From the NCBI GenBank assembly GCA_017461945.1, contig JAFTSB010000024.1:1-56591 (forward strand): a DNA stretch of 56,591 nt. The letters are read 5' to 3'. This DNA comes from Clostridia bacterium (lineage in GTDB: Bacteria > Bacillota > Clostridia > Oscillospirales > CAG-272). This document shows, one piece after another, positions 1 to 56,591 of the stretch (position 1 is the stretch's first letter; each line of letters starts with the position of its first letter). A model generated the notes under the pieces. The model saw only the letters and a list, made by a program, of their open reading frames with translations. It had not been told where the DNA came from and did no database searches. The position numbers were made by a program, and so were the translations under genes.

Positions 1-9
1 AGGGGGCAT
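1..9 (-). CDS. Start of an unidentified gene (first 3 codons only)
   Basis: An ATG on the minus strand at 9-7 is preceded by AAAGGAG with a 9-base spacing (bases 19-25). It looks like a genuine translation start reading off the left edge of the window (Met-Pro-Pro). Nothing can be said about the product. It lies downstream of rlmH and behind the rlmH terminator, so it is probably a separate transcription unit. Confidence 0.4.
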
Positions 10-111
10 GAGTGATCACTCCTTTCGGGGGCTTTGGTGACGGGGAATGTCGATACCTGTCACATTACAGGGTATGCGGAGTGAGGCAAAAAGGATCATG
101 AAAAACAAAGA

Positions 112-164
112 AAAAAGATCATCCTTAGGCGGCCTTTCCAGGCGGATCCCGGGATGATCTTTTT
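112..164. terminator. Intrinsic terminator after rlmH
   Basis: A 13-bp perfect stem (112-124 with 152-164) has an A-run on the left and a T-run on the right. It starts 3 bases past the rlmH stop codon. On the minus strand it ends the galK-to-rlmH operon, and its symmetry would allow action in both directions. Confidence 0.8.
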
Positions 165-166
165 GG

Positions 167-652
167 TTACTTGTGATACTTCGACCCTTTGGAGATCTGG
201 TAGCACCGATACACCGCTTCATACAGGATAACCCGCATGAGCTGGTGGGGAAACGTCAGCTCGGACACCGACAGCCGCATTTTGGCGGCGGACTTGACCT
301 CGGGGGCCAGGCCATGGGATGAGCCGATGATGAAGCAGAGCGTTCCACACTCGGCGGTGACGGATTCCAGCTTACGGGACAGGTCGGGAGAGGACATTTG
401 CTTCCCTTCCACACACAGCGCGACGGGATAGGCACGGGGCGGTATGGCAGCAAGGATGGCTTTGGCTTCCTCGGCCAAGGCTTTCTTGATCTCGGACTCC
501 GAAGGGTCATCGGGGAGGCGGACTTCCTTCAGCTCGACTTCCTCGACACGGCAAAGCCCGGACAGGCGTTTCTTGTACTCGGCGGCGGCTTCTCGGAGGT
601 AGGATTCCTTTAGGTTTCCTACCGTGATGAAGCGGACGGTTTGAGGCATCAT
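167..652 (-). CDS. rlmH: RlmH, 23S rRNA pseudouridine-1915 N3-methyltransferase
   Basis: The 161-residue protein has the usual RlmH length (about 155-160). RlmH is a SPOUT (alpha/beta-knot) enzyme that uses SAM to methylate pseudouridine 1915 of 23S rRNA on assembled ribosomes. The knot signature is seen as FIIGSSHGL followed by the C-terminal block LTFPHQLMRVILYEAVYRCY and a lysine/histidine end (KGSKYHK). The start overlaps the stop of the upstream metallo-beta-lactamase gene in an ATGATG arrangement behind GAGGAGG, so the two are translationally coupled and either of the two ATGs could be used. Pairing with a WalJ-type gene is the same neighbourhood seen in Bacillus (walJ-htrC-rlmH). Confidence 0.95.
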   Translation of the reverse strand: MMPQTVRFITVGNLKESYLREAAAEYKKRLSGLCRVEEVELKEVRLPDDPSESEIKKALAEEAKAILAAIPPRAYPVALCVEGKQMSSPDLSRKLESVTAECGTLCFIIGSSHGLAPEVKSAAKMRLSVSELTFPHQLMRVILYEAVYRCYQISKGSKYHK

Positions 653-1500
653 AGTGGCACCTCCTCGGTATCCAGGTCATACCGTGCGGGTATGGGCAGG
701 GGGTGATCGGCTTCACCCACCAGCATGGTTACCTCGTGGGGAGCGGCAACGCGGATGGTGGTCTCGTAGCCTGCGAGTGTGGAAAAGGTCTCGTCGTGGG
801 CCAGATCGGGGTAATTATTTTCCTCGCTCAAATGAGCCAGGAGAAAATTGTGGGTTCCCTGCCCGGCCAGCTCGGCGGCGAAGTCGGCGCAATCTCGGTT
901 AGACAAGTGCCCGCGTTTTCCGCGAATGCGGAGCTTGAGGTCGTACGGATAGGGGCCGTACATGAGCATTTCCACATCGTGGTTGGATTCCAGGATCACC
1001 GATTCACACCCCGTAAGACCTTGGCGGATGTCCTCGGTCACGTATCCGATGTCGGTGGCCAGGCCCACGTTCACGATGTGGTCGCCGTCGGGAAAGGAAA
1101 AGCGGTATCCCACCGAGGCGCGGCTATCGTGGGGAGTGGCAAAGGAGGTGATGGTCACGTCTTCCACTTGGACCGTGAAGGGGGCGGATTGGTAGAGCAC
1201 CAGGCATTTGCAAAGGGCTTCGGGGGGATTTCCTGCGTACCGCTGGGCGGATTTGAGCAGGATATGGATGGGGATGGGGTGCTTCTTGGTCAGCACCTCC
1301 AGGGCGGCGATGTGGTCCTGGTGCTCGTGGGTAATGAAGATGGCGTCCAGGGTATCCACATCGACGCCGATGGATTTCAGAGACTGGATCAGTGTACGGG
1401 TACACTTCCCCGCGTCGATGAGGATGCGGGCACCGGGGGTTTCCAGGTAGGAGGCGTTCCCCGCGGAGCCCGAATAGAGGGTACAGAGACGGTAGGACAT
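649..1500 (-). CDS. Metallo-beta-lactamase-fold hydrolase (WalJ/YycJ type)
   Basis: The 283-residue protein carries the metallo-beta-lactamase metal site HEHQDH at 58-63 (H58, H60, D62, H63), then a GLATDIG strand and late histidine (HLSEEN) motifs. Soluble YycJ/WalJ (VicX) proteins have this length and fold and are linked to DNA-repair nuclease activity and to the WalRK wall-homeostasis locus. Placement directly before rlmH supports this subfamily, although walR and walK are not in the window. The start follows AGAGGTGCACC. It sits 10 bases after the upstream membrane gene and overlaps rlmH by 4 bases, so the genes form an operon. The substrate is not known. Confidence 0.85.
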   Translation of the reverse strand: MSYRLCTLYSGSAGNASYLETPGARILIDAGKCTRTLIQSLKSIGVDVDTLDAIFITHEHQDHIAALEVLTKKHPIPIHILLKSAQRYAGNPPEALCKCLVLYQSAPFTVQVEDVTITSFATPHDSRASVGYRFSFPDGDHIVNVGLATDIGYVTEDIRQGLTGCESVILESNHDVEMLMYGPYPYDLKLRIRGKRGHLSNRDCADFAAELAGQGTHNFLLAHLSEENNYPDLAHDETFSTLAGYETTIRVAAPHEVTMLVGEADHPLPIPARYDLDTEEVPL

Positions 1501-1510
1501 GGTGCACCTC

Positions 1511-1945
1511 TTAACCCAGGAACAATTTCGCCAAATAGCCGTCCCATACGAACAGATACAGTGCTTCGCACATGAAGACTACCACGAAAGGAATGATGAG
1601 GGACACCATCCAACGGGATTTCTCGGCGCGGCGGCGGTTCCCTTCTACGAAGGCTTGCTTCTTTTCTTCACTCCATTCGAGGGGGAGCATATCGACGGTC
1701 ACGTCCTTATTGATAAACGCACGGTTGTAGGCCAAGTAGGAAATGATGAGGACGGCGAAGGCTACGAAATAAATGATCATGATGGCCTTGGCCCATCCCA
1801 GGGCAATACAGCCGTAGTAGATGAACAGACGGGCAAAGGTCAGCCACACGACCGTCCACATGCGCTTTTTGACCTGGGGAGACAGGGGCTTAGGGTCTTT
1901 GGTTTCAGGGGGGAGATGGGGGCGGTTTCTATTAGGGGAAAACAT
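1511..1945 (-). CDS. Small three-helix membrane protein
   Basis: The 144-residue protein is read from the ATG that follows AAGGAGAATTC; a longer frame reaching into galK lacks a binding site. It has a basic, proline-rich N-terminus (1-28), hydrophobic segments at about 31-50, 53-73 and 113-134, and a charged loop between helices 2 and 3 (EWSEEKKQAFVEGNRRRAEK). No family is recognised. It sits between galK (31-base gap) and the WalJ-type gene (10-base gap), so it is probably co-transcribed with them. Confidence 0.75.
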   Translation of the reverse strand: MFSPNRNRPHLPPETKDPKPLSPQVKKRMWTVVWLTFARLFIYYGCIALGWAKAIMIIYFVAFAVLIISYLAYNRAFINKDVTVDMLPLEWSEEKKQAFVEGNRRRAEKSRWMVSLIIPFVVVFMCEALYLFVWDGYLAKLFLG

Positions 1946-1976
1946 GAATTCTCCTTGTGTATGTGGGATATGGGGA

Positions 1977-3326
1977 TTAGAAAATTCGAGCGGCACCTAC
2001 GGGACGGATCTTGAGGTCGTAGGTTGCGCCTGCACCAAAGGCGGCATCCATTGTGGCGGTAAAGGTTTCGACCAGCTCCTCGGGGACGTATGCCTGGACC
2101 GTACCGGCAAAGCCGCCGCCGTGGACACGGTATGCGGCACGTTTACCGCCCAGTACCTGCTCGCAGAGGCAGAGAGCCAGGGACAGACCCTGCTCGGCGA
2201 CGTTCTTGGTGGTATAGACGTTCTGCAGGTAGCAGAAAGAAGATCTACCGGAGGCCATGACGCCGGCAAAGTACTGATCCACAGCGGCGTCGCGCGCGGC
2301 TACGTCGGTAGCCGCGATGGCGGCCTGGAGAGCGGCCTTTTGAGCGGTTACGCGGTCGTTCTCGGTGAAGAAGTGGAGAGCACGGAGAATGGCGCGGTCG
2401 CCTACCGTCTCACGAAGAGCGGGAATCGCGTCCATGACGGCCTGCTTATCGGTCTTGCGGAGAACAGGCTGACCCAGGTGTGCGGCAACGGCCTTCATCT
2501 CGGCGGGAACAGCGGCGTAATCATCGGTGAGGTCAGCATGGTTTCCGCCGGTATTGACGATGCAGAGATGGTAGCCGGCGGCGGTCATGTCAAAGGGCAG
2601 AGCATCAATGACGGGCGCGGAGGGATCGGCGAAGTCGATGGCTACGATGCCGCCTACGGCACAAGCAACCTGGTCCATCAGACCGCAGGGCTTGCCGAAG
2701 AACTGGTTCTCGGAGAACTGGGCGATCTTGGCGATGGTGACCTCATCCACCTTGCCGTCGTTGTAAAGATGGGATTCGATGGTACCCACCATATCCTCAA
2801 ATGCGGCGGAGGAAGAAAGTCCCGAGCCCTTGAAGACGTTGGAGACGGTGAAAGCATCGAAGCCGCCTACGGTATAGCCGGCGTTCTCCAAGCCAACGCA
2901 GACACCTGCGATGAGTGCGGAGGAGTTGCCGAACTTAGCGGGATCGGGCGTTTTGGAGTTGGCCAAATCCACGACGTCCTCGTCGAATCCCTCGCTCTTG
3001 AGGCGGATGATACCATCGTTACGGGGGGAGGCTACGGCCAGTACGTCCAGGCTGATGGAGGCGGCGATGACACAGCCGTAGTTATGGTCAGTGTGGTTAC
3101 CCGAGAGCTCGCTTCTGCCCGAAACGGTCAGCAGAGCGACTTCGCGGTCTGCGCCATAGAGGGATGCGAAATTTTCGACCAATGCCTGAATGCGGGCACG
3201 CTGGGCGATGGCACCGCCGGCAGAGCCGAGTGCGTTGAGGGTTGCGTCCAGTTCGCCTGCTTTCAGGGCGGCAAGAAGGGCAGAAACTTGGACGAGGGGC
3301 TTGTTTGTTACTTTGATTGCGGTCAT
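1977..3326 (-). CDS. galK: Galactokinase-family GHMP kinase
   Basis: The 449-residue product belongs to the GHMP kinase superfamily. Visible motifs are GRSELSGNHTDHNYG at 70-84 (galactokinase signature, normally GRVNLIGEHTDYN), the glycine-rich nucleotide loop GSGLSSSAAFE at 167-177, and CGLMDQ holding the catalytic Asp. Galactokinases phosphorylate galactose at C1 for the Leloir pathway. The protein is longer than usual (about 380-400) because of an N-terminal extension of about 50 residues before the core. The start is set by AAAGGA upstream of ATG at 3326. No galT or galE lies near it, and the signature is divergent, so another sugar substrate is possible. It leads the operon that ends in rlmH. 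Confidence 0.8.
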   Translation of the reverse strand: MTAIKVTNKPLVQVSALLAALKAGELDATLNALGSAGGAIAQRARIQALVENFASLYGADREVALLTVSGRSELSGNHTDHNYGCVIAASISLDVLAVASPRNDGIIRLKSEGFDEDVVDLANSKTPDPAKFGNSSALIAGVCVGLENAGYTVGGFDAFTVSNVFKGSGLSSSAAFEDMVGTIESHLYNDGKVDEVTIAKIAQFSENQFFGKPCGLMDQVACAVGGIVAIDFADPSAPVIDALPFDMTAAGYHLCIVNTGGNHADLTDDYAAVPAEMKAVAAHLGQPVLRKTDKQAVMDAIPALRETVGDRAILRALHFFTENDRVTAQKAALQAAIAATDVAARDAAVDQYFAGVMASGRSSFCYLQNVYTTKNVAEQGLSLALCLCEQVLGGKRAAYRVHGGGFAGTVQAYVPEELVETFTATMDAAFGAGATYDLKIRPVGAARIF

Positions 3327-3400
3327 GATGATGAATCCTTTCTGTATATTGGATATTGGAATATTGGAATGGAGCATAGAGACGCATTAGAAAACAATTC

Positions 3401-3429
3401 ATTATACCATATTTCTATGGAAGATGCAA
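3401..3429 (-). promoter_or_regulatory. Promoter for the galK-rlmH operon
   Basis: On the minus strand, TTGCAT (3429-3424) and TATAAT (3406-3401) are separated by 17 bases. This is a near-consensus housekeeping sigma promoter facing galK. Confidence 0.75.
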
Positions 3430-3491
3430 TATCTACTTGTAAATTTTTCGGGACAAAAGTGTCAAAAATACACTGCGCGAGGGGAACGCCC

Positions 3492-3520
3492 TTGACAGAA
3501 TGAGCTTTATGTGGTACAAT
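3492..3520 (+). promoter_or_regulatory. Strong promoter for the structured leader and RNase III-like gene
   Basis: TTGACA (3492-3497) and TACAAT (3515-3520) are 17 bases apart, predicting a transcript start near 3527. It diverges from the galK promoter. Confidence 0.85.
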
Positions 3521-3526
3521 TAGATA

Positions 3527-3750
3527 GAACTTGGCCGCTTTTCTCTGTGCAAGCCCAATGGATGCAATCGGGCGTGTATGGACGAATGTCTTCGCCGCAT
3601 GGCCTGCGGCGGCCTTGGCTACGATTTGTACTGAGAATCCTTGCGGTGGTCCTTCCCGCGCCGTTTCTCGCGCCTCTCGTCCGACTGTGGTCTGCTCGGT
3701 CGGGAACGCGCGGCTCGGCGGTCTAGGATACACTGCTTGGCCGGCCACAC
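3527..3750 (+). ncRNA. Highly structured RNA leader or ncRNA before the RNase III-like gene
   Basis: The transcript predicted from the promoter at 3492-3520 contains nested complementary blocks. P1 pairs TGGCCG 3532-3537 with CGGCCA 3742-3747. P2 pairs GCCC 3553-3556 with GGGC 3570-3573. P3 pairs GTGTAT 3574-3579 with ATACAC 3728-3733. P4 is a 7-bp hairpin, CGCCGCA 3593-3599 with TGCGGCG 3605-3611. P5 is a long interrupted hairpin pairing 3659-3663, 3669-3673 and 3681-3685 with 3716-3720, 3708-3712 and 3699-3703. No terminator lies between it and the gene at 3814, so it may be a 5' leader. It does not match 6S, SRP, RNase P or tmRNA signatures that I know. Confidence 0.55.
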
Positions 3751-3813
3751 ATCATATATCATATATGGAGGCACGCATCCCTCTGCCCGCTAAGAAACGG
3801 AGGAACATTCCCT

Positions 3814-5637
3814 ATGTTGACCCTGCAGAACACCGAGGCCATCCGCCGCATTGAGGAGGCCATCGGCTATACCTTCAACGACAAACGCTTGCTGATTCAA
3901 GTTCTGACCCGTAAAACCTACCTCAAAATTGATCCCGAGGCTCCCGACAACGAGGTGCTGGAATTCTACGGTGATACCTTGATGAATTACCACGTGACCA
4001 ATTATTTTATGTCCAAATATGCTCACATGCTGGATGACGGTCTGTTTTTCATGCGGACGGTGGAGCAGTTCACGGATATGCGGTCTCACTACGTTTGCAA
4101 TCGCTATCTGACCGACCGCATCAAGGCGATGGGACTGGCGCGCTACCTGCGGGCACAGAATCGGGACTCCGAGCTTCGCCGTGATGGGGAGAAGGCGTAC
4201 GCCGATATTTTCGAGAGCCTGGTCGGTGCGATTTACTTGGATTCCTACCAAAACGATACCCTCATCCGTGCATTCATTCTGCGTCAGCTCGGGATTGAGC
4301 CCAAGCGGTTGCCTGCGGATATTGAGGCCTTTGATTACGATTCGCTGACTGTGTCGATCCCCGCGGAGGAGGCACCGATTGCTTTGGAGGAGCCCGAAAC
4401 CATTGTGGATTTGGCGGAGGTTGAGCCCGTCGCCGAAGCGGTGCCCGATAAGGAAGTGCCTGCTTTGGAGGTGCCTGTTGTAGAAGAGATCCCGTCCGAG
4501 GCTGTTCCTGTAGCAGAGTCGGTGGCAGAAGAAGAACGCACAGAAGAGGGAATCCCTGCCGCAGAAAACATCGTCGCTCTGCCTGTTCCCGTTCCCACAG
4601 AATCGGTGACGGCTGTTGCCGTCATTCAAACCAAGCAGGAAGCCCTGGCGGCCTTCTGCCGTCAGTGGGGATACGATCAGCCAACCTACGGCGAGACGCC
4701 TCCCAACGCCCCCAATGCCCGTCCTGTGGCGGCTTGCACGATGAAATATAAGGACGCTAAGGGTAAGGTTGTCAAGATTAGTTTGAATGATTCCGGCCGT
4801 ACCTTGGCGGAGGCCACCGAGAAGGCCGCGGCTAAGATGCTCAAGAGGCTGGAAAGGCAGACTGCAGAGACTGCGGCCAAAGCGAACAAGGCTGAGGACG
4901 AGCTTGCAGAGACTTCCCTGCCCGAGCCTGTTGCCGAAGAATCCGAGCCGGTTGCACAGCCCATGCCGGAGGTACGGGCGCCTGAATCGACGGAAACGAC
5001 TGCAGAAGAAGTTGTTGAATCAGTGGCCGAGCCCGTTGCGGTGAGCACGCCCGAGGCGGAAACTGTTGAGGTGGCAGAACCCATCCCGGCCGATACGGTT
5101 GCTATTGCGCCGGCGGAAGAAAATGTATCCGTCGAAGAAGCGGTTTTGGCAGAGGATTCCCCGGTCGAGCCGAAGGAGGAAGCTATCCCCGAAGTCGTAA
5201 CCGAGACTGTACAGACGGCAGAAGAACCGATTACCGCGGTGGAGACGGTACGGGAGGACGAGGCGATCGAGCCTGTTCAAATTGAAGAATTCGTTCAGCA
5301 GACGATGGTGCTCAACATGGATGAGGCCCCCGTCGAGGACATCAAACCCGCCAAGAATACGCGAAAGAAGAAGGCGGAGTCCTCCGATGATTCGGGTGAT
5401 GTGAAATCGGCAAAGCCTAAGCGCGCTCCCGCGAAAAAGAAGGCTCCCTCTGTCGAGGACAAGCCTGTGGAGGACAACGCTGTAGCCGAGATTCCCTCCG
5501 AGCCTGTTGCCGAGGCTGATGTTGTTGCTCCTGCCAAGGAACCCAAGCCCCGCACACGGAAGCCGCGCACCAAGAAGGTAGCCGAGGTGATTGAGGCGAC
5601 TGTGGAGACAGAGAAGACGGAAACGGAAGCTGAGTAA
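3814..5637 (+). CDS. rnc: RNase III-like protein with split dsRBD and long acidic tail
   Basis: The 607-residue protein starts behind AACGGAGGAA. Residues 1-160 form an RNase III domain with signature NEVLEFYGDTLM (46-57) and ADIFESLVGAIYLD (130-143). All four metal-site acids are present: E50, D54, D131 and E134, matching E41, D45, D114 and E117 of E. coli RNase III. A low-complexity Ala/Glu/Pro/Val linker (about 180-268) leads to a divergent double-stranded RNA-binding-like segment (about 271-347), then about 255 more residues of acidic repeats ending in lysine/arginine-rich patches. Usual RNase III is about 230-250 residues with a short linker. RNase III cuts dsRNA in rRNA processing and mRNA decay. 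No other rnc is in the window. Confidence 0.8.
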   Translation: MLTLQNTEAIRRIEEAIGYTFNDKRLLIQVLTRKTYLKIDPEAPDNEVLEFYGDTLMNYHVTNYFMSKYAHMLDDGLFFMRTVEQFTDMRSHYVCNRYLTDRIKAMGLARYLRAQNRDSELRRDGEKAYADIFESLVGAIYLDSYQNDTLIRAFILRQLGIEPKRLPADIEAFDYDSLTVSIPAEEAPIALEEPETIVDLAEVEPVAEAVPDKEVPALEVPVVEEIPSEAVPVAESVAEEERTEEGIPAAENIVALPVPVPTESVTAVAVIQTKQEALAAFCRQWGYDQPTYGETPPNAPNARPVAACTMKYKDAKGKVVKISLNDSGRTLAEATEKAAAKMLKRLERQTAETAAKANKAEDELAETSLPEPVAEESEPVAQPMPEVRAPESTETTAEEVVESVAEPVAVSTPEAETVEVAEPIPADTVAIAPAEENVSVEEAVLAEDSPVEPKEEAIPEVVTETVQTAEEPITAVETVREDEAIEPVQIEEFVQQTMVLNMDEAPVEDIKPAKNTRKKKAESSDDSGDVKSAKPKRAPAKKKAPSVEDKPVEDNAVAEIPSEPVAEADVVAPAKEPKPRTRKPRTKKVAEVIEATVETEKTETEAE

Positions 5638-5658
5638 TTCCCTTTTACAACATAAAAC

Positions 5659-5690
5659 AACACGGCATACTTTTGACGGTGTGCCGTGTT
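5659..5690. terminator. Bidirectional terminator between RNase III-like gene and ABC operon
   Basis: A 9-bp stem (AACACGGCA 5659-5667 with TGCCGTGTT 5682-5690) sits between two convergent genes and is followed by a T-rich stretch. Confidence 0.7.
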
Positions 5691-5704
5691 GTTCTGTTCT
5701 TTCG

Positions 5705-6442
5705 TTAATCTCTTGCGGATCGCTTATTGCAAAGCTCCAGCTTTCCGTCCTCCATATGGTAGATCCGATCTGCGCGGTTGGCGATGGACATATCGTGGGT
5801 GACCATGATGAGGGTTTGGCCGATCATGTTTTTTGTCTCCAACAGGAGCTCCAAAACCTCGTCGGCGTTGGTGCGGTCCAGGTTGCCGGTAGGCTCGTCG
5901 GCAAAGAGGATGTGGGGCATATTGATCAGGGCGCGGGCTATGGCGACGCGCTGTTGCTGACCGCCGGACAGCTCGCTCGGCAGGTGGTGCAGACGGTCGG
6001 CGATTCCCAAAGAGGACACCAGCTTTTTGAACATCTCCTCATAAGAGGCGTTTTCCTTATTGCACATCAAGGTGGGGATGAGGATGTTTTCCAGGGCGGT
6101 AAACTGGGGGATGAGATTGTGATTTTGGAAGACCATACCCAGATAGTTCCCGCGGAAACGGCCCAACTCGTCGGCACTCATGGCGGTGATATTCTGTCCG
6201 CGGACCGTGATGGTTCCCGCTTGGGGACGGTCCAGGCCTGCCAGCAGGTGGAGAAGGGTGGATTTACCCGAGCCGGAGGCTCCCACAATGGCGATGAACT
6301 CGCCCTCGAAGACCTTCATGTTGGCGCGGTTGACGGCGGTGATGATCTCGTCGGATTGGGTATATTGGCGCACTACGTCGGTGGCCTCAAGGATCACGCG
6401 GTCGGGATTGATATGGGTGGCGGTTGCAGTAACGGTTTCCAT
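5705..6442 (-). CDS. ABC transporter ATP-binding protein (LolD/MacB type)
   Basis: The 245-residue ATPase has Walker A GASGSGKST at 54-62, signature LSGGQQQR, and Walker B ILFADEPTGNLD followed by the H-loop MVTHD. The sequence type (FxSGSGKST, TGNLD) is that of the LolD/MacB/FtsE group, whose ATPases power extrusion or mechanotransmission by FtsX-domain permeases rather than ordinary import. It is 22 bases downstream of the matching permease gene, and the two form an operon. Cargo cannot be inferred from sequence. Confidence 0.92.
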   Translation of the reverse strand: METVTATATHINPDRVILEATDVVRQYTQSDEIITAVNRANMKVFEGEFIAIVGASGSGKSTLLHLLAGLDRPQAGTITVRGQNITAMSADELGRFRGNYLGMVFQNHNLIPQFTALENILIPTLMCNKENASYEEMFKKLVSSLGIADRLHHLPSELSGGQQQRVAIARALINMPHILFADEPTGNLDRTNADEVLELLLETKNMIGQTLIMVTHDMSIANRADRIYHMEDGKLELCNKRSARD

Positions 6443-6464
6443 ATTTTCATTCCTTTCTTGGGAA

Positions 6465-8861
6465 TCAATCGACTCGGCGCACGCCGATGTCGGGCTTGGT
6501 AAAGAGGCGGTACGGGAGCTCGCAGGACAGGAAGCCGCAGAGGACCGATACCAGAACGCAAGCGATCAGCGCAGGGAGGGAGAGTCTGAATTCATAACGG
6601 ATGCTTTCAGTCAGATGGAGCCAAGGGAGCAGGGTGTTGACCGTAAAATAGACCAGGTAGTTACAGAGCAGGGCGATGGGGATGGTGACCAAGAACGCGA
6701 TGCCGGATAGTACGCCGCCTGCCAGGCGATGCATTTTGGCAAAGGCGTTGTCGGGGGCTCCCAGGGCATGCAGGACGGCGAACTCGTTGCGTCGCTTGCG
6801 GTAGAACATGATTTGAGAGAAATACCAAACCATGGGGGAGATCGTCAGCAGGCAAATAGCCAGCGTGAGGATGACGGCGCGGTCATTTTTTTGGCTCTTG
6901 ATGCTGGTCTCAAAGTAGTTTCCCGTTGGGGTGACCAACCAGTCCGAGAAGGAGTTGACCACGCGGCGGAGTTCTCCTTCGGCGGCGCGGACGGTGTCCA
7001 TATCGGTTCCCTTATTCATGTAGATCTTGAGCTCGGTGCGGACGGGGGGACGCTCGGTAAGCTCGGTGTAATTGGCGTATCCCACGCCGAAGGTGATGTT
7101 GGATGCGGAATTCAAGCCATGGACCACGGCGCAGATGGTGTAGGTCTCGTAACGGAACTTAAAGAGCTTGATCTGCTCGCGGAGGAGTTGTTGGGGGTTC
7201 ATCACCATGGGTGTAGGACCGCCCTCCTCGCAGATCGCTACGATGATCTGATCCCCGGGCTTGAACTTATAGACCCGGTCGTTGTAAACGTCTTCGCTGA
7301 TGATGACGCCGTTTTCGGTGGACAGCACCGCGTAGGGGTCACCTTCGAAGGTAGCAAGATCATGCTGGATGAGATTGTCGATCCACAGCTGATCCACGGC
7401 GGTATAAGCGTAATTGTTTACGGCCCATTTGAAGCCCTCGGAAGCACGTTCGCTGCTGGAAACCTTGTAGTCACTGGCATCGTAGAGCTGGCCGGGCTTG
7501 AGGAGCAGGTGGGAGAGGGCATAGCCGCCGGACAGGCTGACGTCCCATTCGGCATGACTGACCCCCGGGACGGCTTCAAGCTCTTTCAGGAACAGGTCCA
7601 CGTCGTAGCGGATGGTTTCGGCCTGGCCGAACGTGGGAGCCCAGGGCTCGTCGCCGATGATCTCCTCGTTCCCGTTTTCATCGACCTCGGGGACGACCTC
7701 TTCGTAATAGTTGGCGGGGCGGTAGGCGATCTGGTATTCATAGGGATCCAGGTTGTTGTGGTAGCTCTCCATATCGGCGATATACAAGCCTGAGATGAAA
7801 AAGGCGGCGAACAGGATGGCGGACAGGATCAAGCGCAGGTAGTATTTCCGCATCCGCCAAAAGCCGTACAGCTCGTATTTGCCGGGAAAATCCTCTCCGA
7901 ACAGGTAGAAGGAGCGGCGAGGGGAGGAGACCAGATTGGTGTTGTCTCCTGCCTGGAGATGAAGGACGGGGGGCTTTTTCGACATTCTCCGCATGGGAAA
8001 CCATACCGAGGCAAACACCGAGATAATACCGCCCAACAGCGGGATGAGCACCGTGGGAACCGAAAACCACAGGCCTACGCCGACGGGTATATAGAGAATG
8101 GCGGCGATGCCGATGCCCAGCAAGGCGGAAGGAACCCAGGTCAGCAGTGTGATCACCAAAAGCTCGCCGCCGGCCGCACCCATGAGCTTGGGAAAATCCG
8201 CTCCGCAGGCCATATAAACGCCGTAGATGAATTTGAAGTGATCCAGACGGACCAGGAACAGGACCAGCATCATAAAGATGGAGAAGGCCATCCACACAAG
8301 GGAGACGACCCAAAGCTGGACTGTGTAGGGGGTTCCGAAATCCTCATCGAAGGTGTAGAGGGGGGAGACGCGGAGCTCCCGATGGCCGACGGATACGCGG
8401 TTTAGAACGTCGCTCCGCACTTCGATGAATGCGGTTTCCAACCCGTAGGTGGGATCCAACACGATTCGACAGGAGTAGGTACCATCCAGGAGCGGTTCGC
8501 CGTTGTTGACCCAGTAGTAGCTTTCGATGTACTCATTCTCCCGCTTGATCTGGTATAAGAGCTGTTGGTCCAAATTGGCGTACTGCTCGTTATCCAGAAG
8601 GGCGACCTCTATGTGGTAGTCGTACTCATCGGCAACGGTTTTTTTGGCCTTATGCATGTTGGCTTCGGTACAGAGAGCCACGGTCCAGAATCCGGTAGTC
8701 ATAACCAGCGCGGCCAAATAGAAGCAGATGTATTCCTTCCAGTTCGTCGTGACACTGCGGAAGGAGTTTTTGACGTTGGGTGGGTAGAGGACCGAGCCGA
8801 TGGAGCGGAACAGGGTCGTAAGCCACTCGCAGAATCGTTTCGTGCGGGATTTCGTTGGCAT
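6465..8861 (-). CDS. FtsX-domain ABC transporter permease
   Basis: The 798-residue membrane protein is the partner of the ATPase just downstream. Hydrophobic segments appear near 45-62, 183-205, 235-290 (three closely spaced), 345-363, and three or more in the last 150 residues, enclosing a large extracytoplasmic domain of about 290 residues (370-660). The C-terminal FtsX region is recognisable (FYRKRRNEFAVLHALGA). The length and two-FtsX-block layout resemble MacB/BceB-like permeases, which handle peptides, antibiotics or lipoproteins, or work as mechanotransmitters. No sensor kinase pair or substrate gene is adjacent, so the substrate is open. The start follows GAAAGGATGG. Confidence 0.88.
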   Translation of the reverse strand: MPTKSRTKRFCEWLTTLFRSIGSVLYPPNVKNSFRSVTTNWKEYICFYLAALVMTTGFWTVALCTEANMHKAKKTVADEYDYHIEVALLDNEQYANLDQQLLYQIKRENEYIESYYWVNNGEPLLDGTYSCRIVLDPTYGLETAFIEVRSDVLNRVSVGHRELRVSPLYTFDEDFGTPYTVQLWVVSLVWMAFSIFMMLVLFLVRLDHFKFIYGVYMACGADFPKLMGAAGGELLVITLLTWVPSALLGIGIAAILYIPVGVGLWFSVPTVLIPLLGGIISVFASVWFPMRRMSKKPPVLHLQAGDNTNLVSSPRRSFYLFGEDFPGKYELYGFWRMRKYYLRLILSAILFAAFFISGLYIADMESYHNNLDPYEYQIAYRPANYYEEVVPEVDENGNEEIIGDEPWAPTFGQAETIRYDVDLFLKELEAVPGVSHAEWDVSLSGGYALSHLLLKPGQLYDASDYKVSSSERASEGFKWAVNNYAYTAVDQLWIDNLIQHDLATFEGDPYAVLSTENGVIISEDVYNDRVYKFKPGDQIIVAICEEGGPTPMVMNPQQLLREQIKLFKFRYETYTICAVVHGLNSASNITFGVGYANYTELTERPPVRTELKIYMNKGTDMDTVRAAEGELRRVVNSFSDWLVTPTGNYFETSIKSQKNDRAVILTLAICLLTISPMVWYFSQIMFYRKRRNEFAVLHALGAPDNAFAKMHRLAGGVLSGIAFLVTIPIALLCNYLVYFTVNTLLPWLHLTESIRYEFRLSLPALIACVLVSVLCGFLSCELPYRLFTKPDIGVRRVD

Positions 8862-9252
8862 GGTGGGACCATCCTTTCAATAGGGTATATCCGATACAAT
8901 CAAATTGTATATGGAATATTATAGCACAGATGTGTGACTATTTTGTGTATGGGTGAAATGGCAGATTCGACAAAATAACAGAACTCTTTTTGGACAAATG
9001 GCCAGGGGGGCCATGTTACAGATACGGAGATTTCGGATCATTCGTTCCCCACCATACATGTCGCTGTTTCGTAGGGAAACGTTACTTCATAAACGGCAAG
9101 CATATATAAAACTTGTGAACATTTTGTAATCTTTCAGATTTCCTCTTGCAATTTGACGGGAAATAGTGTAAAATATAATGTGGGTATAAAGGGTGGATTC
9201 CACCCCGCCCTGTTTGTAAAAATAAAAAATAAGATATAAAGGAGACATGAAC
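8862..9252. promoter_or_regulatory. Divergent intergenic region between ABC operon and pckG
   Basis: This gene-free stretch holds outward promoters. On the minus strand, TATAAT is seen at 8923-8918 with no good -35. On the plus strand, TTGCAA (9146-9151) and TAAAAT (9169-9174) are 17 bases apart; an overlapping TTGACG/TATAAT pair (9153-9158, 9174-9179) has only 15. A strong AAAGGAG precedes pckG. I see no structured RNA or small gene in the remainder. Confidence 0.5.
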
Positions 9253-11040
9253 ATGACCCCTACCAACAACAAGTTCGTCCTGGATTGGATCAACGAGATG
9301 GCCGCCATGACTCAGCCCGATCAGATCGTTTGGATCGACGGTACTGAGGAACAGGCAGAGGCTCTGCGTGCAGAGGCTTGCTCCACCGGTGAGATGATCA
9401 AGCTGAACCCCGAGAAGCTGCCCAACTGCTATCTCCACCGCACCGCCGTCAACGACGTTGCCCGTGTGGAGGGCCGCACCTACATCTGCACCCCCACCAA
9501 GGAGGAGGCCGGTAACATCAACAACTGGATGGATCCCGCCGAGATGTACGCCAAGCTGCACAAGCTCTACAAGGGCTCTATGAAGGGTCGTACCATGTAC
9601 GTTATTCCCTACTCTATGGGTGTTGTCGGCTCTGACTTTGCAAAATACGGCATTGAGCTGACCGACTCCATCTACGTGGTTCTGAACATGCTCATCATGA
9701 CCCGCGTTGGCACCAACGTACTTGAGGCTTTGGGCGACAGCGCCGACTATATCAAGGGTCTGCACGCTCGCGCTGATATCGACGAGGAGAACCGCTATAT
9801 CACTCACTTCCCCGAGACCAACGAGATTATGTCTGTGAACTCCGGTTACGGCGGAAACGTTCTGCTGGGCAAGAAGTGCTTCGCTCTGCGTATCGCATCT
9901 TACCTGGGCCGCAAAGAGGGTTGGATGGCCGAGCATATGCTCATTCTCGGTGTCAAGTATCCCAATGGCGAAAAGAAGTATGTAACCGCTGCATTCCCCT
10001 CTGCCTGCGGTAAGACCAACCTTGCAATGCTCATTCCTCCCGCAGCCCTCAAGAAGGAAGGCTATGAGGTTGAGTGTGTTGGCGACGACATCGCTTGGCT
10101 GCGTGTTGGCGAGGATGGCCGCCTGTGGGCCGTGAACCCCGAGAACGGCTTCTTTGGCGTTGCCCCCGGCACCAACGAAAAGTCCAACCCCAACGCTTTG
10201 GCTACCACTATGCGTGATACCATCTTCACCAACGTTGTTCATGACACCAAGAACAACACTGTTTGGTGGGAGGGTCTCAACGATAATCCTCCCCAGCCCG
10301 GCAATGCCATTGACTGGAAGGGCAATCCTTGGGACTGCACCAAGTACGACAAGAAGGACAAGTCCACCTGCGGCGCTCATCCCAACTCTCGTTTCACCGC
10401 TCTGGCAGCAAACTGCCCCTGCATCTCTCCCGAGTTCAATAGTCTGAAGGGTGTTCCCGTTTCTGCTATCGTATTCGGTGGCCGTCGCGCTAAGACCGCT
10501 CCCCTGGTTTACCAGTCCTTCAACTGGCAGCACGGTGCGTTCGTTGGCTCCATCATGGCTTCTGAGACCACTGCAGCTGCAGCCGGTGCCGTTGGCGTCG
10601 TTCGCCGCGATCCTATGGCCATGCGTCCCTTCGTTGGTTACAACATGGGTGACTATTGGCAGCACTGGTTGGATATGGGCAAGAAGATCCCCAATCCTCC
10701 CATGATCTTCCACGTAAACTGGTTCCGCACCGATGACGAAGGTCATTTCATTTGGCCCGGATTTGGCGACAATATGCGCGTTCTGCTTTGGATCCTTGCT
10801 CGTTGCGAGGGCAAGGTTGACGCCGTTGAGACCGCTATCGGTTACGTTCCCAAGGCTGAGGATATCAACATCGAGGGCCTTGACATTTCTTTGGACACCA
10901 TCAAGGGTCTGCTCTCTGTTGACACCGCTTCTTGGAAGGAAGACCTTGCTAACATCAAGGAATTCTATGCACAGGTTGGCGATCACGTTCCCGCCACGAT
11001 GTACGAGGAGTTGGCTGCTCTCGAAAAGAGACTCGGCTAA
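9253..11040 (+). CDS. pckG: Phosphoenolpyruvate carboxykinase, GTP type
   Basis: The product is about 595 residues. PEPCK interconverts oxaloacetate and phosphoenolpyruvate with a nucleotide. The P-loop region reads AAFPSACGKTN, the hallmark of the GTP-dependent family (ATP-dependent enzymes have a different loop and are about 530 residues), followed by the metal-site segment VGDDIAWLR and the family-typical RRAKTAPLVYQSFNWQHG. Two in-frame ATGs stand at 9247 and 9253. The second is chosen because AAAGGAG ends only 2 bases before the first. Codon use is strongly biased to abundant codons, which suggests high expression. In anaerobes it often works in the carboxylating or anaplerotic direction; that role here is inference. 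Confidence 0.95.
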   Translation: MTPTNNKFVLDWINEMAAMTQPDQIVWIDGTEEQAEALRAEACSTGEMIKLNPEKLPNCYLHRTAVNDVARVEGRTYICTPTKEEAGNINNWMDPAEMYAKLHKLYKGSMKGRTMYVIPYSMGVVGSDFAKYGIELTDSIYVVLNMLIMTRVGTNVLEALGDSADYIKGLHARADIDEENRYITHFPETNEIMSVNSGYGGNVLLGKKCFALRIASYLGRKEGWMAEHMLILGVKYPNGEKKYVTAAFPSACGKTNLAMLIPPAALKKEGYEVECVGDDIAWLRVGEDGRLWAVNPENGFFGVAPGTNEKSNPNALATTMRDTIFTNVVHDTKNNTVWWEGLNDNPPQPGNAIDWKGNPWDCTKYDKKDKSTCGAHPNSRFTALAANCPCISPEFNSLKGVPVSAIVFGGRRAKTAPLVYQSFNWQHGAFVGSIMASETTAAAAGAVGVVRRDPMAMRPFVGYNMGDYWQHWLDMGKKIPNPPMIFHVNWFRTDDEGHFIWPGFGDNMRVLLWILARCEGKVDAVETAIGYVPKAEDINIEGLDISLDTIKGLLSVDTASWKEDLANIKEFYAQVGDHVPATMYEELAALEKRLG

Positions 11041-11051
11041 TCAAAATAAAA

Positions 11052-11080
11052 AAAGAACCGCCCACGGGCGGTTCTTTTTT
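11052..11080. terminator. Bidirectional terminator between pckG and the RpiB-like gene
   Basis: An 8-bp GC-rich stem (GAACCGCC/GGCGGTTC, loop CACG) is flanked by A7 on the left and T7 on the right. It can end both convergent transcripts. Confidence 0.9.
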
Positions 11081-11083
11081 TAT

Positions 11084-11659
11084 TTAATCTTCCGGTTTCT
11101 TTTCCAATTTCAAGGGGTAGTCGCCAAGGTGTTCTACCTTAAAGCCATTGGACTTGTAGGTTTCATAATCAAAAGCCTCCAATTCGTCAATGGCCAACTT
11201 GTGGAATTCATAAAAATTCTTCCACCATTCGTATCCGCTTCCAAGCTCAGCTCCAAGATAGGCATCGGCAATATCACAGCCCATAGCAGGTGCAACATAA
11301 AACGCACCCATTGCCAGCACGTTTACACCGTTACCCGTAATAGCACGCAATGCAGCAGGAACGCTTTCGACTACGCCTGCGTGAACGTGAGGACATTTGG
11401 AAGCGGCAATGTGAATGCCCATGCCGGTGCCGCAAAACAGCAATGCGCGTTCAAAGTTTCCTTCGGAAATTTGCGCACCGACACGCAGTCCCACGCGATG
11501 GAACATATTTTCAGTATCATTGGGGTCACTCTCGGCCGTAACGCCAAGATCCGTGATTTTCCAGCCCTTTTCCTTCAGGTGTGCCACCACGGCTTCTTTC
11601 AAGGGATAGCCGGCAAAATCTGCACCCACAACCAAATATTTATCCTTAATGGTTTTCAT
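11084..11659 (-). CDS. RpiB/LacAB-family sugar-phosphate isomerase, divergent
   Basis: The 191-residue protein starts at the ATG behind AAAGGAG. RpiB/LacA/LacB enzymes isomerise phosphorylated aldoses and ketoses such as ribose-5-P or galactose-6-P. The core is recognisable from VGADFAGYPLK and the catalytic-Cys loop LLFCGTGMGIHIAASK. Two expected histidines are missing: the usual DHAG is DFAG, and the position of the ring-opening His (RQHN in E. coli RpiB) reads ITGN. It also has about 45 extra C-terminal residues compared with RpiB (about 150). The start is separated from the rhamnosidase stop by a single base, so the pair is co-translated. The substrate is probably a sugar phosphate other than ribose-5-P. 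Confidence 0.8.
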   Translation of the reverse strand: MKTIKDKYLVVGADFAGYPLKEAVVAHLKEKGWKITDLGVTAESDPNDTENMFHRVGLRVGAQISEGNFERALLFCGTGMGIHIAASKCPHVHAGVVESVPAALRAITGNGVNVLAMGAFYVAPAMGCDIADAYLGAELGSGYEWWKNFYEFHKLAIDELEAFDYETYKSNGFKVEHLGDYPLKLEKKPED

Positions 11660-11660
11660 T

Positions 11661-13871
11661 TCATTCTTCTCCTTTATGAATTTGTGTTTCATCCTTAATC
11701 ACAAATCGATTCACACCTGTTGTCAGCTCACGCCCCCGGAAATTAGCCTTTATACCAACAGGAACGGTTACCTTGTACGTGAACTCGCCGTTTTGATAGC
11801 TCCATTCCACCTCGATGCGTCCTCGAACAGTATCTTCATAGCCTTTTACAAAACCAATTTCCTTCAGAAATGCCGGTTGCAAATCAATTTCTGCAAAAGC
11901 AGGAGCATTCTCCTTTGGAACAATACCCAACAAGGATTTGTAAAACCACGCCAACACATTAGAGAACATATGATGGTTGTGCGATCCCTTATCCTTGCCG
12001 TTCCAGATCTCCCAAAGCGTTGTGGCGCCATCCAGATACCAAGTTTTGTATCCGGGTTCGCTTTCGGTAATGATTTTATAGGCATATTCGGGGTGACCGC
12101 AAGCGGTGAGCGCATCATAAAGATACTGAATGCCGACCATACCACTGGTCAACTTAAATTCGTCCCTGACCACCGCTTCAGCCAACTGTTTTGAGATGAT
12201 GTCACGTTCGCGATAAAGGCCAAATTGCAATAGCATAGCAAGAGCCGTTTGGGAGGTGACAGTCGCCTTCCCTTCATCATCCACGTACGTTGCAATAAAT
12301 TCATCCTCGATCTGCTTGGTTTTGGCCTGCCATGTCCGATCGTCATCACCCTTCAGGCGATGTGCCAAGGTTGTGATACGCAAGGCTTTGATCAGATAGA
12401 AGTCGCGAACGAATTCCTTAGGGGTCAGCTTACTGCTTCCGCTCCCAAGCCAGTCTCCCAAAATAAATTCGTGATTTTCCTCCTTTTTCTGCCAAAGGAA
12501 TGCCACGTAATGTTCAAAATATGGAATGGCGCCTATCAACATAGAACTATCGCCCGTGTATAAATAGGTGCGGTACGGCAGCTCGTATAGCAGATTATCG
12601 CATACAGGCCCCCAGTTATCTCCCCAACCGTGAGATGGGATTACGCCGGGCAAGGAACCGTCCTCGCAGGTATCAAGCTTGATATCCTCATACCATTTTT
12701 CAAACAGTGGCTTGATATCAAAATTGATCAGGATCTGCTCTGCCGTAGCGGCTGCATCGTTGGTCCATCCCAGCTTTTCGCGAGTAGGACAATCCGTCAG
12801 ACTCCAGAACAGGTTGGAATAAGTAGAACGAATACCTGCTTGATAAATATAGTTTAAAATCGGGTTGCCGGATTGAAAATCTGCCGTTCGCGCCACGTCC
12901 TGATGAGTAAAATATGCACGGATCAGCGCAGGATCGGGTGCTTTGGAAAGTCCCTCGATCAGCACATAGCGAAAGCCGTGATAGCAAAACTTGGGCTTAA
13001 AGGTATCCACGCCGCCGGAAGCAATGATTTTATCCAAATGGAAGGGCGATTCGGGATAAAAATACGGCTTGTTCATACCGTTATATTTGAGGTGCATGTC
13101 CGCATCCAGATCCTCGCAATAGCGAAGCAAAATCTCGGCGTCGCGCGATTCCTGCACCGTGATCTGAATGTATCCAGACATGGTGACGCCAAAATCAACC
13201 AAATAGCCTTCATCTGTTTTTGTAATGAATACAGGTTTGATGCACTCCATCTCGCGCACGGGCTGGCAAGGCGTCAGCCGCAGCTCGGCACTTTGGGGAA
13301 TCTCACGGCAATATACCGTCTGCCAATCTTGGTCATCGTATCCGTTCAACATCCAACTATCATCCGCCTTGCGAGCATCATAATATTCACCGCTACGCAA
13401 ATGGCTATATATGATGGGGGATCGTTCTCTGCTCGTCTTCCAAGACGCGTCACTTTCCACCACTATCTTGCCGTTTACCGTTAAAGAAAGCAAAAACTGG
13501 GGCGCATCTCGCCAAGAAGCATCCTTGTGATGCCAAACCGTGTCAAAGGTTTCGTTAAAAAAGCCGTTTCCGGCCATAACTGCAAGAGTGTTTGTACCGG
13601 ACTGCAAGAGCGATTTCACATCATAAGTATTGTACCAGAGCAATTTATTGTAATTGCTTAACGGAGAGATAAACAAATCTTGTGTAACCGGCTTTCCGTT
13701 GATGTAATAGCACGCAAAACCGGGGCTTTGCACCACAATTTGAGCCGTTTTTACTTCTCCTGCGATCTCAAATTCCTTTCGAAACATAGGAATCGGATCA
13801 TAGAGTGAAAAGGTAGAAGGTTTTTCCTGCGCTTTGATGTATACGGCTTTGCCGAAATCACGATGTTTCAT
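11661..13871 (-). CDS. Alpha-L-rhamnosidase-like glycoside hydrolase (GH78)
   Basis: The 736-residue protein starts at the ATG behind AGAGGTGA. It has N-terminal beta-sandwich modules and a C-terminal (alpha/alpha)6 catalytic domain. The GH78 signature LTDCPTREKLGWTNDA contains D360, E365 and D372, spaced as the catalytic-site D567, E572 and D579 of Bacillus RhaB. A later TTLWEIW supplies E621, the equivalent of the catalytic base E841, followed by GSHNHHM. No signal peptide is seen, so it is probably cytoplasmic and acts on imported rhamnosides or small oligosaccharides. It is operonic with the RpiB-like isomerase and divergent from an AraC regulator. Confidence 0.88.
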   Translation of the reverse strand: MKHRDFGKAVYIKAQEKPSTFSLYDPIPMFRKEFEIAGEVKTAQIVVQSPGFACYYINGKPVTQDLFISPLSNYNKLLWYNTYDVKSLLQSGTNTLAVMAGNGFFNETFDTVWHHKDASWRDAPQFLLSLTVNGKIVVESDASWKTSRERSPIIYSHLRSGEYYDARKADDSWMLNGYDDQDWQTVYCREIPQSAELRLTPCQPVREMECIKPVFITKTDEGYLVDFGVTMSGYIQITVQESRDAEILLRYCEDLDADMHLKYNGMNKPYFYPESPFHLDKIIASGGVDTFKPKFCYHGFRYVLIEGLSKAPDPALIRAYFTHQDVARTADFQSGNPILNYIYQAGIRSTYSNLFWSLTDCPTREKLGWTNDAAATAEQILINFDIKPLFEKWYEDIKLDTCEDGSLPGVIPSHGWGDNWGPVCDNLLYELPYRTYLYTGDSSMLIGAIPYFEHYVAFLWQKKEENHEFILGDWLGSGSSKLTPKEFVRDFYLIKALRITTLAHRLKGDDDRTWQAKTKQIEDEFIATYVDDEGKATVTSQTALAMLLQFGLYRERDIISKQLAEAVVRDEFKLTSGMVGIQYLYDALTACGHPEYAYKIITESEPGYKTWYLDGATTLWEIWNGKDKGSHNHHMFSNVLAWFYKSLLGIVPKENAPAFAEIDLQPAFLKEIGFVKGYEDTVRGRIEVEWSYQNGEFTYKVTVPVGIKANFRGRELTTGVNRFVIKDETQIHKGEE

Positions 13872-13890
13872 ATCATCACCTCTTGGCATC

Positions 13891-13920
13891 ATTATGACAT
13901 ATTGTTATGTTGTTTGTCAA
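13891..13920 (-). promoter_or_regulatory. Promoter for the GH78-isomerase operon
   Basis: On the minus strand, TTGACA (13920-13915) and CATAAT (13896-13891) are 18 bases apart, back to back with the AraC gene promoter. Confidence 0.7.
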
Positions 13921-13971
13921 TATCCGCTTTTTTATTTTAATATCCAAATGTGATCTTTTTTTGATATCTGC
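13921..13971. promoter_or_regulatory. Putative AraC-type operator: three TATC boxes
   Basis: Three direct repeats TATCCGC (13921-13927), TATCCAA (13941-13947) and TATCTGC (13965-13971) lie 20 and 24 bases apart, about two helical turns, in the gap between the two divergent promoters. AraC-family proteins commonly bind such paired boxes. This is an inference from position and spacing. Confidence 0.4.
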
Positions 13972-13972
13972 A

Positions 13973-14002
13973 TTGACAAAAATACCACACATCCACTATA
14001 AT
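13973..14002 (+). promoter_or_regulatory. Promoter of the AraC-family gene
   Basis: TTGACA (13973-13978) and TATAAT (13997-14002) are 18 bases apart. The predicted start site (about 14009) coincides with the first ATG at 14010. Confidence 0.75.
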
Positions 14003-14009
14003 AAATATT

Positions 14010-14756
14010 ATGATTATCCAAAATTTAATTATGACAAACGAAAGCTACACGCATAACAACTGGTTTTACAAGGATGTTTGTGTCGGATTTTCCAGATTGT
14101 ATTATATTCTGGACGGCGATGCCTACTACGAGGAGAATGGGCGCAAAAATTTATTAAAAAAAGGACACATATACCTCACACCCGTCAAAAAGCCATTCAC
14201 GTTATCTGAAAATCCGCAAAATAAATTGCTTCACACTTATGCGCACATCACCACTCTCCCTACCGTCAAGCAATTTACCGAGATTGAAGTGAAAGACGAT
14301 TCGCCTTTGGCCGACGCCATTGCTCTATGGCGAAAATATATTCCTACAAAAGATACGGAATTGTTGACAAATATTCTATCTTTTCTGCTATCCTGCCTTG
14401 AAAAGATATCTATACAAGAAAATACAATCGCGCAACAAACCAAAAGATATTTAGATCAACACGATTCTACGCCCGATATGCAATCCCTGTGCAAAGCATT
14501 AGGGTATAGCAGAGAGCATATCACTCGCAGCTTTATAACAGCCTATGGCACAACCCCAAAACAATACTTTCGCTTATACCAAATGAACAAAGCATTAGAA
14601 AAACTGCTGAAAGGATATAAAGTGGGGGACGTTGCCGAAGAAATGCAATACGCCTCTCTTTATTCGTTTAGCAAGGCGTTTAAAAAATATTTTGGACTTT
14701 CGCCCGAAAATTACCTTCTGACATTAAAACAAGAAAAAACAGACGGAAAAACATAA
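14010..14756 (+). CDS. AraC-family transcriptional regulator
   Basis: The 248-residue protein has an N-terminal cupin-like sensor half (about 1-130, with HIYLTPVKKPFTL) and a C-terminal pair of helix-turn-helices (about 150-245). These end in the AraC signature region VAEEMQYASLYSFSKAFKKYFGLSPENYL. It diverges from the GH78 operon and converges on the GH2-ROK operon, so it most likely senses a sugar and controls one or both. No Shine-Dalgarno is visible before either ATG (14010, 14031), and the promoter predicts a leaderless message starting at the first ATG. The gene looks more AT-rich than its neighbours. Confidence 0.9.
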   Translation: MIIQNLIMTNESYTHNNWFYKDVCVGFSRLYYILDGDAYYEENGRKNLLKKGHIYLTPVKKPFTLSENPQNKLLHTYAHITTLPTVKQFTEIEVKDDSPLADAIALWRKYIPTKDTELLTNILSFLLSCLEKISIQENTIAQQTKRYLDQHDSTPDMQSLCKALGYSREHITRSFITAYGTTPKQYFRLYQMNKALEKLLKGYKVGDVAEEMQYASLYSFSKAFKKYFGLSPENYLLTLKQEKTDGKT

Positions 14757-14776
14757 GTTTTTCCGTCTGTTTTTTT
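14734..14776. terminator. Bidirectional terminator between AraC gene and GH2 gene
   Basis: Complementary arms (14734-14752 and 14757-14776) with a 4-base loop ATAA and flanking A- and T-runs overlap the stop codons of both convergent genes. Confidence 0.9.
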
Positions 14777-17108
14777 AAAATCCTTCAAACTCATCCATGT
14801 CGGATTTTTTCAACGAATTCAGATAATCAGTATAGGAAATATCCAAAGTCTTTGTGGCAAAGTGATTGCGCCCCTTGTCACCCAAGGCCGTTTGCCATTC
14901 GATCACCAAGAAATGGAAATCCTCCATAGCCGGGATGGTTGCAATAGGCATAGCACAATCGGGAGTCACCGCGCACTCGCCAGATACCAATACCTGATCG
15001 ATCAACGCATCGCGAACTGTGTAAGAAACCGACTGCTGCGTACCACCGTCCTGTACGGCAAACAATCTTTGCTCACCATTTTCCGGCTCGTCAAACATCA
15101 AGCACAGCGGTGCTTGCGATCTTTTAATGTATTGATATGCCAGTTTTTTGCAGTGATACCAGTCTACCACAGCATCCGAAACCTGGGGCCATCCATCCAA
15201 CAAATTCCACCAAATAATACCGGTGCGGTGAGGCTTGCCCACGCGGAATTTTTCAATGAAATACTTTTTGGCTTCAGCCTGTGAAATCTGGCTTTGCTTG
15301 GCGAAATCTATCAAATTGTCCGCTTCGGCGCCAAAAAGTGTACGCACCTGCTTGACCATCAGCGGAATGCGATAAGCATAGGGAGAAGCGGGGGCGGTAT
15401 CCATAGAGGCTGCGTGAATCAGATACTCGGGCGTACCGTTATCCTGTTCATCCAGCATGGGATAAAGGCTTTCGGACGAAATAAACCTTTCAAGAGACTT
15501 GGGCGAAGGACATCCGTGATAACCAATTTCCGATGCAAAGCAGGACTTTGCCCCTTTATAATACTTGCCCTTAAAATAGTCACGAGGTCCCCACAAATGA
15601 TCCTCAGGGGTAGCGGCGCGTTGCTCGAAAGCAATGTTATCCACATAGGGTGAGGACGGAATATAGGGGCGTACAGGATCGTAATTGCGCACCACCTCCG
15701 GCAAAATGCGGCGCGTGGCGGGATTGTCGTTGGGATTTGCCTTGTTTTTCATCCAGCTCTTGACAAAAACATCCACCTCGTTATCCCCCGCCCAAAGAGC
15801 CAGAGATGCGTGATTGCGCAAACGCTTAACAACAGCAATTGCCTCCTCGCGCAAGGCAGAAAGAAACGGATCGCTTTCGGGATAGATGGCGCACCCCATA
15901 CCGAAATCCTGCCACACAAGAATGCCCTTTTCATCGCAGAAATCATAGAAGGCATCATCCTCATAGACATTGCCGCCCCAACAGCGAACGGCATTACATC
16001 CGCTATCTTCCAGCAAAGCAAGCGCTGCCGGCAATCTCTCCTTGTGACGGCAAGGAAATGCATCCAGGGGGACCCAGTTTGTGCCAAGACAGAAGATCTT
16101 TTTCCCGTTTACGATAAAACCGAACTTACCTTCTCCCTTCTCGTTCAAAACAGAGCTGCGTTCCAACTCCACCGTGCGAACGCCGAAGCGGAAGGACTTT
16201 TCATCCAGCAATTGATCTCCTCGCCACAAACGGAAGGTCACATCATAAAGGGGTTGCTCACCGTAATTCTTAGGATACCAAAGCTTTACGTCGTTCGCTC
16301 GAATCGACAGGTTTTCATAGGTGTGATAAGGCTTTTTCTCTTTGTGAAAACGACTATCGCCGCAAATACCATCCACGGTGATACGCAGATCCTGTAACAG
16401 ATCAACGTTGGTTGTAAACTGCACAAAAGCGGTCAGCTCTGCATAGCCATCCGTTGGCTTTACCCGGGTGGTATACAAATAGCACTGCTCCAATCTTTCA
16501 TCGGATTTTTGCACCAAATAGACCGGTTTCCACAAGCCACCGGAAACAAACCGAGGCATAATATCCCATCCAAACATATAGGCAGCCTTGCGATAAGCCA
16601 GTGATGCCTGGTTGTAATATTGGGTACGATTCAAAGGAGTCAACTCAACATCGCGAGCGGCAATCATAACAGGTGTAATATGTACGATCAGCTCATTCTT
16701 TTTCTTTTTCAAATGGTACTGAAGGTGGTCACATTCGTGAGAAATCAGCATATTTTCGGGCCACATAACAGGAGTCCCATTCAAATAGACCTCTGCCACG
16801 GTATCAACACCTTCAAACAACAGCACCGTGTTGGGTGTGATCTCCTCACAATCGAACGTGGTATAATACCACAGGTGACGATTTTCATACTGGCGGTAAG
16901 CCAATGGATTTTCGCCGAAATATGGGTCGGGGGCAAGTCCGGCAGCGTAAAGATCCAGCTCCATACATCCAGGAACAGAAGCCGAAATTTTCAAATACGG
17001 CGCCTTTTCCAAATCGGCAATTTTATTGGGTACAAAGCCGTTTTTGACTACATCAGCGTGCGGAGCTAACAGCAGTTTCCAATCTTTAATCTCGATTCTC
17101 TTCTCCAT
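14775..17108 (-). CDS. Glycoside hydrolase family 2, beta-mannosidase-like
   Basis: The 777-residue protein follows the GH2 plan: an N-terminal jelly roll (about 1-200, including GWDIMPRFVSGGLWKPV, the beta-mannosidase version of the block), an Ig-like domain, and a TIM barrel from about 320. Acid/base E444 lies in LWAGDNEVD, and nucleophile E527 in CFASEIGYHG. Beta-mannosidases release terminal beta-mannose from manno-oligosaccharides or N-glycan cores. No signal peptide is present, so it is probably cytoplasmic. It starts behind AGGAGAG, 12 bases after the ROK kinase stop, and is operonic with it. Another GH2 specificity is possible. Confidence 0.85.
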   Translation of the reverse strand: MEKRIEIKDWKLLLAPHADVVKNGFVPNKIADLEKAPYLKISASVPGCMELDLYAAGLAPDPYFGENPLAYRQYENRHLWYYTTFDCEEITPNTVLLFEGVDTVAEVYLNGTPVMWPENMLISHECDHLQYHLKKKKNELIVHITPVMIAARDVELTPLNRTQYYNQASLAYRKAAYMFGWDIMPRFVSGGLWKPVYLVQKSDERLEQCYLYTTRVKPTDGYAELTAFVQFTTNVDLLQDLRITVDGICGDSRFHKEKKPYHTYENLSIRANDVKLWYPKNYGEQPLYDVTFRLWRGDQLLDEKSFRFGVRTVELERSSVLNEKGEGKFGFIVNGKKIFCLGTNWVPLDAFPCRHKERLPAALALLEDSGCNAVRCWGGNVYEDDAFYDFCDEKGILVWQDFGMGCAIYPESDPFLSALREEAIAVVKRLRNHASLALWAGDNEVDVFVKSWMKNKANPNDNPATRRILPEVVRNYDPVRPYIPSSPYVDNIAFEQRAATPEDHLWGPRDYFKGKYYKGAKSCFASEIGYHGCPSPKSLERFISSESLYPMLDEQDNGTPEYLIHAASMDTAPASPYAYRIPLMVKQVRTLFGAEADNLIDFAKQSQISQAEAKKYFIEKFRVGKPHRTGIIWWNLLDGWPQVSDAVVDWYHCKKLAYQYIKRSQAPLCLMFDEPENGEQRLFAVQDGGTQQSVSYTVRDALIDQVLVSGECAVTPDCAMPIATIPAMEDFHFLVIEWQTALGDKGRNHFATKTLDISYTDYLNSLKKSDMDEFEGF

Positions 17109-17120
17109 ATTTCTCTCCTC

Positions 17121-18071
17121 TCAACTCTTTATAGCATCCGCCGCAACGGCCAAAGCTGCCATATCACCGATGCTTTCATCCAGTGCAGCGGGAAGGATTT
17201 GGCATACCTCCAAAGAATACGGGATGCATTCTCTGGACAGCACCTCCTCCATCGCGGGGCGCAACAGATCTTCTGATCTTGCAAAAATACTGCCGATCAC
17301 GATCGCCTCGGGGTTCAGAATATCGATCAGCAAAGCTAGCCCCTTTCCCAAATAATGACCACAAAGGCGATAAGCCTCCTTGGCCGTCTCATCGCCGGCA
17401 TACGCCGCCTCGGCAATGCTTTTGGCTGTTACCTCGGAAAGTTGATCGTAGGATTGACAATACGCGGTTTTTATACCGCATTGCAGCTTTTCCATGGCAA
17501 GCGTTCTACCGATCTGTGCCAAACCGCTGCCGCTGCAAAATCCCTCAAAGGAGCCACGCTTGCCAAAGCCTACAGGGCCGTTTTCGTCCAAGCGCATATG
17601 GCCAACCTCACCGCCAAAGCCACAAGCGCCATCCAGCATTTGGCCACCGGCGATAATACCGGCACCCATGCCGGTACCAAAAGTCAAAAAGACCATATTT
17701 TCGGTTCCGCGTCCGGCACCCCATTTCCATTCGGCTAAGGCGCAAGCGTTAGCATCGTTTTGAAGTCTGACACATCCATGATATTTATTTTTAAGATATT
17801 CCACGATCTTAACCTGATCCCAACCACGCAAGTTTGGCGGTGACAGGATCACACCCGTGCGAGAATTCAGCGGGCCACCGCAAGAAATACCGATAACAGA
17901 AAAATCGTCTGTTAATTCCTCGGCAAGCGTGCACATCCGATCGATCATCTCATAGGGAGATACCGAAAGATCAGTGGGAATGACCTTTTTGCCCTCGATT
18001 TGCAATATACCGTTTTTTTCACATCCTACACATACGGCACATTTTGTTCCACCAATATCAAAGCCAATCAT
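17121..18071 (-). CDS. ROK-family sugar kinase lacking the zinc-cysteine motif
   Basis: The 316-residue protein has the ASKHA phosphate motif DIGGTK (5-10), the catalytic Asp in NDANA (D106), a GTGMGAG loop and EVGHM (155-159). ROK kinases phosphorylate glucose, mannose, N-acetylmannosamine and similar sugars. Most carry a zinc-binding CxCGxxGCxE segment after EVGH; here it reads GFGKRGSFEGF (168-178), so the three cysteines are absent while the rest of the loop is kept. There is no N-terminal DNA-binding domain, so it is a kinase and not a NagC/XylR repressor. It leads the operon with the GH2 enzyme and probably phosphorylates the sugar that enzyme releases. Confidence 0.88.
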   Translation of the reverse strand: MIGFDIGGTKCAVCVGCEKNGILQIEGKKVIPTDLSVSPYEMIDRMCTLAEELTDDFSVIGISCGGPLNSRTGVILSPPNLRGWDQVKIVEYLKNKYHGCVRLQNDANACALAEWKWGAGRGTENMVFLTFGTGMGAGIIAGGQMLDGACGFGGEVGHMRLDENGPVGFGKRGSFEGFCSGSGLAQIGRTLAMEKLQCGIKTAYCQSYDQLSEVTAKSIAEAAYAGDETAKEAYRLCGHYLGKGLALLIDILNPEAIVIGSIFARSEDLLRPAMEEVLSRECIPYSLEVCQILPAALDESIGDMAALAVAADAIKS

Positions 18072-18099
18072 AAATGCTCTCCTTTAAGGACTTTAATTC

Positions 18100-18128
18100 A
18101 TTATACCTTTTTTCAAAAGGTTTGTAAA
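18100..18128 (-). promoter_or_regulatory. Promoter of the ROK-GH2 operon
   Basis: On the minus strand, TTTACA (18128-18123) and TATAAT (18105-18100) are 17 bases apart, followed by AAAGGAG and the ROK start. Confidence 0.7.
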
Positions 18129-18143
18129 GTGAAAAGAAGCAAA

Positions 18144-18182
18144 AATACAAAAGGCAGTCGCTTTGCGACTGCCTTTTGTATT
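18144..18182 (-). terminator. Terminator of rplS
   Basis: An 18-bp perfect stem (18144-18161 with 18165-18182) with a 3-base loop stands 12 bases past the rplS stop and is followed on the minus strand by a T-rich tail. Confidence 0.9.
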
Positions 18183-18194
18183 GGCAAGGAAGGA

Positions 18195-18539
18195 TTACAG
18201 AATCTTTTCCTTAACCTTGGAAGCCTTACCAACGCGATCACGCAGGTAGTAAAGCTTAGCGCGGCGAACCTTTGCCACACGGATGACATCAACTTTTGCC
18301 ACGTTGGGCGAATGGATGGGGAAGGTCTTCTCCACGCCAACACCGTAGGAAACGCGTCTAACGGTAAAGGTCTCGGAGATACCGCCGCCATGCTTAGCAA
18401 TAACGGTGCCCTCGAAAAGCTGAATTCTCTCCTTGGTACCCTCAACGATCTTGTTGTGGATGCGCACAGTGTCACCAATGCGAATAACCGGTACCTCTTC
18501 TTTAAGCTGCTCGTTTGTAAAAGCCTGAATCAAGTTCAT
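18195..18539 (-). CDS. rplS: Ribosomal protein bL19
   Basis: The 114-residue protein has the normal L19 length. The family pattern is clear: an N-terminal [23 protein letters not shown] barrel and the C-terminal [22 protein letters not shown]. bL19 sits at the 30S-50S interface. It is monocistronic here, with its own promoter, structured leader and terminator, and an AAGGAGG site before ATG. The usual neighbours rimM and trmD are not adjacent. Confidence 0.97.
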
Positions 18540-18547
18540 TTTATGGC

Positions 18548-18616
18548 CTCCTTAAAATCCGGATGTTCATGCAGAGCTGCGCAGCGGACCACCCTTATAT
18601 TCGTGTGAACACACAA
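18548..18616 (-). promoter_or_regulatory. Probable L19-type ribosomal leader
   Basis: The leader between the predicted transcript start and the rplS binding site carries two compact hairpins: GTGT/ACAC with loop GTTC, and a GCTGC/GCAGC element within GGTGGTCCGCTGCGCAGC. Low-GC Gram-positive rplS genes often have an autoregulatory L19 leader at this place. Position and compactness fit, but I could not run a covariance model. Confidence 0.45.
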
Positions 18617-18621
18617 CGTGT

Positions 18622-18650
18622 ATTATAGCATAACTTTTGATAAAATGCAA
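18622..18650 (-). promoter_or_regulatory. rplS promoter
   Basis: On the minus strand, TTGCAT (18650-18645) and TATAAT (18627-18622) are 17 bases apart. Confidence 0.8.
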
Positions 18651-18676
18651 TACCCTTTTTGATATTTTTTTGAGTT

Positions 18677-20347
18677 TTATGCTTCTTTTGGCAGGTTTTC
18701 TGCACCGGTATGACCGCCCTTATCGGTAAAATCACCTTTTTTGCCGTTTTGCATCCATCGCATTACAAACAGTGTGCCGATCATCAAGACGATGGCCACA
18801 GGGAGAGACACCCACCAATAAATGCCAACGCTTTGCAAAACACCCGCGATCACATAAGAAACAAAGGATACGGTAGCCACTGTCATAGCATAAGGGAGCT
18901 GGGTTGCCACGTGCTCTACGTGATTGCATTGCGCACCTGCAGATGCCATAATGGTGGTGTCAGAAATGGGCGAGCAATGGTCGCCGCAAACGGCGCCGGC
19001 AAGGCACGCCGACATTGCGATGATACCAAGCTCGCTATCCAGGCCAATACCGGCCTGGACAATGGGAATCAAAATACCAAAGGTACCCCAAGAGGTGCCG
19101 GTTGCAAAGGCGAGGAAGCACGCAATCATGAAAACGATAGCAGGTAAAAACATTTTGAGAGCGCCTGCGTTCTCCAGCAAATTCTTGACAAACACATCAG
19201 AGCCCAAAAGGCTTGTGGTATTTTTCAAGGCCGTTGCAAAGGTCAAGATCAAAATTGCAGGCACCATCGCCACAAAGCCCTTTGGAATGGCCTCCATAGA
19301 AGCTTTAAACGTGATAAGCTTACGCGCTATCAGATAGGACATGATCACAATCAAGGCGATCAAAGAACCCCAAGGCAATGCCACGGTAGCATCGGTCGCG
19401 CCGAAAGCACCCGTCAAGCTCCATTGGTATTTCCCGGGTGTGAAAAATCCTCCCACATACAATAGCGCCGCGATACAAGAAACAATCAAAACGCCAATCG
19501 GGAGAATCAGATCCATCACCCGCGCACGTGCATGATGTTTTTGTTCACTCTCCTCTTCCTTCCCTTCTGCGGCTCCCAGATCTCCATTCAACGCCTTAAA
19601 TTCCACACCGGCCATTTTACCGTAATCAAAGCCCATCAAGGTGATTGCGATCACGAACGTAATGGTTAAAAGCGAATAAAAATTGTACGGAATGGCGCGG
19701 ATAAAAGCAAAAATACCGTTTTCTTCTCCCACATACTTGGTAACAGCAGCTGCCCACGAGGAAACAGGAGCAATCATACAGATCGGTGCTGCAGTAGCGT
19801 CAATAACATAAGCCAGCTTAGAACGAGAGATTTTGTGCGTATCGGTCACCGGACGCATGACGCTGCCCACCGTGAGACAGTTAAAATAGTCATCCACAAA
19901 TATCAAAACGCCAAGGGCAAAGGTCGCTAAAATTGCCCCAATACGAGTCTTGACATGCGATTGCGCCCATTCCCCAAAGGCCCTGGAGCCGCCAGCCCGG
20001 TTCAATAGTACAACAATAGCCCCCAAAATGACCAAAAAAGCAAAGATACCGGCTGTACCGGATACCGCAGCAATCAAGCCGTCACTCACAATATGATCCA
20101 TTGCCTTTACGGGATTAAAATCGGCAGCAAACAACGCTCCTGTTACAACACCCACAAATAGCGAGCTGTAGACCTCCTTGGTCATCAAAGCAAGCCCAAT
20201 GGCAATGACAGGCGGCACCAAGGACATAAAGGTTGCATAATACGGTCCTTCGAGACAGTCACCGTTGCGTAATGTAATCGACAAAATCACAACAGCAATC
20301 AGCGCCAGTGCTGTAATGGACAGATTTCGGATTGTCTTTTTCTTCAT
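18677..20347 (-). CDS. nhaC: NhaC-family antiporter, lysine riboswitch-controlled (LysW type)
   Basis: The 556-residue membrane protein has about 11-13 hydrophobic helices. Family blocks include VDDYFNCLTVGSVMRPVTD and CGDHCSPISDTTIMASAGAQCNHVEHVATQLPYA, typical of NhaC Na+/H+ antiporters. A lysine riboswitch lies directly upstream. Riboswitch-linked NhaC-like genes were named lysW and proposed to carry lysine or exchange it for a cation. That context, not the protein sequence itself, argues for amino-acid transport here. The binding site is AAGGAGCGGAAA before ATG. No terminator is evident after the stop. Confidence 0.9.
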   Translation of the reverse strand: MKKKTIRNLSITALALIAVVILSITLRNGDCLEGPYYATFMSLVPPVIAIGLALMTKEVYSSLFVGVVTGALFAADFNPVKAMDHIVSDGLIAAVSGTAGIFAFLVILGAIVVLLNRAGGSRAFGEWAQSHVKTRIGAILATFALGVLIFVDDYFNCLTVGSVMRPVTDTHKISRSKLAYVIDATAAPICMIAPVSSWAAAVTKYVGEENGIFAFIRAIPYNFYSLLTITFVIAITLMGFDYGKMAGVEFKALNGDLGAAEGKEEESEQKHHARARVMDLILPIGVLIVSCIAALLYVGGFFTPGKYQWSLTGAFGATDATVALPWGSLIALIVIMSYLIARKLITFKASMEAIPKGFVAMVPAILILTFATALKNTTSLLGSDVFVKNLLENAGALKMFLPAIVFMIACFLAFATGTSWGTFGILIPIVQAGIGLDSELGIIAMSACLAGAVCGDHCSPISDTTIMASAGAQCNHVEHVATQLPYAMTVATVSFVSYVIAGVLQSVGIYWWVSLPVAIVLMIGTLFVMRWMQNGKKGDFTDKGGHTGAENLPKEA

Positions 20348-20364
20348 TTTCCGCTCCTTGACAA

Positions 20365-20392
20365 TAAAAAGCCGCAGCGAAATCGCTACGGC
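20365..20392 (-). terminator. Attenuator terminator of the lysine riboswitch
   Basis: On the minus strand, GCCGTAGCG-ATTT-CGCTGCGGC is followed by T5, between the aptamer and nhaC. It is the expression platform: lysine binding should favour this terminator and shut off the gene. Confidence 0.85.
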
Positions 20393-20418
20393 AAAAATAT
20401 CCTATAGGCACTTTTGTC

Positions 20419-20572
20419 GATAGCTCTCCACTTGCGTGACAGTACGAAGCATATTTTACTCCGTCCCAACCAACAAAGGCCGGAAAGCCTTTGCAGATTT
20501 CGGCAAAAACGCCTTTCACACGCGATGTTTCCGCATCTCTTACGTGTTACTGATCGGTTTTGCGCCTCTATC
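20419..20572 (-). promoter_or_regulatory. Lysine riboswitch aptamer
   Basis: Read on the minus strand, the conserved L-box elements occur in order: GATAGAGGCGC at the 5' end, AGTAA, GTGAAAGGC, GCCGAA, TGGTTGGGAC, and TGTCACGCAAGTGGAGAGC near the 3' end. P1 closes with GATAG (20572-20568) and CTATC (20423-20419). The order and spacing match the lysine riboswitch closely, and the downstream gene is a known target class. Confidence 0.92.
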
Positions 20573-20586
20573 AAATATTCCATGTT

Positions 20587-20615
20587 ATTATACCGAAACC
20601 GCCCACTTTTGTCAA
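20587..20615 (-). promoter_or_regulatory. Promoter of the riboswitch-nhaC transcript
   Basis: On the minus strand, consensus TTGACA (20615-20610) and TATAAT (20592-20587) are 17 bases apart. The -35 box overlaps the end of the flippase gene. Confidence 0.9.
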
Positions 20616-22036
20616 TAGCGTTTTTTCTTTTTTGTTGCTTTTTGAAGAAAAACCTCGACAGTCTGACGCAAAAATCGAATACCCGCCTTGATGTCGTGGC
20701 CAAACGGCAGCAAGGTTAATGGTGTACAAATGACCGCAAGAAGCATATGACCCGATAAGACGCCTCCTCCTATCACCAAAAGGCATATTACAGACAACAC
20801 CAATTGATGCATCCTGCCGTGAAAATAAAGAATGGTTCGGCAATGCCATATCCGCCACAGAAACAGCGTTACATAAGACACCAAAGTGGCCAATACTGCA
20901 CCGTCCGCCCCCAACGGCGGCACCAACAGTAACACCAACACTATATTGACAACTGCGCCAAAAAGCGCGGTCAAAAAAGAGGCTCCCGATCGCAGCTTAA
21001 CCACGTATACGCTACCCAAAAAAGATGACAGCGCTGAAAATAAGGTTGCCAACGCCCAAAACGGCACAAACCGAGCAGCCCCGGCGTATTCTGGTGCAAA
21101 GATGCGTTGTACGATCGGGCGTGAAAAAAGCATCATCAAAGCCACCGTAAAGCACAGCAAGGGCAAAAGCACGCCATACATTTGATCAAAGCGTTCCCCT
21201 CTTTTTTCTTCTCGCTCTTTGATGGCAGAAAAATGCCACGCCTCCAAAAAGATACCGGCGGCAAAGGTTAATAAAGCCGGGAGCTTTCCTGCCGCGGCAT
21301 ATAAGCCAACCGTAACATCGCCGTGAAAGGTCAATAAGATATAACGATCAAAATACCCCAGCGACCACCACAGCATAGCCGTTGGAACCAATGGCAAGGC
21401 GTATCGCAAGATTGCCGGAAACAAGTTGGGATGTTCTTCTACTTTTTCAACTGTTTTTTCTCTGCGTAAAAACAGGTATAAAGCGATCAGCAGTGCCGTG
21501 ACGCCGTCAGCAATAAAAACAGCCATCAGATATCCGATCACACCAAGATTCCAAACTGTCAGGAACATACTGGCCAACGCCACCATAACTAAGGTACAAA
21601 ACAGTTGTCGGATCGCATATACCAAATATTCTCCCTCGGCCCGTAGCACATGCGCATAATAGCTGTGAAGCACAGACAAAAAAACGTAAACCCCCAAATA
21701 CAAAAGATATGGTCTTAAAACTTCAAACAGCCATAAAAACGGCAAAATAATGAAAAACAATCCCAAACCAAGCCATAGAAGCTTGCGGCCAACAGCGCGC
21801 ACATTATATTCATTTTCGCCCCCTGCCACAAAGCGGAACACCGCCTCCGGCACGCCAAGGGAGGCAAGCGGCATCAACAATACCGCTGTATTGATTAAAA
21901 TTTCCACCGTGCCAAAAGCTGCCGGTGCAAGATTAGCGGTATACAGAGGCATCATTAAAAACACGGCAAGCTTTGAGATTGCTGTACTAATGCCCAAAAT
22001 AACAATGTTAGAAAGCAAACGCCCCTTTTGCGCCAT
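20612..22036 (-). CDS. Polysaccharide/lipid-linked oligosaccharide flippase (Wzx/MATE-like)
   Basis: The 474-residue integral membrane protein has about 14 hydrophobic segments. It opens with the Wzx/RfbX pattern KGRLLSNIVILGISTAISKLAVFLMMPLYTANLAPAAFG and ends in a basic tail (KATKKKKRY). Members of this MOP-superfamily branch flip undecaprenyl-linked glycans across the membrane for surface polysaccharide. No glycosyltransferases are adjacent, so it may instead handle a cell-wall or spore-coat glycan. The second ATG (22036) is chosen because AGTAGGA is properly spaced from it and abuts the first ATG. Confidence 0.85.
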   Translation of the reverse strand: MAQKGRLLSNIVILGISTAISKLAVFLMMPLYTANLAPAAFGTVEILINTAVLLMPLASLGVPEAVFRFVAGGENEYNVRAVGRKLLWLGLGLFFIILPFLWLFEVLRPYLLYLGVYVFLSVLHSYYAHVLRAEGEYLVYAIRQLFCTLVMVALASMFLTVWNLGVIGYLMAVFIADGVTALLIALYLFLRREKTVEKVEEHPNLFPAILRYALPLVPTAMLWWSLGYFDRYILLTFHGDVTVGLYAAAGKLPALLTFAAGIFLEAWHFSAIKEREEKRGERFDQMYGVLLPLLCFTVALMMLFSRPIVQRIFAPEYAGAARFVPFWALATLFSALSSFLGSVYVVKLRSGASFLTALFGAVVNIVLVLLLVPPLGADGAVLATLVSYVTLFLWRIWHCRTILYFHGRMHQLVLSVICLLVIGGGVLSGHMLLAVICTPLTLLPFGHDIKAGIRFLRQTVEVFLQKATKKKKRY

Positions 22037-22120
22037 AATCCACATCCTACTTTACATATTTTATTATAATGTGTGCGAGCTTGTTGCTTTACAACCCAGA
22101 GAAAATTCGCCAATAAACTC

Positions 22121-22149
22121 TTGTCAGCAAAAAAGAAACATGCTATAAT
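22121..22149 (+). promoter_or_regulatory. Promoter of the beta-propeller gene
   Basis: TTGTCA (22121-22126) and TATAAT (22144-22149) are 17 bases apart, with AAGGAGGA following before the start codon. Confidence 0.8.
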
Positions 22150-22173
22150 AAAAAAACAAGGAGGAAGTGCACT

Positions 22174-24123
22174 ATGTCTCATTCCATTTTGAAAGAAAAA
22201 GCCAATATTGGCCCATGCATGGATGTCAAAGCTCACAAGGGCTTGCTTTATGCCATTCAAAACAGCACCCAATGCCCCGACGGTAGACTTTGCGTGCTTT
22301 CACCTGATTTCACTTTACTGCATACCTATGAGGGCATTGGAAACGCGAGACAGATCGAAATGGCAGGCGACGTAGCGGTCATTACGGCGCGCGAGGACGG
22401 TCTTTGGCTTTTTGACGTTTCCCTCCCCACCCCCAAGCTGCTTTGCCATTATCAAACCGTTGAATTCGCCACAGGCGTGGCACTTTGGGCAAATTTTGCT
22501 TTTATCAGCTGCCGCCAATTCGGCGTGCAAATTTTGGATATTTCGGATCCTATCCATCCCATACACATCGGCATCATCCGCAACGGCGAGATCCAATCTG
22601 CCACAGTTGCTGATGGCATTTTGTATGGTGGCGCATGGGGCGAGATGAAGGTAATCGTGGTTGATGTTCACGATGTGTCAAACCCTATACCGCTTTCCGA
22701 AATTCCTTTGATGGGCCGCGGCGACGGCGTACACGTTAAAGACGGTATTCTTTACGCCGCAACGGGTCAACACGCCAGAGGGCTTTTGAATGTAACGGAT
22801 AGAAACGACCCAGCCTTTGGTATGGGAAACGGTATAGAGACCTTTGATGTGCATGACCCCTCGCACCCCAAGCGATTGAACAGCAAATTCTTAGGAAAGG
22901 GCTACTGTATGTCAGTGGATATGTGGGAGCCTGCGATTTATGGCGACACTTTGGTAGTCAACAACTCTATTCTTGGCGTTTTTGGCTTATGCCCCGCCAC
23001 CTTTGAAGAACAGTTTTATTTCATTCCCCCGTCTTTGTCTGACAAAGAGGATGCCGTTACAGGTGTGACCAGCTTGAATGGTGACCTATTTGTCGCCACT
23101 GCCTTTGGTGACCTTTATGCACACCGCAAAATGGGCCTTGGCGATCAAGCACCTAATCTAACCGATTTTCAAATGGCGATAAAACCACAGCCATTTACCT
23201 TTGCTGGCGAAGGTAACGCTACGCTTGCGGTTCGATACAGCGGCACGTTTCCCGTTTTGGAAATGGCAGAAGCCCCCGATTGTCTGGTCCTTGCCTGCTG
23301 CGAAGGTGGCGTGCATTTGCTTGACAAGCAAACTTTTGCGCCCCTTTTTCGCATTAAAACGGCCGGCGTGGCCCACGACGTAAAAATACACGGCAACAAG
23401 CTATTTGTAGCCGAGGCTTCGGCAGGCGTTGAGATCTTCTTGCTGGAGGGCGCGTATGCCACCAAAATCGGACAATTTGCGATTGATAAAGCCATTTATC
23501 AGCTCCAGTTAAGCGACAGCGGACACTATCTCTCCTGTTGCTGCTCGGGCAATCAGCTCAGAATGTTTGACGTCAGCGATCAAGCCAATGTTAAGGAGCT
23601 GTATTCCCGAAAAGAACACGTCGGCTGTCTTTACGGCAACAATTTTGCCACCAATCAATTAAAGGATGGCACAATGCTGATGTTTTGGCACCGCGACGGT
23701 CTGTTTTATACCAACCCCGATAAGGGTGATATGGAATTCCACAATATTTATTATCCCAAACGAAAGGGAGGCTGCAGCTATTGCGCCGGTCACGGCATTG
23801 AGACTGACGGCGAACACATTATTTACACTGACGGTGGCGGCTATGTCTTTTTACCCATCGAAAGCGTGCCGGAATTCCTTGAGGACGTGCCCCATTACAA
23901 TGCGGAAAAGAAATTCCGTGGGCTGTTGACCCTTGGCAACGACTTGATGATCGCCGCCAACCGTGCCGCAGGTGTGATAACAGTCCTTAATGTGACCGAA
24001 CTGACCAAACCACGGATCGTTGCCACGCTCACCACCAACGCTTCTCCCTCCAAGGCGATTTTCGTAGAAGAGCGCATCCTGCTTCCCGGCGGTCGCGGCG
24101 GATTGCTGGAATTGACAGTATAA
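22174..24123 (+). CDS. Large LVIVD-like beta-propeller protein
   Basis: The 649-residue protein is soluble, without signal peptide or membrane segments. Repeats of about 45-55 residues contain short beta-strands and a recurring pattern of the type LWLFDVS-P-P, VQILDISDPIHPIHIG, IETFDVHDPSHPKRL, LRMFDVSDQANVKEL and ITVLNVTELTKPRIV. This is the LVIVD-type propeller signature. Several Cys-rich spots occur (LSCCCSG, CSYCAGHG). Propellers of this kind are usually binding scaffolds, and no catalytic motif is seen. It has its own promoter and is followed after 57 bases by a lipoprotein gene. Substrate and role are unknown. Confidence 0.8.
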   Translation: MSHSILKEKANIGPCMDVKAHKGLLYAIQNSTQCPDGRLCVLSPDFTLLHTYEGIGNARQIEMAGDVAVITAREDGLWLFDVSLPTPKLLCHYQTVEFATGVALWANFAFISCRQFGVQILDISDPIHPIHIGIIRNGEIQSATVADGILYGGAWGEMKVIVVDVHDVSNPIPLSEIPLMGRGDGVHVKDGILYAATGQHARGLLNVTDRNDPAFGMGNGIETFDVHDPSHPKRLNSKFLGKGYCMSVDMWEPAIYGDTLVVNNSILGVFGLCPATFEEQFYFIPPSLSDKEDAVTGVTSLNGDLFVATAFGDLYAHRKMGLGDQAPNLTDFQMAIKPQPFTFAGEGNATLAVRYSGTFPVLEMAEAPDCLVLACCEGGVHLLDKQTFAPLFRIKTAGVAHDVKIHGNKLFVAEASAGVEIFLLEGAYATKIGQFAIDKAIYQLQLSDSGHYLSCCCSGNQLRMFDVSDQANVKELYSRKEHVGCLYGNNFATNQLKDGTMLMFWHRDGLFYTNPDKGDMEFHNIYYPKRKGGCSYCAGHGIETDGEHIIYTDGGGYVFLPIESVPEFLEDVPHYNAEKKFRGLLTLGNDLMIAANRAAGVITVLNVTELTKPRIVATLTTNASPSKAIFVEERILLPGGRGGLLELTV

Positions 24124-24180
24124 GAGAAAGGTCTCCCCGTTGAAATTCATAAAATGATCCGAGTTGAAAAGAGAACAACA

Positions 24181-24771
24181 ATGAAGCGTTTACTATGTTT
24201 GTTACTAATACTTTGTCTCTTAGCAAGCCTTTACTCCTGCAGCAAAAAACCGGTTGAGGAGACCAACTTTCCCACGGAGATGGAAGCATTACACCCTATT
24301 GTTGAAGGCACGCGAATTCCTTTTAAGCGTGTAGCAATCGTTGAAGACAACCGCGCCTCTCATTTGGCCTTTGTACTGCGTAGCAAGGAGGAGGTAGAAG
24401 AAGCCATAGAGAAAGGCATCATCCAAAAGAAAGAACTGCAAAACGCGCTGTTGCAAAAGGATTATGAGCTATATCAGATTCTTGGCATCAAGCACGTTAC
24501 CAATACCACCCGTGCCGGATGGGGCGAGGATATCGTCACCGAGCTGGTAAATACCGGCGAATTGACCGCCGTTTATTCCTTTACACGTGCCGATCTCCCT
24601 GAAAACAGCGAGCAGAATTGGATTGAAACTGCTGATGTTGTCGGTCACGTCACCATTATGCTGATCAGAAAAAGCGATTATGATTTTTCTGATTGTGAGG
24701 ACAATCTCAACCTTGACTTTTCAAAAAAGCGCTGCTATACCCTTTACCCCGATCGGGTTGAGGATATGTAA
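24181..24771 (+). CDS. Small predicted lipoprotein of unknown function
   Basis: The 196-residue protein begins MKRLLCLLLILCLLASLYSC, a type II signal peptide with lipidation Cys at position 20 (lipobox LYSC, with an unusual Tyr). The mature part is charged and mixed alpha/beta, with no family recognised. A frame extending 27 bases upstream exists, but the ATG at 24181 gives a clean signal peptide. The Shine-Dalgarno is weak (AAAAGAG). It probably shares the propeller-gene transcript and is exposed on the outer face of the membrane. Confidence 0.75.
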   Translation: MKRLLCLLLILCLLASLYSCSKKPVEETNFPTEMEALHPIVEGTRIPFKRVAIVEDNRASHLAFVLRSKEEVEEAIEKGIIQKKELQNALLQKDYELYQILGIKHVTNTTRAGWGEDIVTELVNTGELTAVYSFTRADLPENSEQNWIETADVVGHVTIMLIRKSDYDFSDCEDNLNLDFSKKRCYTLYPDRVEDM

Positions 24772-24777
24772 GCACGC

Positions 24778-24808
24778 AAAAGGCCCTCGGCTGTGCCGAG
24801 GGCCTTTT
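24778..24808. terminator. Bidirectional terminator
   Basis: A 14-bp perfect stem (AAAAGGCCCTCGGC with GCCGAGGGCCTTTT, loop TGT) stands between the convergent lipoprotein and histidine-phosphatase genes. Confidence 0.9.
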
Positions 24809-24811
24809 CGC

Positions 24812-25444
24812 TTATAGATGCAAATGCGTTGCAATGGTCAGATGAGAATCGTGGGAATACTCCACAGGGATCAGCTTTTCACCATCAAAATGCACGATGG
24901 AATAGGATGCGTTGGAGGCGTAATCGTGCTTGGCAGTTGCCTCTTCCTTGGGTGTGCCGGAAATGATGGCCCAGAAAGTACGGATTACGGCGCCGTGGGC
25001 TGCAATCAGAACGGTTTTGCCGTCATTTTCGCGAGCGATCTCAAAAACCTTTTGATAAAAGCGCTCGCCGCTTTCCCAAATGTTTTCACCGCCGGGGATG
25101 GTATAGACCAATTGGGTTTTTTTGAAATGCTCATACTCAGCAGGGTCTCTGCCGTTCAGCTCGGCAAAGGTGATGCCCTCCCATTCGCCACAATAGGTCT
25201 CTCGCAGCTCGGGATAAGCGTTAACCGTCAGTCCGCGCTTTTCGGCGTGGGGCTTGGCAGTTTCAAAGGCGCGACACAGATCGCTGGAGCAAACCACATC
25301 GATCTTTTCGTTTGCCAAATAATCTGCGGTCTGCATGGCCTGCTCAAGACCCAACGCGGTCAGCTTATAATCGGTCCAGCCGGCGATCACACCCAGCTCG
25401 TTGGCCTCGCTTTCGCCGTGACGTACGATAATCAGCTTTGTCAT
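24812..25444 (-). CDS. Histidine phosphatase family protein (phosphoglycerate mutase-like)
   Basis: The 210-residue protein starts MTKLIIVRHGE, with the RHG phospho-acceptor at 8-10. It carries SSDLCRAFETA, the acidic RETYCGEWEG and the second catalytic His in LIAAHGAVIR. This branch includes broad phosphatases, alpha-ribazole phosphatase (CobC) and cofactor-dependent mutases, and sequence alone does not decide among them. It begins 2 bases after the yebC stop, so it is the last gene of the argS-yebC operon. Confidence 0.88.
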   Translation of the reverse strand: MTKLIIVRHGESEANELGVIAGWTDYKLTALGLEQAMQTADYLANEKIDVVCSSDLCRAFETAKPHAEKRGLTVNAYPELRETYCGEWEGITFAELNGRDPAEYEHFKKTQLVYTIPGGENIWESGERFYQKVFEIARENDGKTVLIAAHGAVIRTFWAIISGTPKEEATAKHDYASNASYSIVHFDGEKLIPVEYSHDSHLTIATHLHL

Positions 25445-25446
25445 GA

Positions 25447-26178
25447 TCAGTCGCAGTTCTCCCAGTTGTGATAAACGTTCATGACGTCATCATCCTCTTC
25501 CAGCATTTCAACCAGCAAGCCCATAAACTTCAGATCGTCATCTGCGGTCAGTTCAACAGAGGTCGAAGGGATCTTATCCTTTTCGGCAGACATAATGGCG
25601 TATCCTGCAGCCTCCAGAGCTTCTTTTACAGCATAGAGGTCATCTACAACGGTATAGATCTCAAACACACCGTCAGCAGCAGCAAAATCCTCTGCTCCGC
25701 TCTCCAATGCGGTCTCCATCAGTTTATCCTCGTCAATGTCGCCATCCTCGTTGTTAATGATGATAACGCCCTTGTCCTCAAACAGGAAGGAAACGCAGCC
25801 GGAGGTGCCCATATTGCCGTGATACTTGTTAAAATAGGAACGAATGTTACCTGCAGTGCGATTACGGTTGTCGGTGGTGGCCTCTACAATAACGGCAACG
25901 CCGCCGGGGCCGTAGCCTTCGTAGGTGACCTCCTCATAATCCTCACCGGTAGAGCCCATTGCCTTTTTGATAATACGCTCGATATTATCGTTGGGCACAT
26001 TGTTGGATTTTGCCTTTTGAATCAGGTCACGCAGCTTGGAGTTGGAGTTGGGATCTCCGCCACCAGCCTTTACGGCAACGGCGATCTCCTTGCCGATCTT
26101 GGTAAATACTTTTGCCTTTTGTGCATCGGTCTTTTCTTTCTTGTGCTTGATATTAGCCCATTTGCTATGTCCGGACAT
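25447..26178 (-). CDS. yebC: YebC/PmpR-family protein
   Basis: The 243-residue protein opens with the diagnostic MSGHSKWANIKHKKEKTDAQKAK and contains GGDPNSNSKLRDLI and YEGYGPGGVAVIVE, at full family length. YebC-family proteins were described as DNA-binding regulators, and more recently as translation factors that help ribosomes through proline stretches. It sits between argS (13-base gap) and the phosphatase gene. Confidence 0.95.
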   Translation of the reverse strand: MSGHSKWANIKHKKEKTDAQKAKVFTKIGKEIAVAVKAGGGDPNSNSKLRDLIQKAKSNNVPNDNIERIIKKAMGSTGEDYEEVTYEGYGPGGVAVIVEATTDNRNRTAGNIRSYFNKYHGNMGTSGCVSFLFEDKGVIIINNEDGDIDEDKLMETALESGAEDFAAADGVFEIYTVVDDLYAVKEALEAAGYAIMSAEKDKIPSTSVELTADDDLKFMGLLVEMLEEDDDVMNVYHNWENCD

Positions 26179-26191
26179 CTTCTTATTCTCC

Positions 26192-27928
26192 TTAAATCTT
26201 TTCCATTTTTCTCATGCAAATCAACGGGAAGGCGTTTCCAAGCACTTGGTTGACCGCACGGGTGATCTCTACGCGCGTGGCGCGAACAGTTTCGTCCTCT
26301 GCGGAGAGGATCTTGCAGTTGTGATAGTAACGGTTAAAGGCGGCGGCCACATCCAAAATGTAACGTGTGATCACCGAAGGCTCATAGTCAGCAATGGCAT
26401 TAGCCACCTTTTCAGGGAAGCGTGCCAGCACCTTGATCAGCGAAATCTCCTCAGGAGCGGTAAAGACGGGCTTTTCGCAAGTCAGCTCACCCGCCTTGCG
26501 CAAAACAGCACAAGTACGTGCATAGGTATACTGCGCATAGGGGCCCGTGTTGCCGTCAAAATTCAGCGCATCCTCCATGACAAAATTGATATCCTTGATG
26601 CGGCTGTTGGACAGATAATAGAACACGATCGCGCCAACGCCAACGGCCTCTGCTACCTCAGCCTTGTTTTCAAGGTCGGGATTCTTCTCCTCCATAATAG
26701 CGCTGACTTCCTCAATAGCGGCCTTGAACAGATCCTTGAGCAGCACCACGTTACCGGTACGGGTAGCAAGCTTGGCGCCGTTGATGCTGACCGTGCCGTA
26801 GGGCACGTGCACCAATTGATCAAACCATTCATAGCCCATCAACTCCAGCACCTTAAACCATTGGGCAAAATGCAAGCTTTGACCGTTGGAGGTCACATAA
26901 ATGGCCTTATCAAAGTGATATTCGTTTTTGCGGTAAACGGCAGCAGCAATATCACGAGTGGGATAAAGCGTAGATCCGTCGCGCTTCAAAATCAGACAGG
27001 GAGGCATATTGTAAGCCTCCAGATCCACGATAGAGGCACCGTCATCAATCTTCAAAAGGCCCATATCGCGAAGCTTTTGCACTTGCGCGGGCATTTTATC
27101 GGTATAAAAGCTTTCGCCCTTATAGCTATCAAATTCGATGCCCAGCTGCCGGTAGGTCTTTTCATATTCTGCCAGGCTGATCTCAATAAACCAGCGCCAT
27201 AGAGCCAAATTTTCTTCATCGCCAAGCTCCAGCTTGTGGAATTCAGCCCGCGCTTCGTCGCCAAGAGCAGGATCGGCAGGAATGCCCTTTTCTTCGTTGC
27301 CCGAAATGGCGTTGTTGATCTTCACATAAAGCTCGACCAGCTTGTCGATGCCCCCCTGCTCGATCATCTCTTTATTGCCCCACTTCTTATAGGCAACGAT
27401 CAACTTGCCGAACTGCGTTCCCCAGTCACCCAGATAGTTGATGCCGACACAGCTATAGCCGACAAACTCGTGCAGTTTTTTCAGAGAGTGTCCGATCACT
27501 GTGGTGCCCAGATGACCGATATGAAAGGGCTTAGCGACATTGGGTGAGGAGTAATCCAAAACTACGGTTTTTCCCTTACCCTCATCGCTGCCACCATAGC
27601 GATTCCCTCTTTCTTTGATGTCGGCAAGCACATGCTCCAACAGATACTGGCCGGACAGCGTGATGTTCAGATAGCCATTTACAGCCTCTGCCTTGCCCAC
27701 GCATTCCAATCCCTGCAACGAGTCGCAAAGGGTAGCCGCGATCTGCACGGGAGCGCGACGCAGCGTGCGGGAAAGCTTGAAGCACGGCAGCGCCAAGTCT
27801 CCCATTCCCTCATCGGGCGGATATTCCAGCATAGCGATCAGTTCCTCTACGCCGGGTGCCGCAGGTGCACCAAGAGCAGCAATGCCCTCGGCAAGTCTTG
27901 CGGCAATCATTTTCTTCATCGTCAGCAT
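26192..27928 (-). CDS. argS: Arginyl-tRNA synthetase
   Basis: The 578-residue class I synthetase has the HIGH motif as FHIGHLGTT in YSSPNVAKPFHIGHL, an N-terminal Add1-like domain (1-110), and the ArgS KMSKS-equivalent as GAKLATRTGNVV. The C-terminal anticodon domain ends in ALPLICMRKMEKI-type sequence, here AFPLICMRKMEKI. It charges tRNA-Arg with arginine. The start follows AAGAGGAC. It leads the argS-yebC-phosphatase operon behind its own promoter. Confidence 0.96.
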   Translation of the reverse strand: MLTMKKMIAARLAEGIAALGAPAAPGVEELIAMLEYPPDEGMGDLALPCFKLSRTLRRAPVQIAATLCDSLQGLECVGKAEAVNGYLNITLSGQYLLEHVLADIKERGNRYGGSDEGKGKTVVLDYSSPNVAKPFHIGHLGTTVIGHSLKKLHEFVGYSCVGINYLGDWGTQFGKLIVAYKKWGNKEMIEQGGIDKLVELYVKINNAISGNEEKGIPADPALGDEARAEFHKLELGDEENLALWRWFIEISLAEYEKTYRQLGIEFDSYKGESFYTDKMPAQVQKLRDMGLLKIDDGASIVDLEAYNMPPCLILKRDGSTLYPTRDIAAAVYRKNEYHFDKAIYVTSNGQSLHFAQWFKVLELMGYEWFDQLVHVPYGTVSINGAKLATRTGNVVLLKDLFKAAIEEVSAIMEEKNPDLENKAEVAEAVGVGAIVFYYLSNSRIKDINFVMEDALNFDGNTGPYAQYTYARTCAVLRKAGELTCEKPVFTAPEEISLIKVLARFPEKVANAIADYEPSVITRYILDVAAAFNRYYHNCKILSAEDETVRATRVEITRAVNQVLGNAFPLICMRKMEKI

Positions 27929-27963
27929 AATAGTCCTCTTAATTTTAATATCTTTGACAGTTT

Positions 27964-27992
27964 ATTATATAACAAAGCTTGACAAGAATCAA
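27964..27992 (-). promoter_or_regulatory. argS promoter
   Basis: On the minus strand, TTGATT (27992-27987) and TATAAT (27969-27964) are 17 bases apart. Confidence 0.7.
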
Positions 27993-28007
27993 GTACCCCT
28001 GTGATTT

Positions 28008-29348
28008 TTATGCACCTGCCACGGAAATTCCGCGGATCAGCACATCGGGAGCGGCCGTACCGGAAACCGAAGGCATCCCCATTTCCACATTATTAGCAAC
28101 GCCATCAATAGCCTTAAGCAGATCAAAAAAGTTACCTGCGACAGTAAAGCTGTGCACCGGAGTGGTCAGCTTACCGTTTTCCACCCAAAAGCCGGCGCTT
28201 TCAATAGAAAAATCTCCAGTAACGGCATTCGAGCCCGCATGAAGACCCTTCAGCTCGGTAATATACAGGCCGTTCCCCATTTTTTCACGCAAGGTGTCGG
28301 GGCTATCGCTACCGGGAGCAATGCGCAAGCAGTAAGGACTGATGGAAACCGGATCGGCGATCGAGCCGCGTGCCGCATTTCCGGTGGACTCTTTACCTGC
28401 TTTTTTGGCGTAGGTCAAATCATAAAGCAGCGTTTGAAGAACGCCGTTTTCAATCAGATTTTTCTCCTTGGTAGCAACGCCCTCTGCATCAAAAGGCATT
28501 TGCATGGTGTTTTCGGCATAAAAAGGATCATCCACTACGGTCAGCAGATCGCTGGCAACCTTTTGCCCTTCTTTGCCTGCCAGAAGCGAAAGGCCGAGCA
28601 TGGCGTTTTTTCCGCTAAAGATGCCGGAAAAAGCGCTAAGCAACGTTCTTACCTGCTTGGCAGAAAAGATCACATCATAGCTGCCGGTCTTAACCGATCC
28701 GGCTCCAAGGCGTGCCAATGCCTCGGCGGTTGCCTTTTGTGCCAGATCGCCATCGGTATCCACGCCGGGCGCAAAGGCAAAGCCAAAGGAGGGCTCTTTG
28801 CCATCGTTTACAATGGCCTCTGCGTAAGTGTAGCTCATGCCGGCACTGTGAGACAGGTCCAAGCCCTTAGAGTTGGCCAACGATACGCTGATGTTGGCAG
28901 CTCCCGCCCCGGAGGAGGTACCGTCAGTCATCATCTCGCTTGCGGCGTAAAGCTGCTCCTGTAGCTGCAAAGCGGCATGCCGCAAGGTTGATGCCTGGGG
29001 CAATTCCGAAGCCGTCACCGTTACTTTGCGATAGGCATCCTTACCGGAGCCTTCAAAGAAAATGGGAGTTTCGTCTGCATCGATCACACCGGTATTGGCA
29101 ATAGCGCGAGGAACCAACTCGATCAACTCCTGCTTCTCCAGACATTGTGTAGAAGCAGAACCAATGCAACCGTTCACAGCACATCGGAAGGAAATGCCCC
29201 CCGTGGTGCCGGAGGTGCAGGAGGAAAGCTCGCGATTCAGTGCCTCGGCAGAAGCATCGCTTGCCATACGGAAATAAACATCATAATCCGTCAATCCTGC
29301 TTTTTTGGCTTCGCCAAACAGGATCTCTTTCATTTCAGAAAAATTCAT
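28008..29348 (-). CDS. pmbA: PmbA/TldE, inactive partner of the TldD metalloprotease
   Basis: The 446-residue protein starts at the ATG behind GGAGG that overlaps the tldD stop (ATGA). It has the TldD/PmbA fold but lacks HExxxH, as TldE/PmbA subunits do. Family marks include SGKNAMLGLSLLAGKEGQ, MPFDAEGV and the late SPYCLRIAPG. TldD and TldE form a heterodimeric channel-like protease that trims unfolded peptides, including modified peptide antibiotics. The four-base overlap points to fixed stoichiometry. Confidence 0.9.
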   Translation of the reverse strand: MNFSEMKEILFGEAKKAGLTDYDVYFRMASDASAEALNRELSSCTSGTTGGISFRCAVNGCIGSASTQCLEKQELIELVPRAIANTGVIDADETPIFFEGSGKDAYRKVTVTASELPQASTLRHAALQLQEQLYAASEMMTDGTSSGAGAANISVSLANSKGLDLSHSAGMSYTYAEAIVNDGKEPSFGFAFAPGVDTDGDLAQKATAEALARLGAGSVKTGSYDVIFSAKQVRTLLSAFSGIFSGKNAMLGLSLLAGKEGQKVASDLLTVVDDPFYAENTMQMPFDAEGVATKEKNLIENGVLQTLLYDLTYAKKAGKESTGNAARGSIADPVSISPYCLRIAPGSDSPDTLREKMGNGLYITELKGLHAGSNAVTGDFSIESAGFWVENGKLTTPVHSFTVAGNFFDLLKAIDGVANNVEMGMPSVSGTAAPDVLIRGISVAGA

Positions 29349-30727
29349 GAGCGACCTCCTACCGTGATTTTCGCAACGCGGATCAAGGGCTGACCAACGT
29401 CGGTGGGCACACTGCCGCTGGAGGAGCCGCACATGCCCTGCCCTGTGGCCATATTCTGGCCAACCATATCAATGTCTTGCAGAATTTGAGATCCGGTACC
29501 AATCAAAGATGCACCTCTCACAGGCTCGCAGATCTTACCGTTTCTCACCAAATAGCCCTCGGTCACGGCAAAGTTGAACTCGCCCGTCAAGGGATTAACC
29601 GATCCGCCGCCCATAGCTTTGGCATAAAGGCCGTATTCCATCGAAGCGATGATGTCCTCATTTTTATCCGGGCCGTTAGCAATAAAGGTATTGGTCATAC
29701 GGGAGGTGGGCTCATAGGTATAATTCTCTCTACGGCTATTGCCGGTCATGGGAACACCCATGCGGCGAGAACCGAGGCGATCCACCATATAGCTTTTCAG
29801 AATACCGTTTTCAATCAGCACGTTGCGCTGCGCGGGATTGCCCTCATCATCAATGGAGAAGGATCCCCAACCGCCCGCGATCGTACCGTCATCAATGGCA
29901 GTCACCTTGGGATTGGCGATTTGCTGGCCCAGCTTACCGGCCATTTGAGAGGCGCCGATACCAACGGCAGTTGCCTCCAGAGAGTGGCCGCACGCCTCGT
30001 GGAAGATAACGCCACCAAAGCCGTTTTCGATGGCCACAGTCATCGTACCTGCGGGACAATATACGGCAGAAAGATTGGTCAGTGCTTGACGAGCAGCACG
30101 CTCGCCAACGGAACGCGGAGAACGCTTTTCAAAAAATTCAATGCCCTGTCCCGCACCGGGGCCAAAGAAGCCGGACTGGTTTTCGTGCCCGTCAGAGGCG
30201 ACGGCACTGATGGAAATACGGGTGCGGATCTTTCTATCCTCGCGACAAAGTCCCTCGGTATTGGCCACCAGAAAACGGCGGTCCACATCCAAAAATGTTC
30301 CCTGTACCTGTACAATCTTTTCGTCCAGATGAATAGCGGCATCAGCCGCCTCGCGCAGGATATCCGCCTTGCGCTTTGCCTCTACATCATTGGGATAGTT
30401 GAGAATTTTATCCTCTGTAACAGCTTCAGGATTCAAGTTCATGCAGCGAGAAGCCCCAACACCGTCACCAACCGCCCCCGCAACGGCAGCTGCGCAACGC
30501 AAAAGCCCTTGTCGAGAAGTATCAGAGGTGGAGGCATAAAAGGTTTTTGCGCCTACAAAAGCACGAATACCCACGCCGGATAGCTGATGATCACGCACGG
30601 ATTCGATTTTTCCCGAAATGAAACGAAGCTGACCCGAGCGCTCTTTTTGTGCGAACAGTTCAGCAAAATCCGCGCCGGTCGACACGGCAATGCCAAGCAA
30701 TTCTTCGATTACATTCTTTTCAATCAT
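29345..30727 (-). CDS. tldD: TldD metalloprotease subunit
   Basis: The 460-residue protein contains the zinc site HEACGH (243-248) within GFGGVIFHEACGHSLEATAVG. It also has the family segments DDEGNPAQRNVLIENG, MTGNSRRENY and GEFNFAVTEGY. It is the catalytic half of the TldD-TldE pair. The gene follows tgt after 53 bases with no terminator between, so it is probably part of the long miaB-to-pmbA transcript. No recognisable peptide-precursor gene lies near. Confidence 0.93.
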   Translation of the reverse strand: MIEKNVIEELLGIAVSTGADFAELFAQKERSGQLRFISGKIESVRDHQLSGVGIRAFVGAKTFYASTSDTSRQGLLRCAAAVAGAVGDGVGASRCMNLNPEAVTEDKILNYPNDVEAKRKADILREAADAAIHLDEKIVQVQGTFLDVDRRFLVANTEGLCREDRKIRTRISISAVASDGHENQSGFFGPGAGQGIEFFEKRSPRSVGERAARQALTNLSAVYCPAGTMTVAIENGFGGVIFHEACGHSLEATAVGIGASQMAGKLGQQIANPKVTAIDDGTIAGGWGSFSIDDEGNPAQRNVLIENGILKSYMVDRLGSRRMGVPMTGNSRRENYTYEPTSRMTNTFIANGPDKNEDIIASMEYGLYAKAMGGGSVNPLTGEFNFAVTEGYLVRNGKICEPVRGASLIGTGSQILQDIDMVGQNMATGQGMCGSSSGSVPTDVGQPLIRVAKITVGGRS

Positions 30728-30780
30728 AAAAACTCCTCAAAATTACATTTCGTCGCCTTCAAGCAATGTCAGCAAACACC

Positions 30781-31983
<1,203 letters not shown>

Positions 31984-33990
31984 TTATGACCGCTTGAACT
32001 GACGGTCGATATAGGAGTGTTTTAACTCCATTGCAACAGGTCTGCCATGGGGGCAAACCGTAATGTCCGGTAATTTTTGCAGCTGCTGACACAGCCACTC
32101 AATGTATTCTGGCGGATATTCCCTACCTGCCTTGATAGCAGCCTTGCAAGCGCCTTGATACAAAGCTTTTTCAAACAAAATATCCCGGGAAAGAGCAGCA
32201 TTTCCCGTTCCTTCATGCAATTGGTCCGCCAGGGTCTGCAGCAGCTCCGCAGCCGCCGCAGGGGCAAGCCCCTCGGGAATTTCGTGTACCGAAACACCAT
32301 GCGAATTGGACACAAATACAAATCCGATGGCCTCGATCTCTGCGCGAAATGACGATAGAGTCTCCACATCCGATCCGGCAAGCGAGATCTCCAAGGGGAT
32401 CATCAGAATTTGATTGGCCTCAGTTCTCTCTTTCATATGTGCGCGTAGCTGTTCAAACAACACACGCTCGTGCGCGGCGTGCTTGTCGATCAAAAGCATC
32501 GTATCGCCGCACTCCACAACTACATATGCGTGAAACACTTCTCCCACAATGCGCCAAGGTTGCTGAACTACAGACTCCACGGCCATTTGTGAGGGGGTCT
32601 GCACCGCTTCAGCCTTGGGTGCAGTCACAGGGTATGCCTGCGTGGGCGCCACCGGACGCAAGGAGGAACGAGACGGCACTGCGGGAGACTCGGTTGTGCG
32701 CTTGCGCACGACGGGCTCTTTTCTGATCTCCTTTGGAATGGGCAAAGGAATACCGGGCTGCACTGCCGGTTTCCCATTCAATCCCCCCTCCGGAGAGGAA
32801 AGATTGTGAATCTCTTCATACCGGCGCACATATTCATTGGCTCCAATGCGATGAAAGGGCTCCGGGGGCCGGTTGCCCAAATCCACAGGATATTTTTCAG
32901 CAATGGAAATCTGTCGCGAGCCGACGCTCTCGCGCTTCCCTTCCTCAATCGGAACAAAAGCGCGGTTGGCAGTGGGCTTAAAGCCCAAAGCCGGGCGCTG
33001 ATTGTTCTCCTCCAACGCGGTTCTGGTTGCGTAATAGACGGCTTCAAATACCGGCTTTTCGTTGGAGAACTTGACCTCCAGCTTGGCGGGATGCACATTT
33101 ACATCCACAGCAGAAGGATTGATATCAATATAGAGGACGCAAGTGGGAAATTTTTCGGGAGGAATAAAGGATGTATAGGCCTGCTCCAAGGCGGCAGCAG
33201 CAGTGCGACAGTTGATATAACGCCCGTTGATAAAGAAATTTTCGTAATTTCTCTTGGGACGCACATTATCCGGTCGACCAATAAAGCCCGAAACGCGAAC
33301 ACCCTCCACGCCGCCCTCTACGGGTAGCATTTTGGAGACAAACTCCTTGCCGAAAACGGCATACATCACGCTTTCCAATCTGCTATCTCCGGCGGTATCC
33401 AATTTCATATTACCATCAATGATCAATCGGATGGCGATATCGGGGCGAGAAAGGGCGATCTTTTCCACGTATGTACTGACAGCTATGGCCTCGGAAACAT
33501 CCTTTTTTAAGAATTTGCGGCGCGCAGGAACATTGCCAAACAGATTTTCTACGATGACAGTCGTTCCAACGGGAGCGCCCTGCTCCGACACTTCCTTAAT
33601 TTCTCCACCGCTGGATACCAAAAGTGAGCCATACTCTGCAGTTACCGTGCGTGTAATAATGCGCAGATCGGAAACAGCAGCAATTGCTGCCAAGGCTTCT
33701 CCGCGAAAGCCCAGCGTCATAATGCCATCCAGATCCTCAGCATCGTGGATTTTGCTGGTAGCATGACGTCGGATAGCCACGGGCAGATCTTCTGCACTGA
33801 TGCCACAACCGTCGTCTGCCACGCGCATAAAAGTAACACCACCATTGCGGATCTCTACCGTAATATGCCTGGCACGGGCGTCAATGGCATTTTCCATTAG
33901 CTCTTTGATTACCGATGCGGGGCGATCTACCACCTCACCTGCAGCAATCAGATTGGCCACGGCAAAGGAAAGAACATTGATACTTCCCAT
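31984..33990 (-). CDS. mutL: DNA mismatch repair protein MutL
   Basis: The 668-residue protein starts at ATG behind AAAGGAGGAAAG. The N-terminal GHKL ATPase has GEVVDRPASVIKELMENAIDA, DDGCGI and FRGEAL. A low-complexity linker (about 340-470) leads to the C-terminal dimer domain, which keeps the endonuclease motif as DKHAAHERVLFE (the usual Q is K) and CPHGRPV. It therefore looks like a nicking-competent MutL, as expected in a lineage without MutH. It begins 47 bases after mutS and acts with it. Confidence 0.96.
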   Translation of the reverse strand: MGSINVLSFAVANLIAAGEVVDRPASVIKELMENAIDARARHITVEIRNGGVTFMRVADDGCGISAEDLPVAIRRHATSKIHDAEDLDGIMTLGFRGEALAAIAAVSDLRIITRTVTAEYGSLLVSSGGEIKEVSEQGAPVGTTVIVENLFGNVPARRKFLKKDVSEAIAVSTYVEKIALSRPDIAIRLIIDGNMKLDTAGDSRLESVMYAVFGKEFVSKMLPVEGGVEGVRVSGFIGRPDNVRPKRNYENFFINGRYINCRTAAAALEQAYTSFIPPEKFPTCVLYIDINPSAVDVNVHPAKLEVKFSNEKPVFEAVYYATRTALEENNQRPALGFKPTANRAFVPIEEGKRESVGSRQISIAEKYPVDLGNRPPEPFHRIGANEYVRRYEEIHNLSSPEGGLNGKPAVQPGIPLPIPKEIRKEPVVRKRTTESPAVPSRSSLRPVAPTQAYPVTAPKAEAVQTPSQMAVESVVQQPWRIVGEVFHAYVVVECGDTMLLIDKHAAHERVLFEQLRAHMKERTEANQILMIPLEISLAGSDVETLSSFRAEIEAIGFVFVSNSHGVSVHEIPEGLAPAAAAELLQTLADQLHEGTGNAALSRDILFEKALYQGACKAAIKAGREYPPEYIEWLCQQLQKLPDITVCPHGRPVAMELKHSYIDRQFKRS

Positions 33991-34037
33991 CGCTTTCCTC
34001 CTTTCTTGCATCATAAATACATAATTTAATGGATTTG

Positions 34038-36629
34038 TTATAGAAGTTTCTTTTTCAAGTCAAACAAAAAGCTCATTGCCTCGTAGGGCGACAGGGTGTT
34101 CAGATCCATATTCTTCAGTTCCTCAATCACCTGCTCGTTTGCAAGATCCTCCATCGTAATAGCGCCGTCATCCTTAGCCGGCGCCGCTTGTGCGTTGGGG
34201 GTTTGCAAAGCCCTTGCCGTGCTTTCTACCTGCGCCAACACCTCTTTTGCCCGACGGATGACCTCGCTGGGCAATCCGGCAAGTTTGGCAACCTCAATAC
34301 CATAGCTATCGTCGGTAGAGCCGCGCACAATTTTGCGCAAAAACGTAATATTATCCCCGCGTTTTTTGGCAGCGATATTGTAATTCACCACGCCTACAAG
34401 CTCCGACTCCAAGGTCGTCAGCTCGTGATAGTGGGTGGCAAATAGCGTTTTAGCACCAATTTTGCGACTGTTGGTGTATTCCACAATGGCGCGCGCAATG
34501 CTCATTCCGTCAAAGGTACTGGTACCGCGGCCAACCTCGTCATAGATAATCAAGCTACGGCGTGTAGCGTTGCGCAAAATATAGGCAACCTCGTTCATTT
34601 CCAACATAAACGTGGATTGTCCTGATGCCAGATCGTCAGATGCGCCCACACGAGTAAAGAGCTTATCTACAACGCCAATGCGTGCAGAGGATGCAGGCAC
34701 AAAGGAACCGATCTGCGCCATCAGCACGATCAATGCCACTTGCCTCATATAGGTGGATTTACCCGCCATATTGGGGCCGGTGATCAGCATAACACGATTG
34801 TGCGAGGTATCCAGCAGCGCATCGTTGGGCACGAAATAGCTATCCTTTACAAACTGCTCTACCACAGGATGTCTGCCATCCTTGATGTCCACCACATCGC
34901 CGTTATCAACCTCGGGGCGCACGTATTGGTTTTTGGCGGCCACATCCGCCAAAGAAAGATAAACATCCAACTCTGCCAAACGATTAGCAACACGCTGAAT
35001 GCGCTCTCCTTCCGCAGCTACTGCGGCGCGAACCTCTTGAAACAGCTCATATTCCAAAGAGCAGACTTTATCGGCTGCCCCCAGAATGGTGGCTTCCATA
35101 TCCTTCAGCTCCTGCGTGATGTATCGTTCACCGCCGGTCAAGGTTTGCTTGCGAATATAAGTATCGGGCACTTGATCCTTAAAGGAATTGGACACCTCGA
35201 TATAATAGCCAAACACCTTGTTGTATCCGATCTTCAGCGTACGGATACCGGTCTTTTCCTTTTCCTCGGCGGCCACACGCTCGATCCAAGATTTTCCGTC
35301 ACTCATAACAGAGCGCAGATAATCCACGTCAGCGTTGTACCCCTCCCGGATCAATTTACCCTCGCGCAAGACAAAGGGCGGATCCTCTGCAATAGCGCGG
35401 TCGATCAGATCATACAGCTCGGTCAAATCGTCCAGATCCTCGTAGATCCGACGCAACTCCTTATCTTGGCAGGAAGCCAGCAAGCGGCGCACTTCCGGAA
35501 GGACCGAGATGGTCGCTGCAACGGCGCGCAGATCCTTGGCGTTTGCTGTACCGTATACAATGCGAGTGATCAGACGCTCCAGATCCAACACACTGGAAAG
35601 AGCCTCACCCAGCTCACTGCGAAGCATGAATTGCCCGAACAGCTCGTCCACGGCACCTTGGCGCGCCACGATCTCACGGGTAGACAACAAGGGATGCTCT
35701 ACATAGGAGCGCAACAATCTGGCACCCGGAGCGGTACGGGTCTTATCCAACACCCAAAGCAGCGTACCGCGCTTTTCTTTGGAGCGCATCGTTTCGGTCA
35801 GCTCCAAGTTGCGGCGCGTATTGATGTCCATATCCAAATATTGACCGTCAGAATATACCGTCAACTCTTTGATATAATTTACATCGCTGCGCTGCATATC
35901 ACAGATATAGTCCAGCAGCGCACCAATCGCCGAAATCAAGGGGCGATCCCCTTCACAACCCGAGGGCAGCTTGTCGCCAAACTGATTTTGCACGCGGGTC
36001 AACGCATCGTCAAAGTCAAAACGATCGCGCTGACCGTCGGTCAGCATGCTCCCGACTCGAACGGTAATAAATTCGGCAAGCTCCTTAAAATCCGCCCGAT
36101 ATTGGTCGGTGATGACCTCACTTGGCATATAGGTGCCGATCTCGCTTTGCAATCTTGCCTGCACGTTATCGCCAGATAGCATTGTGGCATAGACCTCTGC
36201 CGTTGAAACATCGGCAAAGCAAAGGCCAACAGCGCTTTCCTCCAAGCAAACGGCACAGACAAAATTATTCTTCTTTTCGGCCAGCATACCGGGTTCCAGC
36301 AGCGTACCGGGCGTTACCACTCGCACAATATCGCGCTTCACCAGCCCCTTTGCCTTTGAAGGATCCTCCAACTGCTCGCAAATGGCCACCTTGTAGCCCT
36401 TTTCGATCAGTTTGGCAATATACCCCTCTGAGCTGTGGAACGGAATACCGCACATGGGCGCGCGCTCCGCTTCACCGCAGTCTCTACCCGTTAAGGTCAG
36501 CTCCAGCTCGCGCGAAACGTTAATGGCATCGTCAAAAAACATCTCGTAAAAATCACCGAGACGATAAAATAGCACATAGTCCTTATATTGATTTTTGATC
36601 TCAAAGTACTGTTGCATCATCGGTGTCAT
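34038..36629 (-). CDS. mutS: DNA mismatch repair protein MutS
   Basis: The 863-residue protein has full MutS length. The mismatch-recognition motif FYRLGDFYEMF (Phe-x-Glu wedge) is at 20-30. Walker A GPNMAGKST, Walker B LIIYDEVGRGTSTFDG and the C-terminal helix-turn-helix are intact. The start follows AAGGAG. It binds mismatches and recruits MutL, whose gene follows. The miaB-ylbF-mutS-mutL order resembles miaB-ymcA-mutS-mutL in Bacillus. Confidence 0.97.
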   Translation of the reverse strand: MTPMMQQYFEIKNQYKDYVLFYRLGDFYEMFFDDAINVSRELELTLTGRDCGEAERAPMCGIPFHSSEGYIAKLIEKGYKVAICEQLEDPSKAKGLVKRDIVRVVTPGTLLEPGMLAEKKNNFVCAVCLEESAVGLCFADVSTAEVYATMLSGDNVQARLQSEIGTYMPSEVITDQYRADFKELAEFITVRVGSMLTDGQRDRFDFDDALTRVQNQFGDKLPSGCEGDRPLISAIGALLDYICDMQRSDVNYIKELTVYSDGQYLDMDINTRRNLELTETMRSKEKRGTLLWVLDKTRTAPGARLLRSYVEHPLLSTREIVARQGAVDELFGQFMLRSELGEALSSVLDLERLITRIVYGTANAKDLRAVAATISVLPEVRRLLASCQDKELRRIYEDLDDLTELYDLIDRAIAEDPPFVLREGKLIREGYNADVDYLRSVMSDGKSWIERVAAEEKEKTGIRTLKIGYNKVFGYYIEVSNSFKDQVPDTYIRKQTLTGGERYITQELKDMEATILGAADKVCSLEYELFQEVRAAVAAEGERIQRVANRLAELDVYLSLADVAAKNQYVRPEVDNGDVVDIKDGRHPVVEQFVKDSYFVPNDALLDTSHNRVMLITGPNMAGKSTYMRQVALIVLMAQIGSFVPASSARIGVVDKLFTRVGASDDLASGQSTFMLEMNEVAYILRNATRRSLIIYDEVGRGTSTFDGMSIARAIVEYTNSRKIGAKTLFATHYHELTTLESELVGVVNYNIAAKKRGDNITFLRKIVRGSTDDSYGIEVAKLAGLPSEVIRRAKEVLAQVESTARALQTPNAQAAPAKDDGAITMEDLANEQVIEELKNMDLNTLSPYEAMSFLFDLKKKLL

Positions 36630-36660
36630 AAAGGCACTCCTTGTCTATAACCTTTTAGGA

Positions 36661-37047
36661 TCAGTGGCAACCACCGCAGGTAGAGCAATCGTGCGTGCAA
36701 CTGGAGGGTTGCTCGCCGGTAATATTGAAGGTAATAGTGGTATTGACAAGCTCCATCAGCTTGTTGACCTCCTCCTGTGCCGCTTCCAGAGCCTTATAGG
36801 TCTCGGTACCCACGATCTGATCATAGATCGCATCAATGCGATCCTGAATCATTTTCAGCAGAGTCTCGTCGCGCTCGGCTTTGGCAGCCTCATTCTGAAT
36901 AGCCTTTTGCTGAACCTCATACTCCATCATCAGCTTTCCGACGCGTTCATCAGCCTCATATGCCTTACGAGCCTCCTCCAAAGCAATCAATCTTTTGTCG
37001 TTTTTCAGAGCCTTGCCAAGTTCGGCGGCCAGTTCAAAAATTCCCAT
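36661..37047 (-). CDS. YlbF/YmcA (Ric)-family protein with cysteine-rich tail
   Basis: The 128-residue protein is mostly long amphipathic helices (1-105), as in the YlbF/YmcA family, and ends in CTHDCSTCGGCH with four cysteines and flanking histidines. In Bacillus the RicA-RicF-RicT complex carries iron-sulfur clusters and affects RNase Y and MiaB-dependent steps. Direct placement 24 bases after miaB mirrors ymcA next to ymcB (miaB) in Bacillus. The Cys tail could hold a metal or iron-sulfur cluster; that is inference. Confidence 0.85.
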   Translation of the reverse strand: MGIFELAAELGKALKNDKRLIALEEARKAYEADERVGKLMMEYEVQQKAIQNEAAKAERDETLLKMIQDRIDAIYDQIVGTETYKALEAAQEEVNKLMELVNTTITFNITGEQPSSCTHDCSTCGGCH

Positions 37048-37071
37048 AATTTTATCTCACTTTCTTTTGTT

Positions 37072-38487
37072 TTATATTTTTTTACCGTAAAGTGCAAAGG
37101 GGGCCACACGGTCGATCTTTACGTTGACCCACTCCCCGGCGGGGGTGCCGTCGTCTTCAAAAAATACGATCTTGTTTTGCCCATTTCTGCCGGAAAGCAT
37201 ACCGGCATCGGTTTTGCTGGGCCCGTCACACAGAATACGCTGCTCGGTATGCAGCAAAGGTGCGTTGGACTCCAGCGACAGCTCCTCTTGCAAAGCAAGC
37301 AAGCGATCAAAGCGTTTTGATGCAACCTCTTTGGGGATCTGATTCTCCATTTCGGCAGCAGGTGTTCCCTTTCGTGGCGAATAAATGAACGAATAGATCA
37401 TATCAAAGCGCGCGCGGCGCAGCATGGAAAGCGTATCTTCAAAATCTGCCTCTGTCTCGCCGGGAAAAGCCACGATGATATCCGAGGTCACCGCAATATC
37501 GGGCATTTTCTCGCGCATATAATCCAAGATCGACAAATATGCAGCACGGTCATAATGGCGGTTCATAGCGGCAAGTATCGCATCGCTGCCCGATTGCAAA
37601 GGCAAATGGAAATGATGCGCAATATGCTTTCCGGATGCCATCACATCCACCAAGCGACGATTGGCATCCTTAGGATGGCTGGTCATAAAACGCAGCACAA
37701 AGTCACCCTCGATCTGATCCAACCGTTCCAGCAGCTCTGCGAAATCAACACCGTGATTCTCACCCTTGCCGTAGGAATTGACGTTTTGCCCCAGCAAGGT
37801 AATATCCTTATAGCCACGCGCTACCAAATCGCGCACCTCGTTGATAACATCCTGCGGCGCACGCGACCGTTCGCGGCCGCGCACGTAGGGCACGATGCAG
37901 TAAGAGCAAAAGTTGTTACAGCCGTACATAATACTGACCCAAGCACGATAATGACTTTCGCGCAGGATCGGCACTTCCTCTGCGATGGCATATTCTTCTT
38001 CGCTGCCGAAAATACGGCGCTTTTCCGCAAGCTTGCGACAAAGCAACTCAGGCAAACGATGCAGCACTGAGGTCCCCAACACGAAATCCACATATGGATA
38101 ACTTTTTTTCAGTTGTTCGCGGCGATGCTCCTGCACCACCATACAACCACACACACCAATGATCAAATCACGCTTTTTCTCTTTGAGATGCTTATACTGC
38201 CCCACAATGGAAAGGGCGCGCTTTTCTGCATGCTCCCGAATGGCACAAGTGTTCACCAGTATCAGATCTGCCTGCTCCGGAGTGTTTGTGATCTCATACC
38301 CCATCTGCAGAGCCATCCCCGATAACTTCTCGCTATCCGCCACGTTTTGCTGACAGCCAAAGGTCAGCACAAAGGCCCGGGGACTATACCCATACTCGGC
38401 CTTGAATGCGGCACTGTGCGCACAAACACGCGAAATTGCTGCCAAAGACATCTCCTCAGTCAGCGAAATTCGTTTCACTTCACCCAC
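37072..38487 (-). CDS. miaB: tRNA-2-methylthio-N6-isopentenyladenosine37 synthase MiaB
   Basis: The 471-residue radical-SAM enzyme has the N-terminal MTTase block TFGCQQNVADSEK, a second cysteine in VNTCAIREHAEKR and a third in GVCGCM. The radical-SAM motif is YGCNNFCSYC, with TRAM-type sequence at the C-terminus. It adds a methylthio group to i6A37 of tRNA. The start codon is GTG at 38487, well spaced from AAGGAGG. It leads the long operon, behind a consensus promoter. A longer N-terminus than E. coli MiaB is typical of the group in Bacillota. Confidence 0.95.
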   Translation of the reverse strand: MGEVKRISLTEEMSLAAISRVCAHSAAFKAEYGYSPRAFVLTFGCQQNVADSEKLSGMALQMGYEITNTPEQADLILVNTCAIREHAEKRALSIVGQYKHLKEKKRDLIIGVCGCMVVQEHRREQLKKSYPYVDFVLGTSVLHRLPELLCRKLAEKRRIFGSEEEYAIAEEVPILRESHYRAWVSIMYGCNNFCSYCIVPYVRGRERSRAPQDVINEVRDLVARGYKDITLLGQNVNSYGKGENHGVDFAELLERLDQIEGDFVLRFMTSHPKDANRRLVDVMASGKHIAHHFHLPLQSGSDAILAAMNRHYDRAAYLSILDYMREKMPDIAVTSDIIVAFPGETEADFEDTLSMLRRARFDMIYSFIYSPRKGTPAAEMENQIPKEVASKRFDRLLALQEELSLESNAPLLHTEQRILCDGPSKTDAGMLSGRNGQNKIVFFEDDGTPAGEWVNVKIDRVAPFALYGKKI

Positions 38488-38528
38488 AAAACCGCACCTC
38501 CTTAATATAATATTGATTTTAATAATTT

Positions 38529-38557
38529 ATTATAACGCACGTGTATGAAAATGTCAA
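38529..38557 (-). promoter_or_regulatory. Promoter of the miaB-mutSL-tgt-tldD operon
   Basis: On the minus strand, consensus TTGACA (38557-38552) and TATAAT (38534-38529) are 17 bases apart. Confidence 0.88.
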
Positions 38558-38583
38558 TATATGTAGCAAGAAATTCACAAAAT

Positions 38584-38633
38584 AATAAAGCATCTGCCCA
38601 ATGCCTTCTTCAAGACTCATCAGATGCTTTATT
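38584..38633 (-). terminator. Terminator of the NusG-II/Gx/ApbE operon
   Basis: A 13-bp stem (AATAAAGCATCTG with CAGATGCTTTATT) encloses a 24-base loop, overlaps the apbE stop codon, and is followed on the minus strand by ATTTTGTG. Confidence 0.7.
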
Positions 38634-39624
38634 TTGTTTGAAATGCAATCCCATCCGTGGCCATACAAGTACCATCCGCATCCACAAAAACAGCTTCGAT
38701 TGCTGTATGCGATTGCCGAATCCATTCCATAGCCTTTTCGCACCCCATGACCATAAACGCCGTGGAAAGCGCATCAGATCGCGCACCGCTTTCGCAAAGC
38801 ACGGCAACCGAGGCCACATCGGAGTCGCTTGGGTAACCATCTGCAGGATCAATTACGTGGTGATATTGTTCCCCGTTGACCGTTACATAGCGCTCATAAT
38901 CGCCGGAAACGGACAAAATTCCTTGGGGATTCTGTAATGTGCCGACCATTGCCAATGGGTTGCGCGGATGCTTCAACCCGATTTCAAAAGGAGTTCCATC
39001 CGGCTTATTGCCCAAGGTCGCCACACTACTACCAAAGGAAAGCAACGCACAGGACACCTGATTCTCTTGGAGATACTGTAATACGCAATCGGCTGCATAT
39101 CCCTTCCCGATGCCACCAAGATCAAGTAAGGCTCCCTCACCCAAGATCGTACAAACGCCATCCTTCAATGTTAGTCCCAAGCGCGCATTTTCCAAAGCCA
39201 AAAGCAGGTCGGTGTCGTTGGGCAATGCATTGTTTTCTTCGGCCAAAGCCCAAAGCAAACTCACTGCTCCCATCGTCGGCAAATATGCACCTTGTGTGGC
39301 ATCGCTCATCTCGATCGCAATGTGTAAAACCGTTTGCGTATGGAAAGAAAGATCACCGGCCGAGCGCTCTTGATTGATGCGGCTGACATCGCTGCTTTCT
39401 ATGGTTTTTGAAAGCGCGCCCTCCACCTCCTTGAGCAGTGCGTGAACAGCAGCAAAATGCGGTTGACTCTCCTGCTTTTTGCCGTAAATGCGTAACGTGA
39501 AAACCGTATCCATTACGTAAAACGTCTCTTCTTGATAAGAAGGCGAGGAGCGAAAGCAAGATGCCAAAAGAAAACAAAAAGAAATAACTAAAAGGACAGA
39601 AATTAACTTTTTAATTGTTTTCAC
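38629..39624 (-). CDS. apbE: ApbE-like FAD:protein FMN transferase, lipoprotein
   Basis: The 331-residue protein has a lipoprotein signal (MKTIKKLISVLLVISFCFLLASC, Cys 23), an MDTVFTLRIYGK strand, LDLGGIGKGYAAD and the C-terminal HHVIDPADGYPSDSDVASVAVL block. ApbE proteins attach FMN to threonine of flavoproteins such as RnfG/NqrC subunits outside the membrane. The start is a GTG with almost no spacing from AAAAAGG. It lies inside the end of the Gx gene, suggesting translational coupling. Confidence 0.92.
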   Translation of the reverse strand: MKTIKKLISVLLVISFCFLLASCFRSSPSYQEETFYVMDTVFTLRIYGKKQESQPHFAAVHALLKEVEGALSKTIESSDVSRINQERSAGDLSFHTQTVLHIAIEMSDATQGAYLPTMGAVSLLWALAEENNALPNDTDLLLALENARLGLTLKDGVCTILGEGALLDLGGIGKGYAADCVLQYLQENQVSCALLSFGSSVATLGNKPDGTPFEIGLKHPRNPLAMVGTLQNPQGILSVSGDYERYVTVNGEQYHHVIDPADGYPSDSDVASVAVLCESGARSDALSTAFMVMGCEKAMEWIRQSHTAIEAVFVDADGTCMATDGIAFQTK

Positions 39625-40156
39625 CCCTTTTTATCAGTTTTTGCAGCCTTGTAGAGCAAGCGTTTAACAGCAGTCCCGTTGTGCCACCCGTAAAGAGTCC
39701 AGCCAACAAAAGAATGGGCAAGTACGTCAGTAAAACACCCGTGTCAAACAGAATCACCGCTGCCGTCATTTGACCCAAATGATGCCCTGTTGCAGACAAA
39801 ACAGACACCCCGACGAAGCTAAAAAAGCGACCGAAAAACGGACGGCAGATCCATAGTGTCAAATAAGACATCACACCTCCGAAAAGTGAAAAAAGCAGTG
39901 AAACCGGCGTTCCGAAAAGCAACGCAGAAAGCCCAATCCGCAGTACCGAAACGATGCCCGCATCCACGGGCGATACCTTATAAAATAACACGGCGATCAC
40001 AACATTGGCAAGCCCCAGCTTAACCCCCGGCAAGGGCAATAACGCAGACAAAGGAACAAGATGCTCCACAAAGGAACAGATCATTGCCAGCGCCAATAGG
40101 GCCGCGTTTTGACACAGTCGGTACACACGGCGATCAGCCCGCGACAAAGTCGACAT
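39611..40156 (-). CDS. Gx transporter family membrane protein
   Basis: The product is about 181 residues with five to six hydrophobic helices and the family motif LPLPGVKLGLANVVIAVLFY. Such proteins (also annotated heptaprenyl diphosphate synthase component I) resemble the S-component fold of vitamin transporters and sit next to NusG-II and ApbE genes in many Clostridia. The start at 40156 is chosen from GGGGAAGGGG. It lies inside the preceding gene with a 23-base overlap. Its cargo is unknown; isoprenoid or flavin-related roles have been suggested by context. Confidence 0.8.
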   Translation of the reverse strand: MSTLSRADRRVYRLCQNAALLALAMICSFVEHLVPLSALLPLPGVKLGLANVVIAVLFYKVSPVDAGIVSVLRIGLSALLFGTPVSLLFSLFGGVMSYLTLWICRPFFGRFFSFVGVSVLSATGHHLGQMTAAVILFDTGVLLTYLPILLLAGLFTGGTTGLLLNACSTRLQKLIKRGENN

Positions 40157-40520
40157 CCGCATCCCCTTCCCCCTTGATTCGCACAGAAACATGAGCTGCA
40201 GAACAAACAATAGAGGCTCCCGCCCGTGAAATTTTGCCGGTGTGCTCACACACCTTGTCCGGGCAATCTGCATCCGTTACAAAGGCTTCTCCGCCTTCTA
40301 CGTGCACAATCAAACGGTGTCCGTTGGCCTCAACAGGATAGACACCATTCTGCTTTAGCGACAGCGTATGAACCACCGTTCCATTAACGGAAATTTCTAT
40401 AGTGTTCCCTTTTTCGGCACGAAAATAAAAACCCCAAAGAGCACCGATCAAAGCAACCACAATCAAGATTGCCACCCAATCGCCACGGCGAAATAATACT
40501 TGTTTCTTGCTGTGCTCCAT
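40134..40520 (-). CDS. NusG domain II-containing membrane protein
   Basis: The 128-residue protein has one N-terminal membrane helix (about 16-33) and an extracytoplasmic NusG-domain-II-like barrel with EISVNGTVVHTLSL, GVYPVEANGHRLIVHVEGGEAFVTDADCPDKVC and IVCSAAHVSVRI. Three cysteines (CPDKVC and VCSA) are typical. It leads the operon with the Gx transporter and ApbE, behind a good promoter and GGGAGGAAG. The same trio occurs with electron-transfer or quinone genes in Clostridia, but its biochemical role is not established. Confidence 0.85.
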   Translation of the reverse strand: MEHSKKQVLFRRGDWVAILIVVALIGALWGFYFRAEKGNTIEISVNGTVVHTLSLKQNGVYPVEANGHRLIVHVEGGEAFVTDADCPDKVCEHTGKISRAGASIVCSAAHVSVRIKGEGDADVDFVAG

Positions 40521-40546
40521 GATCTTCCTCCCTGATGTTTTCTTTT

Positions 40547-40575
40547 ATTATACTGCATTTTGATACAAAAAGCAA
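40547..40575 (-). promoter_or_regulatory. Promoter of the NusG-II/Gx/ApbE operon
   Basis: On the minus strand, TTGCTT (40575-40570) and TATAAT (40552-40547) are 17 bases apart. Confidence 0.75.
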
Positions 40576-40656
40576 TACAAATCCACGGCCTGTTAATAGG
40601 CGTCGTTAGAAACACAAAAAAGTTTTTAATATTTTTACTCTAATTGATTTAAAATA

Positions 40657-40685
40657 TTGATTTTTTGACATTAGAATGATACAAT
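40657..40685 (+). promoter_or_regulatory. Promoter of the SGNH-hydrolase gene
   Basis: TTGATT (40657-40662) and TACAAT (40680-40685) are 17 bases apart, followed by AGAAAGGAAA before ATG. Confidence 0.65.
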
Positions 40686-40718
40686 GAAAATACAATCTCT
40701 TACAGAAAGGAAACTATT

Positions 40719-42410
40719 ATGAAAAGATTAGGCCTTACTTTGCTGGCATTGCTGTTATCTCTTTCGATGATTCTGATTGGTTGTGGCCCAGAAGAACCGG
40801 TAGATCCGGCGGATCCCCCCGAACAACCGCCCTCTACTGAAACCGATTCTTCCTACACTGTGACCGAGAGCTATCTCCCCTCCTCCTATGCCAATCAAAT
40901 GAAAACGCTTTTTGAAAGCGCCGACCCCTCCTTTGCCACCTATGAGCAAAGAAATAACGCCCCTCTTGCCATTCCTGATTTCATTACCCTTTCAGATTGC
41001 ACATTAAAATCCATTACCATTCCTGTTCTCGGTACGGGAGAAGCAGAGGGCGGTTATTACATTTTCACCCTCCATGTCGTGTCTTCTGACTATGCAGGTC
41101 TCAAACGCACCTTAAGTGACCCTTTGCAGACTATTGAAATCGAGATCAGTGCTTCCAAATATAACTTGAAAGATAATGATGTTGTCTATCGTTTCATCAA
41201 GGTTGATTTGGAAAACTACAAGATTAAGCTTGGCAAGAACGAATCCCTTGCCTTTGGAGCCGCCACCGACAGCATATATCCTGCACAGGTCAATACCTAT
41301 GGTTTGAACAACCAAAACGAAAAGAACCCCGCCGCCAAGCTACTGCTGGACGAATGGGGTGTAACCTGTCACTATTACATCAATGCGGATGATTCTGCAT
41401 TCTCAATATCTCAAAACTCTCTCCTGTTTGACTTTGAGCTGGAGCGCACCTATGAAAGCAAGGATGCCTACGATGCTCTAATGGCCGCTAAGGCCGCCGC
41501 CGAAGCGGAATATCAGCAAAAGCTGGCAGCGGTTAAAGCAGCCTATAGCGGAAAATACATTTCGATGATTGGTGACAGCATTTCCACCTGCGAGGATGTT
41601 ACCAACAACACCGAATACAACACCAATCTTTGGGATAATGACGTTTACGCCAATCAATATAAGATCGCCAACGGCTATAACTATTCCAAGGTCTATTGGG
41701 GCAAGCTTGCCGTAGACACCGAAATGAACCTTTGCGTAATGAACGGCTGGAGCGGCGGTCGTGTTTATGGTGGCAAGCGCGCTACAATGGTAGACAATAT
41801 GCTGACCCGCTCCTATCAGTTGGCCAACAACCAGGGGGTTAATCCCGACCTGATCGTTCTCTATTTTGGTATCAACGACATCGGCAATTCTCCCTCCAGC
41901 ATTCACGCTTCGGGCAATCTTTCTTCCATTGGAAAGGAAGGCGGAGATCTATATCAGCGATTGACCGCCAACACCACGAAAACGCAGCATGAGATTGTAG
42001 ACGAGTGGTTTGCAGAGGTACAGCAGCAAGCTGCCACCTCCGGATATGTCCAAGGCAGTGCCAACAACATCATTGCCGGCACCACCTATACCTGTTGGGA
42101 GGCTGCGTATGCGCTGTCTCTTCAAAACATTCTTGCCTCCTATGACAATCCCGAGGTCTACATTATGACATTGATCGAAACCAATGCCGGCCATGCAAGC
42201 AACGGCAAGCTGGACCGTGCGAATACGATCCTTCGCGCCCTGGCCGAATATTTCGGCGTTGGAATCATTGATCAGCAAAAGGGTTATGTCAACCAGTCCA
42301 ACTGCCATATCTATGCATACGACACCACGGGCCTCCACCCCGATATGCGCGGTCACGCCTTGATGGCTCGTCTGATCGTGGAAACGCTATACGACAATCT
42401 TAATAAATAA
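40719..42410 (+). CDS. SGNH/GDSL-hydrolase lipoprotein
   Basis: The 563-residue protein begins with a lipoprotein signal (lipobox LIGC, Cys 22) and a Pro/Glu/Asp linker. An uncharacterised domain (about 50-245) and a helical spacer precede the hydrolase domain (280-560). Catalytic blocks are GDS (S287), GIND (N386) and GLHPD (H540), a complete SGNH set. Such enzymes deacylate carbohydrates, lipids or cell-wall polymers. It is a monocistronic surface enzyme with its own promoter and terminator. The substrate is not evident, and the N-terminal domain may bind glycan. Confidence 0.85.
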   Translation: MKRLGLTLLALLLSLSMILIGCGPEEPVDPADPPEQPPSTETDSSYTVTESYLPSSYANQMKTLFESADPSFATYEQRNNAPLAIPDFITLSDCTLKSITIPVLGTGEAEGGYYIFTLHVVSSDYAGLKRTLSDPLQTIEIEISASKYNLKDNDVVYRFIKVDLENYKIKLGKNESLAFGAATDSIYPAQVNTYGLNNQNEKNPAAKLLLDEWGVTCHYYINADDSAFSISQNSLLFDFELERTYESKDAYDALMAAKAAAEAEYQQKLAAVKAAYSGKYISMIGDSISTCEDVTNNTEYNTNLWDNDVYANQYKIANGYNYSKVYWGKLAVDTEMNLCVMNGWSGGRVYGGKRATMVDNMLTRSYQLANNQGVNPDLIVLYFGINDIGNSPSSIHASGNLSSIGKEGGDLYQRLTANTTKTQHEIVDEWFAEVQQQAATSGYVQGSANNIIAGTTYTCWEAAYALSLQNILASYDNPEVYIMTLIETNAGHASNGKLDRANTILRALAEYFGVGIIDQQKGYVNQSNCHIYAYDTTGLHPDMRGHALMARLIVETLYDNLNK

Positions 42411-42415
42411 GCCAA

Positions 42416-42445
42416 AAGGGCGAAGAAAATGATTTCTTCGCCCTT
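42416..42445. terminator. Bidirectional terminator after the SGNH gene
   Basis: A 13-bp stem (AAGGGCGAAGAAA with TTTCTTCGCCCTT, loop ATGA) is followed by CATTTTATT and lies between convergent genes. Confidence 0.85.
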
Positions 42446-42449
42446 CATT

Positions 42450-43223
42450 TTATTCCTTGATGCCTACCAAAGCTTTTAAATACGCCACTGCCTTTGCAAA
42501 TTCCGCTTCGTCACTGCTTTTTCCGCCCACATAAAGAGGCGCGGCCAAGCAAATCACCGTATCCTCGGGTAAAACCTGCATAGCCGTATTGGCATACAAA
42601 GCCGTGTCGCCAAGTCGCACGCCATAACAATGGGTTTTCCCATTATCATCGGTGATTGTGATGCCTCCAACCGGAACAACGCCCGCAAGATCCACGATAT
42701 CCATCAATTTGCCCTGCATTTCTTCATACAACCAGGGATCCAAAAACAAAACCGAGGTTTCACCGGTAGCAATATAGCCATAAAAGCTTTTGTATTCCGA
42801 AGAATTATCTGCGGTATTGATGGTGATATTTTGCGCGGCATAGGTCTTGATCTGATCCTCGGAATAAATCGTATAATGGCGGACATCCACCTTTCTGACA
42901 CCATCCTCGTCATAATCGTCCGGCAAATAGTTAGCCAGGCAATTGCGCAAGTCGCCGAGCCCTGAGTCTGCCGTCATAAAGCCATAGGGACCTGCTGTTA
43001 ATATGCTGATATCTCCCTCGGATTCTTTATTGCACATCTGCAGCGTACAAATCAGCACCACAATCAAGCAAAATCCGATGATCAGCGTTTTCCACTTGTG
43101 ATGATACCAAAAATTATCAAACCACCGATATAGCTTGCCGCGTTCGCGCTCCTTGGTAGCCATCGATGCGCTATTCAGGTGCACGTCGTGCCCTTGCAGC
43201 CTTTCGTCATCTCTGTTGTTCAT
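42450..43223 (-). CDS. Single-pass membrane protein of unknown function
   Basis: The 257-residue protein has a charged cytoplasmic N-terminus (1-42), one membrane helix (about 44-63, TLIIGFCLIVVLICTLQMC) and an extracytoplasmic domain rich in Asp, Gly and Tyr with no recognised motif. The start follows TAGGAGAAAAG. It lies 65 bases downstream of lysS, past a hairpin that has no T-run, so some read-through is likely. No relatives are recognised by eye. Confidence 0.7.
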   Translation of the reverse strand: MNNRDDERLQGHDVHLNSASMATKERERGKLYRWFDNFWYHHKWKTLIIGFCLIVVLICTLQMCNKESEGDISILTAGPYGFMTADSGLGDLRNCLANYLPDDYDEDGVRKVDVRHYTIYSEDQIKTYAAQNITINTADNSSEYKSFYGYIATGETSVLFLDPWLYEEMQGKLMDIVDLAGVVPVGGITITDDNGKTHCYGVRLGDTALYANTAMQVLPEDTVICLAAPLYVGGKSSDEAEFAKAVAYLKALVGIKE

Positions 43224-43255
43224 GTATCTTTTCTCCTACATACACCAAATGATGC

Positions 43256-43283
43256 AATAGCCCCCCGAAATCGGGAGGCTATT
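43256..43283 (-). terminator. Hairpin after lysS, weak terminator
   Basis: An AATAGCC..GGCTATT stem of about 12 bp with a short AAA loop stands just after the lysS stop. On the minus strand it is followed by GCATCATTTGG rather than a T-run, so termination may be partial. Confidence 0.5.
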
Positions 43284-43288
43284 GAAAA

Positions 43289-44809
43289 TCAGTCAACAGG
43301 CTTCATTGTCGGGAACAGCAAAACATCGCGGATGGATGCGCTGTCGGTCAGCAGCATCACCAAGCGATCTACGCCAAAGCCAAGACCGCCTGTGGGAGGC
43401 AGACCGTATTCCAGAGCGGTAACGTAATCGTAATCCACTTGCGCCTTGCAGGCGGGATCCAAGGCCTTACGCTCTGCAACCTGGCGCTCAAAACGCTCTT
43501 TCTGATCAATAGGATCGTTAAGCTCAGAGAAGGCGTTGCCGAATTCAGTAGCGTTGATGAAATACTCAAAGCGTTCGGTATAAGCAGGGTCCTCAGGCTT
43601 GCGCTTGGCCAGGGGGCTGATCTCCACGGGATAGTCGTAAATAAAGGTGGGTTGAATGAGATTCTCCTCAACAAAAGCATCAAAGAACTCTGCCAGGATC
43701 GCACCCTTAGTGGGCACCTCGGGCAACTCCACGTGCTTTTCCTTGGCGATCGCAATGGCTTCTTCATCACTGTGGATCTCGTTAAAATCTACGCCGCTGT
43801 ATTTCTTCACAGCCTCCAGCATGGTCATGCGCTCCCAATGGCCCAAATCGATCTGATGACCACAATACGGGATTACCAGGCTGCCGCAGACCTTCTCGGC
43901 AACGGTGCGCATCATTTCCTCTACCAAATCCATCAGCGCGTGATAATCGGTATAAGCCTGATACAGCTCGATGCTGGTAAACTCAGGATTGTGCTTGGGA
44001 TCCATTCCCTCATTGCGGAAGATGCGTCCCACCTCGTATACACGATCCATACCGCCAACAATCAGTCTCTTTAGATACAACTCGGTCTCAATGCGCAAAA
44101 CCATATCCATATCCAAGGTGTTGTGGTGCGTCATAAAGGGACGTGCGGATGCACCAATCTCAAAGGGGGTCAGAATGGGCGTGTCAACCTCCAAAAAGCC
44201 CTTGGAATCCAAGAATGCACGAAGCTCACGCATAATCAAGCTGCGCTTAACAAAGGTGTCCTTGACCTCGGGGTTCATGATTAAATCGACGTACCGCTGA
44301 CGGTAGCGCATTTCCTGATCCTTCAGGCCATGGAATTTCTCGGGCAGAGGGAGCAAACTCTTCGCCAGCAGCACCAGTTCGGTGCAACGCACGCTAAGCT
44401 CACCCATTTTGGTGCGGAACACAATGCCCTTTACACCAATGATATCGCCAATATCCATTTTCTTAAAACCGGCATAGGCTTCTTCACCGATGACATCGCG
44501 ACGAACATAAATCTGAATATCACCCTTGTCATCACGCAAGTGAGCAAAGCTGGCCTTTCCCATAATGCGACGCGTCATCATACGGCCGGCAAGGCAGACC
44601 TCTACCTCGGTTTCAGCTTCAGCCTCCAGATGGGCGAAGCGCTCTTTGATATCGGCAGAATAAGTATCCTGAGGATATTTTGTAATTTGGAAGGGATCGT
44701 TTCCTGCTTCACGCAGGGCGGCGAGCTTTTCGCGGCGCACGCGAAAAACATCCGCAAGATTCACCTCTTCTGCGGCCTCAGCCGCTTGATTTCTAACTTC
44801 TTCAGCCAT
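43289..44809 (-). CDS. lysS: Lysyl-tRNA synthetase, class II
   Basis: The 506-residue class II synthetase has an N-terminal OB-fold (about 60-160), motif 1, motif 2 with YEVGRIFRNEGMD, and motif 3 as GLGFGVDRLVMLLTD. It attaches lysine to tRNA-Lys. The start follows AAAGGAG, 12 bases after greA. The greA-lysS pairing is common in Bacillota and Actinobacteria. Confidence 0.97.
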   Translation of the reverse strand: MAEEVRNQAAEAAEEVNLADVFRVRREKLAALREAGNDPFQITKYPQDTYSADIKERFAHLEAEAETEVEVCLAGRMMTRRIMGKASFAHLRDDKGDIQIYVRRDVIGEEAYAGFKKMDIGDIIGVKGIVFRTKMGELSVRCTELVLLAKSLLPLPEKFHGLKDQEMRYRQRYVDLIMNPEVKDTFVKRSLIMRELRAFLDSKGFLEVDTPILTPFEIGASARPFMTHHNTLDMDMVLRIETELYLKRLIVGGMDRVYEVGRIFRNEGMDPKHNPEFTSIELYQAYTDYHALMDLVEEMMRTVAEKVCGSLVIPYCGHQIDLGHWERMTMLEAVKKYSGVDFNEIHSDEEAIAIAKEKHVELPEVPTKGAILAEFFDAFVEENLIQPTFIYDYPVEISPLAKRKPEDPAYTERFEYFINATEFGNAFSELNDPIDQKERFERQVAERKALDPACKAQVDYDYVTALEYGLPPTGGLGFGVDRLVMLLTDSASIRDVLLFPTMKPVD

Positions 44810-44821
44810 GATAAACTCCTT

Positions 44822-45310
44822 TTAGTCTCTGGTGACGTCCAGAATACGGTAAGAGAAGGTAAAGCCGGAGGCCTCAACGGAACCGGTAATAGTTTCGCCC
44901 TTACGGTGACCGATCAGTGCGCGGCCAACGGGAGACAGATCAGAGATCTTACCACAGGTAACATCGGCCTCGTTAGAGCCCACAATGCGGAAGGTCACCT
45001 CACTACCGTCGGTCTCATCCACGGCCTTAACGGTAGAGCCAATATCGATCACGCCCTGTGCAACCTTGGAGGAGTCATGGATCTCAGCATTTTCAATATC
45101 AGACTTCAGCTGCAGGATGCGAGCCTCGTTTTCGGCCTGTGCATTACGCGCCGCATCGTACTCGGCGTTCTCGGAAAGGTCACCGAAGCCGCGTGCAACA
45201 ACGATATCATTTTTTATGCGCTCGCGCTCCTCGCCCTCACGCCAACGAAGCTCCTTGACAAGCTCGTCATAACCTTCTTGTGTCATTGTTTTTTTCTTTT
45301 CGATTGCCAT
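44822..45310 (-). CDS. greA: Transcription elongation factor GreA
   Basis: The 162-residue protein has the usual GreA length. An N-terminal coiled coil (about 10-78, TQEGYDELVKELRWREGEERERIKNDI) carries the tip acids, and the C-terminal FKBP-like domain includes GRALIGHRKGETITG. It rescues backtracked RNA polymerase. It is upstream of lysS and 37 bases downstream of the S41 protease gene, possibly on the same transcript. Confidence 0.96.
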   Translation of the reverse strand: MAIEKKKTMTQEGYDELVKELRWREGEERERIKNDIVVARGFGDLSENAEYDAARNAQAENEARILQLKSDIENAEIHDSSKVAQGVIDIGSTVKAVDETDGSEVTFRIVGSNEADVTCGKISDLSPVGRALIGHRKGETITGSVEASGFTFSYRILDVTRD

Positions 45311-45346
45311 AATGGTTCTCCTCTGTCTATAGAAAATTATAATTTA

Positions 45347-46900
45347 TTAAGATATTAAGGATTGGATCGCTGCCAGCAGCTGATCATCCTCTGTTTCACT
45401 TAAGAGATACAAATTTTTGCCTGCAGCCGCCTCGCTGAGCGCAATCTCCAGATCGGGAGCAATTCCCTTACCGTCATAATTTACGCCGGAGGGAGGGCTA
45501 TAATAACCGGTAGTCAACTTGACAGCCCCCTTGTAACCAAAGGACTCCAAGCTGATAATGTTTTGCAAAACACCTTTACCATACGTGGTCTTACCCACAA
45601 CGGTAGCCAGATCATAATCCTTCAATGCTGCTGTAAAAAGCTCAGCGGCACTGGCAGTATTTTGATTGGTCAGCACTGCCATTTTATATTGGCGGTACAT
45701 ACCGATCTCATCTGCAGCCACGCTGCAAGGCGCATAATCATCCTTATAAGTCACCTTACGCACCTTGTATTCGGTGGTGGTGCCATCCTTGGAGACGGTG
45801 CTGGTAATCAGATCGTCTGCTTTAAGAAAATACGAAAGAACAGCACTAATGGATTTCAGATCTCCGCCGGGATTGTTGCGAACGTCAAACACAAAGCTTT
45901 CGCAGCCTTTGGAAATCAGGTCGTTCATAACCGTTTTAAACTGCACAGGGGTCTTGAGATCGAACTGGGAGATGCGAACAATACCAACCTTGTTGTTGGT
46001 GGCGCTGACCGTACCGGTCACCGAGATTAACTCAACAACTGCGCGCGCAATGGAAAATTCCATTTGACTGTCGCCACGCGCAACCACAAACTCTGCCTTG
46101 GTGCCTTCTGCACCCTTTAAATAGCCCAGCGCAGCCTCGTAGCCCATAGCAGAGACACTTTGCTTTTGCTCTCCAATGCCAATATGGGTAATACGATCCC
46201 CCGCCTGTAGCCCTGCTGCAAGAGCAGGAGAATTCGGAAGAACGCTGATGATCAGAATATCGTGATACACCGAATCCTCGATAGCAGTGATACCAATGCC
46301 AACCAGAGAGGCATTGTTTTCATCCATCATCTGTTTAAATTCTTCTTCGGTATAATAAGCGGCATAAGTGTCGCCGGTGGCCTGCGCATAGGCGCGCAAC
46401 ATTTCATCCAGCAACAGCTCTCCATCCGTATCATAGAGCGAATATTGCTCAAATATGCGGTCGACTAGGGCGATTTTTCCGGCATAGTTCTCGCCCTCTT
46501 GTTTTCCGGTACCCAACGTGGTCTCGTTAAAGCCAAGACCCATGCTGCTAAAGCTAACCGAAAAAGCACCCGTCAGAAAAAAGGTAAGAAGCGCCACCGC
46601 CAAAGCCACCGCAATCAACGACGTGACAAAAATTGGCATTGATACGGTTTTGGAGCGTTTGCTGCGCCATGCGGGTCCTTCTACCATGAGACGCGCGCCA
46701 ATGCCGATAGCCGACAGGGCACGGCATATCTTATCCCCTGCCAAAGCGGGCTCTACATCACGGGGGATCGAAACGTACAAAAGCCCGTGGGGCTGATCCA
46801 TAGAAAGCGAGGATCCCGGCACGGCCGTTGTAATGGCAGTAACGATCTCCGCTTCGCGTTGACGAAGATCCTCGGGAAAAATTGAAAAACGAAGCTTCAT
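45347..46900 (-). CDS. S41 C-terminal processing peptidase with extra N-terminal domain
   Basis: The 517-residue protein starts at ATG behind GAAAGGCC. Residues 1-80 form a cytoplasmic domain with no family I recognise. A membrane helix follows (about 87-110), then a PDZ domain (about 210-290) and the S41 catalytic domain with NPGGDLKS, the nucleophile region NQNTASAAELF and the lysine segment GKTTYGKGVLQ. CtpA-type proteases trim exported proteins. Most have only a short cytoplasmic tail, so the 80-residue N-terminal domain is unusual. It is preceded by a regulator gene. Confidence 0.85.
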   Translation of the reverse strand: MKLRFSIFPEDLRQREAEIVTAITTAVPGSSLSMDQPHGLLYVSIPRDVEPALAGDKICRALSAIGIGARLMVEGPAWRSKRSKTVSMPIFVTSLIAVALAVALLTFFLTGAFSVSFSSMGLGFNETTLGTGKQEGENYAGKIALVDRIFEQYSLYDTDGELLLDEMLRAYAQATGDTYAAYYTEEEFKQMMDENNASLVGIGITAIEDSVYHDILIISVLPNSPALAAGLQAGDRITHIGIGEQKQSVSAMGYEAALGYLKGAEGTKAEFVVARGDSQMEFSIARAVVELISVTGTVSATNNKVGIVRISQFDLKTPVQFKTVMNDLISKGCESFVFDVRNNPGGDLKSISAVLSYFLKADDLITSTVSKDGTTTEYKVRKVTYKDDYAPCSVAADEIGMYRQYKMAVLTNQNTASAAELFTAALKDYDLATVVGKTTYGKGVLQNIISLESFGYKGAVKLTTGYYSPPSGVNYDGKGIAPDLEIALSEAAAGKNLYLLSETEDDQLLAAIQSLIS

Positions 46901-46964
46901 ATATGGCCTTTCTATCAAAAATACTGAAAGAAAAAACAAAAATGTCGGTTGTTACACAAACCAC

Positions 46965-46984
46965 GGGGGCGCCGTTACGCCCCC
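46965..46984 (-). terminator. GC hairpin after the CdaR/PucR-type regulator
   Basis: A 7-bp stem, GGGGGCG with CGCCCCC and a 6-base loop, stands just past the stop. No immediate T-run follows, so termination is probably weak. Confidence 0.4.
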
Positions 46985-46993
46985 GAGGGTATT

Positions 46994-48079
46994 TTAAAAC
47001 TTGATGGGCTTGGAATTGAGGTATTTCTTTACCATCAAAGCCACTTTAAAGGTGATAGCGTGCTCAAATTCGCGCAGATCCAAGCCGGTCAGCTTGCGAA
47101 TCTTTTCCAAACGATAAACCAACGTATTACGATGTACAAACAGCTTTCTGGAGGTTTCGGAAACGTTCAAGTTATTCTCAAAGAAGCACTGAATCGTCAT
47201 CAGGGTCTCACGGTCAAGAGACTCCAGACTTCCCTTTTTGAACACCTCCTGCAAGAACATCTCACAAAGCGTGGTGGGCAACTGATAGATCAAACGGCCA
47301 ATGCCCAGATTTTCATAGCTGATGATATTCTTTTCGGTTTCAAAGACCTTTCCAACCTCAAGGGCGACCTGGGCTTCTTTATATGCTCTTGCCAGATCCT
47401 TGATATTGTCAACAGCGGTAGAAATGCCGATGGCGACCTTGGTATAAAATTCGGTACAGAGTGTGTCGGCAATGTTGGTTGCCATCTTTTCGATCTCTTT
47501 GCTATCCGTGCCGGGCTTAATATCCTTAACCAAAACGATATCATGCTCGCCAACGCTGATGACGTAATCCTTGGATTTATCCGGGAACATGTTCTGCAGC
47601 ATCTCAAAGGGCAGCATGTCGGTCTTGCCAAAGAACTTGATCAAGAAAACAATGCGGATCTCCTCAGTATTGAAATGCAGTTCCTTGCTCTTGATGTAAA
47701 TGTCGCTGGGCAGAATGTTATCCAAAATAATATTCTTGATAAAAGAGCCCTTGTCGTATTTTTCGTCGTAGAGATTCTTGATGTTACCAAGGGAAATGGA
47801 AAGAAGCTTGCACATCTTCTCTGCCATTTTGTCCTCGCCTTCAACGAAAACGATATACTCGGTTTTGGCGCCACCAAATACGGGACGATACGTATAGCCG
47901 CCATTGACAACGCCCTCAGAGGCATAGGTAAGCTCATCGCGGACGCCCTGTCTGATCTCGCCGATCTTAACCAGCTCGGAGCAGGAAATGATCACGCCGT
48001 TTTCATCGATAACGCCGATCTCGCGATCGATCGCATCCTTCATTTGGTGTATGACGCCTTGAAACAATCTGTTAGACAT
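46994..48079 (-). CDS. CdaR/PucR-type helix-turn-helix regulator
   Basis: The 361-residue protein has an N-terminal sugar-diacid-recognition-like region (about 1-130, beginning with FQGVIHQMKDAIDREIGVIDENGVIISCS), a GGDEF-like middle part (about 150-280), and the PucR/CdaR C-terminal helix-turn-helix with NLNVSETSRKLFVHRNTLVYRLEKIRKLTG. Members are DNA-binding regulators that sense small molecules. The start at 48079 is chosen because AAGGATGG is correctly spaced from it. It may regulate itself or the downstream S41 gene; no glycerate or purine genes are near. Confidence 0.85.
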   Translation of the reverse strand: MSNRLFQGVIHQMKDAIDREIGVIDENGVIISCSELVKIGEIRQGVRDELTYASEGVVNGGYTYRPVFGGAKTEYIVFVEGEDKMAEKMCKLLSISLGNIKNLYDEKYDKGSFIKNIILDNILPSDIYIKSKELHFNTEEIRIVFLIKFFGKTDMLPFEMLQNMFPDKSKDYVISVGEHDIVLVKDIKPGTDSKEIEKMATNIADTLCTEFYTKVAIGISTAVDNIKDLARAYKEAQVALEVGKVFETEKNIISYENLGIGRLIYQLPTTLCEMFLQEVFKKGSLESLDRETLMTIQCFFENNLNVSETSRKLFVHRNTLVYRLEKIRKLTGLDLREFEHAITFKVALMVKKYLNSKPIKF

Positions 48080-48126
48080 ATCGTTTTCCATCCTTCATTT
48101 TGTGTTGATTGTATAGAATTACTTAT

Positions 48127-48155
48127 ATTTTACACGATTTTTTGGCATTTTGCAA
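48127..48155 (-). promoter_or_regulatory. Promoter of the CdaR/PucR-type regulator
   Basis: On the minus strand, TTGCAA (48155-48150) and TAAAAT (48132-48127) are 17 bases apart. Confidence 0.65.
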
Positions 48156-48209
48156 TAGGCTTTTGCTTTTTTTCACAATTTTTTTGAGCGCTTTTGGGCA
48201 ACATTGCCG

Positions 48210-48953
48210 TTATGATAATTCCGAATAGCAGGAAATGCAAGCCAAAGCAAACAGCGGAGCGGTTTCGGTGCGCAAGATGCGCGGTCCAAGGCCCGTCATC
48301 CAAAAGCCCTTTTCGTTAGCAGCTTGTGCCTCTTTTTGAGAAAAGCCCCCTTCACTTCCAATGACCAAAGCAATGCTTTGCACCGCAGAAGGCCTCAACT
48401 GTTTTAAAAGCGTACCGATGGGCGCTGTACCGTCTCCTTCATAGCAAAAAAGAACGACATCGGCCTCGCCGGCTTGCTGTAGCATATCAGCAAAAGAAAC
48501 CGTTTCGCTGACCCGAGGCAGCACCCCTCGGCCGCATTGCTTGGCGGCTTCATCCGCAATCCTTTGTCGACGCTCGGTCTTCTTTTGCTCGTTCTCACGT
48601 TTAACGCGTACAACGCAACGCTCGCTTTCAAAAGGCACGATTGCATGGACACCACATTCCACCGCCTTTTGGATAACAGTCTCCAGCTTATCTCCCTTGG
48701 GCAAAGCTTGAAACAATGTGATGCGAAAAGGTGCCTCTGTGTCAGATGCGCGAGAGGAGCAAATTTTAGCCAGCACACGATCAGGCAAAAAATCGGTCAA
48801 CTCGCAATCATATTCGGTACTGCTCATATCGCAGACTGTAATGTGATCCCCCACCGCGCAACGCAACGCACGGGAAAGGTGATGTGCATCCTCACCGATG
48901 ATGGTCACCGTGTTATCGGTGATTTGGGTACTTGTCACAAAGAAACGCGGCAA
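48210..48953 (-). CDS. rsmE: RsmE, 16S rRNA m3U1498 methyltransferase
   Basis: The 247-residue SPOUT enzyme starts at a TTG codon (48953), giving the family N-terminus MPRFFV with AAAGGGGG correctly placed. A much longer upstream frame has no binding site and crosses the promoter. The body has the PUA-like domain, then ALPKGDKLETVIQKAVECGV, IGSEGGFSQKEA and the knot GLGPRILRTETAPL. It methylates U1498 of 16S rRNA. It follows prmA, as in many Bacillota, but a terminator and its own promoter separate them here. Confidence 0.93.
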   Translation of the reverse strand: MPRFFVTSTQITDNTVTIIGEDAHHLSRALRCAVGDHITVCDMSSTEYDCELTDFLPDRVLAKICSSRASDTEAPFRITLFQALPKGDKLETVIQKAVECGVHAIVPFESERCVVRVKRENEQKKTERRQRIADEAAKQCGRGVLPRVSETVSFADMLQQAGEADVVLFCYEGDGTAPIGTLLKQLRPSAVQSIALVIGSEGGFSQKEAQAANEKGFWMTGLGPRILRTETAPLFALACISCYSELS

Positions 48954-48984
48954 CCGATCGCCCCCTTTCAATAAACCATTTAAT

Positions 48985-49013
48985 AGTATATCGCAACTTG
49001 CCCAATTTGTCAA
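48985..49013 (-). promoter_or_regulatory. rsmE promoter
   Basis: On the minus strand, TTGACA (49013-49008) and TATACT (48990-48985) are 17 bases apart, between the prmA terminator and the TTG start. Confidence 0.8.
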
Positions 49014-49088
49014 TGCCTTTTTTGTGATTTTTAACTGTTTTGTGTACAGAAATGTCAAAAAAATCGCCATTTCTTTCGCCAAAACAAT

Positions 49089-49124
49089 AAAAAATTGCCG
49101 TGGCTTTCGCCACGGCAATTTTTT
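49089..49124 (-). terminator. Terminator of the hrcA-prmA heat-shock operon
   Basis: A 16-bp stem (49089-49104 with 49109-49124, loop TTTC) overlaps the prmA stop codon and is followed by a T-rich tail on the minus strand. Confidence 0.88.
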
Positions 49125-50049
49125 ATGCCTTTTGCACAACCAAAGCGCACCAACCGTTGTCATCCAAACGGCGCACAACCTTCAGTTGATTGCTTTCCAG
49201 CTGTTCGATCACTTCCTCGGCGCGTTCGGTAATAATACCGGATGCCAACAAAATGGCATCGTCTTTCATGTACCGGCTAACGTCGGGAGCCATACGAATG
49301 ATGATATCCGCCACGATATTGGCGCAGATCAGATCGTAAGGGCCGCCCGAAAGATCCACGCCCTTTAAAAGATCCGAAACATCGCAGGTTACGTTTTCCT
49401 GGCCGCTATCTGCAATATTTTCTCTTGCCACGCGCACAGCAACGGGATCGATGTCATAGGCCTTACACTCCCCTGCCCCCAGCTTGGCGGCGCAAATGGC
49501 CAAAATACCGCTTCCGCATCCTACGTCAGCAACGCGAATACCGGGTGTAACCAACTCCTCCAAAAGCTCAATCACCAAACGTGTTGTTTCATGGCTACCG
49601 GTGCCAAAGGCCATGCCGGGATCCATACGAACAATGATCTCGCCCTCTTTTTTCTCGTAGCTTTCCCATGCAGGGACGATCACCATCCGCTTGCCAATGT
49701 GCAAGGGCTTATAATACGCCTTCCAGGAATTCGCCCAGTCCTCTTCATTGACGCCGATCAGATCGATCTTGCCGTCAATGCCTTCGGCAGCCATCCGCTC
49801 ATTCACAAATGCAACAGCATCGGAATAGGGTCTGTCGGCCGACAAAAAGACCGAAACCGAGCCAATGGTCTTATCCGCATTCAAAATACTTTCATCGATC
49901 AGGTCGCCATAGCAGGTCTTCAGGTCAATATCGCTGTAATCCTCTATCATCAAATTGTTATTGAGCATGCTCATCACAGCCACCAGCTGATCCAGCTGTG
50001 CCAGCGGTACGGTGACCTTGAGCTGCGTCCAATCCTTACAAGCGTCCAT
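49123..50049 (-). CDS. prmA: PrmA, ribosomal protein L11 methyltransferase
   Basis: The 308-residue SAM-dependent methyltransferase has an N-terminal L11-recognition domain (about 1-110). The Rossmann part has DPGMAFGTGSHETTRLVIELLE, motif I VADVGCGSGILAICAAKLG and the CANIVADIIIRM segment with the NxxA-type motif. It trimethylates L11. The start at 50049 is chosen from GTGAGGATAAC, 8 bases after the dnaJ stop. The dnaJ-prmA linkage is common in Bacillota. Confidence 0.95.
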   Translation of the reverse strand: MDACKDWTQLKVTVPLAQLDQLVAVMSMLNNNLMIEDYSDIDLKTCYGDLIDESILNADKTIGSVSVFLSADRPYSDAVAFVNERMAAEGIDGKIDLIGVNEEDWANSWKAYYKPLHIGKRMVIVPAWESYEKKEGEIIVRMDPGMAFGTGSHETTRLVIELLEELVTPGIRVADVGCGSGILAICAAKLGAGECKAYDIDPVAVRVARENIADSGQENVTCDVSDLLKGVDLSGGPYDLICANIVADIIIRMAPDVSRYMKDDAILLASGIITERAEEVIEQLESNQLKVVRRLDDNGWCALVVQKA

Positions 50050-50057
50050 TGTTATCC

Positions 50058-51200
50058 TCACTTATTGTTATTCAGCTTTTCAAAAATACGCTTAAAAAAG
50101 CCGGATTTCTTACCGTAATTGGACTCCTTGCAATCGGTGGCAAAAGCGCGAACCTGCTCCTTTTGCTTTTCGGAGAGCCCCTTTGGTATCTCTACGTTTA
50201 CAACAAAAATCAGATCACCGCGACGTGCACTGTTCACATAGGGAATACCTTTTCCGCGCATTGTAAAGCGTGTACCGGGCTGCGTTCCTTCGGGAATCGT
50301 GTATTTTTCAGTTCCCTCCAGTGTCGGAATATCGATCTCAGCACCCAGGATCGCATCGGTCACAGGGATCGGCACCTCACAGTAAATGTGATAACCGTCG
50401 CGCTCGAAGATTGCATGGGGCTTAACCATTACCTGAAGGATCAGATCGCCGGCAGGACCGCCGTTTCGGCCATCGTTACCTTGGCCGCGCAAGGCAATAC
50501 GTTCACCATCATCAATGCCTGCGGGGATCGACACCTCCAGCTTTTTGGAAATGCGGATAAAGCCTGTCCCCCGGCAGTTGTTACAGGGGTTTTTAATAAT
50601 CTTACCCTTGCCTCGGCAATTGTCACAAGTCGTGGTACTGTTAAATTGCATACCGCCAAGGCGCTGGATAACGGTCATTTCGCCGGTGCCACGGCATTTG
50701 CCGCAGGTTTCGGCCGCGCTACCCTTGGCAGCACCACTGCCAGCGCAGTCGGGGCAACGGCAAATTCTATTATAATTGATTTCTTTTTTTACGCCAAATG
50801 CGGCTTCTTCAAAGGAAATGGAAACCCGAGCGCCAATGTCATCCCCTCGCATAGGGCCGTTGCGGCGCTGACCGCCGCCACCAAAGCCGCCGCCAAAGAA
50901 GCTGCTGAAGATATCGCCAAAATCGCCAAAGCCGCCAAAACCGCCACCATATCCTCCGGCTCCTGCGGCCGGATCAAAAGCGGCGTGACCATATTGGTCG
51001 TATTTGGCGCGCTTGTCGCTATCCGACAGCACATCATACGCTTCGTTGACCTCTTTAAAATTCTTTTCCGCCTCTTGGTCCCCCGGGTGAAGGTCGGGAT
51101 GATACTTTTTCGCAAGGGATCGGTAAGCCTTTTTTAACGTAGCCTCATCGGCATCCTTGGCTACTCCCAACACCTCATAATAATCGCGTTTATCTGCCAT
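50058..51200 (-). CDS. dnaJ: Chaperone DnaJ
   Basis: The 380-residue type I J-protein has a J-domain with YHPDLHPGD (HPD), a Gly-rich linker with GGGFGGGG, and the zinc domain with four CxxCxGxG repeats ([33 protein letters not shown]). The C-terminal substrate domains follow. It hands unfolded proteins to DnaK and stimulates its ATPase. It is separated from dnaK by 62 bases that contain an 8-bp hairpin. Confidence 0.97.
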
Positions 51201-51221
51201 ATTTCTCCTCTACGGGAATCA

Positions 51222-51248
51222 GGCTGATGCCAAAATTCGACATCAGCC
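51222..51248 (-). other. Hairpin between dnaK and dnaJ
   Basis: GGCTGATG (51222-51229) pairs with CATCAGCC (51241-51248) in the intercistronic gap. No T-run follows, so it may be an RNA-processing or stability element rather than a terminator. Confidence 0.4.
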
Positions 51249-51262
51249 CAAACCCTTATTGA

Positions 51263-53098
51263 TTACTGATTGCTCTTGTCCTCGAAATCGGCGTTGTAGA
51301 AGCCCTCACCACCGGCATTGCCGGCATTGCCAGCCTCGGGACCTGCTCCCTGTGCACCGCCCTGCTGTGCATACAGCTTTTCAGACAGCGCATAGAAGGC
51401 CTTTTCCAGCGCCTCGGTATCGGCCTTAATGGCATCGGTATCACCGCCGTTGACGGTATTGCGAAGCTTTTCGATGGCCTCCTTTACAGGTGCTTTTTCT
51501 TCTTCAGAAACCTTGTCGCCAATCTCACCAAGGGTCTTTTCACTCTGGAAGATCAGCGTTTCGGCGTGGTTCTTGGTATCCACAGCTTCCTTCTGCTTCT
51601 TGTCTTCCTCGGCGAACTGCTCTGCCTCACGCATAGCACGGTCAATGTCCTCTTGAGACATATTGGTAGAGGAGGTGATGGTAATATGGGTCTCCTTGCC
51701 GGTGCCCTTATCCATAGCCGAAACGTTTACAATGCCGTTTGCGTCAATGTCAAAGGTAACCTCGATCTGAGGAACACCGCGAGGAGCGGGAGGAATGCCG
51801 TCCAGATTAAAGCGACCCAATGTGGTGTTTCCTGCAGCCATTTCGCGCTCGCCCTGCAGCACATGAATCTCGACAGAGGTCTGGTTGTCAGCAGCGGTGG
51901 AATACACCTGGCTCTTCTTTACAGGGATAGTGGTGTTGCGATCAATAATACGGTTAAACACGCCACCCAACGTCTCAATACCGAGCGACAGAGGGGTTAC
52001 ATCCAGCAGAAGCAGGTCGGTCTTATCGCCGCCCAAAACGCCGCCTTGAATGGCCGCACCAAGCGCCACGCACTCGTCGGGATTGATACCCTTGAAGGGA
52101 TCCTTGCCGATAAACTTCTTAACCGCCTCCTGCACGGCAGGGATGCGGGTAGAGCCACCCACCAACAAAACCTTGTCGATCTCGTTTACGTTCTTGCCGG
52201 CATCGGAAAGAGCCTTGCGAGTGGGCTCCATGCAACGATCCACCAGATCGGCAGTGATGCGATCAAACTCTGCACGGGTAAGGGTTGCTTCGAAGTGCAG
52301 AGGACCTGCAGCGGTTGCAGTAATGAAAGGCAGATTGATATTAGAAGAAGTCATGCCGGAAAGCTCGATCTTTGCCTTCTCTGCAGCATCCTTCAATCTT
52401 TGCAGAACCATCTTATCATTACGAAGGTCTACGCCATTTTCCTTCTGGAACTTATCGGCCATCCAATCGATCACGCGCTGATCAAAGTCATCACCGCCAA
52501 GACGGGTATCGCCGTTGGTGGCCAAAACCTCAAACACTCCGTCAGAAATTTCAAGAATAGAAACATCAAAGGTACCACCACCAAGGTCAAATACCATAAT
52601 GGTCTGATCCTTTTCGGTTTCCTTGTCCATACCGTAAGCCAAGGCAGCAGCGGTGGGCTCATTGATAATACGCTTTACATCAAGGCCTGCGATCTTGCCG
52701 GCATCCTTGGTTGCTTGACGCTGTGCATCGGAGAAGTATGCAGGCACAGTAATCACAGCCTCGCTGACGGTAGTGCCAAGAAATGCCTCGGCGTCTGCCT
52801 TCAGCTTCTGCAGGATCATAGCGGAGATTTCCTGGGGGGTGTAATCCTTGCCGTCAATTCCTACCTTAAAGCCGGTGCCCATATGACGCTTGATGGAAAT
52901 CACCGTACGGTCGGGGTTCGTGATGCTCTGGCGCTTTGCTACCTGACCGATCATACGCTCGCCGGTCTTGGAAAATGCCACCACAGAGGGAGTAGTGCGC
53001 GCGCCTTCGGGGTTCGGAATAACCTTGGGCTCGCCGCCCTCATAAACTGCTACGCAAGAGTTGGTCGTACCCAAGTCAATGCCAATAATTTTTCCCAT
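51263..53098 (-). CDS. dnaK: Chaperone DnaK (Hsp70)
   Basis: The 611-residue protein starts [20 protein letters not shown] behind AGGAGG. The ATPase domain lacks the 24-residue loop of Gram-negative DnaK, as usual in Bacillota. The linker [19 protein letters not shown] leads into the substrate-binding domain, and the C-terminus is Gly/Ala/Asn-rich. It works with DnaJ and GrpE from the same operon. Confidence 0.98.
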
Positions 53099-53145
53099 AA
53101 TTCAAATTCCTCCTGAAGAATCTATCTTCTATAAATTATTTTTAA

Positions 53146-53733
53146 TCAATTTGCAACCTTTACCATTGCATAACGCAATACGCGGTCGCCCTTCATATAG
53201 CCCTTTTGCAGAACCTCTACAATCTCCCCTTCACCGTATGCTTCATCCTCTACGTGGAAAACAGCATTGTGGTAAACAGGGTCAAAGGTCTTGCCCAAAG
53301 CCTCAATTTCTGTCACGCCGATTTTGGCCAGCGTTTCCTCAACGCTTTTCAAAACCATGGCAACGCCCTTGGCAACGCTTTCACCGTCGCTGTAAAGTGC
53401 CGCGCGCTCCAAGTTATCAATAACAGGAAACAAGGCAGCAAGCGCGGCAGCATAGGCTTCGCTGTAAATGCGTTCCTGCTCCTCCTTGCTACGCCGGCGG
53501 AAATTATCATATTCAGCAGCAAGGCGCAAATATTTGTCATTCAGCTCTGCGCACTCGGTCTCTTTGTCTGCTAACTTATTAGTGGCCTCCAGCAATTCGC
53601 CTTCTACCTTTTTCAGTTTCTTTTTTGGATCCTTTCCACCACGACTGATCTCCTCGGCCTCCGCCAGGATATCGTCCATTTCCGTAGCGGCCTCCTCGGC
53701 GACGGTTTCTTCTTTCATCATATCATCCATCAT
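53146..53733 (-). CDS. grpE: Nucleotide exchange factor GrpE
   Basis: The 195-residue protein starts at ATG behind AAAGGAG, inside the end of hrcA (11-base overlap). It has an acidic N-terminus, a long coiled coil (about 45-110, YLRLAAEYDNFRRRSKEEQERIY) and the beta-domain with FDPVYHNAVFHVEDE and KGYMKGDRVLRYAMVKVAN. It releases ADP from DnaK. Confidence 0.96.
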   Translation of the reverse strand: MMDDMMKEETVAEEAATEMDDILAEAEEISRGGKDPKKKLKKVEGELLEATNKLADKETECAELNDKYLRLAAEYDNFRRRSKEEQERIYSEAYAAALAALFPVIDNLERAALYSDGESVAKGVAMVLKSVEETLAKIGVTEIEALGKTFDPVYHNAVFHVEDEAYGEGEIVEVLQKGYMKGDRVLRYAMVKVAN

Positions 53734-54796
53734 GGTTATCTCCTTTCGCTTGGTGCTTGGGTTCACTTAACAGCTGCGTAATATTTCCACCCAGATTATC
53801 CAAGGTAGCAAGCACACGAGCATAGTCCATGCGCAACGGACCAATCACCCCAATGGCACCCACAGTCTTTCCTTTACTTTTAATCGGCTTAAATACAAGC
53901 GTCGAATTATTGATCACCTTTACCGAGCTCTCAGAGCCGATCACCACGTTGACACGGTCCTCATCGGTATCCGTCACAAGATCCAGAATGGCATCCTTTT
54001 GTTCAAAGGCTCCCAGCAGTTGGCCCAACTCGTCACTATCCGAAAATTCAGGGTATTGAAGCAATCGGTCAAGACCGCTGACCTTCAGCTCGCCGCCGTC
54101 CAGCTCTCCGATCACCTCGTAAATACTCTTCATTACGGTGTTGACCAAGGCGGAATCCCCTGCCATACGCGCCTCAAGACTCATAATAATGGGCAGCGTG
54201 ATCTCTCCGACCTCATGGTCAGCCACAAGCTCGTTCAACGCTTCAGAGAGCGCGCTGATCACGTGCGTATCCAACTCTGTATCCGTAAAAATGTTGCGCG
54301 TTTTTACCGAGCCGTCAGAGGCGACCAATATTAAAATGAAGCTATGAGAATCGATCAAAGCCGTTTCAAAGCGCTTTACCGTAATGGAACGGGAACGCGG
54401 TTTAATGGCAAATCCGGTATAATTGGTCAACGAAGAAGCCACCTTTGAAGCATTGTCCAAAATGCGATCCAACTCTGACATTTTCACCTTCATCAGTTGG
54501 TTGATTTGGGCAATCTCCTTGGCAGTCATTGCGTATTCCTCAAGCAAGGAATCTACATAAAACCGATATCCTTGTTTACTGGGCACTCGCCCTGCTGAGG
54601 TGTGAGGCTGCTCTAACAGACCCATATTTTCCAGCTCTGCCATCTCGTTACGGATGGTAGCGGAGGAGCAGGAGAGCTGCTTGCTTTCCATAATATATTT
54701 TGACCCCACAGGCTCGCCGCCTTGAATGTGAGCCTCAACAATGGCCTTTAAAATCTGTTTTTTTCGGTCGCTTAATCCGTCACCGTAAAGATCCAT
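53723..54796 (-). CDS. hrcA: Heat-inducible transcription repressor HrcA
   Basis: The 357-residue repressor has an N-terminal winged helix with LSCSSATIRNEMAELENMGLLEQPHTSAGRVPS and a C-terminal GAF-like domain ending in GPLRMDYARVLATLDNLG. It binds CIRCE, which is present just upstream, so the operon is autoregulated. The order hrcA-grpE-dnaK-dnaJ-prmA matches the class I heat-shock operon of Bacillota. Confidence 0.97.
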   Translation of the reverse strand: MDLYGDGLSDRKKQILKAIVEAHIQGGEPVGSKYIMESKQLSCSSATIRNEMAELENMGLLEQPHTSAGRVPSKQGYRFYVDSLLEEYAMTAKEIAQINQLMKVKMSELDRILDNASKVASSLTNYTGFAIKPRSRSITVKRFETALIDSHSFILILVASDGSVKTRNIFTDTELDTHVISALSEALNELVADHEVGEITLPIIMSLEARMAGDSALVNTVMKSIYEVIGELDGGELKVSGLDRLLQYPEFSDSDELGQLLGAFEQKDAILDLVTDTDEDRVNVVIGSESSVKVINNSTLVFKPIKSKGKTVGAIGVIGPLRMDYARVLATLDNLGGNITQLLSEPKHQAKGDNHDG

Positions 54797-54821
54797 CTAC
54801 TCTCCTCCTTTTGGACTAAAA

Positions 54822-54848
54822 TTAGCACTCTGATATTTGAAGTGCTAA
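54822..54848. promoter_or_regulatory. CIRCE operator
   Basis: TTAGCACTC, 9 spacer bases, AAGTGCTAA. This is the CIRCE inverted repeat bound by HrcA, with one departure from GAGTGCTAA in the right arm. It lies between the promoter and hrcA. Confidence 0.95.
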
Positions 54849-54860
54849 TTTCACATTAAA

Positions 54861-54889
54861 AATATAGCACGATTATTCCCTTTTGTCAA
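54861..54889 (-). promoter_or_regulatory. Promoter of the hrcA operon
   Basis: On the minus strand, TTGACA (54889-54884) and TATATT (54866-54861) are 17 bases apart, just ahead of CIRCE. Confidence 0.9.
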
Positions 54890-54933
54890 GGATTTTACAC
54901 AACTTTTTTAACTTTTTTCAAGTTTATAATGTT

Positions 54934-54980
54934 GAGTGAATAATTCAGACGTGGTTGCCTGGAATATTCACTCCTTTTTT
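54934..54980 (+). terminator. Terminator-like hairpin on the plus strand at the edge of the mobile region
   Basis: GAGTGAATA (54934-54942) pairs with TATTCACTC (54965-54973), extended by 3 bp past a bulge and followed by T6 (54975-54980). No plus-strand gene lies upstream. A TATAAT at 54925-54930 would start a transcript right at this hairpin. It could be a tiny RNA, or the 3' end of element genes that read into it when the element is circular. Confidence 0.5.
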
Positions 54981-54994
54981 GTTGACATACCCTT

Positions 54995-55033
54995 CATTGT
55001 CGACAATGCCGCCCACCTCGCGAGGTGGGCGGC
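54995..55033. repeat. Two abutting perfect palindromes
   Basis: CATTGTCGACAATG (54995-55008) is a 14-bp perfect palindrome. It shares its last base with a 26-bp perfect palindrome whose arms are GCCGCCCACCTCG (55008-55020) and its exact complement (55021-55033). They lie between hrcA and the small gene at 55139, in the putative mobile region. Confidence 0.85.
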
Positions 55034-55138
55034 GACCAGCCTTGATCGGCGGCGGGAAAAATAGTCGATCCCCCTTGATACAATGCCGTGTATAGGCTTG
55101 TAAATATATAAAATGCCGCATAGGCGAAGGAGAACAAC

Positions 55139-55402
55139 ATGGAAGTAAAATTGTACAAAAAGAATGGCACGTACATCGACAAGAAGGATGGCAAAGAAAA
55201 GCGCTTTACCAATTTCTACGTTGCGTGCGGTGATCAGCTGATCCCTGTGGAGCCCAAGTATTTTCCAAACGACAAGTGCGAAGGCCGTGACCCTCAATTT
55301 TCTGCACGAAAGGCCGTCATGGAAGCGTTTGCTGAATCTTTCCCCGAAGCTCCCTCTGTTTCCACCCCTGCACCGACACAAGGCAACGCAAATTTTCGGT
55401 AA
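55139..55402 (+). CDS. Small gene of the Rep element, possible frameshift donor
   Basis: The 87-residue protein starts behind GAAGGAG. It is basic at the N-terminus (MEVKLYKKNGTYIDKKDGKE), probably beta-rich, with a Pro/Thr/Ala tail. No family is recognised. Its codons 84-86 read gcA-AAT-TTT, a slippery heptamer of the X-XXY-YYZ form at 55390-55396, four codons from the stop (AAT TTT CGG TAA). A -1 shift would add 69 residues with two CxxC pairs. It is the first of the plus-strand genes leading to rep. Confidence 0.65.
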   Translation: MEVKLYKKNGTYIDKKDGKEKRFTNFYVACGDQLIPVEPKYFPNDKCEGRDPQFSARKAVMEAFAESFPEAPSVSTPAPTQGNANFR

Positions 55403-55605
55403 CCAGGCCATCGGTAAAAAATGGGTTAACTTGCCCGAAGTGCGGCAAGCCAATGCGCCTGGATGATAAAGACACCCACACCTATGACCGTGAGGCTACC
55501 TATTGGTATGTTTGCGACACCTGCCATATCGATGCCGTAGCTGACGGCACCACAAATACGGTGGAATGGAGTAAAGATGGTGAAACCTTTACTTCACACT
55601 TTTGA
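55396..55605 (+). CDS. Zinc-ribbon reading frame without its own start codon
   Basis: Read in the -1 frame after the slippery site, this codes for 69 residues with CPKC (13-16) and CDTC (40-43), the two knuckles of a zinc ribbon. The frame is open from about 55334 to the TGA at 55603. It has no ATG, GTG or TTG before the first cysteine pair; the only ATG falls after CPKCGKP. So it is either expressed by frameshift from the upstream gene (155-residue fusion) or is a decayed half of a single gene. Confidence 0.5.
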   Translation, partial: SVTRPSVKNGLTCPKCGKPMRLDDKDTHTYDREATYWYVCDTCHIDAVADGTTNTVEWSKDGETFTSHF

Positions 55606-55665
55606 GTGAGAAAAACTAAAAAACTTGGCAAAAGGTGCAAAACGTGCAAAAGTGGCAATGTATAA
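55606..55665 (+). CDS. Possible 19-residue basic peptide
   Basis: A GTG directly after the zinc-ribbon stop opens a short frame, MRKTKKLGKRCKTCKSGNV, with one CxxC pair. It has no ribosome binding site and overlaps the iteron-like repeats, so it may be chance. Confidence 0.15.
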   Translation: MRKTKKLGKRCKTCKSGNV

Positions 55666-55770
55666 GCCACATGATATAAACCGCGAATGCCCGATAGCAT
55701 CTAAAAATCACGACACCTACGCCCCCGCCGCTTGGGGCTTGTCCAAGCGGCTTGGGCAAAAGGTGCAAAA
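55627..55770 (+). repeat. Iteron-like repeats upstream of rep
   Basis: GGCAAAAGGTGCAAAA occurs twice in direct orientation (55627-55642 and 55755-55770). The first copy is followed at once by another GTGCAAAA. The second copy forms the rep ribosome binding site and start. Rolling-circle Rep proteins bind iterons of this kind near their origins. Confidence 0.6.
55727..55751 (+). other. Origin-like hairpin in front of rep
   Basis: GCCGCTTGG (55727-55735) and CCAAGCGGC (55743-55751) form a perfect 9-bp stem with the 7-base loop GGCTTGT. It lies between the two iteron-like repeats and 19 bases before rep. No T-run follows, so it is not a terminator. The layout fits a rolling-circle double-strand origin, but the nick site cannot be assigned. 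Confidence 0.5.
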
Positions 55771-56591
55771 TGGTGAAAAACTTTCAATACCGGGGGTTAA
55801 ATGTGTATTGTAAGCAATATGAGATTGTCACAGATGCTGACAAAATATCTGTTGACATACAAAAAACGTGTATGGAGCGCAAGACCATAAAAAAGTGGGC
55901 TTATATACTCCACGATAAGGATGACACTCGTCCGCATTATCATATCTACATCAATTTTGGCAATAGTGGGATCAATTCCGCAGATGTTGCCGAGTGGTTC
56001 GGCGTGCCGGAAAACTTTATTGAAAAGGTCAAGGGCCGTTATACGGATATGCTTCTTTACCTGACGCACGGCAACGATTCACAACAGAATAAGCACCAGT
56101 ATTCCGCATCTGAGGTCGTGGCAAATTTCGATTTCCAGACCGAGATTATGAACTCCAAGATCCTTGGAGACTTTGAAAAGTATTCCTATGCCCAACAGTT
56201 GGCTTATGTAAATTCCCTGCCCGTATCCGAAAAGTCCACGGCCTTCAATAAGTTGCAGACTCTTTGGAAATTGCATTGTCAATGTTTGATGCTTAAGCCG
56301 GACCGCAACGTGGAGGTTGTTTTTGTTTGCGGCAAAGGGGGTACCGGTAAGACGTATTATGCCAAAAAACTCTTGACGTCGTTAGACTATGACTATTGCG
56401 TATCTTCGTCTTCCAATGATCCTTTCCAGGACTATATGGGTCAAAAGGCTATTATCCTGGATGACCTTCGTGATCAAACTTTTGAATTTGCGGATCTTTT
56501 GAAAATTCTTGACAATAACACGGCCTCCAGCGTGAGGAGCCGTTTTGCAAATAAGGTGTTCAATGGTGAAATGATTGTGATCACATCCACA
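55770..56591 (+). CDS. rep: Rolling-circle replication initiator: HUH endonuclease + SF3 helicase (partial)
   Basis: The first 274 residues are visible, and the gene runs off the window. It starts at ATG 55770 behind AAAAGGTG. The endonuclease domain (about 40-130) has the HUH motif as RPHYHIYI (H56, H58) and a Tyr motif DMLLYLTHGN, with Y97 41 residues after H56, as in Rep_2/pMV158 RepB. After a linker (130-180) comes a superfamily 3 helicase: Walker A GKGGTGKT (188-195), Walker B AIILDD (D231, D232) and motif C starting MIVITST at 268-274. Rep nicks an origin and unwinds it for rolling-circle replication. This domain pair is that of CRESS-DNA viruses and related bacterial plasmids. Confidence 0.88.
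   Translation, partial: MVKNFQYRGLNVYCKQYEIVTDADKISVDIQKTCMERKTIKKWAYILHDKDDTRPHYHIYINFGNSGINSADVAEWFGVPENFIEKVKGRYTDMLLYLTHGNDSQQNKHQYSASEVVANFDFQTEIMNSKILGDFEKYSYAQQLAYVNSLPVSEKSTAFNKLQTLWKLHCQCLMLKPDRNVEVVFVCGKGGTGKTYYAKKLLTSLDYDYCVSSSSNDPFQDYMGQKAIILDDLRDQTFEFADLLKILDNNTASSVRSRFANKVFNGEMIVITST

Follow-up and report, generated by a model that had tools for sequence, protein, structure and literature searches.

Our best explanation, held with moderate confidence, is that the window (the whole stretch of DNA analysed, bases 1-56591 of a contig of 202,398 bases) ends in the left part of an integrated rolling-circle element, mobilised by an IS30 transposase and most likely a filamentous-phage-like provirus of Clostridia. 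The element spans contig positions 54919-67109 (12.2 kb), of which the window holds only the left 1.7 kb; the segment containing it (contig 54700-74000) is called L010, and related loci are labelled in the same way. The explanation is built on computed features, namely the ends of the element, its empty site in a congener, the family of its transposase, the domains of its Rep, covariation at its origin and one circular contig with a promoter-like junction.

The sequence-only reading had placed the edge of an integrated replicon beside the heat-shock operon, and both the integration and the site are borne out. The left boundary lies next to hrcA, with grpE, dnaK and dnaJ farther out, and the right flank is a chromosomal acyltransferase-like gene (all named from translations). 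An 18-bp direct repeat occurs on both sides of the element (Table 1), which sets its length at about 12.2 kb. The insertion is further supported by the observation that a congener (G017:C56) has the hrcA side and the acyltransferase side together without the element, and these flanks are 74% and 72% identical, respectively, to those of the window. That reading had also allowed for a misassembled plasmid at a contig end and had suggested extending the contig to the right; the contig does not end there, and the extension reaches the right end of the element with the second copy of the repeat.

Related insertions are bounded in the same manner. Flanking repeats of 14 bp (L011 and L036) and 16 bp (L122 and L085) are found, and a sixth insertion, pieced together from two contigs of genome G013 that bear its two ends, has a 17-bp repeat. 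The repeats thus range from 14 to 18 bp across six insertions, and they vary between insertions. The left end reads AAGTTTATAATG in L010, L011 and L012 and AGTTTATAATC in L036, while L122 and L085 differ; of the first eight right ends read, six have TTGACATT[T/C]GC. These elements are a real, well-bounded family, and they are probably active. We find no tRNA in L010; L012 has a tRNA-Lys gene on the outer side of its left repeat, at a distance of 62 bp, and the repeat is not inside the tRNA. No site-specific recombinase was found by Pfam among ten L010 proteins. The suggestion of an integrated plasmid of the Xer/attachment type is accordingly not supported, and an IS30 transposase with varying repeats of 14-18 bp is seen instead.

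Table 1. Features at the left end of the element and in its chromosomal flank (window coordinates).
Feature	Position	Strand	Basis or remark
hrcA, host heat-shock operon, chromosomal left flank	53723..54796	-	ORF and translation
Flanking direct repeat, left copy, AACTTTTTTAACTTTTTT	54901..54918		right copy at contig 67110-67127 (L010 12411-12428)
Left end of element, CAAGTTTATAATGTTGAGTGAATA...	54919..54948	+	AAGTTTATAATGTTGAGTGAATA shared with the left ends in L011 and L012; L115 and L123 have close variants
Left-end hairpin, GAGTGAATA...TATTCACTC	54934..54973		GTTGAGTGAAT inverted as ATTCACTCAAC at right end of L010 and L035
Perfect 26-bp palindrome in p87 leader	55008..55033		read from sequence
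p87, 87-aa protein upstream of rep	55139..55402	+	RBS and ORF; found in 31 of the 46 close loci
Small CxxC...CxxC zinc-ribbon-like ORF, start codon uncertain	55453..55605	+	weak relatives in L035, L123 and L124
Iteron-like GGTGnAAAA repeats, both sides of origin hairpin	55618..55789		3 copies in L010; as many as 4 in relatives, many of which lack them
Predicted rolling-circle origin hairpin, loop GGCTTGT in invariant GGGCTTGTC	55722..55756	+	conservation and covariation
rep, HUH endonuclease and SF3 helicase	55803..56591, ending at contig 56903	+	366 aa; Pfam and motifs

The transposase gene at the right end of the element lies on the + strand and belongs to the IS30 family (NF033563, E=4.6e-67, 226 bits against a cut-off of 80), a family also identified in L011 and L122. 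IS30 elements are common, and the transposase could be an unrelated insertion beside a replicon that has another integration system. Such an insertion would fit with a transposase being detected in just eight of the 46 close loci, many of which are truncated by the end of the contig or locus. However, the transposase sits at the right boundary, adjoining the flanking repeat, in L010, L011, L035, L036 and L122, and in a circular contig its end runs directly into the p87 leader. An unrelated insertion, which we regard as very improbable, is largely excluded by the ends and the circle.

This circular contig is JAGBSS010000138.1 (L114, 13,154 bases), which has the C-terminus of the transposase at one end, the N-terminus at the other and a perfect terminal repeat of 141 bp. 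Because the repeat splits the transposase gene, the contig reads as a circle of 13,013 bp in the usual form given by assemblers, a tandem array being the alternative. A check for terminal overlap across 16 whole contigs found self-overlap only in L137, a contig with a distant Rep from Rothia. The circular form is represented by one relative, within the range of about 5-15 kb of inovirus genomes, and the window's own copy is known only as integrated.

At the closed junction of L114, where the end of the transposase gene joins directly to the p87 leader, TTGACA stands 17 nt from TAAAAT and faces p87 and rep. The junction scores 11/12 in a consensus scan, the best match in a region that holds nine promoter-like matches against 3.2 expected. 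In integrated copies the two halves lie at opposite ends of the element, so that closure of the ring may switch the operon on. At the left end in the window, TATAAT at 54925-54930 is a possible -10 box, for which the -35 box would come from the other end. TTGACA is found in nine of 14 right ends, in the stretch from 20 nt ahead of the transposase stop to 70 nt past it; in a set of 13 of them it is found in nine, against 0.3 expected when the 70 nt are shuffled. The right ends without it are L085, L091, L138, L139 and L026 (the last outside the set of 13), and L085 has TTGACT farther on, at the repeat boundary. Joining the ends of L010, L011, L036 and the G013 element gives spacers of 15 or 16 nt before coupling bases, if the duplication is taken as 14 bp. 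A junction pattern gave no match in 290 genomes of the host family, but this pattern fits one type of left end and would miss the L114 junction. Two IMG/VR contigs of 25 and 44 kb that matched the pattern were judged chance matches, since none of the genes of the element occurs in the stretches examined.

Both the circle and the junction are reminiscent of IS30 itself, whose ends, once joined, give circles and can make up a strong junction promoter, Pjunc (PMC9333248). The transposase family is the same, and one relative has the circle with joined ends. Unlike IS30, which is described as making 2-bp target repeats and as using Pjunc to drive its transposase (PMC9333248), the present elements have repeats of 14-18 bp and a junction that faces the p87-rep operon. 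A junction facing a replication and structural operon is what we propose as new here, its promoter activity being predicted from the joined motifs.

The Rep described in the sequence-only reading, with HUH, YLTH and SF3 motifs, is real and intact. Its part within the window matches Rep_OBD (PF01719, E=3.6e-12) and RNA_helicase/SF3 (PF00910, E=4e-8), both above the Pfam cut-offs, and PF00910 is found again among the L010 proteins (5.3e-8). The motifs PHYH, YLTH, GKGGTGKT, IILDD and QLYRRI can be read directly. Compared with the mechanical start at 55752, the GTG at 55803 agrees better with where homologues start. Since the contig continues beyond the window, rep can be read on to its end, and a truncation just past the window, raised earlier as a possible objection, is not seen. 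Absence of a sensor-1 Asn had likewise been named as grounds for doubt. The Asn is missing, and motif C in the close clade most often reads ITSS, ITST or ITSP; however, all 11 distant pCRESS-type Reps compared also lack it, with Pro at this position, so its absence does not discriminate and we no longer use it.

The CRESS-type HUH and SF3 architecture with a YLxH motif III, as first proposed, is upheld by motifs and Pfam. YLxH is shared by the Rep of this element, eight Reps of alignment A1 and all 11 distant Reps. By motif, the Rep would fall in the pCRESS4-8 'YLxH' plasmid group, and the nearest named Reps that we found, at 32-36% identity, are those of phytoplasma plasmids. In three relatives (L092 9956-11461, L100 10010-11540 and L103 3453-5013) the full Rep is closely preceded by a separate short frame that resembles a part of it, perhaps a duplicated nuclease domain or a broken copy. 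The window's genome also holds a second Rep_OBD protein, a 201-aa frame with no evident SF3 domain at about contig 75023-75259 of L047 (G000:C43:66000-84000), near a 255-aa secreted-looking protein; this locus is possibly another, different integrated replicon.

The palindromes and iteron-like repeats noted earlier are also present (54934-54973, 55008-55033 and 55721-55757, with GGTGCAAAA repeats), and the hairpin before rep goes far beyond chance. GGCTTGT occurs upstream of rep in 34 of 46 loci (about 460 bases searched in each), where simple arithmetic from its density of 0.13 per kb predicts about three; L011, L012, L026 and L036 were removed from this survey as duplicates. At least eight of 12 pairs form in 28 of the 34, two of which are identical to others, and GGGCTTGTC is unchanged across the 26 distinct hairpins. 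In these 26 sequences (25 relatives and the L010 copy) pairing is retained in 92% of cells, a value that is favoured by the choice of hairpins on pairing (the six left out include shifted stems), and changes on both sides are found in 11 of the 12 pairs. The covariation score is 0.636 against 0.163 in shuffled alignments (reached by 0/500), and slid controls stay at or below 0.177. The hairpin thus looks as expected for a rolling-circle origin, with a predicted nick site in its loop.

We further note that the leader between the left end and p87 holds long perfect palindromes of unrelated sequence in the window (55008-55033), L011 (4074-4109) and L123. Their arms measure 13, 18 and 16 bp respectively, against a shuffled maximum of 7-8 in L010 and L011, and arms of at least 11 bp occur in just five of 29 relatives. 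These palindromes might be a second-strand origin or a packaging-type hairpin.

The genes around and beyond rep suggest an export and surface module. Upstream, p87 has no significant match in Pfam, PHROG or NCBIfam and, by analogy, may bind ssDNA. Past rep follow a 59-aa basic protein, proteins of 183 and 251 aa with an N-terminal hydrophobic segment, and a 648-aa secreted-type protein whose hydrophobic segments lie at the N-terminus and close to the C-terminus. After the 648-aa gene, the opposite strand encodes a TM protein of 161-166 aa, a 768-aa P-loop ATPase with four predicted TM segments ahead of its core, small ORFs and a SprT-like protein (match below the Pfam cut-off). In 26 of 39 frames, a tally that includes two contigs twice, the ATPase is closely preceded by a single-TM ORF of 26-68 aa, which is a candidate structural protein. 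In L012 (6811-7108) and L035 (1-240, G013), a gene with a repeated PPVDNTCKVCGKDPCIC unit lies at an assembly break, and these contigs are apparently the two parts of a single element.

This gene set, a membrane, secreted and ATPase module, resembles that of filamentous phages, and the order of secreted-anchored protein, small TM ORF and ATPase parallels genes III, VI and I of M13. The parallel weighs against an integrated pCRESS-like plasmid without virions, in which the ATPase and surface proteins would serve contact-dependent DNA transfer or a role at the cell surface; we consider such a plasmid unlikely, if a serious alternative. TM segments ahead of the ATPase core, as seen here, are an arrangement known from coupling proteins, and the ATPase is not demonstrably a pI/Zot protein: profile comparison with six known pI-type proteins found only the P-loop in common, among references of which the Pf1 protein lacks a Pfam Zot match and the Bajarodino one matches AAA_14 only. 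The mobilisation protein NikA is matched weakly, below the cut-off, by a 130-aa protein (E 0.058), and the SprT-like gene, together with ArdC-like genes read from translations in relatives, would suit plasmids. Apart from the weak NikA match, however, neither Pfam nor PHROGs names a relaxase or type IV secretion gene among ten L010 proteins each; nor do they name a coat protein candidate in ten L010 proteins. Two structure models were only moderate (mean pLDDT 68.8 and 66.4), and a conjugative coupling protein was not among the fold-comparison matches listed, an absence that excludes nothing. In favour of a plasmid, Kazlauskas et al. (2019; PMC6668415) report nothing homologous to known viral structural proteins in pCRESS elements.

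A scan of bacterial genomes with a Rep alignment yielded 56 loci, 45 close (L082-L126, hence 46 with L010) and 11 distant. Clostridia and other Firmicutes, Pumilibacter muris and P. intestinalis among them, are the source of the close loci; the distant ones come from Streptococcus, lactic acid bacteria and others. Two pairs of close loci (L107/L108 and L125/L126) each come from one genome, and L082 and L083 are the contigs of L011 and L012. Among the 23 close loci with at least 8 kb downstream, the ATPase is found in 17, the 648-aa protein in 16, both in 14, either in 19 and the transposase in six; L109, L113, L118 and L122 have neither ATPase nor 648-aa protein. L094, outside these 23, was scored positive for the ATPase through a cross-match on its Rep frame. 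L111 (P. intestinalis) has p87, rep, the 648-aa protein and the ATPase. Strain CLA-AA-M10 of P. intestinalis is one carrier, and in P. muris CLA-AA-M08 the ATPase is split over two overlapping frames. In the 11 distant loci no p87, 648-aa protein, ATPase or transposase was detected. Sampling of the host family found the ATPase in 20 of 295 genomes; a Rep match was seen in 14 of 290, seven of them at 62% identity or more, the window's own genome included.

A plasmid DNA search with the end of the window gave none, and scans of IMG/VR with the Rep, the ATPase and the Rep alignment found no relative. A phage collection gave 13 Rep matches, covering at most 45% of the query and all within the N-terminal 165 residues, and one ATPase relative, 43% identical (L142, MT835493.1, human-gut, deposited as Bacteriophage sp., 12288-16085). 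L142 also carries a relative of the 648-aa protein, the adjacent genes resemble phosphorothioation (Dnd-type) genes in translation, and no relative of the element's Rep was detected in the stretch examined.

Whatever its relatives do, the window's own copy could be a decaying remnant: its ATPase block is inverted relative to theirs, its P-loop reads GKD, and the copy in G009 is only 5.6 kb, without the ATPase and 648-aa genes. We find this quite improbable, as the main ORFs of L010 are open and its ends and flanking repeat intact. The GKD P-loop is also found in L014 and L025, at 53-59% identity, and is therefore conserved rather than a fresh lesion. The G009 copy (L011 3971-9549, G009:C3) itself has intact ends, rep, transposase and a 14-bp repeat with no ATPase or 648-aa gene detected, and may have arisen by deletion or be a satellite dependent on proteins from another element.

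Like the YLxH supergroup pCRESS4-8 (Kazlauskas et al., 2019; PMC6668415), the element combines an HUH and SF3 Rep that has a YLxH motif III with integration in bacterial chromosomes and direct-repeat ends. Unlike those elements, for which site-specific integration is described, it carries an IS30 transposase, varying target repeats and a conserved secreted, TM and ATPase module. Predicted inoviruses are reported as circular genomes of about 5-15 kb with short single-TM structural proteins and exchangeable replication genes, and their family iPF_00203 has a Rep with RCR and C-terminal S3H motifs (Roux et al., 2019; PMC6813254). The present elements share with these predicted inoviruses an S3H-type Rep and, in one relative, a circular genome of this size, their short single-TM ORFs being candidate structural proteins, and the combination of such a Rep with inovirus features is thus not wholly new. 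In contrast to that set, which was found through pI-like ATPases with Zot as the closest domain (PMC6813254), the ATPase here was not detected as such. Rep_trans stands beside the ATPase in L034 in place of the HUH-SF3 Rep (in L043 the Rep_trans match is only below cut-off), which parallels the exchange of replication initiators described in inoviruses (PMC6668415). Vespertilioviruses are described as lacking a Rep (PMC6668415), whereas transposase and HUH-SF3 Rep occur together here. Precedents exist for an HUH-SF3 Rep in predicted inoviruses, for IS30-type transposases in filamentous phages and for junction promoters of IS30; judged from titles and abstract openings among the literature matches listed, we recognised no description of this element.

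In the cycle that we infer from these features, its promoter activity, nick site, p87 function, export and virion included, the transposase would join both ends of the element into a circle, bringing the TTGACA of the right end to about 17 nt from the TATAAT of the left end. The joined promoter would drive p87, rep and the membrane and secreted genes. Rep would nick the hairpin loop within GGGCTTGTC, and its SF3 helicase would unwind the DNA for rolling-circle replication. Working with the small TM proteins and the 648-aa surface protein, the membrane ATPase would export single-stranded DNA, perhaps bound by p87, and the circle would reinsert with a target duplication of 14-18 bp.

More tentatively, as a possibility that falls short of probable, these elements may represent a widespread, unnamed lineage of filamentous viruses of Clostridia that replicate with a CRESS-type HUH-SF3 Rep, travel as IS30-type transposons and keep their operon off in the chromosome through a split promoter, with the -35 box at one end, the -10 box at the other and ring closure assembling the two. 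Plasmid Reps of this type are regarded as the ancestors of the Reps of CRESS-DNA viruses. With such a Rep and an apparent export and surface module in one lineage, plasmid-type replication and virus-like spread would come together in bacteria, and the split promoter, so read, would be a simple switch between provirus and circle. Both the question of virus or plasmid and the switch are directly testable, and since cultured Pumilibacter strains carry relatives, such tests are possible without metagenomes.
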